A stretch of 39,034 nt of DNA from an uncultured Ignavibacteriota bacterium (GTDB lineage: Bacteria; Bacteroidota; Ignavibacteria; UBA10030; UBA8401): positions 1 through 39,034 of the forward strand of contig CAIOTF010000044.1 in NCBI GenBank assembly GCA_903861125.1, written 5' to 3'. Of the stretch, positions 1 to 39,034 are shown in pieces. The translations under genes were made by a program, and so were the position numbers. A model generated the notes under the pieces. That model searched no databases, was not told the DNA's origin, and worked only from the letters and a program-made list of their open reading frames with translations. How positions within the stretch are numbered: the first letter of the stretch is position 1; the number at the start of each line of letters is the position of its first letter.

Positions 1-1
1 C

Positions 2-199
2 CGGTATTCGGCAACACATCCGGCAGGTTTCCCGGCTTCACAGACGCAGGTTGTTTCCGTAGCATCACATGCAACGGTGGTAGGCGGAGTGGTGAAGGTA
101 ACACGGGCAGTGACGCAGACGGCAGTATATCAGTTCCACAATGGACGCTGGAAACAACTACGGGTTTTTACGACAAGAAATTATAAAGATTCATTTTAA
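2..199 (+). CDS. 3' end of an unrecognised protein (5' truncated)
   Basis: The frame starting at base 2 is open from the window edge to a TAA at 197-199, giving about 65 residues ending in NYKDSF. It has valine/alanine-rich stretches followed by a YQFHNGRWKQLR segment. I prefer this frame because its stop lies just before a strong intrinsic terminator (208-232). The frame starting at base 1 is also open, to a TAA at 184-186, and cannot be excluded. The alternating hydrophobic pattern looks like beta-rich or envelope protein, but I do not recognise a family. The 5' part lies outside the window, so no function is assigned. Confidence 0.45.
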   Translation, partial: RYSATHPAGFPASQTQVVSVASHATVVGGVVKVTRAVTQTAVYQFHNGRWKQLRVFTTRNYKDSF

Positions 200-207
200 G
201 ACAAAAC

Positions 208-232
208 GCCTGCGAAAGCAGGCATTTTTTTT
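208..232 (+). terminator. Rho-independent terminator
   Basis: A perfect 6-bp stem, GCCTGC / GCAGGC (208-213 / 218-223), is closed by a GAAA tetraloop. An A and a run of eight T follow (225-232). It lies 9 bases after the TAA of the upstream partial gene and so ends that transcript. Confidence 0.9.
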
Positions 233-404
233 GCGTAAAATGTAGTCCATTCTATATCATTTTTGGGTTAGTAATAGGCTATAAACAAGCCGTTAAATTA
301 GTGAAGTTTTAACAATAACTGTCGATAACTATAGTAGAGGAACTGCGAAGCAGTCTTAAAACATCCTGGAATGGATTATTTTACTGCAAAGAAGGGAGCG
401 TCAT

Positions 405-560
405 ATGGAAATTATCATTGGTATTGTATTGTATGTTATTATACTCGGTGTTTTTTCATCATTCGGAAGGTTCTTAAAACAGTGTGATGAATCGATGCTG
501 GAACAGATCAGAAAAGAATCATTGAAGAATTTACAAAAGTCAATTCCGAAAAAATATTAA
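405..560 (+). CDS. Small single-pass membrane protein, 51 aa
   Basis: ATG at 405 is preceded by a good Shine-Dalgarno (AGGGAG at about 393-398), and the frame ends at TAA 558-560. Residues 2-20 form a strongly hydrophobic helix (MEIIIGIVLYVIILGVF). A short basic, amphipathic tail of about 30 residues follows and ends KSIPKKY. The layout predicts one membrane segment with the N-terminus outside and a positive tail in the cytoplasm. I recognise no family. The good ribosome binding site and the sharp split between helix and charged tail argue that it is a real small gene. It lies alone between a terminator and the next small gene. Confidence 0.6.
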   Translation: MEIIIGIVLYVIILGVFSSFGRFLKQCDESMLEQIRKESLKNLQKSIPKKY

Positions 561-637
561 TTCTTTAAGGTATTATCATTACCGCGTTGGCATAGAAATG
601 GTAGCCTTGTTTATTGCTATAAATAGTGAGGAATATT

Positions 638-853
638 ATGGCCATTACAGCAAGTGTCTCTCTATCGCCTATGGTTGTTGCTTTATCTGTAGCGGAAAAT
701 CAAGTGCAGCAGCGAAATGTAACCAAACTTCTTACGGACGAGATAAAGAAGAAGGCGGATACAGCTTCGAAAACCGTTACTAAGGTAAAGTCGACGAATA
801 AAAAATCGGGACTCAATGCCAAGGGGGAACGAACAATAGACTTTCGTGCCTGA
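638..853 (+). CDS. Small hypothetical protein, 71 aa
   Basis: ATG at 638 is chosen because GAGGAA lies a few bases upstream (628-633). A GTG at 626 in the same frame lacks such a site. The product begins MAITASVSLSPMVVALSV, then becomes polar and lysine-rich (residues about 35-65, KKKADTASKTVTKVKSTNKK) and ends TIDFRA. The N-terminus is mildly hydrophobic but too weak for a clear membrane segment or signal peptide. The basic, low-complexity C-terminal half may be disordered. No family recognised. Antisense reading of the same stretch is also open, so the coding call is moderate. Confidence 0.5.
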   Translation: MAITASVSLSPMVVALSVAENQVQQRNVTKLLTDEIKKKADTASKTVTKVKSTNKKSGLNAKGERTIDFRA

Positions 854-889
854 TATCCGTTCAAGCAGCGTTTGAGTGAAAGCGAACAG

Positions 890-1219
890 CTACGTATTGA
901 AGAATTTTCCGATGGTAATTGAACGCGGCGGTGTTGTTTTACTGTTTGTATCAATGTACTGAATGTGTTTCGACTTTTTGTTCCATGTGTATGTGATCAA
1001 CGCATTCGGAACTTCATGGTTACTTCCGGTCAGATCTGTAAAATCCAAAATTATTTTTATCACACACAATTCACTCTCCTCTTTCTCTATCAACGCAATG
1101 ATCTGTTTAATGGTAATGTTCGGATCATTCTTGATCGGATCGATATATTCTTTGATATTCTCATTGACAAAGACATCTGCTACACAGCGGGATAAAAGAA
1201 CCGGGCTTATCTTGGACAT
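890..1219 (-). CDS. Hypothetical protein, 109 aa
   Basis: The start codon (complement of 1217-1219) is preceded on the minus strand by a strong GGGAGG ribosome binding site, so translation is likely. The product starts MSKISPVLLSRCVADVF and has an acidic, helix-like first half containing ENIKEYIDPIKND. The second half alternates polar and hydrophobic residues and contains ITYTWNKKSKHIQYID. There is no signal peptide or membrane segment, so it is probably cytoplasmic. It lies 126 bases downstream of the six-gene surface operon in the same direction, with no clear terminator between, so read-through is possible. I do not recognise a family and assign no function. Confidence 0.6.
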   Translation of the reverse strand: MSKISPVLLSRCVADVFVNENIKEYIDPIKNDPNITIKQIIALIEKEESELCVIKIILDFTDLTGSNHEVPNALITYTWNKKSKHIQYIDTNSKTTPPRSITIGKFFNT

Positions 1220-1345
1220 CTTAACCTCCCATACCAGTGTTCGTTATTTTTAAATGCCGAAGCAATTACTTATCCTGTCCATAACGGTTAGTCTGTGAAG
1301 CATAACGTTTTAATCATCCCAATAGCTGAGAATTCAAGGGCCGAT

Positions 1346-4300
1346 CTATTTCATTCGCGCAAATTCCACACGTCGGTTCTTAGTCCTGCCCTCTTCTGTT
1401 TTGTTTGAGGCAACCGGATTGTTCGGACCAAAACCCTGAGGCAGGAGTCTTGATTTTTCAATTCCTTTGCTGATCAGATACGCAACGACCTCTTTTGCAC
1501 GATTGAGAGACATAATACGATTAGCGGACGCATTGCCGGTATTATCCGTATACCCATTGATCTGCAGATTAATATCTTTTTGAGCGATCAATATTCGCGC
1601 AATAGTGTCCAGAACAACTTTTGATTCACTCGTTAATGTTGCTTTCCCCGTTTCAAACGAAATACCTTCTATCACAACTGCCGGTGAAGAACTGAGTCCC
1701 AAAGATTCTACACGTTTCACAGCTTCTGCAATTTTTTCTTCTACCTTTAAGGATTGCCGCTGAATATCAACGTATGTTGTTTCTAATGCAAGCGCTTGCG
1801 ACAATACTCCGGCTTTCACAAATATCTTTGCATCATTGGCGCGGAGCAGATTATTCCCATTGAAAATATCTGTGACCATTGCATACGCATTTTTACGAAA
1901 AAGTGTGTCCTTCTTTGCATGTTCGAGTGTTGCAGTATACGTAATTTCGTTCAAACCAGATCTGAGATAATCAGTTAGGTTGATAGAAACAACACGAACA
2001 AAATCCAGATCTGCCGCCAAAATACCTGCAGTGGATGTTAATGCCGATGAACGGATCTTCACAGTAAGATTCCTTGACGGCAGCGGTATCCCGTTCACTG
2101 CGTATGATCTGTCGTTGAGAATAAAAACAGATTCAAGTGTATCTAATAATTTTACTGACTTGATCTTCTTTTTTGGATCAATATATAATGATGATTTGAA
2201 GTACACCACATCTCCGGCAGTAACCGCTACAGAATCCGAAAGATGATTTGAATTTCTTGGATTGCTTGAACTGACACTGACTTCCGATGCCTCTATCGTG
2301 TTCTTTGACGTGTCGAGAACGACATTTTCCACATAAATCTTATTGCTTTCAACTTTGATGCTGTCAACAGAGTTGCACGTGATTGTTGAAGAAGACAGAA
2401 TGGAAGTTTTTGATCGCGGCATGCCGTTGAGAACAGCTTTATAACTGACAACACCGCTTGTTACGTCTCGTCCTCTGCCTAACAAAAATTGAATGTTGTT
2501 TCCTGAAATGATCGGCGTGACATGTCTGCCGTTGTACAGAAAACTGTTCGGAACAACCCTGAGAAGTTCGGAGATCTGATCGTTGATCTCTATTGAAGCG
2601 ATTGCTTTATTTCCGGAATACGCGAATGAGACCGACATTTGCACCGTATCTACTTTAATTTTTCTCAGTGTATCTTCATACAGATATTTAGGCTTCAACT
2701 GACGGACAGCAATAAGTTTGTTCACCTTTGCCAGCGTTTGCACAAGTGTATCAGCCGTGTTCCTCTTAAGATAGAAGTTTGCTTTTGCAATCCCTCCTTC
2801 GGTTACCCTGACAAAGCGTGAAGTTGGGTCTTTCGCAAAAGCATTGTTCCCGGCAAGCAATTCAGTCATTTTCGGAATAGTCGATTCGTTCACACGCATC
2901 ACATGTTGACCGGGTTTTACTTCAGACAGCGAGAATTTCCCATCGTCACCGGTAGTGATTCTTGTTCCGTCCTCCATCCAGATCTCTATCCCTTTTTCAC
3001 CATTCTCACCGGCATCCTGAAATGTGTTCCGGTTGTCATCATAAAATACCTTGCCAATGATCAAGCCCTTTTCCGTAAATACACCCGGTCGTACAGTGAC
3101 TTGCCATTGAGACGGGAAAGAAACCACCGCTGTGCCAAAACCGACAACGGCGCTTGCATACGCTGTATTCAGTCCTTCACTTTCCATGGCATCGGCACCG
3201 ATTGCAAGCTGATACACCAGCGTAGCATTCTTAGCAGGCTGCAGCGTATCAATAAAGTTCCATTTCAACTGGTTCAATATCGGATGATACTCCGGTTCTA
3301 TCGGCTTGCCATTGAACCGCGCAGAATTTTTAACATACGCAAATGCGTACGGCAGATGATCATAGATACCAATACTGTGCATTGATTGCGGACTAGCATT
3401 GCTGATCTGGACCTGGTATGTAACAACATCTCCTATTTCGGCCACCTTTTTATTGGAAGTTTTCGCAATCTTTAGAAACGATGACAACATCGGATTTTCA
3501 TTCACAATAAACAGTGCATCCCTGCGCGAAAGAATTGAATCACCTTTCATCATGTAGGCGTGAGATGATACTGATATACCATTTCGCAACGCAAAATCGG
3601 TAGTGAGAGTAAGCGAGATTGAATCTTCCTTCGCTGGTGCAATAGACCCGATATACACAACGGAAATACTGTCGACAATTTTTGCAGAATCAAGAGTTGA
3701 TTTAGTTAAAAAGATACCGCTTAATCCTGCCGAGAACAATGTGTCTACAATTTTGATTCCGCGGAGACTATCCGTTCCGATGTTTTTAAAGCTGAACACA
3801 TGACGGATGCTATCGCCGGCCATAACTGTATCTTTGGAAACATTAAATCGATTGAAGAACTGTATCAGAGCCGACGACCGTATTGTTGTTGTGCCGTTCG
3901 TATATGAAGACAGAATCGGCGATTTGAACCAGATCCGATGATTGATCTTAGTGCTGTCTGGAATATTTCTGGAGACAAGACATCGCACCGATACTGAATC
4001 ATAGTCTAATGTCCGCAGTGTATCACGGTGCCAACGAACGGCATGGGTAGCGGGATCATAGGCAACAGAAGAGAAATTTCCTTTCGTGGCGGATACATAT
4101 TTTAGGAATGCCGATAATGTATCGCTCATATCAGCATTTCGATGTTCTGCCGTACCGCTGTTCGTCAACCCAATTTTGATATTTATTGTGTCCCCTGCAT
4201 TTGCCATTACCGGTGAACTTGCTGCTAACACTACACTGGAGTCAAGGACAATCTGAAGGCTTAAATTTATTGTGAATGTTCCCGATGACGTATCCGATAA

Positions 4301-6085
4301 CAATGTATAGCCGTTGAAATTCGGAAATTGGACACTGTCCAGTGCAATTACATATCTTGCGGGAGTTAGGTCTTCAAATTTGAACTTTCCTTTTACGTCT
4401 GTCAATTGTTCTCTAATACGCACGAGTGAATTTGGATTCAGTAATTTTCTTGCACTTGACGAACGGTCGGCTCGGATCTTCGGCGCCGGTGCGATCGAGT
4501 CTAAAAATACGGTCACATTTTCCGCCGGTACCGGTTGACCTGTTACTTTATATTCTATTCTGCCCGAGATGATATTCGATATGACGATCGCCGGTAACGG
4601 AAATTTTGCCGGATCAATCTCTGACGATGTTGATATCGTATCGCCGAATTTATCGACTGCAAGTATTTCCAATTGGTATTTAGCTACATCCTTGTTCAAT
4701 GCAATAAAAAACTTTCCGTCTGCTTTTGTTATATCCTCACCCACGATCTTTTTTGCTGCATTGTAAACCCGCGCACGAGCACCCTGGAACGGGATCCGAT
4801 TTGTTCCGCTGACAACAACGCCCGTAACAGCCCCGGGGTAGAAATACACGCTTACCGTATCTTGTATTGTTCCGAATGACTGTTGACCGCCAATAACAGT
4901 CACCGTCGATCGCATGATATCATTAGCGACATCTATTGAACGCAGTGTCATCGCTGCTTTTCCATTTTGGATCGTTGCAGATGCAGTACTCTGATTATTC
5001 GAATATTTTCCAAGAGTTGATGAAAAAGTGACGATAACACCATTAGGAAGAACTTCGTTGGACGAATCCTTCAACACAACCGTAATCTTAGAACTGTCGC
5101 GGTTCAATCGTCCAAAGACATAAACCGGTTCCGGTGTGATAGAAATACTTTTCGGTATCACAGGCACGATGGTGTTTGCTACAGATGTTCTAACCACTTT
5201 CGACACATTTGAAGCATAAACAAATGCACTATTCAGTAGTGTTTCATATCCGATGTTAGGTTGTGAAGCAACATCAACAATAATTTCTTTTGAAGAAAAT
5301 GCAGGTAATGTTCCAAGATTCCACTTAACCAATCGTTTATCCGATGAGATACTATCCCGGGCCAAACTGCTATTCAGGAAAGTGCCTAATGTTGATATGG
5401 TATCATACAGTTGTGTGTTTGCCGATGCAATATTGCCGAAATTACTGACCGTAATACGGTACGTCATAGTTCTGCCAGAACCCACAACGTCTGTTGCAGA
5501 AATAATGGAGAGAGACAACAGAGGAAAATTACCGACAACAAAAGTCTTAGAGGCACTGACCGTAGAAGAGGACCATTGCAGTTCTGCCTGAACATTCAGT
5601 TCGGTATTTGTAACAAGCGTACTGTCGATCACCACGTTCACTTTTACTGAATCGGTTCTACCGGATTCAACTCCAAAGAGTTTCCACGTAACCGTATTAC
5701 CTGAAATCGAACCGCTTGTTGAGCCGGGAACGAACTTCATACCGGCCGGCGGGAAGGCAGCGACAATTGATGCTGAATCGGCAATTTTGTTGCCGATATT
5801 TTTATAGACAATGTTTACAGTAACAGTCTCTTTCTTAAAAACAAAACTATCCGGCTGGCTGAAACTCAATTCGAAATTCGGCGCATCAAGAACGCTGAAT
5901 TGAGTTACGTTTGAATTGATGGAATCTCTCGGGTACGTTTTGAATTGATACAGAGCTTTTGCCTGATTGAGAATAATTGTATTCGGCACCGTTTGCGGGA
6001 AGACAAACATGCCAACACCAACGATTAAAGTAAAAATCGTCCTTAGAATGCTGGGGAATGATATTATATGATTTTTTACCGGCAT
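1346..6085 (-). CDS. Giant DUF11/SdrD-like envelope protein with C-terminal OmpA domain, 1579 aa
   Basis: Likely tethers a large surface assembly to peptidoglycan. A hydrophobic segment at residues 13-30 looks like a signal peptide. DUF11-type beta-sandwich repeats follow, with recurring 'NIGN' or 'SGTAEHRNADMSDTL' type motifs. An invasin/Big_1-like segment (ITVVLKDSSNEVLPNG) and a carboxypeptidase-regulatory-like domain (residues about 410-480) lie within them. An SdrD B-like domain with a calcium-type loop (DDNRNTFQDAGE) begins near residue 1008. The last 110 residues are a classical OmpA/MotB domain. Asp1514 (in GYTDNTG) and Arg1529 (in LNRAK) are spaced 15 apart, like the diaminopimelate-binding pair of OmpA. 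It is the last gene of the operon, 11 bases after its neighbour; no good Shine-Dalgarno is visible. OmpA proteins are usually 200-400 aa, so this is unusually long. Confidence 0.9.
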   Translation of the reverse strand: MPVKNHIISFPSILRTIFTLIVGVGMFVFPQTVPNTIILNQAKALYQFKTYPRDSINSNVTQFSVLDAPNFELSFSQPDSFVFKKETVTVNIVYKNIGNKIADSASIVAAFPPAGMKFVPGSTSGSISGNTVTWKLFGVESGRTDSVKVNVVIDSTLVTNTELNVQAELQWSSSTVSASKTFVVGNFPLLSLSIISATDVVGSGRTMTYRITVSNFGNIASANTQLYDTISTLGTFLNSSLARDSISSDKRLVKWNLGTLPAFSSKEIIVDVASQPNIGYETLLNSAFVYASNVSKVVRTSVANTIVPVIPKSISITPEPVYVFGRLNRDSSKITVVLKDSSNEVLPNGVIVTFSSTLGKYSNNQSTASATIQNGKAAMTLRSIDVANDIMRSTVTVIGGQQSFGTIQDTVSVYFYPGAVTGVVVSGTNRIPFQGARARVYNAAKKIVGEDITKADGKFFIALNKDVAKYQLEILAVDKFGDTISTSSEIDPAKFPLPAIVISNIISGRIEYKVTGQPVPAENVTVFLDSIAPAPKIRADRSSSARKLLNPNSLVRIREQLTDVKGKFKFEDLTPARYVIALDSVQFPNFNGYTLLSDTSSGTFTINLSLQIVLDSSVVLAASSPVMANAGDTINIKIGLTNSGTAEHRNADMSDTLSAFLKYVSATKGNFSSVAYDPATHAVRWHRDTLRTLDYDSVSVRCLVSRNIPDSTKINHRIWFKSPILSSYTNGTTTIRSSALIQFFNRFNVSKDTVMAGDSIRHVFSFKNIGTDSLRGIKIVDTLFSAGLSGIFLTKSTLDSAKIVDSISVVYIGSIAPAKEDSISLTLTTDFALRNGISVSSHAYMMKGDSILSRRDALFIVNENPMLSSFLKIAKTSNKKVAEIGDVVTYQVQISNASPQSMHSIGIYDHLPYAFAYVKNSARFNGKPIEPEYHPILNQLKWNFIDTLQPAKNATLVYQLAIGADAMESEGLNTAYASAVVGFGTAVVSFPSQWQVTVRPGVFTEKGLIIGKVFYDDNRNTFQDAGENGEKGIEIWMEDGTRITTGDDGKFSLSEVKPGQHVMRVNESTIPKMTELLAGNNAFAKDPTSRFVRVTEGGIAKANFYLKRNTADTLVQTLAKVNKLIAVRQLKPKYLYEDTLRKIKVDTVQMSVSFAYSGNKAIASIEINDQISELLRVVPNSFLYNGRHVTPIISGNNIQFLLGRGRDVTSGVVSYKAVLNGMPRSKTSILSSSTITCNSVDSIKVESNKIYVENVVLDTSKNTIEASEVSVSSSNPRNSNHLSDSVAVTAGDVVYFKSSLYIDPKKKIKSVKLLDTLESVFILNDRSYAVNGIPLPSRNLTVKIRSSALTSTAGILAADLDFVRVVSINLTDYLRSGLNEITYTATLEHAKKDTLFRKNAYAMVTDIFNGNNLLRANDAKIFVKAGVLSQALALETTYVDIQRQSLKVEEKIAEAVKRVESLGLSSSPAVVIEGISFETGKATLTSESKVVLDTIARILIAQKDINLQINGYTDNTGNASANRIMSLNRAKEVVAYLISKGIEKSRLLPQGFGPNNPVASNKTEEGRTKNRRVEFARMK

Positions 6086-6096
6086 AATGGGAACGT

Positions 6097-7767
6097 TTAT
6101 TTTATTTTCACTTTAAATTCAACGGATCCATTCGCATTGGCAGACAGTGTGCCGATGGAAACCGCGATGACAGAATTATTACTTTGATCCATGGTAACCG
6201 AAACTCCGCTTGTATTATCAGAAACGGATACTCCGTTTACTTTTACACTGTTTGGAATATATTTTGTAGCATTCGGTGAAACATCTATCACTGAAAAATC
6301 TTTCACAGCAGCTTTACCGGTGTTCGTATATGATATTGTATAGGTTATGACTGATCCGGCCGGCTGATTCCCTATCGGAAAGGCGCTTATGTTGATCGCG
6401 ACAACCGGTACGCTTATGGTCGATATAGTCAAGGTGTTATCGGATGCTGCATGGTCCCCCGCTGAAGAAGCTGAACATTGCAATGAATCTTTCACCTGAT
6501 CTGTTTCAAATCGGGGCAGAACAGCCATAGCAAATACACGGACGCTGTCTCCGGCGGCTACGGAATCAATGTCCACACCGGCAGAATCATTTGTATTCGT
6601 CAACAATTGATCAGCTGAATCCCATACGCCATTGTTGTTCGCGTCACGGAACAGTTTCCACGGAATGTTCTGTGATGACAGCGTTGACAGTTCAATGAGG
6701 TCTTTGAATGCACCAGTATTACGCACGTTGTATCTAAACGACGCTGTATCGGATGCTTCCTTCGTCAATGATGAAAACATCGGGATGATCTGAACGCCAT
6801 GAGCCGCTTTTCCGCTTACCGTCATTGAAACTGAATTCGTTAAAACTGAATATGCATTGGATGCAACCGAATAGCTCACACTAAATCTATTTGCAATGAT
6901 GGCTCCGGTTGTAAATCCAGAACTCAATTGTACAGTAAGCGTTACCGTAACCGATTGCGATGGAGCCAATGATCCGATAGTCCAAACTACCGGATTAGCA
7001 CTGCCATTCAGCACTCCAGTCGAGGCTGTACCGGAAATGAATGTACACCCGGACGGAATCACATCGTAGATCGAAATGTTGTTGGCGGATACTGAGCCGG
7101 TGTTCGTCATTGAAAATGTATAGATAACTTGTTGTCCTGCCGAAGGGATCGAATTATTCACTATTAATCCCGGGTTCAACGGATTCAAACCGGATGTGTG
7201 AACAGTAGTTACATAATTCCCTGAAATTGTACTTGCCGTATCGTAGAGTGATTCGATGATACATACAGCGGTATCCTTTGCACCGTTCAATGATTCATTT
7301 CTCGGTACTTTTACCCGAACGATTATCGGAAACTGAGCGTCTGCAGTAATTATTGGAGTTTGAGCAATTGTTCCTGCACCTGCCTCGCCTGCCTGCAATA
7401 TGCCGTCTCCATTATTGTCGGCAAAGATTTGTGTTGACCAACCTTTTGATGAAAACGCTGTAAGTTTTGCACGATCATTACCGTTGCCTGAGTTTATCAC
7501 GATAATCGGATAATCTGCTTGCGTACTGTCGCTTTGTGTAGTTAGTGCATTCGAGGCAGGCGTTATATTAAATACCGCTTTTTGAGCTACTGTAATGCTG
7601 ACGAATGCAGAATACACAGTATCAACCTGAGACCCGCTACTGGTTGTGTACGTTACTCTTGAACGGTTTTGAATAACAGTGCCGGCAGGAGTTCCAACTG
7701 CAAATACATTTTCCTGCAGCAGAAGAAAACTGCCAATGATTAATATTCCCGAAAATATTTTTTTCAT
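6097..7767 (-). CDS. Secreted DUF11-domain protein, 556 aa (paralogue of the 21392-23125 product)
   Basis: ATG at 7767 gives a typical signal peptide, MKKIFSGILIIGSFLLLQ...NVFA, with the mature protein beginning VGTPAGTVIQN. A GTG at 7776 would add three residues; neither start has a clear ribosome site. The protein is a chain of about four Ig-like beta-sandwiches of the DUF11/TIGR01451 type (e.g. FSMTNTGSVSANNISIYDV). Two EF-hand-like loops, DNNGDGILQAGE (complement of about 7387-7424) and DANNNGVWDSAD (about 6606-6650), are potential calcium sites. The N-terminal 100 residues parallel those of the first gene of the operon (GTPAGT..., F.ITPAS, ...NSGNGND). The C-terminal module ends NGSVEFKVKIK, a pattern shared by three other products of the operon. 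Probably a structural surface or periplasmic component; function inferred only. Confidence 0.88.
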   Translation of the reverse strand: MKKIFSGILIIGSFLLLQENVFAVGTPAGTVIQNRSRVTYTTSSGSQVDTVYSAFVSITVAQKAVFNITPASNALTTQSDSTQADYPIIVINSGNGNDRAKLTAFSSKGWSTQIFADNNGDGILQAGEAGAGTIAQTPIITADAQFPIIVRVKVPRNESLNGAKDTAVCIIESLYDTASTISGNYVTTVHTSGLNPLNPGLIVNNSIPSAGQQVIYTFSMTNTGSVSANNISIYDVIPSGCTFISGTASTGVLNGSANPVVWTIGSLAPSQSVTVTLTVQLSSGFTTGAIIANRFSVSYSVASNAYSVLTNSVSMTVSGKAAHGVQIIPMFSSLTKEASDTASFRYNVRNTGAFKDLIELSTLSSQNIPWKLFRDANNNGVWDSADQLLTNTNDSAGVDIDSVAAGDSVRVFAMAVLPRFETDQVKDSLQCSASSAGDHAASDNTLTISTISVPVVAINISAFPIGNQPAGSVITYTISYTNTGKAAVKDFSVIDVSPNATKYIPNSVKVNGVSVSDNTSGVSVTMDQSNNSVIAVSIGTLSANANGSVEFKVKIK

Positions 7768-7815
7768 GTAGTTCACAGAACCATCTTGTTTTTACTTTCT
7801 TACTGAACTCATTAT

Positions 7816-8889
7816 TTATTGAACGATAACCTTAAAACTGACGATCTTTTCTTCTCCCACTTCAATTGTTTTAGATAATTTCCATTTGATTGATTTCACA
7901 TCACCAAGTGCCGGAGCCGCTGATGGAGTCCGGTCAAATGATATTTGCGAATCCTCGCCAACAGCGCTTCCTTCCAGATATCGTGAACCAGCTGTTACCG
8001 GATTGGTGATAACAATATCACTCACACTACCATTGCCGATATTGGTGCAGATGATCTGATACATGACTGTATCGGTCGGAGCTGCTGTTGCTTTATTTGA
8101 AACTGTGACTATGGCAATATTGTTCTCCGTATTTTTGTCATATGCCAGCAGCGATGAAAATGCTTCTTCTTTTGTATTGGCACAATCCACCGATAATGAC
8201 AGGAGAAGCGTTTCATTTGCTGTTTTTATAGCCGGCGTAACGACGGTGATATTTTTTTTCTCAATTGATATTTTCGCTATTTTAGGATAGAACGCTGCTA
8301 CAATCGGCTGCGTCGATTTCTTCCCGGAAATAATAAATCCGCCGTTTTTTGTCTCTGCCGTTCCGTCCACCGGTAATGTTATGCGGGCCGAAGCAATGGT
8401 GGCAGGATTATTCCGGACTGCAAACCGAACCAGCAATTTTGCAGGATTTTCTTTAGTAGAAGCGGCTGATGTTGTCAGCGAATTGACAATTAAGAGATAC
8501 TTTCCCTGCTCAGAGGATACTTCATAAACGTTTTCAGATCTATTACCGGAACCGGAAGTAACGGATGAAACTAAATTGACCACTTTGCCGGTTGATTTTC
8601 CTAAAAAATCACCGACGGTAACCGTTGAAACTACTTTACTGTTAGCATCAAGCAATTCGATGAACGATGCTGTTCCTGCTATGCCCTGAAAATTAATTCC
8701 AAACAGATCGCCATTCTTCGCCTTTGCCTGGATCAGCGGCAGTGAAACTGATTTTGCCGCAGCAGGTTGAGCAAAGTACTCCACCAGATTCTGCGGAAAA
8801 GAAATCGCAACAGAATTTATTTTTGATTGTGCATGTGTATAGATTATTCCAGATGCAACAGCGACAAGAACAAAAAATATTTTTTTCAT
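7816..8889 (-). CDS. Secreted protein with C-terminal DUF11 module, 357 aa
   Basis: A strong GGAG ribosome site precedes the ATG at 8889. A clean signal peptide (MKKIFFVLVAVASGIIYTHAQ) predicts cleavage after THAQ. Residues about 22-150 form a beta-rich domain I do not recognise; its IELLDANSKVV...GKYLLIVNS pattern resembles pre-peptidase/jelly-roll C-terminal domains. Residues about 150-250 form a second polar beta-rich domain. The last 105 residues are a DUF11-like module (VMYQIICTNIGNGSVSDI...) ending EEKIVSFKVIVQ. It follows the 3081-aa giant by 16 bases and is probably translated from the same mRNA. It is the smallest member of the operon. A chaperone or cap for the giant is possible but nothing in the sequence shows this. 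Confidence 0.85.
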   Translation of the reverse strand: MKKIFFVLVAVASGIIYTHAQSKINSVAISFPQNLVEYFAQPAAAKSVSLPLIQAKAKNGDLFGINFQGIAGTASFIELLDANSKVVSTVTVGDFLGKSTGKVVNLVSSVTSGSGNRSENVYEVSSEQGKYLLIVNSLTTSAASTKENPAKLLVRFAVRNNPATIASARITLPVDGTAETKNGGFIISGKKSTQPIVAAFYPKIAKISIEKKNITVVTPAIKTANETLLLSLSVDCANTKEEAFSSLLAYDKNTENNIAIVTVSNKATAAPTDTVMYQIICTNIGNGSVSDIVITNPVTAGSRYLEGSAVGEDSQISFDRTPSAAPALGDVKSIKWKLSKTIEVGEEKIVSFKVIVQ

Positions 8890-8905
8890 TGTTTCTCCAG
8901 ATAGA

Positions 8906-11900
8906 TTAATTTATAACGACTTTATATTCAATACTTCCATTCAATCCTGGCGTAATGGGAACACCCAGTAACGTTCCCAAATTTAAGTTGATAACGGAAC
9001 CTACCGTTATACCTGCCGACAGATCGGGTTTTGGTGTTCCATTTACTTTAATACTGCCAGCCGCATACGTTGTGAGAGCCGGGACAGGTGCACTGATGAG
9101 TACATTGGCAGCAATGCCATCGCCTGTATTATTATACGTAATAGTATATATCACAGTATCTCGAGGTCCAGGATTTGCAGCACTTGCTGAAAGTGATAAT
9201 GTTACATTCGCTAATGTTTTACTAGAAAGAGAATATTTTCCATCGGTTGTAACATTATCCCATTGAACCCAATAATTTATCGAATCAAGCGATGATACGC
9301 CCATTCGGTCCCACACACCCGGTGATGACTCATGCCATAATTTTAATGTCGACTTAAAATTGGGATTCACAACTTCCGCCCCTTCATAATGCAGTCGATA
9401 AGCATACGTATATCCTGAACCGCCGGCGAATGAAAGTGTGTAATAACGGTTAATAGGTTCCATGTACGTATTAACACCCGGTGATGAAAGCACAACAGTT
9501 TCTGTTATTGATGCGGGCAGCGTTCCACCGGCATTAAAGTTTATAAAATTATTCGGACTTTCAAACGCATATTGTGAACCGGAAATGAATCCTGCGGTCG
9601 GAGTATGTGTGATCGTTCCGATTATTAACCCATTACCGCTTCGACTGGACGTTATCGTTATTGCATTACTGCCTGTTTGTATTAGACCTTGATTTACTGC
9701 AAGATCTGCAACGGTAACATCGCTCGACAAAGTAACAGCAGCGGAAGGATTATTCTTCTTCACTTCAAGCGCTGCAAATGATACAGATCCATTGATAGCC
9801 GAAGCCGATGAACCTCCAAAAACAATGCGTGACGCTGATGATGTGAAATTTCCTGATGCCGTCCAATTTCCATAAACGGTATCAGTAGTTGCTGCAGCAT
9901 TAAATGTTGCTCCCGAATTGATCGTCAGATCGTTCCAGACACGTATTGCGCTTGACGGAGTTTTTATACCACCATTAGAAAAATTGATGTTGTGATAGAC
10001 GAATGTCGGCACAGTTTGATCGCTTGAACCGTTAAAGTCTATCGTCGATCCTGTGCTAACGTAGTTACCGCTGCTGAAAGTTGCTGATGGATTAAAAACT
10101 CCTGCTATTCCTATTGAAGGACTCGAAGCAAGTGTAATGTTTGCCGATCGTGCTCCGCTGATAGTGAGATTTTGATAATTAAAACCTGCTACGGTTTGAG
10201 CGCCTGTTCCATTATAATCAATTGTTGAATTTGTCATTATATAACCGCCGGTACCAAATGTTGCTGCGGGAGTGAATGTTCCGGCGATCCCAACGGTTCC
10301 ACCTGAAGGAAACGTTACTGAATTGGAGCCAGTACGTGTTCCGGAAATGCCTACGTTAAAATAATTCGATCCCTTTAATGTTTGGCTACCGGTTCCACCG
10401 TATGTAACGGTATTATTTAATGCGCTGACTGTCAACGTACCCATCGAGAGAAGATCCTGTAAGATAGTTATTGATGCACCGGTATTGTTGATAAGCGTTG
10501 AACTGGCTGCCCCGCCGGTTACTCTCGTAACAGTCATTGAGCCGTTATTCGTCACTGTTACCGCAGAAGCAATATCAATTTGATACAAAGATGTATTGGA
10601 CGTGTTGAATGTTTTATTATTACCTGAAATCTGCAATACCGCCGTACCGTTTGTTACACCATTCGTGCCGTAGAAAATATCGCTGCTTATTGTGTTCCAG
10701 ACAACAGAACCAGAACCGCTCCAAATACCGCTTAACAGCATGCTTCTATTCAATGTCAACACCTGACCATTATTATTAAATGTTCCACCATTATCAATAG
10801 CAAGATGATTGATGGAACGCGCATCTGTTAGTGTAACAGTATAAGGCGCTACAATAAGCGCCCGGTCACGAGGCTGTGGAATCCGGTTTTTATTCCATGT
10901 TGTTGGTGCATTCCAATTCCCATTGGCGAAGGATGTAAACGTCATTGAGTCAGGCTTCCCCGCCTGGAAAATTCCAAATGCCGTAAGAGACACACCCTGG
11001 ATTGAAGTTAATGACGGCGAACCGACATTTACTTCTGTCCACATTAAAGGAACCGTATTTGTTTTATTCGCTATAATGATATCACCCACATATGTAATGC
11101 TGGCACTTATTTCGTTTGATGACCAACGAAATGTCGGTGTAAAACTAGTCAATGGTACACCATTATTGCTCATAGTCCAATACCGATGTGCACTTGAATC
11201 TCTTTTGAGAGAAGAGTTCAGAATGTCCGGATGATCACCTGTTATGCTGCCCACCGTAATACTACCTCCTGTTGCGCTGACTCCGGAAAGAGATACATTC
11301 ACTGGAAGATATAGGGTTGAATTTCCCAATTCATACGTAAGATTTACCGTACCTGTCGTGCTAACATATTTTTGTAAATTTCCGAGAATGTAACCATTGG
11401 TACGGGATATGGTGCCCGGACTGACAATATAGACCGTATCAGACACTGAAGTAAGTATTCCATTTGTCAATGTCAGTGTACCATTAATGACGGGTCCATT
11501 CACAACTGCCGCACCAAACGCATCATTCAATTCAAGATTTTTATATGTACCGGCACCGATGAGTTGGTGCGTAGAACTGCCGCTTGTCAGTAATATTTTT
11601 CCGCTTCCTGAATGAACGCCGCTGTCGCAAACACTTCCTTTTACGGTAATCGTAAAACCTCCGTCGGCAAAGGTAGTGCCCGAACCGATGTTCAAGTTTT
11701 GGTTTACAGTTAAGGCATTAGCAGCAGTTTTAGTAGAGCCTCCGCTAACAGAGAGTCCATAATACGCAAGAACCGGAATAGTTTGAATACCGGCGGAGGT
11801 ATAACCCACTGTTCCGCCGCTTAGTGTAAGCACACCCGTGACAGTCGGGAATGTATTTTGAGTATTAAGTTTGCCGTCGGTCATAGTAAAATTCCCGCTC

Positions 11901-14900
11901 GCACTCAACGTGTTGGAAGGAAGGATTTTGATTACCAATGATGTATTTCCGATGGTGATATTTTTGCACACTGCCGCTGTGTTGACATCAATCGTATCGC
12001 TGCCATTCAAAATAACATCGTTTGATATTGTCGGAATATTTAGGAGATTCCAGTTATTGACATCAGTCCACAAATGATTGCCTGCTAAACCTGACCAGTA
12101 GAAAATTGTTGTCTGTTCTCCGACGGCAAAATCACCAAACATGTTTAAGCCATCGACTCTGATACTCGTTGAACTTCTTGATGTAACGGTGGGAGTTGAC
12201 CATGCTGAGGATGCATATCTTTTAACAAAGAAAAATGCGCTGTTAGCACCGGCATCAATATCCGTTGCATCAAAATTAAAGGTAACATTATAGGTCGTAA
12301 AGACTATGTCCTGTTTGAGCAGTGTCCATGTCCGGTTTACACTTTTAGTCGGAGAAATTCCCGATCCGTTAATATTTGAATGGTCACCTGCCGTTGATGC
12401 CGCCGTTAGGGTTCCCGCTGTTGATACAGCATTAAAATTAACACTGACCGGAGTATATTTTGTTAAATCTCCTGTTTCAAAAAGTATTGTCTGCGGTGCT
12501 GCATTGACCGGCACCGGTTTTCTGACCGTACCAAAAATATGTCGCGGTAAACTGTTCGCTGCACGTTCAATGGTTCCGCTTGTACCGATGACAAGTGTAT
12601 CAGCTCCCAGGGAAACAATTCCGCTCGTCAAAGTAAGAACACCGTTAATACGGAGATATCCTGACGCTGTAATTCCGTTCGCATCATTAAGATCCATATT
12701 AGTATATGATCCGTTTCCACTCAGACTATGAGACGAAGAACCGCCGGTAACAAATACTTTTCCAATACCGGTATGAGTCACATTATTGATAATGTTACCA
12801 TTCACAGTGATCGTATAAGCACCATCAGCAAACGAACCAGCAAGCAACGATAAATTCCCGTTCACAGTCGTATTTCCTCCAAGCGTTTTTATTCCGCTTC
12901 CGCTTGTTGTTAAATTATTGTATTGAAAGGCGGCAATCGTTTGCGCTCCGCCATTGTAGTTGATTGTATCACCTGTTATGGTGTGTCCTGTTGCAGATCC
13001 CGGCGTAAAACTACCAGCGATAGTCATTTGAGCCGCAGGAAGAACTTTTTTGAAATTCGAGAAACTAACATCCCCGTATGCTGCGGGAATAACAAGTTGA
13101 CCATCAGATGCTCTATTATATATCACAAGTCCGGATATTCCGCTATTTAGATTTCCACTGCCCGTATATGCAACATTATTCAACGTTAATGTGTTGGATC
13201 CAATGCTGAATGTGCCTTTCAATAATTTCAACGAGTCGGTCACAGTAACACTTCCGGTCAATGTTAATGTCCCCAACGAATCGAGATTCGTCAGTTTGTT
13301 TACTGTTGTCGGCAATCCATTACCTGTCTGCTGGGCAACAACTCCGTTATAAATATAATTTGCACCCGTACCAAAAGTTCGGCTGCCTGTGAGTTGTATA
13401 TTACCTGTGGCACCGGAACTTGTAATGCCGACGGGAGAACCGAGACTGATTGTAGCGCCATCCTGCAAAGTAAAATTACCTGATCCGGTAATGGTGCTGG
13501 TTCCAAGAATAAGAGATGCGCCATTCAAAACTGTAAAATCAATGTTCCCGGTAATGGTTCCGCCCGATGTGTATTGTTGCGAAACTGGAAGCGTGCCGTC
13601 AAAGATTATACGACCGCGGCCCGATGAGGTTTGGTCAATAATTCCTGCTGTATGACTGAAATCTTTTGCAGCCCATATCGTATCAATTGCGGCTGTTGAG
13701 CTCAAACGAAGTGTTCCTCCTGATACTTTCACTATTCCCGCCGCATCAATCCCCATTACTCCGCCTGTGCCTGATGAAAGAGAAAATAATCCGCCGCTGA
13801 TAACCAAACTGTCCCCAAGCGTGATTCTCGACCAGTCGGAAGCGCTGCCGGATATACCGTTCACTATACCACCGGCCACTATCATTGATCCGCCGATCGT
13901 TTTCATTCCTCCTGCATTAAAAAGTTGGATTGACGATGATCCTGTACTGGAAACAACAAATCTGCCGGAAATTATGCTCGGTGCTCCGCCAAGAGAAATC
14001 GGATTTGTTTGTAATGCGCAATTCCAATAAAAATTTCCAAAGGACTGGTTAAGATTACCGGGTGCGGTTGTAATTGAACCTGTTATTTCACACGTCGAAG
14101 TAGAACTCCAAGAGGCAACCGGAATATTCCCGCCGGCAATAGCATGCTGATATGTAGATCCATTCACAAAAGAAATTGACGCACCGGAATTTACAACAAT
14201 ATCATTTCCGTTGTTTGTAAGAATACCGCTCACCGTCAAGTCGGTGCTTGATCCATCACGCACCGTCAGTGTCTGTCCGCTGCTGACAACAATTTTTGCA
14301 CCCGTTTGAACACTTGCCTGATCAACAACAATATCTACCGGAATAGTAACAATATCACCGCTTTGGATTGTTATCACGCCGGCATTTGTAGCAATCGGAT
14401 AGACAGTTGTATCGCGCCATGTTGCTATGAGAGGATTATAATATTGCCAGATGGTTGGCGAATTCCAATTTCCCGTACCGGTTCCGCTCCCTTTTGTACG
14501 GTACGCATTGGCATTACCGTTAAATCCGACCACAAAATCGCCAAAGAGATGTGTTCCCACTGCTCTGATTGAATTCACTGTTTTTGTATCTGCCATGGTA
14601 GTATCCCATGTGCCTCCGGCGTAGCGTCCAACAATATACAATCCCTCGTTTCCGGCAACATCTTGATCTCCGGGGTTCACCCATTGAAAAACAATATTGC
14701 ATGTATCGAACCCAACGGACCCATTCGTCAATGTCCAATATCTATTTACACTATTCGTCGGGTCTATACTTGATCCGGCCACTTGAGGATGATCGCTTTG
14801 AGTGGTAGAGACAGTAACCGTGCCGGCTGTTGATATTGTTCCGAATGCAAGTGTGGCCGGAGTGTATTTCGTTCCATCACCGACAGCAAAAACCAACGGT

Positions 14901-17900
14901 GAAGATCCAATCGGAATATACCGCTGTAGTATACCATTAATCCAACTGGATGAAGAAGACGAAAGTGTTCCCGTCACATCAATCACAACTTTATTCGTTG
15001 CTACAGTCGGATTGATGACACCTGATGTAAGTGTCAGTGCACCTTTGATGATAAGATCACCGCCGGCGAAGGTTGCACCGAGTGCATCATTCATGATAAG
15101 ATTAGTAAACGTGCCTGTTCCTGAAATTACATGTGAAGACGAACCACCCGCAAGCGTGATGTTCCCGCTTCCTGAATGCGTTCCGTTATTGATGATATTT
15201 TTTTCCACACAAACAGTTGCTCCGCCGTTATCCATGATCACACCGGTAGCAATTTTAAGGTCTCCAAATACCGTATCGATGCCTGCAGAAAATGTTTTAG
15301 TCCCGCTTGCAGACAGTGTTAGATTATTAAAATTGAAGACAGGAATCGTTTGAGTGCCGCTCCCGTAGAAACTCACTGTACTACCGGTCACCGTATGGCC
15401 GCTTGCGAGACCGCTTACAAAGGTTCCGGCAATTCCTATGGAATCAGTAGACGGCAGAGTCTTTGTAAATGCTGAAAGTGATAAATTGCCATAATTTGCC
15501 TTCAATATATTTTGTCCATTACTGGATTTGTTATAGCTGACAAGTCCCGAATTACCGCTTATCAGAGTGCCTCCGCCATTGACAGGTCCGTTTAATGTCA
15601 ACGCATTCGCACCTATATCCAATGTCCCGGATGAAAGAGAAAAAATATCGGTAACAGAAACATTAGAACCCAGAGTAAGCGTGCCTGAAGATTTTGCTAT
15701 CGTAAGTTTATTGAACGTTTCACCAGACGCGCGTGTCACACTTTGAGCAGCACTTCCGTTGAATGTTACCATTGCTGTCGACGGCGTAAATGAACCAGTA
15801 TTAGTCCACGTTCCACCAACAGTCATATTCTGACCGTTTGCATTAAGAATGCCCCCGGAATTATCGACGTTGCCGCGAACCGTCAACGGGTAGTCTTTGA
15901 GGACAGCCGTAATTTTGCTGTCATAAATATTTAAATTATTGATTGGTATGTTGCTTTTGATATTCATGATCTGCGATGCGGGCGATGAAGCATTTCCGAG
16001 CTGCAGCGTTCCGCCGGACACAGTATACACTGAATAGAAATAATTCGTATAACCAAGCGAGTCAACACCGGTTGCTGTTCCTTTTTGCTGAAGGACAAGC
16101 GTTCCTCCGGATTGATTCAATTTTGAACCGGAGACAAGCATAGAGAAAGGGGCATACGTTGTATTATTGCTCCCCATTGTATTGATTGTTACTGTCCCGC
16201 TCGACATTGTCAGATCTGTAACGGTATAATTATCTTTGGGAATAAATCCGCCAGCAATATTCACCGTTCCGCCGTTAAAGACAATTTTTCCGCCGTATGA
16301 AATAAGATGATTGTTAACTGCATTACCGGCATTCAATGTACCGGCTGTTACGATCAGATCACCCATCACATTCAGTGTACCGCCGGTAGTATTGACGATA
16401 GCTGATGAATTATTGATGAACAATCCGGCACTGATCGGTATTGTATAGGTTGCTGTAAACGGTGTTAAAGTTGCTGCCGTTGATAATTTAAATGTGCCAT
16501 TCGTCAGCGTCAGGAAATTATTTGGTGCATTAAAATTTGATGGAAAGACATCAAGAATATTACTTTTCGAACTCCCCATGTTCAGCGTCATTAGATTAAA
16601 ATGTGTCGTCGGTCCGTTTCCGCTTATTGACAGTGAACCTGCTTTTGTAAACGTAACGTTGCACACTCTGCTTGCAGCAGGAAACAGTTCCAAAGTTCCA
16701 GCATTGGTGATATTCCCTGCTATCGTCATCGTATGTGTTGCATTATTTGAAGCATTCACAGTAAATGTTGCTCCCGACTGGATATCCAAATTTCCGGCTA
16801 TCGTCACCGCCCTTGCTGTTGTATTGTTGCCGATGATCAGCGTTCCGCTGCTCCCCTGACCGACAGTTAAATCAGAAACCTGAATATCTGTATTTATCGT
16901 AACTGTATGTGCATTGTTAATAATCACTTTGGAATATGCTGTAGGTACGCTCCCTCCAACCCACGTCGATCCTGTGCCCCAATTTCCGGTTCGCGCTGAT
17001 ATAAACTGACTTGCCGCAACTGTAGTCATGCTTCCAGATAAGGCCGAACTTAATGAACCTACTGTTAGTGCATATACTCGCCAATAATATGTTGTACCAG
17101 GAACAAGATTTGTTTCTGCAGACGATGTGGTATTGGCCGCGAGCTGTCGGACAAAATTATATGATACCCCGCCATCATCCGAACGATAGATCACGTAACC
17201 GACTTCACTGCTCGCATTATCGTTCCAGGTCAACGTCATTCCTGTTGTAGTCACTGCGGAAAATGACAGATTGGTCGGCGCTGCCGTTGGCACAACCGGA
17301 GTAAAAGTAAATATAGAGTTTGCTGTTGGAACTATTGTCAGGTTATTCTGCTGCACAGCCGAAAATGATGTTGAGTTTGCTGTTTGCTGAATCAACACCT
17401 GCCCTGTTGTAGGAGGATTGCTGATCGTTGGACCGCTCATACCAATAGTATAACCGTTGGTCGGACTTGCCGCCCAATCAAAGGTCCCTTGAGTCATAGT
17501 GCTATATAAGAATTCAATTTTTCCACTTGATTCATATAGCTTTAACTGAAAATTGAAATTCGGTGTTGTATTTGTCCAGATCGCCATGCGGATCCATTCA
17601 ACAGTCAGCACACGGTTCGGTGCAGTACCGGTAACCTGATACTTTATGCTGCCGCCTAAAGGATCCAATTCTCCCTGAGTGGTTAGATCATAATAGAATG
17701 GTGCAATTGCAAGCACTGTTCCGGCATCACCGGACGGTGCTGAACGTGTACTGGATGAAAGATCCTGATCATATGGACCAAAAGCCCAATTAGAACGCGT
17801 ACCTGTTCCCGGACCACCGTCGCGTGTTGAATTTGAAAAATCTATGAATCCATTTGTCGATACACTGAACATCGTGTAGCGTTGCCCTATATAATAGAAA

Positions 17901-18151
17901 TCAAATCCTATCGGTACTTGAAAGCTCCGGTTGTCATCTTCTGTTGAAATGCCGGCGTTGCGCCATGAAAAAATCGCATCACCGCTGTATTCGATAGAAT
18001 TATAGACAATAGTACCGCTTGTAATAGAATAGTTCGCAAGACCCTGTCCAAAAAGAAATTGCATTGAACCGGTGCAGAACAAGGCAATGCACAACAGTAA
18101 TGTTCGTTGCTTCAACGTTGCGTGAAAAAATATATTAAATACGTTTTTCAT
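8906..18151 (-). CDS. Giant secreted repeat protein / putative adhesin or fibre, 3081 aa
   Basis: The signal peptide ends near residue 35 (..SMQFLFGQ). A beta-rich N-terminal domain (about 36-290; contains FDFYYIGQRYTMFSVSTNGFI) is of a type common in FCB secreted proteins. A fibronectin type III domain follows (about 293-378). Then come four large units, each opening with an NW..(P)T.W-type motif near residues 384, 1225, 2014 and 2409. Each continues as G/S/T/N-rich right-handed beta-helix-like strands (recurring 'GAQTVAGFNYQNLTISG' type). Each closes with a beta-sandwich carrying NRYWTL-like signatures (starting near 1090, 1892, 2276 and 2850). The last about 100 residues are a DUF11 module ending NGSIEYKVVIN. 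No Por/T9SS C-terminal sorting domain, LPXTG or autotransporter barrel is visible. The 9.2-kb frame is uninterrupted. It lies 18 bases after the barrel gene. Best read as a long extracellular stalk or adhesin; ligand unknown. Confidence 0.9.
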   Translation of the reverse strand: MKNVFNIFFHATLKQRTLLLCIALFCTGSMQFLFGQGLANYSITSGTIVYNSIEYSGDAIFSWRNAGISTEDDNRSFQVPIGFDFYYIGQRYTMFSVSTNGFIDFSNSTRDGGPGTGTRSNWAFGPYDQDLSSSTRSAPSGDAGTVLAIAPFYYDLTTQGELDPLGGSIKYQVTGTAPNRVLTVEWIRMAIWTNTTPNFNFQLKLYESSGKIEFLYSTMTQGTFDWAASPTNGYTIGMSGPTISNPPTTGQVLIQQTANSTSFSAVQQNNLTIVPTANSIFTFTPVVPTAAPTNLSFSAVTTTGMTLTWNDNASSEVGYVIYRSDDGGVSYNFVRQLAANTTSSAETNLVPGTTYYWRVYALTVGSLSSALSGSMTTVAASQFISARTGNWGTGSTWVGGSVPTAYSKVIINNAHTVTINTDIQVSDLTVGQGSSGTLIIGNNTTARAVTIAGNLDIQSGATFTVNASNNATHTMTIAGNITNAGTLELFPAASRVCNVTFTKAGSLSISGNGPTTHFNLMTLNMGSSKSNILDVFPSNFNAPNNFLTLTNGTFKLSTAATLTPFTATYTIPISAGLFINNSSAIVNTTGGTLNVMGDLIVTAGTLNAGNAVNNHLISYGGKIVFNGGTVNIAGGFIPKDNYTVTDLTMSSGTVTINTMGSNNTTYAPFSMLVSGSKLNQSGGTLVLQQKGTATGVDSLGYTNYFYSVYTVSGGTLQLGNASSPASQIMNIKSNIPINNLNIYDSKITAVLKDYPLTVRGNVDNSGGILNANGQNMTVGGTWTNTGSFTPSTAMVTFNGSAAQSVTRASGETFNKLTIAKSSGTLTLGSNVSVTDIFSLSSGTLDIGANALTLNGPVNGGGTLISGNSGLVSYNKSSNGQNILKANYGNLSLSAFTKTLPSTDSIGIAGTFVSGLASGHTVTGSTVSFYGSGTQTIPVFNFNNLTLSASGTKTFSAGIDTVFGDLKIATGVIMDNGGATVCVEKNIINNGTHSGSGNITLAGGSSSHVISGTGTFTNLIMNDALGATFAGGDLIIKGALTLTSGVINPTVATNKVVIDVTGTLSSSSSSWINGILQRYIPIGSSPLVFAVGDGTKYTPATLAFGTISTAGTVTVSTTQSDHPQVAGSSIDPTNSVNRYWTLTNGSVGFDTCNIVFQWVNPGDQDVAGNEGLYIVGRYAGGTWDTTMADTKTVNSIRAVGTHLFGDFVVGFNGNANAYRTKGSGTGTGNWNSPTIWQYYNPLIATWRDTTVYPIATNAGVITIQSGDIVTIPVDIVVDQASVQTGAKIVVSSGQTLTVRDGSSTDLTVSGILTNNGNDIVVNSGASISFVNGSTYQHAIAGGNIPVASWSSTSTCEITGSITTAPGNLNQSFGNFYWNCALQTNPISLGGAPSIISGRFVVSSTGSSSIQLFNAGGMKTIGGSMIVAGGIVNGISGSASDWSRITLGDSLVISGGLFSLSSGTGGVMGIDAAGIVKVSGGTLRLSSTAAIDTIWAAKDFSHTAGIIDQTSSGRGRIIFDGTLPVSQQYTSGGTITGNIDFTVLNGASLILGTSTITGSGNFTLQDGATISLGSPVGITSSGATGNIQLTGSRTFGTGANYIYNGVVAQQTGNGLPTTVNKLTNLDSLGTLTLTGSVTVTDSLKLLKGTFSIGSNTLTLNNVAYTGSGNLNSGISGLVIYNRASDGQLVIPAAYGDVSFSNFKKVLPAAQMTIAGSFTPGSATGHTITGDTINYNGGAQTIAAFQYNNLTTSGSGIKTLGGNTTVNGNLSLLAGSFADGAYTITVNGNIINNVTHTGIGKVFVTGGSSSHSLSGNGSYTNMDLNDANGITASGYLRINGVLTLTSGIVSLGADTLVIGTSGTIERAANSLPRHIFGTVRKPVPVNAAPQTILFETGDLTKYTPVSVNFNAVSTAGTLTAASTAGDHSNINGSGISPTKSVNRTWTLLKQDIVFTTYNVTFNFDATDIDAGANSAFFFVKRYASSAWSTPTVTSRSSTSIRVDGLNMFGDFAVGEQTTIFYWSGLAGNHLWTDVNNWNLLNIPTISNDVILNGSDTIDVNTAAVCKNITIGNTSLVIKILPSNTLSASGNFTMTDGKLNTQNTFPTVTGVLTLSGGTVGYTSAGIQTIPVLAYYGLSVSGGSTKTAANALTVNQNLNIGSGTTFADGGFTITVKGSVCDSGVHSGSGKILLTSGSSTHQLIGAGTYKNLELNDAFGAAVVNGPVINGTLTLTNGILTSVSDTVYIVSPGTISRTNGYILGNLQKYVSTTGTVNLTYELGNSTLYLPVNVSLSGVSATGGSITVGSITGDHPDILNSSLKRDSSAHRYWTMSNNGVPLTSFTPTFRWSSNEISASITYVGDIIIANKTNTVPLMWTEVNVGSPSLTSIQGVSLTAFGIFQAGKPDSMTFTSFANGNWNAPTTWNKNRIPQPRDRALIVAPYTVTLTDARSINHLAIDNGGTFNNNGQVLTLNRSMLLSGIWSGSGSVVWNTISSDIFYGTNGVTNGTAVLQISGNNKTFNTSNTSLYQIDIASAVTVTNNGSMTVTRVTGGAASSTLINNTGASITILQDLLSMGTLTVSALNNTVTYGGTGSQTLKGSNYFNVGISGTRTGSNSVTFPSGGTVGIAGTFTPAATFGTGGYIMTNSTIDYNGTGAQTVAGFNYQNLTISGARSANITLASSPSIGIAGVFNPSATFSSGNYVSTGSTIDFNGSSDQTVPTFVYHNINFSNGGIKTPSSAIRVWNDLTINSGATFNAAATTDTVYGNWTASGNFTSSASRIVFGGSSASAINGSVSFAALEVKKNNPSAAVTLSSDVTVADLAVNQGLIQTGSNAITITSSRSGNGLIIGTITHTPTAGFISGSQYAFESPNNFINFNAGGTLPASITETVVLSSPGVNTYMEPINRYYTLSFAGGSGYTYAYRLHYEGAEVVNPNFKSTLKLWHESSPGVWDRMGVSSLDSINYWVQWDNVTTDGKYSLSSKTLANVTLSLSASAANPGPRDTVIYTITYNNTGDGIAANVLISAPVPALTTYAAGSIKVNGTPKPDLSAGITVGSVINLNLGTLLGVPITPGLNGSIEYKVVIN

Positions 18152-18169
18152 TCTACTTTGTCTGAAAGA

Positions 18170-21100
18170 TTATTTATTAAACAAATTCATGATCTTTTCG
18201 GTGAATTTTGCTCGGACTGAAATAAAAGGACCAGCTGATTGATAATCGTTTCCAACCAGATCACGGTCAGCAGCTGCTGCAAAATTATAGCCGGCTCCAA
18301 AGCGGACATTTTCAAATATCACATTGCCGATTTCAAGACTATATCCTCGTTTGACTGAGGATGAATTTGCCTGATCGACAATGCGCGAATTCAAAATACG
18401 ATATTCTGTTGCAACATCGAAATTCTTCCAACGCAGGTCATATTCAACCCGTATCAGGTAAAAATCGGTCATTGTTGAAGCTTTCAATCCAAACGTCTTT
18501 TCTGTTGCAAATTTCATCGCGTATTTTGTTCCGATCTCAAGGCCGATGACCGGCTCAACAAATGTGTGTAAAGAAATGATATTCACATTGTATGATGTCT
18601 GCGGATCGACCATTCCGTTAAATTCTGCTTTGGTTTCATATTTTCCAATTGCGTTCAGCCAGTCAAAATCAACCGGACGAAATGCGATACCAATTGTGTT
18701 CTTAAATTTCTTTAACAGTCCTCCGCCGGTTTCGCTGCCAATCTGGCCTTCCGACAGTGTTCCAGAAGCAAATGAACTAGATACTGACTGTGCCTGATTT
18801 CTCTCTTCCTCAAAGTATGTCAGTTTATCGATCAACGTGAAATCTCTCGCAACTTGAATATCACCACCGAATGTCAGATTTCTGCGGATCGACTGCGATG
18901 TTTTTGCAAATTCAGCTTTGATAGAAACTTTATACGACTCTTTCGGCAGGTATTCAAGTCCCACCGAAATTGCATCATTATCGGCAGTTTGAACTTCAAC
19001 TATGTTCCGATCAAGTGCGCGTGTTCGTTCATACGAAACATTCGACGTTATTTCGTCCGTTATATGCAATGCATTCTTCAATCCAATGCTTACCTGATTA
19101 CGCTGCCCGCTGATGCCGTTGCCTACTTCGTAACGTGCCGTTGCAGATGTTCCATAACCAAGTTCAGAACTGATGCCGAATAACGATGTGTTGCCTCCAT
19201 TACCATAGAATTTTTCACTAAGTGAAAGCGTCAACGGATCAATAATCCTGTATTCTGCACCAATGGTTGCGGCTGACGGCTTTACTTCATTCTTTTCAGA
19301 AGAACTGAAACTGTGTTCGTATTCACCAATGATGTTCAATTTGTCCATCGGACGAATCGAACCTCGCATTGCCAACACTGTTGATTGCTTTGCACTTGTT
19401 GACGTATCGCCAGGTGTTTCATACGAAATATTCTCTACTCTTGCACCCAATGTAGCCGTCGCTCCAAAAGATCGTTCACCACCGGCAATAATCGAATTAA
19501 TGATAACTTCTTTGCCGCTTGTGTTCTGAATTGTATGATAATATTCAGAAGATAGTTTTGTTGCTTCCAAACCGTCATACGTGACACCGGCACCGTATTT
19601 TGTCGAACCAGATTCGTTGTTCACGCCCCCGGCACCCATGGTCTGGTTCATAAAGCCGCTTTCAACCTTTCTAAAGTACGATTTCAATTGAAGTTTTTCC
19701 ATCGGCGAACCGGAAGCATCTATTTTCCATGCATTTCCGCCGTCATTGATCTTATCAAAACCACGTGCAAATTCTCCGCCGACGGTTACTTTTTGATTCA
19801 GTGCATATTTTGTATTTACACCCAGCAATGTGAAATTACTGTTGGAACGATCGTGAACAACCGTACCACCAACATTGAATCCTTGAATAATTTCTTTTTC
19901 TGCCTGACCGCCGATAACATAACTATAATCCGTTGCAACAGTTGTTGTCGCTTCATATGATACAACAATATATACCGGATTACCGCTGGCATCGACACTT
20001 GAAACCGGTTGTTTGAAGAACAATGTTCCCTGCTGATAATCGATCTCATAATCGCCGAACCGGCTTTTTTCTATCCGCGACAAAACGATCTCATTGTGAA
20101 GTTTGCTGCGTGTTTCTATCCTTACTTTTTCGGTTCCAACAACGATATTGCTCTTCCCGAGGAAATAGTATCCGGAAATTCCCTGTCCGCGTATTTCGTC
20201 TTGAACTACTTTACGGTCGGTCAGCGTTGCAAAGATATCTGCCTTTTCCTGTTTCGTTTCGTAGTGAGCCTTTACACCGTTGAATGTTCGGTCGTAACGG
20301 GCAAGTTCGTTCTGTGCAAGTCCGGTATTAAAATCACCGAATAAAGCGTATGAACGATTCCGTTCCAATTTTGCAAAGAATGGATTGTTTGATTGCGCCG
20401 TATAATCGATAGTGCTGTTATCACCATACACTGAATAAAGAGCATCCGGATCTATTTCCTTGAACAAACGGTTTTCGCGGCGTTTGTTGTCGTATGATGC
20501 GGTCAGCAGATAATCATTCCAGACAGAACCGCGTCCGTAAAACGCTAAACGTCCGTCGGTATGAAAACCGCTATTCAATGTATTTTCATTTTTTAATCCT
20601 GATACATTTCCGGATGCGGATAAAAGTGACCCCTCGGCATTTGCAGAACCGACCAACATTAAAGGTTCTACCGGAGTGTTGAATTCTTTGGTGACACGAG
20701 TTGAAATAGACGAAGTTGAAAGAGTAAGCGAATACATTCCGGCATCTTTCGGTGCACATATTGGAATTGTTACTTCACCGTTACTCAATGGAATCTGAAT
20801 GCCGGCGGTATTTGCATCTGCATCTTTTACATTTATCTGCATGCTGTCAGCATCAACCGTAACAAAGTATCCGTCTTGAATCTTTACTCCCCACGCATCA
20901 ACAACATTTGCAGTTACATTCATTATTGTGCGACCGTCAGCACGAACTTCGTTCGCCGGCATAATCACAACAAGTGAATCAGGTGAGCCGATACGGTGCG
21001 TTGTTCTGTCAACCGTAAAATATTTGCCGTTAGGCATACGCACTGTAACAGTGAAAGTGATCGGACCTTCGGGAACTGGAACTCCGATAAATTCAAATAC

Positions 21101-21319
21101 ACCGTCTGGACGCGCGTACGTTGAATCAATCAGTGATCCATTCACTTTTAACTGAACCGGTACACCGGGAGATGCCTGCCCGGAAATAAACTGATGCTGG
21201 AACGACGATACAGTTCCGGCTTTCGGCTCATTGATGACCACTTGGGCATCAACGAGAGAAGCGGCCAGAACCGTCAGTCCCATCATCAGAACAGCATATT
21301 TTTTAATTATTGCAAGCAT
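18170..21319 (-). CDS. Outer-membrane beta-barrel protein with Ig-like N-terminal domains, 1049 aa
   Basis: The signal peptide ends at about residue 25 (..LAASLVDAQ). Residues 26-110 resemble a bacterial Ig/Big-like domain (VQLKVNGSLIDSTYARPDGVFEFIGVPV). Residues about 110-215 are a second one of invasin-like type (VRADGRTIMNVTANVVDAWG). From about residue 230 to the end the chain alternates polar and hydrophobic residues with many aromatic strand ends, as in a large transmembrane barrel. It includes YGDNSTIDY near residue 303 and ELARYDRTFNGVKAHYE. The last strand-like segment, GPFISVRAKF, is followed by a 10-residue tail TEKIMNLFNK. There is no TonB box or plug domain. Predicted role: outer-membrane anchor or export channel for the DUF11 proteins encoded beside it. 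That role is inference from operon position. I know similar barrels beside DUF11 proteins only loosely and can give no name. Confidence 0.83.
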   Translation of the reverse strand: MLAIIKKYAVLMMGLTVLAASLVDAQVVINEPKAGTVSSFQHQFISGQASPGVPVQLKVNGSLIDSTYARPDGVFEFIGVPVPEGPITFTVTVRMPNGKYFTVDRTTHRIGSPDSLVVIMPANEVRADGRTIMNVTANVVDAWGVKIQDGYFVTVDADSMQINVKDADANTAGIQIPLSNGEVTIPICAPKDAGMYSLTLSTSSISTRVTKEFNTPVEPLMLVGSANAEGSLLSASGNVSGLKNENTLNSGFHTDGRLAFYGRGSVWNDYLLTASYDNKRRENRLFKEIDPDALYSVYGDNSTIDYTAQSNNPFFAKLERNRSYALFGDFNTGLAQNELARYDRTFNGVKAHYETKQEKADIFATLTDRKVVQDEIRGQGISGYYFLGKSNIVVGTEKVRIETRSKLHNEIVLSRIEKSRFGDYEIDYQQGTLFFKQPVSSVDASGNPVYIVVSYEATTTVATDYSYVIGGQAEKEIIQGFNVGGTVVHDRSNSNFTLLGVNTKYALNQKVTVGGEFARGFDKINDGGNAWKIDASGSPMEKLQLKSYFRKVESGFMNQTMGAGGVNNESGSTKYGAGVTYDGLEATKLSSEYYHTIQNTSGKEVIINSIIAGGERSFGATATLGARVENISYETPGDTSTSAKQSTVLAMRGSIRPMDKLNIIGEYEHSFSSSEKNEVKPSAATIGAEYRIIDPLTLSLSEKFYGNGGNTSLFGISSELGYGTSATARYEVGNGISGQRNQVSIGLKNALHITDEITSNVSYERTRALDRNIVEVQTADNDAISVGLEYLPKESYKVSIKAEFAKTSQSIRRNLTFGGDIQVARDFTLIDKLTYFEEERNQAQSVSSSFASGTLSEGQIGSETGGGLLKKFKNTIGIAFRPVDFDWLNAIGKYETKAEFNGMVDPQTSYNVNIISLHTFVEPVIGLEIGTKYAMKFATEKTFGLKASTMTDFYLIRVEYDLRWKNFDVATEYRILNSRIVDQANSSSVKRGYSLEIGNVIFENVRFGAGYNFAAAADRDLVGNDYQSAGPFISVRAKFTEKIMNLFNK

Positions 21320-21353
21320 CTCTGTATTCGAAAATCCTTTTATCGGTGATTGC

Positions 21354-21384
21354 GGGCTTTGCAGGTCTTACTCCTGCAAAACCC
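21354..21384 (-). other. Intercistronic RNA hairpin after the first operon gene
   Basis: GGG-C-TTTGCAGG (21354-21365) pairs with CCTGCAAA-A-CCC (21373-21384) around a 7-base loop. This gives 11 pairs with one mismatch. The hairpin begins 7 bases after the stop codon of the 577-aa gene. No T-run follows on the minus strand, so it is not a standard terminator. It may be a 3'-stabilising or processing element that makes the first gene's mRNA more abundant than the rest. Confidence 0.6.
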
Positions 21385-21391
21385 AAACTGC

Positions 21392-23125
21392 TTATTGAAT
21401 TGCTACTCTATATCTATACACTTTTGTTCCAAGTGCAGGAATCGTTGTAAATGTTACGGATACTGTTCCTGATGAAACTGCAACGCTACCACCTGCGAAT
21501 GATGTGCCATCCGTGATGGGCGTGATTTCAAAAACACCATCCCAATTCGCATCTACTTCAAGACTATTTGTCACATAGGCATTTTTGTTTCCGACTGTGT
21601 GAGCTGTGAGATTTGAAGAAACAACAGATGTTGCGCTTCCTGTGCCCGAGTTTGTGATCCGTACGATGTAATAAATAATATCACCCGGATACGGATTTGC
21701 TGCTGTGCCATAATTTCCGGAAGCAGCACTGTCGGACATTGCGATTGTCAACTGCGGTGCCGTAACGGTTGTTGTGATGGTATTCGAGGATGCTACCGTT
21801 CCGCTTGTCGGAGCAGTAAGTCCGCTCAGTGCAGTCGCGGTAACAGTGCGAATAATTGTCTGCGCATCAGATGCAGTGCCCGGAACAACAAAACGAACAT
21901 AATATGTAGCAGTAACGCCTTGTCCTATCGTGACAGGCTGACTAACGGCGCTTCCGCCAACTGTCGTGCTGTACACCGGTAATACATCTAAATCACCCGC
22001 TGCCTGAATATCGCTTAAGGTATACGTATCCGACGCATTCCCTGTATTCTTTACAGTTACCGTGTAATCAACATTGTCACCCGGATTACCGGACGTGTTT
22101 GCTGTTGAGCGTGCAAGCAATGCTCCTGAAGCGCGGCCAACAACAAATGCTGTCGGTGCCGAAACATTGGTGAAGAGCGAATTCGTACCGTCGTTGTAAT
22201 CTACTTTTGATCCGGCCGAACCGTTTGTGATCGTGGTACCGGCAAGTACGCCTGTCCCATTTGTTGATGACTGTTCAATCACCGCTGTTACATTAAGAGT
22301 TACAGTACCGGTAGCTGCGATCACTGAAGGTATCGTCCACGTAGCAGTTCCAGCTGAAGCAGATTGTGTTGTACCGCCCGTAGCAATTACTCCGGTCAAA
22401 TTCGTCGCGTCATACAACCATGTTACAGTTGATGAACCTGATGTAGCTGAGTGACCGGTATTGGTGATTGTCAAATCAAACGATTGAGTCTCTCCCGGAA
22501 TTTTATTTGCACCGTAGGCAGGTGTAACTGAAAAACTCAACACCGGTTTTGCAATTGTTATTGTCCAAACGTAGGTCTGAGCAATTCCGGGGTTAAGCAC
22601 AACAATATGTGCCGGCACCGAATTTGCAGCAGTTGATGTTGCTGTCAGAGTAACAGCATTGGAAAGGTTATCTGCTTCACTCGCGGGAATCACAACTTTT
22701 ATTTTTCCGCTGAATGAGGAACCTGCTGTAAGAAGTCCTGAAGATGATACTGGTGTTACGCCGTCCGTTGCAACAATGGATGACGTCCAATTACCGTACG
22801 AGCCTGGCATGGTCAAGTTGTATGTATCGTCGCCGTTTCCATTGTTAGTAACAGTAAAAGCCTGCAACACTGTTACACCATCAACGGTATTCAGTACCGC
22901 CGATGCAGGTGTAAAGTCGATAACTATTTTCTGTCCAACATAAATTGTGAGAATATTGGACGTTGCTGAACGAACATTGCTGCCGGCATTATAACTGACG
23001 CTGGCCTGGTTAGAAATTGCAGTACCTGCCGGAGTTCCAGCGGCGAATGATAATTGCAACGAAGAGAACAACAATGTTGCTACTATTGCTGCTCCAAGTC
23101 GAGAGAACATTTTATTGTTCTTCAT
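21392..23125 (-). CDS. Secreted DUF11-domain protein, 577 aa; first gene of the surface operon
   Basis: The ribosome site AGGGAG lies 8 bases before the ATG at 23125. The signal peptide MKNNKMFSRLGAAIVATLLFSSLQLSFA is followed by a mature start AGTPAGTAISN, a motif typical of DUF11 surface proteins. About four tandem Ig-like DUF11 sandwiches follow: residues about 55-150 (AFTVTNNGNGDDTYNL), 190-320 (DLTITNTGHSATSGSS), 330-440 (DYTVTVKNTGNASDTYTL) and 450-577 (YYIVRITNSGTGSATSV). It ends KVYRYRVAIQ, like the ends of three other operon products. It is very rich in Thr, Ser, Val, Ala and Gly and nearly free of Cys. It is the leading gene, has a strong ribosome site and A-rich leader, and is followed by a hairpin. 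It is therefore the best candidate for the most abundant (subunit-like) component, as inference. Confidence 0.88.
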   Translation of the reverse strand: MKNNKMFSRLGAAIVATLLFSSLQLSFAAGTPAGTAISNQASVSYNAGSNVRSATSNILTIYVGQKIVIDFTPASAVLNTVDGVTVLQAFTVTNNGNGDDTYNLTMPGSYGNWTSSIVATDGVTPVSSSGLLTAGSSFSGKIKVVIPASEADNLSNAVTLTATSTAANSVPAHIVVLNPGIAQTYVWTITIAKPVLSFSVTPAYGANKIPGETQSFDLTITNTGHSATSGSSTVTWLYDATNLTGVIATGGTTQSASAGTATWTIPSVIAATGTVTLNVTAVIEQSSTNGTGVLAGTTITNGSAGSKVDYNDGTNSLFTNVSAPTAFVVGRASGALLARSTANTSGNPGDNVDYTVTVKNTGNASDTYTLSDIQAAGDLDVLPVYSTTVGGSAVSQPVTIGQGVTATYYVRFVVPGTASDAQTIIRTVTATALSGLTAPTSGTVASSNTITTTVTAPQLTIAMSDSAASGNYGTAANPYPGDIIYYIVRITNSGTGSATSVVSSNLTAHTVGNKNAYVTNSLEVDANWDGVFEITPITDGTSFAGGSVAVSSGTVSVTFTTIPALGTKVYRYRVAIQ

Positions 23126-23248
23126 ATGTGTATCTCCCTTTATTTGTGTTTGTAAATTATTTGTTTGAATTTGTTTGTTTCTCGTTCTAATCTTTGTTTT
23201 ACTAAGGTGGTTTGTTGTGCATGATTTTTTCCTTTTTTATTTTTATAG
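23126..23248 (-). promoter_or_regulatory. A-rich, CAAA-repeat leader of the surface operon with strong RBS
   Basis: This 123-base gap lies between the regulator stop and the first structural gene. Read on the minus strand it is almost free of secondary structure. Eight CAAA words occur between 23217 and 23142 (TTTG on the plus strand), ending in AAAGGGAG before the ATG. It also carries CTTAG (complement of 23202-23206) and ATTAG (complement of 23187-23191), words matching the repeats upstream of the regulator gene. I see no convincing promoter and no terminator, so transcription may partly continue from the regulator. Confidence 0.45.
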
Positions 23249-24154
23249 TTATTTTTTATTATTTATTGATAATGATTTTATATTCCGAAATTGCATTGAT
23301 TCGATTTCTGCAAACGAACTGCAGAATGTTACATCGTCCATTCCCTTAACTATTTCGTTGTTGAACGCCTCTCCACCAACGATACAGTGCGAACCGCTTG
23401 ATTTTGACAATTCGGCAATTATTTTCAACTCTAATGTCAGTTGTTCTGCATTTGCTGTGAATGTCGTGTACATACAAACAGCAAACGGTTTCGTGCGGAC
23501 AACAAACTGATTGATTTCTTCAGCATTGATACCTGATCCCAAATTCAAAGCGGTATAGCCATTCGTTTCAAGCATTGTGGCAACTGCCGCCAATTCGATT
23601 TCATTCTTTCCATTCTCAACTGATGCACAAACAATTATTTTATGATTTCGCTCGTGCCTTTCAGCTGTATCATTTAATTGAATAATGGCAGAGATTAAAA
23701 CATTCTTCGCTAGATGAAATTCGCTCACGGACAATTTATTTTGAGAAAGCAGTATGCTGAGTTTCTTCGCCGTCGGCTTCACTACGTTGTCGAATAATGC
23801 GGTGACCGATAATCCTGCACTTAAACACTCCGAAAATAATGTGAGTATCTCCTGCTTCTTTCCTTTTATGGCACCGGAAAAGCAGACTGAGTGAAGCACA
23901 TTGAATTCTTTTTTCTGCACGATCGAACGGAGAATCATTTCATCACTTATCAACTGTGGAAGCGCTTTATCAGTTTGATTTCCGTAATTGTTCTCGGATA
24001 TGAAATTGTATAAATCCTCGGACCGGAATTTTCTATGTCCACCGGGTGTGCGGAAACATTTCAGTATTCCTTCATCAGTCCAGCGCTTTACCGTTGATTT
24101 ATCAACACGTAAAATATTTGCAGCATCATTGGTGGTGAATAATACTTCTGCCAT
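23249..24154 (-). CDS. CarH-like transcriptional regulator: HTH plus degenerate B12-binding domain, 301 aa
   Basis: The start at 24154 has GAGGT upstream. Residues 4-52 are a MerR/excisionase-type helix-turn-helix (FTTNDAANILRVDKSTVKRW...GGHRKFR). Residues about 70-165 match the helical cap domain of CarH/LitR-type sensors. Residues about 172-290 are a Rossmann-like B12-binding fold (IIVCASVENGK...LNLGSGI). In CarH-type proteins the fold carries DxHxxG, whose His binds cobalt. Here the aligned segment reads G182-K-N184-E-I-E187, so D, H and G are all changed. The cap's W-x9-EH signature reads L135-x9-E145-F146. It therefore probably does not bind cobalamin through this His and may sense something else or nothing. 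It lies 123 bases upstream of the surface operon in the same direction, so it is the likely regulator of that operon. Confidence 0.88.
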   Translation of the reverse strand: MAEVLFTTNDAANILRVDKSTVKRWTDEGILKCFRTPGGHRKFRSEDLYNFISENNYGNQTDKALPQLISDEMILRSIVQKKEFNVLHSVCFSGAIKGKKQEILTLFSECLSAGLSVTALFDNVVKPTAKKLSILLSQNKLSVSEFHLAKNVLISAIIQLNDTAERHERNHKIIVCASVENGKNEIELAAVATMLETNGYTALNLGSGINAEEINQFVVRTKPFAVCMYTTFTANAEQLTLELKIIAELSKSSGSHCIVGGEAFNNEIVKGMDDVTFCSSFAEIESMQFRNIKSLSINNKK

Positions 24155-24200
24155 AACTACCTCTAAATTAAATTGAGCGGTTTGACCTTTTTTCTACATA

Positions 24201-24231
24201 CAAAGTAGAGATATTAAAAAACCCATGCAAT
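24201..24231 (-). promoter_or_regulatory. Candidate promoter of the regulator gene
   Basis: On the minus strand ATTG (complement of 24228-24231) is followed after 20 bases by TACTTTG (complement of 24201-24207). This resembles the Bacteroidetes TTTG-N19-21-TAnnTTTG pattern but is one base short in the second element. It lies about 50 bases upstream of the ATG at 24154 and abuts the repeat array at 24232-24298. The match is imperfect. Confidence 0.35.
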
Positions 24232-24298
24232 ATTAGCGTTATTAGAGTGTTTTAATGAAATTATTAGCCTGATCTAAGACACATTAGCATAATCTAAT
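24232..24298. promoter_or_regulatory. Tandem ATTAGC/CTAAT operator-like repeats upstream of the regulator
   Basis: Three 16-base units start at 24232 (ATTAGCGTTATTAGAG), 24263 (ATTAGCCTGATCTAAG) and 24283 (ATTAGCATAATCTAAT). The last two are inverted repeats of the form ATTAGC-N4-TCTAA(T/G), set 20 bases apart, i.e. about two helical turns. Further copies of ATTAG or CTAAT lie at 24358, 24385 and 24416. The array directly abuts the candidate regulator promoter. Multiple half-sites are typical of MerR/CarH-type tetramers, so autoregulation is likely by analogy. Confidence 0.55.
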
Positions 24299-24463
24299 AT
24301 TTTTTTAACACCTATTCATGGGTTACATATGTGAAATGCTTTTAATGTTAAAATCTTCTAATGATTAATCCCGATAATGAAAATATTAGAAAATATTATT
24401 TAATATTTTTTACGGCTAATGTTAGGTGACAATTACTTGTAAAGGACAAAAAAGCGCTACCAT

Positions 24464-24497
24464 TTTGGGAAAATTAACAAAGTCTTGGTTTCCCAAA
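24464..24497. repeat. Inverted repeat in the 0.4-kb AT-rich intergenic region
   Basis: TTTGGGAAA (24464-24472) and TTTCCCAAA (24489-24497) are perfect 9-base arms around a 16-base spacer. The arms sit in the non-coding stretch 24155-24577. Apart from this repeat, the ATTAG array and the terminator at 24578, I see no gene there. The stretch is very AT-rich with stops in all frames. The arms could be an operator or a weak RNA hairpin; no T-run follows. Confidence 0.5.
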
Positions 24498-24577
24498 GAA
24501 ATTTCTATCATTTGATTGATATCAATTTTGTAGGTAGGCGAAATGATGAAAATTAGAGGTTTGAGAGGAAATAAATT

Positions 24578-24624
24578 ATTCATCGGATGACTTTCTTAGC
24601 AGTAGAAGAAGTCATCCGATGAAT
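24578..24624 (-). terminator. Long hairpin, probable terminator of the aminotransferase gene
   Basis: ATTCATCGGATGACTT (24578-24593) is perfectly complementary to 24609-24624, with a 15-base loop; one more T-A pair at 24577/24625 extends it. It begins 8 bases downstream of the aminotransferase stop. On the minus strand it is followed by a T-rich stretch (AATAATTTATTT), so it is probably a leftward terminator with an unusually long stem. Confidence 0.7.
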
Positions 24625-24632
24625 ATTGGAGA

Positions 24633-25946
24633 TTATTTGGGGATTCCATTCTTGCAAACATCTTTAACAATAGTGCAGAACCGGTCTAATTCCGAGGTTG
24701 TTGTGTAAAGGTTAGGGGTTATCCGAATTCCTTTGAATTCATCATGAACAATTGGAGTAGTGTGAATTTTATGCTTAGAAAGTAAGAAACCGCCCAAAGC
24801 GCCTGGATCTACACCTTCAATACCAAAGTTTCCTATTGCGCAAGATATTGAGTCGTTAAATGATGTATTAAAGTATATGTTTTTTTCATTTTTTAAGGCA
24901 TTCATCCAATATCTGCTTAAATAACGAAGCCGGGCTTCTTTTCGCTTTGGCCCGATACCATTTGTGTAAGCGATTGCTTCACCAATAGCCAGTTTAATGG
25001 CTATTGAATTTGTTCCTATTTCTTCAAATTTTCTAATATCGGTAGCCTGTTTTACATCCGCAGCCATTAACGGCCAAATTTTACTGATCTTTTCTTTTTT
25101 TATGAAAAGCATCCCGGTCCCTTTGGGTGCATACAGCCATTTATGTAAACTGGTCCCAAAATAATCGCAATTCAAATCCTTTTGCTTGAAATCAAATTGA
25201 GAAAATGAATGTGCACCATCAACAATCACTTCAATCCCTTTGGCTTTTGCCATAGTACATATCTCTTTAACAGGCATTATCTGACCTGTTAGATTGATCT
25301 GATGGGAAACAAGAATTACTTTTGTTTTCGATGTAATACCTTTTGTAAACGCTTCAATCACTTCTTCCTTCGAATTTGCAGGGACAGGTATTTTTACCAT
25401 TTTTAAGATGAGACCCTCTCGCAATTCTCTTTGCCGCAAGGTTGTGAGCATTCTTGGATAATCCTGAGTTGTTGTCAGTACTTCATCACCGTTTTTCAGA
25501 TCTAATCCCATTAAAAGGATCTCCAGCGATTCCGATGCATTCCGGGTGATAGCGATCTCTTCCCTGTCGCATCCAAACATTTCGGCCAACCCGGTCCGGA
25601 CTGTTTCCAATTGAGGCTGCATAATTTGCCACATTGTATACGCCGTTGCATCTTCCTGCTGCCAAAGATACCGCAAAAGTGCTTCGGTGACTATGCGCGG
25701 CGACGGAGAAACGCCACCGTTATTCAGATTTATGGAACCTCGCGAAACCGCAAAAGATTGCTGAATTGGAAACCAGAAATCGTCGTTGCCGGCTGTTTCA
25801 TCGGGAGAAAGATGATCAAAGTCCTTCGTTGCTCCCATTAACTGCTCCTGAAGAGACATAACATATGCGGACGAGAGCGTTGCAAGCCCTATTCCCTTTC
25901 CAACGTTTGATATGAATGTGCGGCGGTCGATGTCGTGAAGATTCAT
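24633..25946 (-). CDS. Tat-exported class V aminotransferase (PLP-dependent), 437 aa
   Basis: Residues 8-24 carry a twin-arginine signal (RRTFISNVGKGIGLATL), so the folded PLP enzyme is probably exported. The rest is a class V aminotransferase / isopenicillin-N-epimerase-like fold. Features include the start of the fold (INLNNGGVSPSPRIV), AITRNASESLEILLMG, the cofactor aspartate/His region VDGAHSFSQFD, and the Schiff-base lysine Lys269 in SLHKWLYAPKGTG. The C-terminal half contains GIRITPNLYTT, the usual substrate-arginine region. The family includes cysteine desulfurases and epimerases; the substrate cannot be told from sequence. It has a strong ribosome site (AAGGAAAGG) and its ATG overlaps the stop of the AlkD-type gene by 4 bases, so the two are co-translated. 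Length is normal for this Tat-bearing subgroup. Confidence 0.88.
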   Translation of the reverse strand: MNLHDIDRRTFISNVGKGIGLATLSSAYVMSLQEQLMGATKDFDHLSPDETAGNDDFWFPIQQSFAVSRGSINLNNGGVSPSPRIVTEALLRYLWQQEDATAYTMWQIMQPQLETVRTGLAEMFGCDREEIAITRNASESLEILLMGLDLKNGDEVLTTTQDYPRMLTTLRQRELREGLILKMVKIPVPANSKEEVIEAFTKGITSKTKVILVSHQINLTGQIMPVKEICTMAKAKGIEVIVDGAHSFSQFDFKQKDLNCDYFGTSLHKWLYAPKGTGMLFIKKEKISKIWPLMAADVKQATDIRKFEEIGTNSIAIKLAIGEAIAYTNGIGPKRKEARLRYLSRYWMNALKNEKNIYFNTSFNDSISCAIGNFGIEGVDPGALGGFLLSKHKIHTTPIVHDEFKGIRITPNLYTTTSELDRFCTIVKDVCKNGIPK

Positions 25947-26647
25947 AGGTCACCTTTCCTTCGCTGTATAATCGCGATAGTTATTGTGTTATTGAGTTCT
26001 CTCAGCGCGTCCGATGCGATCCATCGTGCGCTTGGGGATGGAATGTTCTGAATTTCTTCTGAAAGTGCAATTGCTTTTTTCCGTAATCGTAGATTTCTTT
26101 TTCCGGTCTGACGCAGTGACCAATTCACTGCTTTTTTGACGAAATTCCTTTCATCCGTAGAATATTTTTTAATCAAAGGGAAGAATTTTTCAAATTCATT
26201 ATCATCCGTCTTTTTATGATGGACCGCAATTACAGCAATCATCACAATACCTGCTCGTCGGACAAATTCTTTTTTACTTTTCGACCACCGGAACGGCAAC
26301 TGATATGCATATTTTGTTTTTTCAAAAAATTCAGAACAGCAGCAGTCACATTGAGCCCAGTTTTGAATTTCGTTCGCCCATGTATCGAGCAACCGAAGGT
26401 CGGCTTTTTCCGGATCGGCTATAATTGCAGCCAGGATGCGGGCTTCATGAAAGCCGGAAGCCCACAGTGCGAGAGCAAGTTCGTGATCTTTTTTTATCTC
26501 CTTGGCAATACTGCGGATTTCCGGAGGAGAAACTCCAAACGCTTTTGCAGAACTAATGTTGAAGCGCTTCATCCCTTCAATGTTCTTTTGACTGCCTAAA
26601 GTCTTTAATTTTTTGAGCGTTTGTTGAAGTGTCATGGTAGATCCCAT
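25943..26647 (-). CDS. AlkD-type DNA alkylation repair glycosylase, 234 aa
   Basis: An all-helical HEAT-like repeat protein of the AlkC/AlkD family, which excises bulky or cationic alkylated purines in the cytoplasm. The key AlkD residues are recognisable: Trp97 and Asp101 (WAQCD, matching W109/D113 of Bacillus cereus AlkD), Arg130/131 (EFVRRAG) and Trp176 (VNWSLRQTGKRN). The segment SPSARWIASDALREL matches the conserved C-terminal end. Two starts are possible, Met1 (26647) and Met5 (26635). I keep the longer one, with a weak GAGAG upstream. It is the first gene of a two-gene leftward operon with the Tat aminotransferase (ATGA overlap) and is divergent from the MFS gene. Confidence 0.87.
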   Translation of the reverse strand: MGSTMTLQQTLKKLKTLGSQKNIEGMKRFNISSAKAFGVSPPEIRSIAKEIKKDHELALALWASGFHEARILAAIIADPEKADLRLLDTWANEIQNWAQCDCCCSEFFEKTKYAYQLPFRWSKSKKEFVRRAGIVMIAVIAVHHKKTDDNEFEKFFPLIKKYSTDERNFVKKAVNWSLRQTGKRNLRLRKKAIALSEEIQNIPSPSARWIASDALRELNNTITIAIIQRRKGDL

Positions 26648-26717
26648 ATTGTATTACTCTCATTACACGCTACTCTACAATCAGTAGACAAACGAAAAAT
26701 AAATGCATCAGTTATTT

Positions 26718-26750
26718 TTGGTGAATATACAATAATTCTGTATCTTTCGC
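26718..26750 (+). promoter_or_regulatory. Candidate Bacteroidetes-type promoter, leaderless
   Basis: TTTG at 26718-26721 is followed after exactly 20 bases by TATCTTTC at 26742-26749. This fits TTTG-N19-21-TAnnTTTG except for the last base. The element ends 5 bases before the MFS start codon at 26755, so the transcript would begin at or next to the ATG. There is also no ribosome site there. Confidence 0.4.
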
Positions 26751-26754
26751 AGTC

Positions 26755-27903
26755 ATGTCAAAACAAAAGTTGATCATTCTCTCCACGGTCTTCATCGATG
26801 TACTGGGATTCGGTATCGTTATTCCCATACTTCCGTTTTATCTTACTGAATTCGGCGCCTCTGCACTCACAATCACGGTTCTCTTTTCGGTCTTTTCACT
26901 CTGTGCATTTCTCAGCTCTCCGCTGTTAGGCGCGATTTCGGATAGAATCGGCCGCCGTCCGATCTTACTGCTCTCAATTTTTTCCACTTCCATCGGTTGG
27001 TTTGTCTTTGCCAGTGCTATTTCAATCCCATTTTTATTCCTTGGCAGGATAATCGACGGCCTCGCGGCAGGGAATTTTACCACTGCACAAAGTTATCTTG
27101 TTGACATATCGAAAAATGACGAAAAAGAACGGGTCAAAAATCTCGGAATTATTGGCGCTACATTTGGGATCGGATTCATTTTAGGACCGATGGTTGGCGG
27201 CGTTCTGAGTAAAATATCACACGCATTTCCTTTTTATTTTGCCGGCGGAATGGCGCTGATCAATGGCATCTCTGCCTTCTTCTTTCTTGAAGAATCAAAT
27301 CATGACCGAAGCACCAAACCGTTGCGGTATAATCCACTCGGACCAATTCTGCGGGCCTTTCGGTCCGAAGCACTTCGTTCGTTGTATCTTAAATGGTTCC
27401 TGGTCTGTCTGTCATTCGTGATTGTGAATACGGTTTTTGCGTTGTTCATGCAAAAGGCATTTAACTATAACGCTCTGCAGACGGGAATCCTATTTACGAT
27501 CATGGGAATCGTTATAGCGATCAATCAAACGCTGCTGCTCAATAAATTCTGGATGAAGCGGTTCACGAACAATCAATTGGAACTGATCATGCTTGCAATG
27601 ATGATCATCGGGTTATCTCTTGCTGCATCTCAGAACCTGATTCTGTTCTTTTTTGCTCTTCCGTTTGTCGGTACATGTCAGGCTGTCTATCGTGTTGTTA
27701 TCGCCAATGAAGCGATCAAGCATGCTGAGCCGACAATGAAGGGTGAAATAATGGGAATGACAGCATCGGTAATGACAGGAGCAATGGTGGTCAGTCCGAT
27801 CGCCGCCGGCGTACTTTTTCAAGTGAATATCTCTCTTCCGTTCATTACAGGAGCACTGTTTGTTTTGGCGGCGTTCATCGTCTCCTATAAAAATTCAACT
27901 TGA
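26755..27903 (+). CDS. MFS drug-type exporter (DHA1 family), 382 aa
   Basis: A 12-helix major facilitator of the drug:H+ antiporter-1 / TetA-like group in the inner membrane. It shows the MFS motif A between helices 2 and 3 (GAISDRIGRRPILL) and the antiporter motif C in helix 5 (GATFGIGFILGPMVGGVL). The first helix (STVFIDVLGFGIVIPILPFYL) is typical of TetA/MdtG relatives. It would export an unknown drug-like or metabolite substrate in exchange for protons. Resistance to tetracycline cannot be claimed. No Shine-Dalgarno precedes the ATG. The next gene begins 57 bases downstream in the same direction, so they may be co-transcribed. Confidence 0.88.
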   Translation: MSKQKLIILSTVFIDVLGFGIVIPILPFYLTEFGASALTITVLFSVFSLCAFLSSPLLGAISDRIGRRPILLLSIFSTSIGWFVFASAISIPFLFLGRIIDGLAAGNFTTAQSYLVDISKNDEKERVKNLGIIGATFGIGFILGPMVGGVLSKISHAFPFYFAGGMALINGISAFFFLEESNHDRSTKPLRYNPLGPILRAFRSEALRSLYLKWFLVCLSFVIVNTVFALFMQKAFNYNALQTGILFTIMGIVIAINQTLLLNKFWMKRFTNNQLELIMLAMMIIGLSLAASQNLILFFFALPFVGTCQAVYRVVIANEAIKHAEPTMKGEIMGMTASVMTGAMVVSPIAAGVLFQVNISLPFITGALFVLAAFIVSYKNST

Positions 27904-27959
27904 TTTCTTACTACTGTTTCAGTATCTACTATCCAATCTTAACCAAGAGGAGGAATGTA

Positions 27960-29432
27960 ATGGCGTCAAAACTGTTTATCGTTAAACCATTGAAAGACTT
28001 GATGGCGGATTCGCAGGATCAGGCACACGCATTGAAACGAACGCTTGGGCCGGTTAATCTTACTTTGCTTGGGATCGGTGCAATTATAGGTGCAGGTCTA
28101 TTTGTCCGTACGGCAGCAGCAGCAGCCGAACATGCAGGACCGGCAGTCACTATTTCGTATATCGTTGCCGCTATCGGCTGTGCATTTGCTGGATTATGTT
28201 ATGCAGAATTTGCTTCATCGATACCGATTGCCGGAAGCGCGTACACGTATTCGTATGCAACTTTGGGTGAATTTGTAGCATGGATAATCGGATGGGATCT
28301 GATTCTTGAATATGCGTTCGGCGCAGCAACGGTGGCTATCGCATGGTCAGAATATCTTAATAAATTGCTCGCAAATTGGAACATGCAGATTCCGTTTGAA
28401 TGGAGTCACTCTCCTTTTGAAACTTCTTTTACAGGCGTCAGTGGGATTATTAATCTCCCCGCAATACTAATCCTTTTTCTGATCACGCTCCTTCTCATAC
28501 GCGGAACACAGGAATCAGCATTCGTCAACGGAATAATTGTTGTCATTAAAGTTTCCATCGTATTATTATTTATCGGTTTCGGATGGGCGTACATCAATCC
28601 AATGAATCATACTCCGATGATACCTGAAGCAACAACCATAAAATCGCATCTCGGATCTACCATCAACTTCGGCGGCATTATGGGAATCTTAGGAGGTGCA
28701 GGCGTTGTCTTCTTTGCCTTCATCGGCTTTGATGCCGTTTCGACGGCCGCTCAAGAAGCAAAAAATCCCGCACGCGACATGCCCATCGGTATTCTTGCCT
28801 CACTGGCAGTTTGTACGGTGCTGTATATTCTATTTTCCTACGTTCTGACCGGCATTGCACCCTACACCGATTTCAGGATCGCCGGAAAAGAAGCGTCAGT
28901 AGCGTATGCAATTTTACATTACATGCCGGGCTTTGAATGGCTCGCATTGTTAATTACCGTTGCCATACTTGCAGGATTTTCTTCGGTAATTCTTGTTATG
29001 CTTCTCGGTCAAACCCGCGTGTTCTATTCAATGTCGCGAGATGGTCTGGTACCTGGAATTTTCTCCGACGTTCATCCAAAATACCGAACACCATATAAAT
29101 CCAACATGGTCTTTTTCCTTTTTGTGGGAACATTCGCTGCATTCATTCCTGGAAGCGTTACCGGAGACATGACGAGCATCGGAACCTTGTTTGCGTTCGT
29201 CCTGGTCAGCGCCGGAGTCTGGATCATGCGCGTAAAAAATCCCGATATGGTCCGTGGATTTAAGACACCGTTGGTCCCACTCGTTCCGATATTGGGAATT
29301 CTTGTCTGTGCCGCTATGATCTTCGGTTTAGGATTAGAAAATTGGGTACGCTTGGGAATATGGCTTATCATCGGCTTTGTGATCTATTTTACCTACAGTA
29401 TTAAACACAGCAGATTGCAAAAACAGCAATGA
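27960..29432 (+). CDS. APC-superfamily amino-acid permease, CAT-like, 490 aa
   Basis: ATG at 27960 is chosen because AGAGGAGGAA lies just upstream; an in-frame ATG at 27900 overlaps the previous gene and has no such site. The protein has 12 or more helices and the consensus first helix LLGIGAIIGAGLFV. Helix 6-region residues FFAFIGFDAVSTAAQEAKNPARDMP are typical of cationic amino-acid transporters (CAT/YfnA-like). Likely proton-linked uptake of an amino acid; specificity unknown. It is followed by a strong terminator at 29461. Confidence 0.9.
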   Translation: MASKLFIVKPLKDLMADSQDQAHALKRTLGPVNLTLLGIGAIIGAGLFVRTAAAAAEHAGPAVTISYIVAAIGCAFAGLCYAEFASSIPIAGSAYTYSYATLGEFVAWIIGWDLILEYAFGAATVAIAWSEYLNKLLANWNMQIPFEWSHSPFETSFTGVSGIINLPAILILFLITLLLIRGTQESAFVNGIIVVIKVSIVLLFIGFGWAYINPMNHTPMIPEATTIKSHLGSTINFGGIMGILGGAGVVFFAFIGFDAVSTAAQEAKNPARDMPIGILASLAVCTVLYILFSYVLTGIAPYTDFRIAGKEASVAYAILHYMPGFEWLALLITVAILAGFSSVILVMLLGQTRVFYSMSRDGLVPGIFSDVHPKYRTPYKSNMVFFLFVGTFAAFIPGSVTGDMTSIGTLFAFVLVSAGVWIMRVKNPDMVRGFKTPLVPLVPILGILVCAAMIFGLGLENWVRLGIWLIIGFVIYFTYSIKHSRLQKQQ

Positions 29433-29460
29433 TGCCAATGCATTCATGCTGACTTTCTAT

Positions 29461-29498
29461 GCCCGCACAGTTTTTAAAAAACTGGCGGGCTTTTTTTT
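29461..29498 (+). terminator. Rho-independent terminator
   Basis: GCCCGC-A-CAGTTTTT (29461-29475) pairs with AAAAACTG-GCGGGC (29476-29490), with one bulged A. Eight T follow. It lies 28 bases after the CAT-like permease stop and only 24 bases before the next ATG. Confidence 0.92.
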
Positions 29499-29522
29499 AT
29501 CACCATAACAATCCACTGAATT

Positions 29523-30983
29523 ATGAGTGCACAACAAAAAGAATTCAAACAGAGTCTTGGACTTCTCGATTCAACAATGATCGTCATCGGTTCAATGATC
29601 GGTTCCGGCATTTTTATCGTCAGCGCCGATATCGCCCGCACTGTCGGTTCCCCCGGAATGCTGCTGATCGTCTGGCTGATCACAGGATTCATAACCTTAA
29701 CGGCTGCTCTCAGTTACGGAGAATTGGCTGGTATGATGCCGCACGCAGGCGGACAATATGTGTATCTACGTGAAGCATATAATCCGCTTGTAGGATTTTT
29801 ATATGGTTGGACAGTCTTTACAGTTATTCAAACAGGAACGATAGCCGCCGTGGGTGTTGCGTTCGCCAAATTTACCGCAGTACTCTTCCCATGGTTCAGC
29901 GAACAGCATATTCTTTTTTCTCTGTTGGGATTCAACATCAGCGCTGCACAGATCCTGGCGATCGTCAGCATCATAATTTTAACCGCTATCAATCTCACCG
30001 GCATTAAAGAAGGAAAGATTGTACAAAATATTTTTACTTTCGCAAAAACGTTTGCTCTTGTTGCAGTGATCTTTTTGGGAATATTCGTTGCACGAAATTC
30101 CGAAGCGATCACGGCAAATTTTTCTAATTTTTGGGATGCTCACTGGACAACGATGAAAGATGGAAAGATTATTTCCATAGAATCGCTAGTGGGATGGAAA
30201 CTTATTGCCGCAATCGGTGTTGCAATGGTCGGTTCTCTCTTTTCAAGTGATGCGTGGAACAATATCACCTTTACTGCCGGCGAAGTGATCAATCCCAAAA
30301 AGAACATTCCTCTCAGTTTAGCAATCGGCACAGGAATAGTTACGCTACTCTACATTCTTGCAAATATAGCGTACATCGTAGTGCTGCCAGTTGTCGGAAA
30401 TCCTGATGCTACCGACGTTATAGGCCGAGGGATACAATTTGCAACGTCCGACAGAGTAGGTACTGCAACCATTGCCGTTCTGTACGGCGAAACTGCTGCA
30501 GTCGGTATGGCGATACTGATCATGATATCAACATTCGGCTGCAACAATGGTCTTATTCTTGCCGGTGCACGTGTGTATTATGCAATGGCGAAAGATAAAT
30601 TATTTTTTAAGAAAGCAGGTGAATTAAATTCACATTCCGTTCCTGCATGGGCTTTGGTCGTTCAGGCAGTCTGGGCAAGTCTGCTCTGCCTTTCCGGTAA
30701 TTATGGCGATCTTCTTGACTATGTTATTTTTGCCGTACTGATATTCTATATCCTTACCGTCGGCGGAATTTTTATTCTTCGCAGAAAAAGACCGGATGTA
30801 GAACGGCCTTACAAAGCATTCGGCTATCCTGTGATACCGGCAATTTATATTGCACTCGCGACACTGATCTGCGCGATTCTTCTGATCTACAAGCCGACAT
30901 TCACGTGGCCGGGATTAGGGATTGTCGCAACCGGTATACCGGTATATTTCATCTGGAATAAACTTTCACGTAACGCAGAATAG
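29523..30983 (+). CDS. APC-superfamily amino-acid permease/exchanger, LAT-like, 486 aa
   Basis: A second APC permease, of a different subfamily from the one before it. The first helix reads MIVIGSMIGSGIFIV and helix 3 begins GGQYVYLREAYNPLVGFLYGW. Helix 6 reads LFSSDAWNNITFTAGEVINPKKNIP. This pattern is that of the LAT/SteT group of amino-acid exchangers and permeases. It sits in the inner membrane; the substrate is not evident. The strong terminator ends 24 bases before the start codon. The gene must therefore use read-through or a promoter overlapping the hairpin; I see no clear promoter or ribosome site. The next gene starts 13 bases downstream, so the two are co-transcribed. Confidence 0.9.
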   Translation: MSAQQKEFKQSLGLLDSTMIVIGSMIGSGIFIVSADIARTVGSPGMLLIVWLITGFITLTAALSYGELAGMMPHAGGQYVYLREAYNPLVGFLYGWTVFTVIQTGTIAAVGVAFAKFTAVLFPWFSEQHILFSLLGFNISAAQILAIVSIIILTAINLTGIKEGKIVQNIFTFAKTFALVAVIFLGIFVARNSEAITANFSNFWDAHWTTMKDGKIISIESLVGWKLIAAIGVAMVGSLFSSDAWNNITFTAGEVINPKKNIPLSLAIGTGIVTLLYILANIAYIVVLPVVGNPDATDVIGRGIQFATSDRVGTATIAVLYGETAAVGMAILIMISTFGCNNGLILAGARVYYAMAKDKLFFKKAGELNSHSVPAWALVVQAVWASLLCLSGNYGDLLDYVIFAVLIFYILTVGGIFILRRKRPDVERPYKAFGYPVIPAIYIALATLICAILLIYKPTFTWPGLGIVATGIPVYFIWNKLSRNAE

Positions 30984-30996
30984 TTTCGATACGACA

Positions 30997-32256
30997 ATGG
31001 CCATATCATTCTTACTCATCGTTCCTTTTATACTTCTGTTGCTGATGATAGCATTAGCGCCGCTTTTCTTTTCTGAATGGTGGAGCAGCCATTATCCGAA
31101 AGTATCACTATCGCTCGGCGCTTTCGTGATTGCCTATTACGTGCTGTACCTCCAATCACATGAAATAGTCCTGCACACTGCCACAGAATATACCAGTTTC
31201 ATTGTCTTGATCGGTTCACTGTTCATCGTTTCAGGCGGGATCCATATCTCAACGAAGGATCTGACAAATCCGAAAGAAAATGTTCTGCTTTTACTCGTCG
31301 GCGCCATTCTTGCGAATTTATTGGGGACAACCGGCGCGTCAATGCTGCTTATTCGTCCATGGATCAAAATGAACAAGGCGCGTATTCAGCCGTATCATAT
31401 TGTCTTTTTTATTTTTATCGTTTCCAATGTCGGCGGCTCGCTCACACCAATCGGTGATCCACCGCTGTTTCTCGGATATCTGAAAGGGATCCCTTTTCTG
31501 TGGATAACATCTCGGGCATTCCCGATGTGGTGCACAGCGGTCGGATTGCTACTCCTGATTTTCTATATTTTGGACACAAAGAATTTCCAACTACAAAAAA
31601 AGTCGGTCATCAAAGAAATTGAACAGACCGATGTTTGGAAAATCGACGGACTTGCTAACTTTCTTTTTTTAGGAATTATTCTGCTTGCCGTTTTCATAGA
31701 ATCGCCTCACTTCTTGCGAGAAGGAGTTATCATAATAGCAACAATAGCCTCCTACATTTCCACAAAGAAAACCATCCACACTGCAAATCATTTTTCGTTC
31801 CACCCAATACAGGAAGTGGCGATCTTATTCGCGGGTATTTTTGCTACCATGATTCCTGCGTTGGAACTATTACGAGTGCAGGCACAAACCGCAACTACCC
31901 TGACACCGACTTTTTTTTATTGGAGCACTGGAATTTTATCCAGTTTTCTGGATAATGCACCAACCTATCTCAGCTTTTACAGTGTCGCTGTTGGAAACTT
32001 GAATCCGTCCGGCACAATACCAATACCTGAATTACTCCAACACCCGTCTTTTTCTTCTTCCATTATTGCAATAAGTATCGGGGCTGTTTTTTTTGGAGCC
32101 AATACATATATAGGCAATGGACCAAATTTTATGGTGAAATCTATTGCTGATCATTACAAAGTATCAACTCCATCATTTCTTCGGTATATCACACATTATA
32201 CAATACCATTCCTGCTTCCTGTTCTATTTGTTGTCTGGCTACTGTTTTTTTATTGA
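30997..32256 (+). CDS. NhaD/ArsB-type sodium:proton antiporter-like membrane protein, 419 aa
   Basis: ATG at 30997 is preferred; an in-frame ATG at 30922 would overlap the permease gene by 62 bases. The product has 10-12 hydrophobic helices. The re-entrant loop motif NVGGSLTPIGDPPLFLGYL belongs to the ion-transporter (IT/ArsB-NhaD) superfamily, and LSSFLDNAPTYLSFY is the matching second half-repeat motif. Family members annotated as sodium:proton antiporters expel Na+ in exchange for H+. Ion specificity here is inference. It follows the permease by 13 bases and precedes hppA, a proton pump that could feed it. Confidence 0.85.
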   Translation: MAISFLLIVPFILLLLMIALAPLFFSEWWSSHYPKVSLSLGAFVIAYYVLYLQSHEIVLHTATEYTSFIVLIGSLFIVSGGIHISTKDLTNPKENVLLLLVGAILANLLGTTGASMLLIRPWIKMNKARIQPYHIVFFIFIVSNVGGSLTPIGDPPLFLGYLKGIPFLWITSRAFPMWCTAVGLLLLIFYILDTKNFQLQKKSVIKEIEQTDVWKIDGLANFLFLGIILLAVFIESPHFLREGVIIIATIASYISTKKTIHTANHFSFHPIQEVAILFAGIFATMIPALELLRVQAQTATTLTPTFFYWSTGILSSFLDNAPTYLSFYSVAVGNLNPSGTIPIPELLQHPSFSSSIIAISIGAVFFGANTYIGNGPNFMVKSIADHYKVSTPSFLRYITHYTIPFLLPVLFVVWLLFFY

Positions 32257-32296
32257 AGAAGTATTTCCCGACATTGAAAAATAAATCAATGGACTC

Positions 32297-32327
32297 ATTG
32301 TTCTTTAGAATTTAAATTGTATATTTA
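32297..32327 (+). promoter_or_regulatory. Candidate promoter of hppA
   Basis: ATTG (32297-32300), 19 bases, then TATATTTA (32320-32327) fits the Bacteroidetes TTTG/TAnnTTTG pattern loosely. The same bases can be read as TTGTTC-N16-TATATT of ordinary sigma70 type. Either reading gives a leader of about 45 bases before the ATG at 32381, which is preceded by AGGAAT. Confidence 0.4.
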
Positions 32328-32380
32328 GCCCTGAAATTAAAGTAATTAACCCATTTTTCACAACCAACCAATAGGAATCT

Positions 32381-34540
32381 ATGGAACTAACGTTAATTCT
32401 TGGAATCAGTGTCCTTGGTCTGCTTTTTGCCATGTATCTGATTCGTGACGTGCTGAAACGCGACACCGGGACAGCCGCCATGCAGGAAATCTCGAATGCG
32501 ATCAAAGCAGGAGCAGAAGCTTTCTTACGTCGTCAAAACAGGACGATCGCTTACCTCTCCGTTGTGCTTGCCGCATTAATATATATCCTTTATGCTTTCG
32601 TTCGCACACCGAACGTACATGATCCGGCATCCGTAAGTATGCTTGCCCTTTGGACAACGTTGTCCTTCGTCCTCGGCGCGGCCTGCTCAGTTGCAGCCGG
32701 ATATATGGGAATGTGGGTTGCAATTCGTTCGAACATTCGTACAGCTGCTGCTGCAACAAAGGGTATGAACGGCGCACTACAAACCGCACTTCGCGGCGGC
32801 GCAGTTTCCGGATTCTTTGTTGTAGCATTGAGTCTGCTCGGTGTTGCCGGATTATTTACGGTGGTCGATAAACTGGGTATCGTCTCCGATGTTTCAAAAA
32901 TTCCGTTGCTAATTGTTGGTTATGGTTTCGGCGCTTCGTTCGTTGCACTTTTCGCACAACTTGGCGGCGGTATCTATACAAAAGCAGCTGACGTTGGCGC
33001 AGATCTTGTTGGTAAAGTTGAAGCAGGTATACCGGAAGATGATCCGCGCAATCCTGCAGTTATTGCCGACTTGGTTGGCGATAACGTAGGCGATTGTGCC
33101 GGCCGCGGTGCTGATCTATTTGAATCAACCGCAGCGGAAAATATCGGTGCCATGATCCTTGCTGCGGGCTTGTACCGTGCAAATACAGAAACTTTTGAGA
33201 CACATGGTTTAACATTACTCGGCGTTCTTCTCTTCCCTCTTGTTGCTCGGGCATTTGGTATCATTGCATCAATAGTCGGCGTAATGATGGTAAAAACGAA
33301 TGAAAAAGAAGATCCCATGAACGCGCTTAACCGCGGTTTCTACATCACCGCATCGCTTGCCATGGTCGGATTCTACATTGCATCCAAATGGCTTCTCGGC
33401 GATACTTACTATTTTAATTTCTTCATCGCCGGAGTTATTGGTGTGTTAACATCGCTCGCATTTGTTTTTATAACACAATATTACACGGAATATAAATACC
33501 GTCCCGTACAATCAATTGCAGAAGCGTCAAAGACAGGTCCTGCAACAAACATCATTGCCGGTATCGCTGTTGGGATGGAATCAACGGGATATCCTGTACT
33601 TGTTATAGGCATAGCGCTTATTTCCTCATATTTTCTTGGCGAAACATCCGGTCTGAAAGATGCAGGATTATTTGGAACGGCAGTGGCAACAATGGGTATG
33701 CTCGGAACTGCTGCATATATTCTTGCTATGGACACATTCGGTCCGATCACGGATAATGCCGGCGGTATAGTTGAAATGTCACATCAGTCCGAAGAGATCC
33801 GCCGCAAGACCGATCGTCTTGATGCAGTCGGTAACACAACGAAAGCATTGACGAAAGGATATGCCGTTGGTTCAGCAGCTCTTGCAGCATTTCTTCTCTT
33901 CTCAGCTTATTTCGATGAAGTACGTAACTATGGTTTCAATTTAACTCATATCGATCTTTCTAAACCGGCAGTGTTTGTCGGCGCAATGCTTGGCGCTATG
34001 CTCGTGTTCCTCTTCTCGTCACTTGCTATCAAAGCGGTTGGACGGGCTGCCTACGCGATCATCAACAACGTGCGAGAACAATTCAAGAACAACCCGGGCA
34101 TTATGCTGGGTACCTCGAAACCGGATTATGGCCAATGCGTTGATATCGTTACGCAAGCCGCGCTGAAAGCAATGATTCTGCCTGGTGTTCTTGTTGTCGC
34201 AATGCCTATTGCGGTCGGAATGCTGTTCAAATGGTTGTTCATTTCAACCGGAAGTCCTGCAAATGGTGCAAGCGGCGCTGAAGTTGTCGGCGGATTTTTA
34301 ATGGTCGGAACGATCACCGGAATTCTTATGGCACTCTTCCTGAACAACGGAGGCGGTGCATGGGATAACGCGAAGAAATTCGTTGAAGTGGAGAGTAAAA
34401 AAGGAACTGATTGGCATAAAGCAACCGTCGTTGGCGACACCGTCGGCGATCCGTTCAAAGATACAGCTGGTCCTTCGCTTCACGTGTTGATAAAATTACT
34501 TTCAACGATCACACTGGTAATGGCTCCGTTGTTTATTTAG
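32381..34540 (+). CDS. hppA: Membrane-bound proton-translocating pyrophosphatase, 719 aa
   Basis: An integral inner-membrane enzyme that couples hydrolysis of PPi to ion pumping. The substrate-site motif is clear (GGGIYTKAADVGADLVGK, then DDPRNPAVIADLVGDNVGD). The second acidic cluster near residues 450-480 (DTFGPITDNAGGIVEM) and the C-terminal VVGDTVGDPFKDTAGPS are also present. Lys488 in GNTTKA is at the position where K+-independent pyrophosphatases have Lys and K+-dependent ones have Ala. Since known Na+-pumping forms are K+-dependent, a K+-independent H+ pump is expected. The full 16-helix length is normal. It has its own candidate promoter upstream and terminator downstream. Confidence 0.96.
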   Translation: MELTLILGISVLGLLFAMYLIRDVLKRDTGTAAMQEISNAIKAGAEAFLRRQNRTIAYLSVVLAALIYILYAFVRTPNVHDPASVSMLALWTTLSFVLGAACSVAAGYMGMWVAIRSNIRTAAAATKGMNGALQTALRGGAVSGFFVVALSLLGVAGLFTVVDKLGIVSDVSKIPLLIVGYGFGASFVALFAQLGGGIYTKAADVGADLVGKVEAGIPEDDPRNPAVIADLVGDNVGDCAGRGADLFESTAAENIGAMILAAGLYRANTETFETHGLTLLGVLLFPLVARAFGIIASIVGVMMVKTNEKEDPMNALNRGFYITASLAMVGFYIASKWLLGDTYYFNFFIAGVIGVLTSLAFVFITQYYTEYKYRPVQSIAEASKTGPATNIIAGIAVGMESTGYPVLVIGIALISSYFLGETSGLKDAGLFGTAVATMGMLGTAAYILAMDTFGPITDNAGGIVEMSHQSEEIRRKTDRLDAVGNTTKALTKGYAVGSAALAAFLLFSAYFDEVRNYGFNLTHIDLSKPAVFVGAMLGAMLVFLFSSLAIKAVGRAAYAIINNVREQFKNNPGIMLGTSKPDYGQCVDIVTQAALKAMILPGVLVVAMPIAVGMLFKWLFISTGSPANGASGAEVVGGFLMVGTITGILMALFLNNGGGAWDNAKKFVEVESKKGTDWHKATVVGDTVGDPFKDTAGPSLHVLIKLLSTITLVMAPLFI

Positions 34541-34555
34541 TTTTTCAATCTGTAA

Positions 34556-34589
34556 AATCCCCGAAGTGAAAAAGACTTCGGGGATTTTT
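34556..34589 (+). terminator. Rho-independent terminator of hppA
   Basis: AATCCCCGAAGT (34556-34567) pairs perfectly with ACTTCGGGGATT (34575-34586) around a 7-base loop. The T-run begins within the 3' arm (34585-34589). It starts 16 bases after the hppA stop. Confidence 0.92.
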
Positions 34590-34728
34590 ATTTGCTGTTA
34601 AAAATATTTCTTGGGAAAAAACCAAAATTTTTTTATATTAGTAACAGTGTAATGATAGATTCAGTTGAAATACGTAAGTGATTTTAGCAGTTTCATGCGA
34701 TTTTCGTTCTTTGTGTTTTAATAGTTTC

Positions 34729-34801
34729 GGACAGGTAGCTCAGTTGGTAGAGCAACGGCCTGAAAAGCCGTGTGTCGCCGGTTCAATCCCGGCTCTGTCC
34801 A
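34729..34801 (+). tRNA. tRNA-Phe (anticodon GAA)
   Basis: A complete 73-base cloverleaf. The acceptor arm GGACAGG pairs with TCTGTCC (one G-U). The D-arm is GCTC..GAGC, the anticodon arm is ACGGC-CTGAAAA-GCCGT with GAA at 34-36, and the T-arm is GCCGG-TTCAATC-CCGGC. The discriminator base is A. The 3' CCA is not encoded, so it must be added after transcription. Confidence 0.98.
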
Positions 34802-34809
34802 CAAACAAA

Positions 34810-34833
34810 AAAATCCCGCGAAAGCGGGATTTT
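34810..34833. terminator. Bidirectional terminator shared by tRNA-Phe and lexA
   Basis: AAAATCCCGC / GCGGGATTTT, a perfect 10-bp stem with a GAAA loop, lies 8 bases after the tRNA. Read leftward it follows the lexA stop by about 25 bases and gives a run of seven T. It can therefore end both convergent transcripts. Confidence 0.85.
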
Positions 34834-34858
34834 CTGTTTTGAGCAATAGCTATAAAAA

Positions 34859-35506
34859 CTAAGATGCTTTTTTATACTTCACAGAATCATCGATCTTTTT
34901 CTTATCAATTGAACGTATCATTCCCACCACAACTCCGACGATCTTAAATAGTTCGTCATGTCTGCTCACTTCTATCGGCTTATACTTACTGTTTGCAGGC
35001 ACCAAACGAACCGTATTACCATCCCGCTCATACCATTTTACCGTTGGTTCACCTTCTACTAATGCAACAACCATTCTGCCCGTCCTTGCCTCGATTTTCG
35101 GATCAACAAAGAGCAGATCGCCGGTTTCCAAATTTGCATCCTTCATGCTGTCCCCTCTCACATACAGTCCGAAAACATCATCCGACCCGGAGATATATTT
35201 CTTGATCTCAAACGTATCGACAATATTTTCCTGCGACATAAAAGGAGTCCCCGCAGGAACATAACCATAGATTGGAATACCTTTCGGCCGCACATTCAGC
35301 AATTCGATGCCTCGGGAGATATTCGGAATGTATTTCAAGGCCTGCTTCCTGTCCAACGTCAGCAGATGCGAGCGGACGGCATTCAAGTTCACCTTGAGTT
35401 TTGCGGCAAGTTCCGCAAGAGTTGGCGGAATATTGTTCTCCTCAATATATTCTTTTACAAGATTGAGAACTTTTTGCTGTGCTTTGGTAAGAGGTTTATT
35501 TTCCAT
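34859..35506 (-). CDS. lexA: LexA repressor, SOS regulator, 215 aa
   Basis: Represses DNA-damage genes and cleaves itself when activated by RecA. Residues 5-70 are the winged helix DNA-binding domain (LTKAQQKVLNLVKEYIEENNIPPTLAELAAKL is the characteristic first part). Residues about 77-200 are the S24 peptidase domain. The cleavage bond is Ala85-Gly86 (GYVPAGTPF). The catalytic Ser120 (RGDSM) and Lys157 (PTVKW) are both present, so it should be active. The recognition helix reads NLNAVRSHLLTL rather than the E. coli sequence. Yet the upstream operator is E. coli-like (see 35528-35545). No Shine-Dalgarno is visible. It has its own promoter. Confidence 0.97.
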   Translation of the reverse strand: MENKPLTKAQQKVLNLVKEYIEENNIPPTLAELAAKLKVNLNAVRSHLLTLDRKQALKYIPNISRGIELLNVRPKGIPIYGYVPAGTPFMSQENIVDTFEIKKYISGSDDVFGLYVRGDSMKDANLETGDLLFVDPKIEARTGRMVVALVEGEPTVKWYERDGNTVRLVPANSKYKPIEVSRHDELFKIVGVVVGMIRSIDKKKIDDSVKYKKAS

Positions 35507-35527
35507 AGGGATACTGTAATTATGAAC

Positions 35528-35545
35528 ACTGTAATAATATACAGT
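35528..35545. promoter_or_regulatory. LexA box (SOS operator) in the lexA promoter
   Basis: ACTGTAATAATATACAGT is an 18-base inverted repeat of the CTGT-N8-ACAG type known from gamma-proteobacterial SOS boxes. An extra ACTGT half-site lies at 35513-35517. The box covers the -10 element of lexA, so autorepression is expected. Confidence 0.85.
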
Positions 35546-35564
35546 ACTTGATGGATGGTGTCAA
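35536..35564 (-). promoter_or_regulatory. Sigma70-type promoter of lexA
   Basis: On the minus strand TTGACA (complement of 35559-35564), a 17-base spacer and TATATT (complement of 35536-35541) match the housekeeping consensus closely. The predicted start is near 35529, about 23 bases before the ATG. Confidence 0.8.
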
Positions 35565-35573
35565 GCGAAAAGT

Positions 35574-36152
35574 TTAAAAATAAAGTCCGTTGGATATGAT
35601 GTATTCTTCTACATTATCGGGCACAAGTGAGTGAATAGACTTCTTCTCCTTGACTCTTTGTCGTATATCGGAAGACGAAATATCAACACTGGGAACATCG
35701 ACAAATACGACATGGTTCGTACCGATAATCTCATTGATCTGTTTAGTGTATCCCGGACGATTCATGACAACAAGTGTCGTCATCTCTAAAATCTTTTTGG
35801 GTTCTTTCCATAAGTGGAAAGTGAGATAATTATCCATCCCAACAATAAGGAAGAAAGCATCATTCGGATATTGATCCAACAGATATTCAACTGTATGCAG
35901 AGAGTAAGATGTTTCCTTCTTTTTCACTTCAATATCGGAACACTCGAACTTATCATTGGATAATGCGGCAAGTTTCGTCATCTCCAAACGTTCCGTAGCA
36001 AGATCCGACTCTCCCTCCTGCTTATGCGGAGTAATATATGAAGGAATGAAGAAGATCTTATCCAGACCAAGTCCGGTGCGAACATGCTCAGCAACAATCA
36101 AATGACCCATATGGGGCGGATTGAACGTACCGCCGATAATTCCAGTCTTCAT
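35574..36152 (-). CDS. nadD: Nicotinate-nucleotide adenylyltransferase, 192 aa
   Basis: Makes deamido-NAD+ from nicotinate mononucleotide and ATP in the NAD pathway; cytoplasmic. The nucleotidyltransferase signature GGTFNPPHMGH lies at residues 7-17. The second ATP-binding motif appears as SSSDIRQRV near residue 160. Length is standard for NadD. Its ATG overlaps the stop of the upstream glycosyltransferase by 4 bases (ATGA), so it is translationally coupled to a sugar-transfer operon. It ends 67 bases before the lexA start codon, with no visible terminator between. Confidence 0.95.
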   Translation of the reverse strand: MKTGIIGGTFNPPHMGHLIVAEHVRTGLGLDKIFFIPSYITPHKQEGESDLATERLEMTKLAALSNDKFECSDIEVKKKETSYSLHTVEYLLDQYPNDAFFLIVGMDNYLTFHLWKEPKKILEMTTLVVMNRPGYTKQINEIIGTNHVVFVDVPSVDISSSDIRQRVKEKKSIHSLVPDNVEEYIISNGLYF

Positions 36153-37243
36153 TGTGCCACCTTAGTATAAACCTGTAAAGTTTTTTCAGCACAGCGTGAC
36201 CATGAGAATTCCTGCGACCGCTTATTCCCATTTATAATCAATACCGAACTGTACGGCGTATCCGTCAACACTCTAACTAAATGCTGTGCTAATTCATGCT
36301 CATCATTAGGATCGAACAATATGCCGGCATCACCGACAACTTCCGGTATGGATGCTGCGCGTGCGCCAATTGCCGGAACTCCCGACGCCATCGCTTCAAG
36401 CATTGAAAACCCAAATCCTTCGTAGTATGACGGTAACACAACTGCCGAAGCTGCCTGATAAGCGATCTTCAGTTGAGTCCGGTCTATTCTCCCCAAATCC
36501 TTTACAGCGTCAGTCAATCCATTCTCACTGATATATTTTATTAATGAAGGATTGTCCTGCACACTTTCACCGGTAAACACAAGCTGGATATCATGCTCCT
36601 TAGCAATATCCTTAAACGCACGGAGCAGCACGGGGACATTTTTATGAGGTTTCAAACTGCCGGTATATAAAATATATGGCTTTGTAATAGAATATTTTTG
36701 CCGGAATATTGTTTTATCTTCGTCAGTCACTTTAGCGAAATATGACTGATCCACTCCCAACGGAATAACATGTATCTTTTCTGGCGCAATATTAAATACA
36801 TCCAATAATTCTTTCTTCCCGTGTTCTGAATCTACAATAATGGCTGACGAAGCAGAGCATGCATGCCGAACCATGAAATATGCATACGAACGTTTCGGGA
36901 ATGAAAAATATTCCTTTAATCTCAAATGAATGATGTCATGAATGGTGACAATACCCGGCATTTTCAGATTAATTGGAAAGGTATAATGCGGTGAGTGGTA
37001 AAGATCTACATGATCGGAATTTGCCTTCCTTGATAGGGATATCAATTCCTGCAGCGAATATTTCGGTGAGCTATCGGTAACGATTTTCCCCCTTCGAATA
37101 TTCATTCCATCTGATCTAAAATCATCCGAAGCATAGTAAATGCAATCCAGATCCGATTGATTCTGGAATGCATTCACAAGATTTTGGATATATGTTCCAA
37201 TTCCATAATCCTGATATTTCCGGATATCGATACCGATTCTCAT
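36149..37243 (-). CDS. Glycosyltransferase family 4, 364 aa
   Basis: A GT-B retaining glycosyltransferase (GT4, RfaG/mannosyltransferase-like). The N-terminal Rossmann half starts MRIGIDIRKYQDYGIGTYI, and the acceptor-side motif LYHSPHYTFP follows near residue 90. The C-terminal half has LYTGSLKPHKNVPVLLRAF and the nucleotide-sugar site EGFGFSMLEAMASGVPAIG with its E-x7-E pair. No signal peptide; it probably works at the inner face of the membrane on a surface polysaccharide or lipid-linked sugar. Donor and acceptor are unknown. It lies 2 bases after the GT2 gene and overlaps nadD. Confidence 0.92.
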   Translation of the reverse strand: MRIGIDIRKYQDYGIGTYIQNLVNAFQNQSDLDCIYYASDDFRSDGMNIRRGKIVTDSSPKYSLQELISLSRKANSDHVDLYHSPHYTFPINLKMPGIVTIHDIIHLRLKEYFSFPKRSYAYFMVRHACSASSAIIVDSEHGKKELLDVFNIAPEKIHVIPLGVDQSYFAKVTDEDKTIFRQKYSITKPYILYTGSLKPHKNVPVLLRAFKDIAKEHDIQLVFTGESVQDNPSLIKYISENGLTDAVKDLGRIDRTQLKIAYQAASAVVLPSYYEGFGFSMLEAMASGVPAIGARAASIPEVVGDAGILFDPNDEHELAQHLVRVLTDTPYSSVLIINGNKRSQEFSWSRCAEKTLQVYTKVAQ

Positions 37244-37245
37244 CG

Positions 37246-38112
37246 CTAATATTTTTTTTGTTGTGAGGAAAAAACCATTTTCACAAGATCTTTCACTTGG
37301 TTAATACCGCCTTGTTCAAATATTCTCGGGAAATATTTGATGATAATATACGAACGCACCATGAACCTTTGAACCCGGGAATTATGCTTATCATAGTAGC
37401 GAAGTTGACTGCGGCGGTATTCCAGTGCTATCCGTCTATCTTTGGCACCATAACTTTTTCCGCCAAGATGAATCATCGTCACTGTAGGAACATACAAAGA
37501 CCATATTCCTCTCTCAGCAAGTGTTCTACAAAGGTCAATATCCTCAAAATACATGAAAAAAACGTCGTCAAACCCCCTTACAGTCTCGAATAATCCCCTT
37601 TTGACCATGAACGCGGCACCTGTTACCCAATCCTTGCGGAGGGGTTGTTCTGACGTTGTTTCCTGTGCAGAATAATTGCGGGCCATCCTCTTTTCAGCGA
37701 GTTCGTTACGGATCGACGGAAAATCTCCGAAAGAACGTTGAAAAGTGCCGTCTTCGTTCAGTAATTTCGGGCCAACAATTCCAAACTCACTTTGAATGAA
37801 AAACATTCGCCGAAGTGCATCAACAGTTTCTTCCTTAAAGATGGTGTCATTATTTACAAAGAACAGATATTCACCCTTTGCTTTCTTTGCTCCAATGTTA
37901 TTAGCGGCACCAAATCCTCTGTTTTCCGGAAGCGGAATGAGATCGATTGCAGGAAACAGACGCGGTAATTCTTTTTGCGAACCATCCGATGAATTATTGT
38001 CAACGACAATCACTTCGATAGTATCGGGAGCGTGAAACAGGAACAACGACTCAAGGCACTGTTGCGTATAACGGAGACCATTATAATTTACAATGATAAT
38101 ACTAGTGTTCAT
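37246..38112 (-). CDS. Glycosyltransferase family 2 (rhamnosyltransferase-like), 288 aa
   Basis: A GT-A inverting glycosyltransferase. Residues 1-10 MNTSIIIVNY begin the fold. VVDNNSSDGS binds the nucleotide and FFVNNDTIF is the acidic metal motif. DWVTGAAFMVKRGLF and YFEDIDLCRTLAERG mark the catalytic and acceptor region of the WcaE/RfbF (rhamnosyltransferase) type. The C-terminal 50 residues are basic and amphipathic, which may attach it to the membrane. The frame overlaps the upstream GT2 gene by 11 bases. Probably adds a sugar to an O-antigen-like or exopolysaccharide chain. Confidence 0.92.
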   Translation of the reverse strand: MNTSIIIVNYNGLRYTQQCLESLFLFHAPDTIEVIVVDNNSSDGSQKELPRLFPAIDLIPLPENRGFGAANNIGAKKAKGEYLFFVNNDTIFKEETVDALRRMFFIQSEFGIVGPKLLNEDGTFQRSFGDFPSIRNELAEKRMARNYSAQETTSEQPLRKDWVTGAAFMVKRGLFETVRGFDDVFFMYFEDIDLCRTLAERGIWSLYVPTVTMIHLGGKSYGAKDRRIALEYRRSQLRYYDKHNSRVQRFMVRSYIIIKYFPRIFEQGGINQVKDLVKMVFSSQQKKY

Positions 38113-39034
38113 TTTTTATTTCGATGACCTGAAGGTTTACAAGACGGCAATATGTTAAAGAAACCGTATTGATAATTTTTCCGATAGCAGATTCTCCATT
38201 CGTTAATTTTCCGGTCATGTACCTGATAACTTCTCTTTCATCCGCTACTGCTTCAGAGCGCAATCGTGCACGCTTTTTAAGAATCGCAGGGATGTGCATC
38301 GGAAACCAAACATATGCTTTTACAAGACCAAAGAAAGAATATTTAGTTCCTATTAATGACGCACAACATTTTGCGAAAGCATTCACAATCAGGAATGGAA
38401 TGATCTTGATGATCGTTGCGGGAGAGAAAAATAGCACGGAATTTAGGATACGATTCCGTTCCTGATAATACGTGAGAAATCCGCTCTTTTGTTTCTTTGA
38501 TGTGCCGTTGCCGATATGATCGAGGGCTGACTCATTTGTATGACGAATCCGGTATCCTATGAATCTGGACCGCAATCCGAGGTATACATCTTCGGCATAG
38601 ACAAAATAATCATCGTCAAACGGGATGCCGAGAATATTTTTCTTAAAGATCATGGATGCTCCGCCGGCAAAGAAAATATCGTTCGGCTGATCAAATATTC
38701 TCATGATATTGTGACCGAGAAAATTGATTGATCCGTTCTTTTCGTAATACCGATCCGGTATTCCCTCTGTTTTAATGAGCGAAGATGCAGCCACAACATT
38801 GTCGTCTGCAATGGCGTTCACCAATCCTTCCAGCCATCCTTGATGCACAATAGTATCATTATTTAACAGAACTATCAGATCGTTTTTTGCATGCTTCACG
38901 CCGCAATTATTCCCTCCGGCAAAACCAAGGTTTCGTTCGCACTCGATCAATTTCACGGAAGGAAATGTTCCACGCATATATTCAGCACTGCCGTCTGAAG
39001 ATCCATTATCAACCACGATCACTTCATCGCCGGC
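38102..39034 (-). CDS. Glycosyltransferase family 2, 5' end cut by the window
   Basis: The frame is open to the right edge and reads AGDEVIVVDNGSSDGS, so the GTG at 39022 is internal and the true start lies outside the window. Motifs are VVDNGSSDGS, NLGFAGGNNCGVKHA and VLLNNDTIV, plus FAGGASMIFKKNIL and YFVYAEDVYLGLRSRFIGY. Together these mark a GT2 of the rhamnosyltransferase type. A hydrophobic stretch (ATIIKIIPFLIVNAFAKCCASLI) suggests membrane contact. It is distinct from, but homologous to, the downstream GT2 gene, which it overlaps by 11 bases. About 310 residues are visible. Confidence 0.9.
   Translation of the reverse strand, partial: AGDEVIVVDNGSSDGSAEYMRGTFPSVKLIECERNLGFAGGNNCGVKHAKNDLIVLLNNDTIVHQGWLEGLVNAIADDNVVAASSLIKTEGIPDRYYEKNGSINFLGHNIMRIFDQPNDIFFAGGASMIFKKNILGIPFDDDYFVYAEDVYLGLRSRFIGYRIRHTNESALDHIGNGTSKKQKSGFLTYYQERNRILNSVLFFSPATIIKIIPFLIVNAFAKCCASLIGTKYSFFGLVKAYVWFPMHIPAILKKRARLRSEAVADEREVIRYMTGKLTNGESAIGKIINTVSLTYCRLVNLQVIEIKNEH

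Follow-up and report, generated by a model that had tools for sequence, protein, structure and literature searches.

The minus-strand reading frame at positions 8906-18151 of the window, by which is meant the whole stretch of 39,034 nucleotides analysed, encodes a protein of 3081 residues (P3) that has an old, repeated make-up of rods and knobs and closes in an incomplete DUF11 domain. The window spans contig C44, part of a 4.19-Mb genome, from end to end. The reading frame and its repeats had been pointed out in an initial annotation; the functional lead, absent from it, is the incomplete domain at the C-terminus of P3 together with the operon that surrounds the gene. At chances that we put close to even, and if anything slightly below, P3 is the giant tip or a side arm of a surface fibre produced from this dedicated operon, in which split domains would be joined by strand complementation.

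Rods and knobs of P3

P3 opens with a signal-peptide-like start (judged by eye) and an N-terminal domain (aa 37-290, 17282-18043, on the minus strand like all P3 features), which is 47-78% identical across 8 relatives and, by its presumed position, is the putative distal tip. A fibronectin type III region follows (aa 291-375, 17027-17281; PF00041 at 35.4 bits, cut-off 25), and then four units: unit 1 (aa 376-1216, 14504-17026; knob aa 1068-1212), the opening of which is weakly G8-like at a score below the Pfam cut-off; unit 2 (aa 1217-2014, 12110-14503; knob aa 1869-2014), with a predicted beta-helix rod; unit 3 (aa 2015-2400, 10952-12109; knob from aa 2252), which is short and varies among relatives; and unit 4 (aa 2401-2982, 9206-10951), with a knob of a second class at aa 2840-2979. 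The incomplete DUF11 domain, referred to here as the C-half, occupies aa 2993-3081 (8909-9175) and reaches the final residue. A plus-strand ORF of 183 aa (14802-15353) lies antisense within the P3 gene, and is probably a by-product of composition.

Four long units of one kind had been proposed from the knob motifs SVNRYWTL, SVNRTWTL, SAHRYWTM and PINRYYTL, which are present at aa 1134, 1937, 2320 and 2899, respectively. Four units are indeed found, but they are unequal in length (about 841, 798, 386 and 582 aa) and knob 4 belongs to a different class; likewise, the NW...TW openings ascribed to the units were located at aa 389, 1227, 2025 and 2411, with the exception that unit 3 has an LW...NW variant. 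Homology of the four units is borne out by Smith-Waterman comparison, where all six unit pairs beat both 100 shuffles and the reversed partner. Units 1, 2 and 3 are strongly alike, scoring 978 for units 1 and 2 (shuffle maximum 192, reversed 208), 436 for units 1 and 3 (133 and 119), and 465 for units 2 and 3 (136 and 118), with unit 4 being the weakest (303 against unit 1, with controls of 159 and 176; 268 against unit 2, 155 and 179; 194 against unit 3, 128 and 109). The parallel between units 1 and 2, for which SGLVSYNKSSNGQ (aa 868) and SGLVIYNRASDGQ (aa 1673) had been cited, extends beyond the approximately 350 residues originally claimed, since the alignment path runs over aa 388-1209 against aa 1226-2011, at an identity of 48% over 284 aligned rod-end residues and 36% over the whole unit. 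When P3 was compared with itself, blastp listed no off-diagonal pairs and phmmer on windows of the protein listed many.

The knobs were also recovered by a profile of 23 rows from relatives, none of them from the window, although the rows were gathered iteratively from a starting profile seeded with window knobs 1-3. Knobs 1-4 score 123.8, 143.1, 85.6 and 96.6 bits, as compared to -0.7 bits for the next best site in P3, -2.1 bits for the reversed sequence, and a maximum of 6.7 bits in 300 block shuffles. Candidates for the knob among known domains were rejected, as seven Pfam families each match only one of 25 rows (best E 0.015), and the single match by PDB sequence has an E-value of 0.72.

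An old duplication with intact unit order, as had been suggested, is supported by a knob tree of 27 rows. Two classes are split at 100/100, namely an internal, NRYWTL-like class in units 1-3, and a terminal, INRYYTL-like class in unit 4 and in all knobs of the relatives G008 and L042. One clade (96/90) unites the second-unit knobs from six genomes, another (99/98) the third-unit knobs of the window and L040, and the first-unit knobs fail to resolve as a single clade. These clades indicate that the unit duplication is older than the split of these genera, and that the order has been kept. The number of units, a comparison proposed in the initial annotation, varies between three and four: among seven readable P3 proteins, window included, four knobs are found in three (the window, L040 and L074/G010) and three knobs in four (L037/G012, L045/G003, L025/G009 and L041/G011), where L040, L041 and L074 consist of several ORFs or are cut by contig ends. 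Contig-end fragments of P3 (L036, L038, L039 and L044) were excluded from these counts, and G008 and L042 were kept apart because their units are of the second class throughout and are cut by contig ends. In G008, the P3 position (L024 6549-18839) is taken by a protein that measures 4097 aa or more and bears at least four knobs of the terminal class, spaced 893-896 aa apart, in units that are 43-52% identical; these near-equal units of about 895 aa represent unit amplification. L042 has at least two terminal-class knobs.

The rod was modelled with AlphaFold2 over P3 aa 1217-2400, using seven alignment rows. The mean pLDDT is 72 for the whole model and about 87 for the rod of unit 2 (aa 1217-1856), the best structural match of which is the beta-helix domain 7jvi (Z 13.6, 286 residues, 4.5 A). 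Further structural matches include tailspikes, adhesins, autotransporter passengers, and some beta-helix lyases, and Foldseek alone gave no match for this rod at E<=0.001. The model supports a right-handed beta-helix for the unit 2 rod. Of the beta-helix rod with periodic globular knobs that had been envisaged, the helix thus stands as a prediction for unit 2, while the number of units is variable. The two knobs in the model contain strands, mostly at a pLDDT below 50, and the beta-sandwich given for them in the initial annotation is a candidate fold.

The operon and its predicted large barrel

P3 is one of six genes, P1 to P6, that share one direction, all on the minus strand. P1 (21392-23125, 577 aa) has an N-half, as described below, at aa 29-75 (22901-23041) and a C-half at aa 477-577 (21395-21697), whereas P2 (18170-21319, 1049 aa) has an Ig-like part at its N-terminus together with what is predicted to be a very large barrel of the outer membrane. 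On the other side of P3, P4 (7816-8889, 357 aa) has a C-half at aa 268-357, P5 (6097-7776, 559 aa) has both an N-half at aa 28-75 (7552-7695) and a C-half at aa 470-559 (6100-6369), and P6 (1346-6085, 1579 aa) carries five DUF11 stretches, SdrD_B, and a C-terminal OmpA domain (aa 1477-1571). Upstream of P1, a regulator gene on the minus strand (23249-24154) with a MerR-type HTH and weak B12-binding-like domains below the Pfam cut-off is kept in six relatives (L045, L025, L041, L042, L043 and L040), and is perhaps a signal-dependent switch of the operon.

The order P1-P2-P3-P4-P5, with P6 next, is conserved in G012, G009 and G003, although in the case of G003, P2 reads as three ORFs and P6 is seen only as a 1586-aa frame. 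Within the close set, P2 is present in 12 of 21 genomes, and it recurs in 13 of 148 genomes of a phylum sample; the named relatives that bear it are assemblies from metagenomes, under the labels Ignavibacteria(les), Bacteroidetes/Bacteroidota and, in one case, Chlorobiaceae. A second arrangement, P5-P6-P2, is found in L046, L048, L052, L054 and L055. In 11 of the 13 matches of the phylum sample, P2 is embedded in a longer ORF, of about 2400 aa, and all three such ORFs that were read (G083, G156 and G110), of a distant family, are P6N-P2-OmpA fusions preceded by a DUF11-tailed gene of 904-931 aa and followed by a giant DUF11 gene. The giants of G083 and G156 have a C-terminus no more than 2 residues from the DUF11 tail match, and that of G083 carries a Pfam beta-helix region. 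Gene doubling was also observed, with two P5-type genes in G012 (590 and 1163 aa), G003 and G010 (loci L037/L021, L027 and L074), and two P1-type genes in G012 and G011 (loci L037/L021 and L041).

Relatives of P2 were also noted in 25 plasmid records. In each of the five records opened (hosts Acinetobacter haemolyticus, Synechococcus sp. NIES-970, Eleftheria, Sinorhizobium and Nitratireductor), the P2 relative adjoins DUF11 or OmpA or SdrD_B parts or forms a fusion with them, and the P2 family is found in Bacteroidota, Proteobacteria and Cyanobacteria. The plasmid-borne barrels of loci L086-L090 go by the annotations TonB-dependent receptor, DUF11, OmpA family, or hypothetical protein; these barrels of Proteobacteria and a cyanobacterium may be a single family that bears different names.

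P2 has no Pfam family over the cut-off, and its best match by sequence in the PDB is only 0.044. Its model is weak (pLDDT 69, pTM 0.48), with 41 strands of at least 7 residues between aa 252 and 1039 by a manual DSSP count on that weak model. Foldseek returned beta-galactosidases, on the Ig-like part, and barrels such as SprA at a TM of 0.3 or less. The model aligned best with FimD (Z 17.0, 333 residues, 7.6 A), but AlgE and SprA are within 1 Z, and the fold is too unspecific to identify P2 as anything narrower than a very large barrel. In P6, OmpA closes the protein of the window and is over the cut-off in seven of ten further proteins (L046, L048, L052, L054, L055, L072 and L074), being followed by another stretch in the first five, those of the second arrangement. 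OmpA over the Pfam cut-off is absent from the other three, those of L021/G012 (L021 1276-5601), L026/G009 (L026 201-3782; 17.2 bits) and L077/G008 (L077 1688-6445), and anchoring through OmpA would therefore not be a general step.

Complementary ends of the operon proteins

The tail of P3 is of the DUF11 type by TIGR01451 (29.5 bits against a cut-off of 24, aa 2988-3039), this being the one DUF11-type match over the cut-off in P3. The same incomplete DUF11 half closes P1, P3, P4 and P5, in each case running up to the last residue. With a C-half profile of 21 rows from outside the window (best reversed match 10.1 bits), the gap to the protein end is 0 in 32 of 33 cargo proteins; for the 12 cargo proteins that are not among the profile rows, the gap is 0 in 11 and 2 in one. 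Internal DUF11 domains are followed by a strand with the motif N.[AV] in 36 of 42 cases (34 of 40 in an earlier count), as compared to a mean of 14.2 and a maximum of 25 in 1000 shuffles, and 52 terminal DUF11 domains end ahead of this strand. Among the terminal domains found, none ends 7-44 aa before the stop. ORFs with an identical last 60 aa were collapsed in this analysis of DUF11 ends, as well as in the N-half and isopeptide analyses. In its own genome, the C-half profile has 8 matches, all on C44 (four ends, one inside P5, and three in P6).

The strand that the tails lack stands at the start of partner proteins, clearly so in P1 and P5 and less strongly in P6-type and fusion proteins. 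Directly after the apparent signal peptides of P1 and P5, the N-halves of the window read GTPAGTAISNQASVSYN and GTPAGTVIQNRSRVTYT. An N-half profile, made from 17 relatives' P1/P5 after exclusion of three non-window P1/P5 whose first 110 aa do not contain the search motif, matches P5 aa 28-75 at 3.5e-23 and P1 aa 29-75 at 1.1e-22, where E-values, as in the knob and C-half scans, are those for a single sequence and the N-half search covered 362 sequences. The profile gave no match at E<0.05 in P2, P3 or P4 of the window and none in the giants of the distant family, and the start of the window P6, VPNTIILNQAKALYQ, matches only at E 0.053. At E<=1e-3 there are 65 matches, 46 of which are N-terminal. 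Thirteen of these 46 belong to P6-type or fusion proteins, five of them at E<=1e-5 and the other eight between 5e-5 and 6e-4, which is modest for 362 sequences. The remaining 19 are internal, although one (L024, aa 113) counts as internal only because the start codon lies early, and is in truth N-terminal; 7 of the 19 directly follow a scored DUF11 domain at the preset interval of -6 to +14, and 13 do so at -10 to +14, an interval widened after the data were seen. In the reverse test, the last strands of internal DUF11 domains reached at best 17.8 bits against 222 N-termini, and 10.1 bits against 4440 shuffled N-termini. The N-half profile has three matches in its own genome, again all on C44 (at the start of P5, at the start of P1, and once within P1).

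Both halves accompany P2 in the close set of genomes. At E<1e-9, the C-half tail is present in 12 of 12 genomes with P2 and in one of the nine others, at a contig end (Fisher table 12,0,1,8; p about 4e-5), and the N-half in 11 of 12 and none of nine, respectively (Fisher table 11,1,0,9; p about 3e-5), the genomes being related, so that neither p is a true probability. The twelfth P2 genome, G001, has a P1 that is truncated where the contig stops; G004 has two weak N-half matches in a P5 that is cut by a contig end. Two plasmids of Alphaproteobacteria encode, next to P2, a DUF11 protein that ends without such a tail. Away from the operon, G009 has a second P3-like protein on its contig C2 (L075 3915-8852; 1646 aa) with one knob and a terminal DUF11 tail, an arrangement which may mean that the tail acts in trans.

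In chaperone-usher pili, donor-strand complementation fills an incomplete Ig-like domain with a strand from the N-terminus of another subunit. The operon is similar in having an incomplete Ig-like domain, a partner N-terminal strand, and a barrel whose model is nearest to FimD, but it differs in that the incomplete domain is C-terminal and of the DUF11 type. The halves are complementary at the level of sequence, and by Pfam none of the six operon proteins contains a PapD-like chaperone or usher family. Judging from these ends, the N-half of one operon protein would complete the DUF11 C-half of another in a donor-strand fashion. The existence of C-half-only, both-halves and N-half-like proteins then suggests a distribution of chain ends, whereby P3 and P4 (C-half only) would be tips, P1 and P5, each with a half at either end, would serve as links, and P6, with its N-half-like start, five DUF11 stretches and, in most, an OmpA domain, would be the base that holds on to peptidoglycan. 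P2 would pass the proteins across the outer membrane and hold the base, an association suggested by the fusion of the corresponding parts in the distant family. We infer the order of the fibre, its export through P2, its surface location and its adhesive use from this arrangement.

The isopeptide Lys and Asp are absent from the window tails of P1, P3 and P4, and P5 keeps the Asp. Covalent isopeptide links are thus not expected for the tails of P1, P3 and P4. The tails of L046, L054, L055, L078, L083 and L084, on the other hand, retain both residues, and covalent chains are possible in lineages of this kind.

Rival readings and relation to known systems

The tail of P3 resembles DUF11/CLIPPER domains (PF01345, TIGR01451) in scoring over the TIGR01451 cut-off, and differs from them in being terminal in ending before the last, Asn-bearing strand, and in lacking the Lys and Asp of the Lys/Asp/Asn triad. 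It could be argued that the C-terminal DUF11 domains are nonetheless complete stalk domains, and that the N-terminal hairpin is part of the first domain of P1 and P5, with no exchange between proteins. Pfam borders are conventions, the N-halves of P1 and P5 continue into further domains, and DUF11 domains without an isopeptide bond are reported in PMC12617251. However, the full-length Pfam DUF11 (114 positions; L083 aa 176-293 matches 1-114) includes the Asn-bearing strand, and the triad Lys715-Asp748-Asn806, given in that paper, links an early Lys with a late Asn within one domain; the spacing suggests that this Asn is the Asn of the N.[AV] strand. In addition, P3 and P4 lack an N-half and P6 lacks a terminal C-half, an arrangement indicative of complementary ends, and we regard the reading without exchange as doubtful. 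The proposal that P3 is a secreted beta-helix enzyme, such as a polysaccharide lyase, with no structural role is very improbable: while beta-helix lyases and tailspikes are among the structural matches of the unit 2 rod, so too are adhesins and autotransporter passengers, the Pfam scan of P3 found no enzyme family above the cut-off, and repeated units of varying number suit a rod.

A more familiar route would be export of P3 by the ordinary T9SS, the DUF11-like end being an unrecognised variant of the C-terminal signal and P2 having another job. The genome encodes SprA (C42, 1069 bits), and at least 150 T9SS C-terminal signals were counted in its 4.2 Mb (150 of 232 candidates scored). Elsewhere in the genome, the knob profile has six matches, in five proteins (C43, C4 twice, C16, C9 and C17), and the three knob proteins that were read to the end (C43, 2409 aa; C4, 1243 aa; C17, 1538 aa) all carry type A tails over the cut-off. 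Signals of types A, B and C are described in PMC10202324, type A being Ig-like. The operon therefore shares with the T9SS a C-terminal Ig-like tag, a very large barrel, and the same knob and rod modules. Yet none of the 150 scored tails lies on C44, NCBIfam gave no T9SS tail at E<=0.1 in the six operon proteins (for P6, among the best 25 of 43 matches), and neither TIGR04183 (type A) nor TIGR04131 (type B) is listed for P3 at that threshold; SprA, moreover, is encoded by a separate gene and, at 2308 aa, is more than twice the length of P2. The co-occurrence of the tail with P2 also argues against export by the T9SS, as do the P2-DUF11-OmpA neighbourhoods on plasmids from Proteobacteria and one cyanobacterium, hosts beyond the phyla in which PMC11285876 describes the T9SS. 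Thus, export of P3 by the T9SS appears unlikely, and, since knobs are common to T9SS-tailed proteins and the end of P3 differs, P3 is better described as a T9SS-style passenger with another end.

Two-partner secretion is not indicated, as Pfam found no TPS domain in P3 and no POTRA in P2. The GhpA/GhlA grappling-hook proteins, as presented in PMC13319060, are giant surface proteins with DUF11 domains, as is proposed for P3, but GhlA is an array of 49 such domains, whereas P3 has a single one over the cut-off and a rod predicted to be a beta-helix. No description of the P1-P6 system was found in open-licence PMC papers.

More broadly, we tentatively propose, as a possibility that falls short of an even chance, that an unnamed outer-membrane pathway exists in which a P2-family barrel and an OmpA anchor build DUF11 fibres by head-to-tail complementation of split domains, with beta-helix giants as tips and covalent isopeptide bonds where Lys and Asp are kept, in parallel to the T9SS and reusing its passenger modules by a swap of tags. 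When giant repeat proteins are met in uncultured bacteria, annotation usually goes no further than a hypothetical adhesin. In the present case, the protein ends suggest a concrete rule by which several products of a single operon may be joined, and they indicate, as the likely exporter, a barrel family for which Pfam scanning yielded no model. If this is true, it would represent an assembly principle for outer-membrane fibres beside the T9SS, chaperone-usher and two-partner secretion pathways, and a single genome would route its rod modules to either of two destinations by a change of tail.
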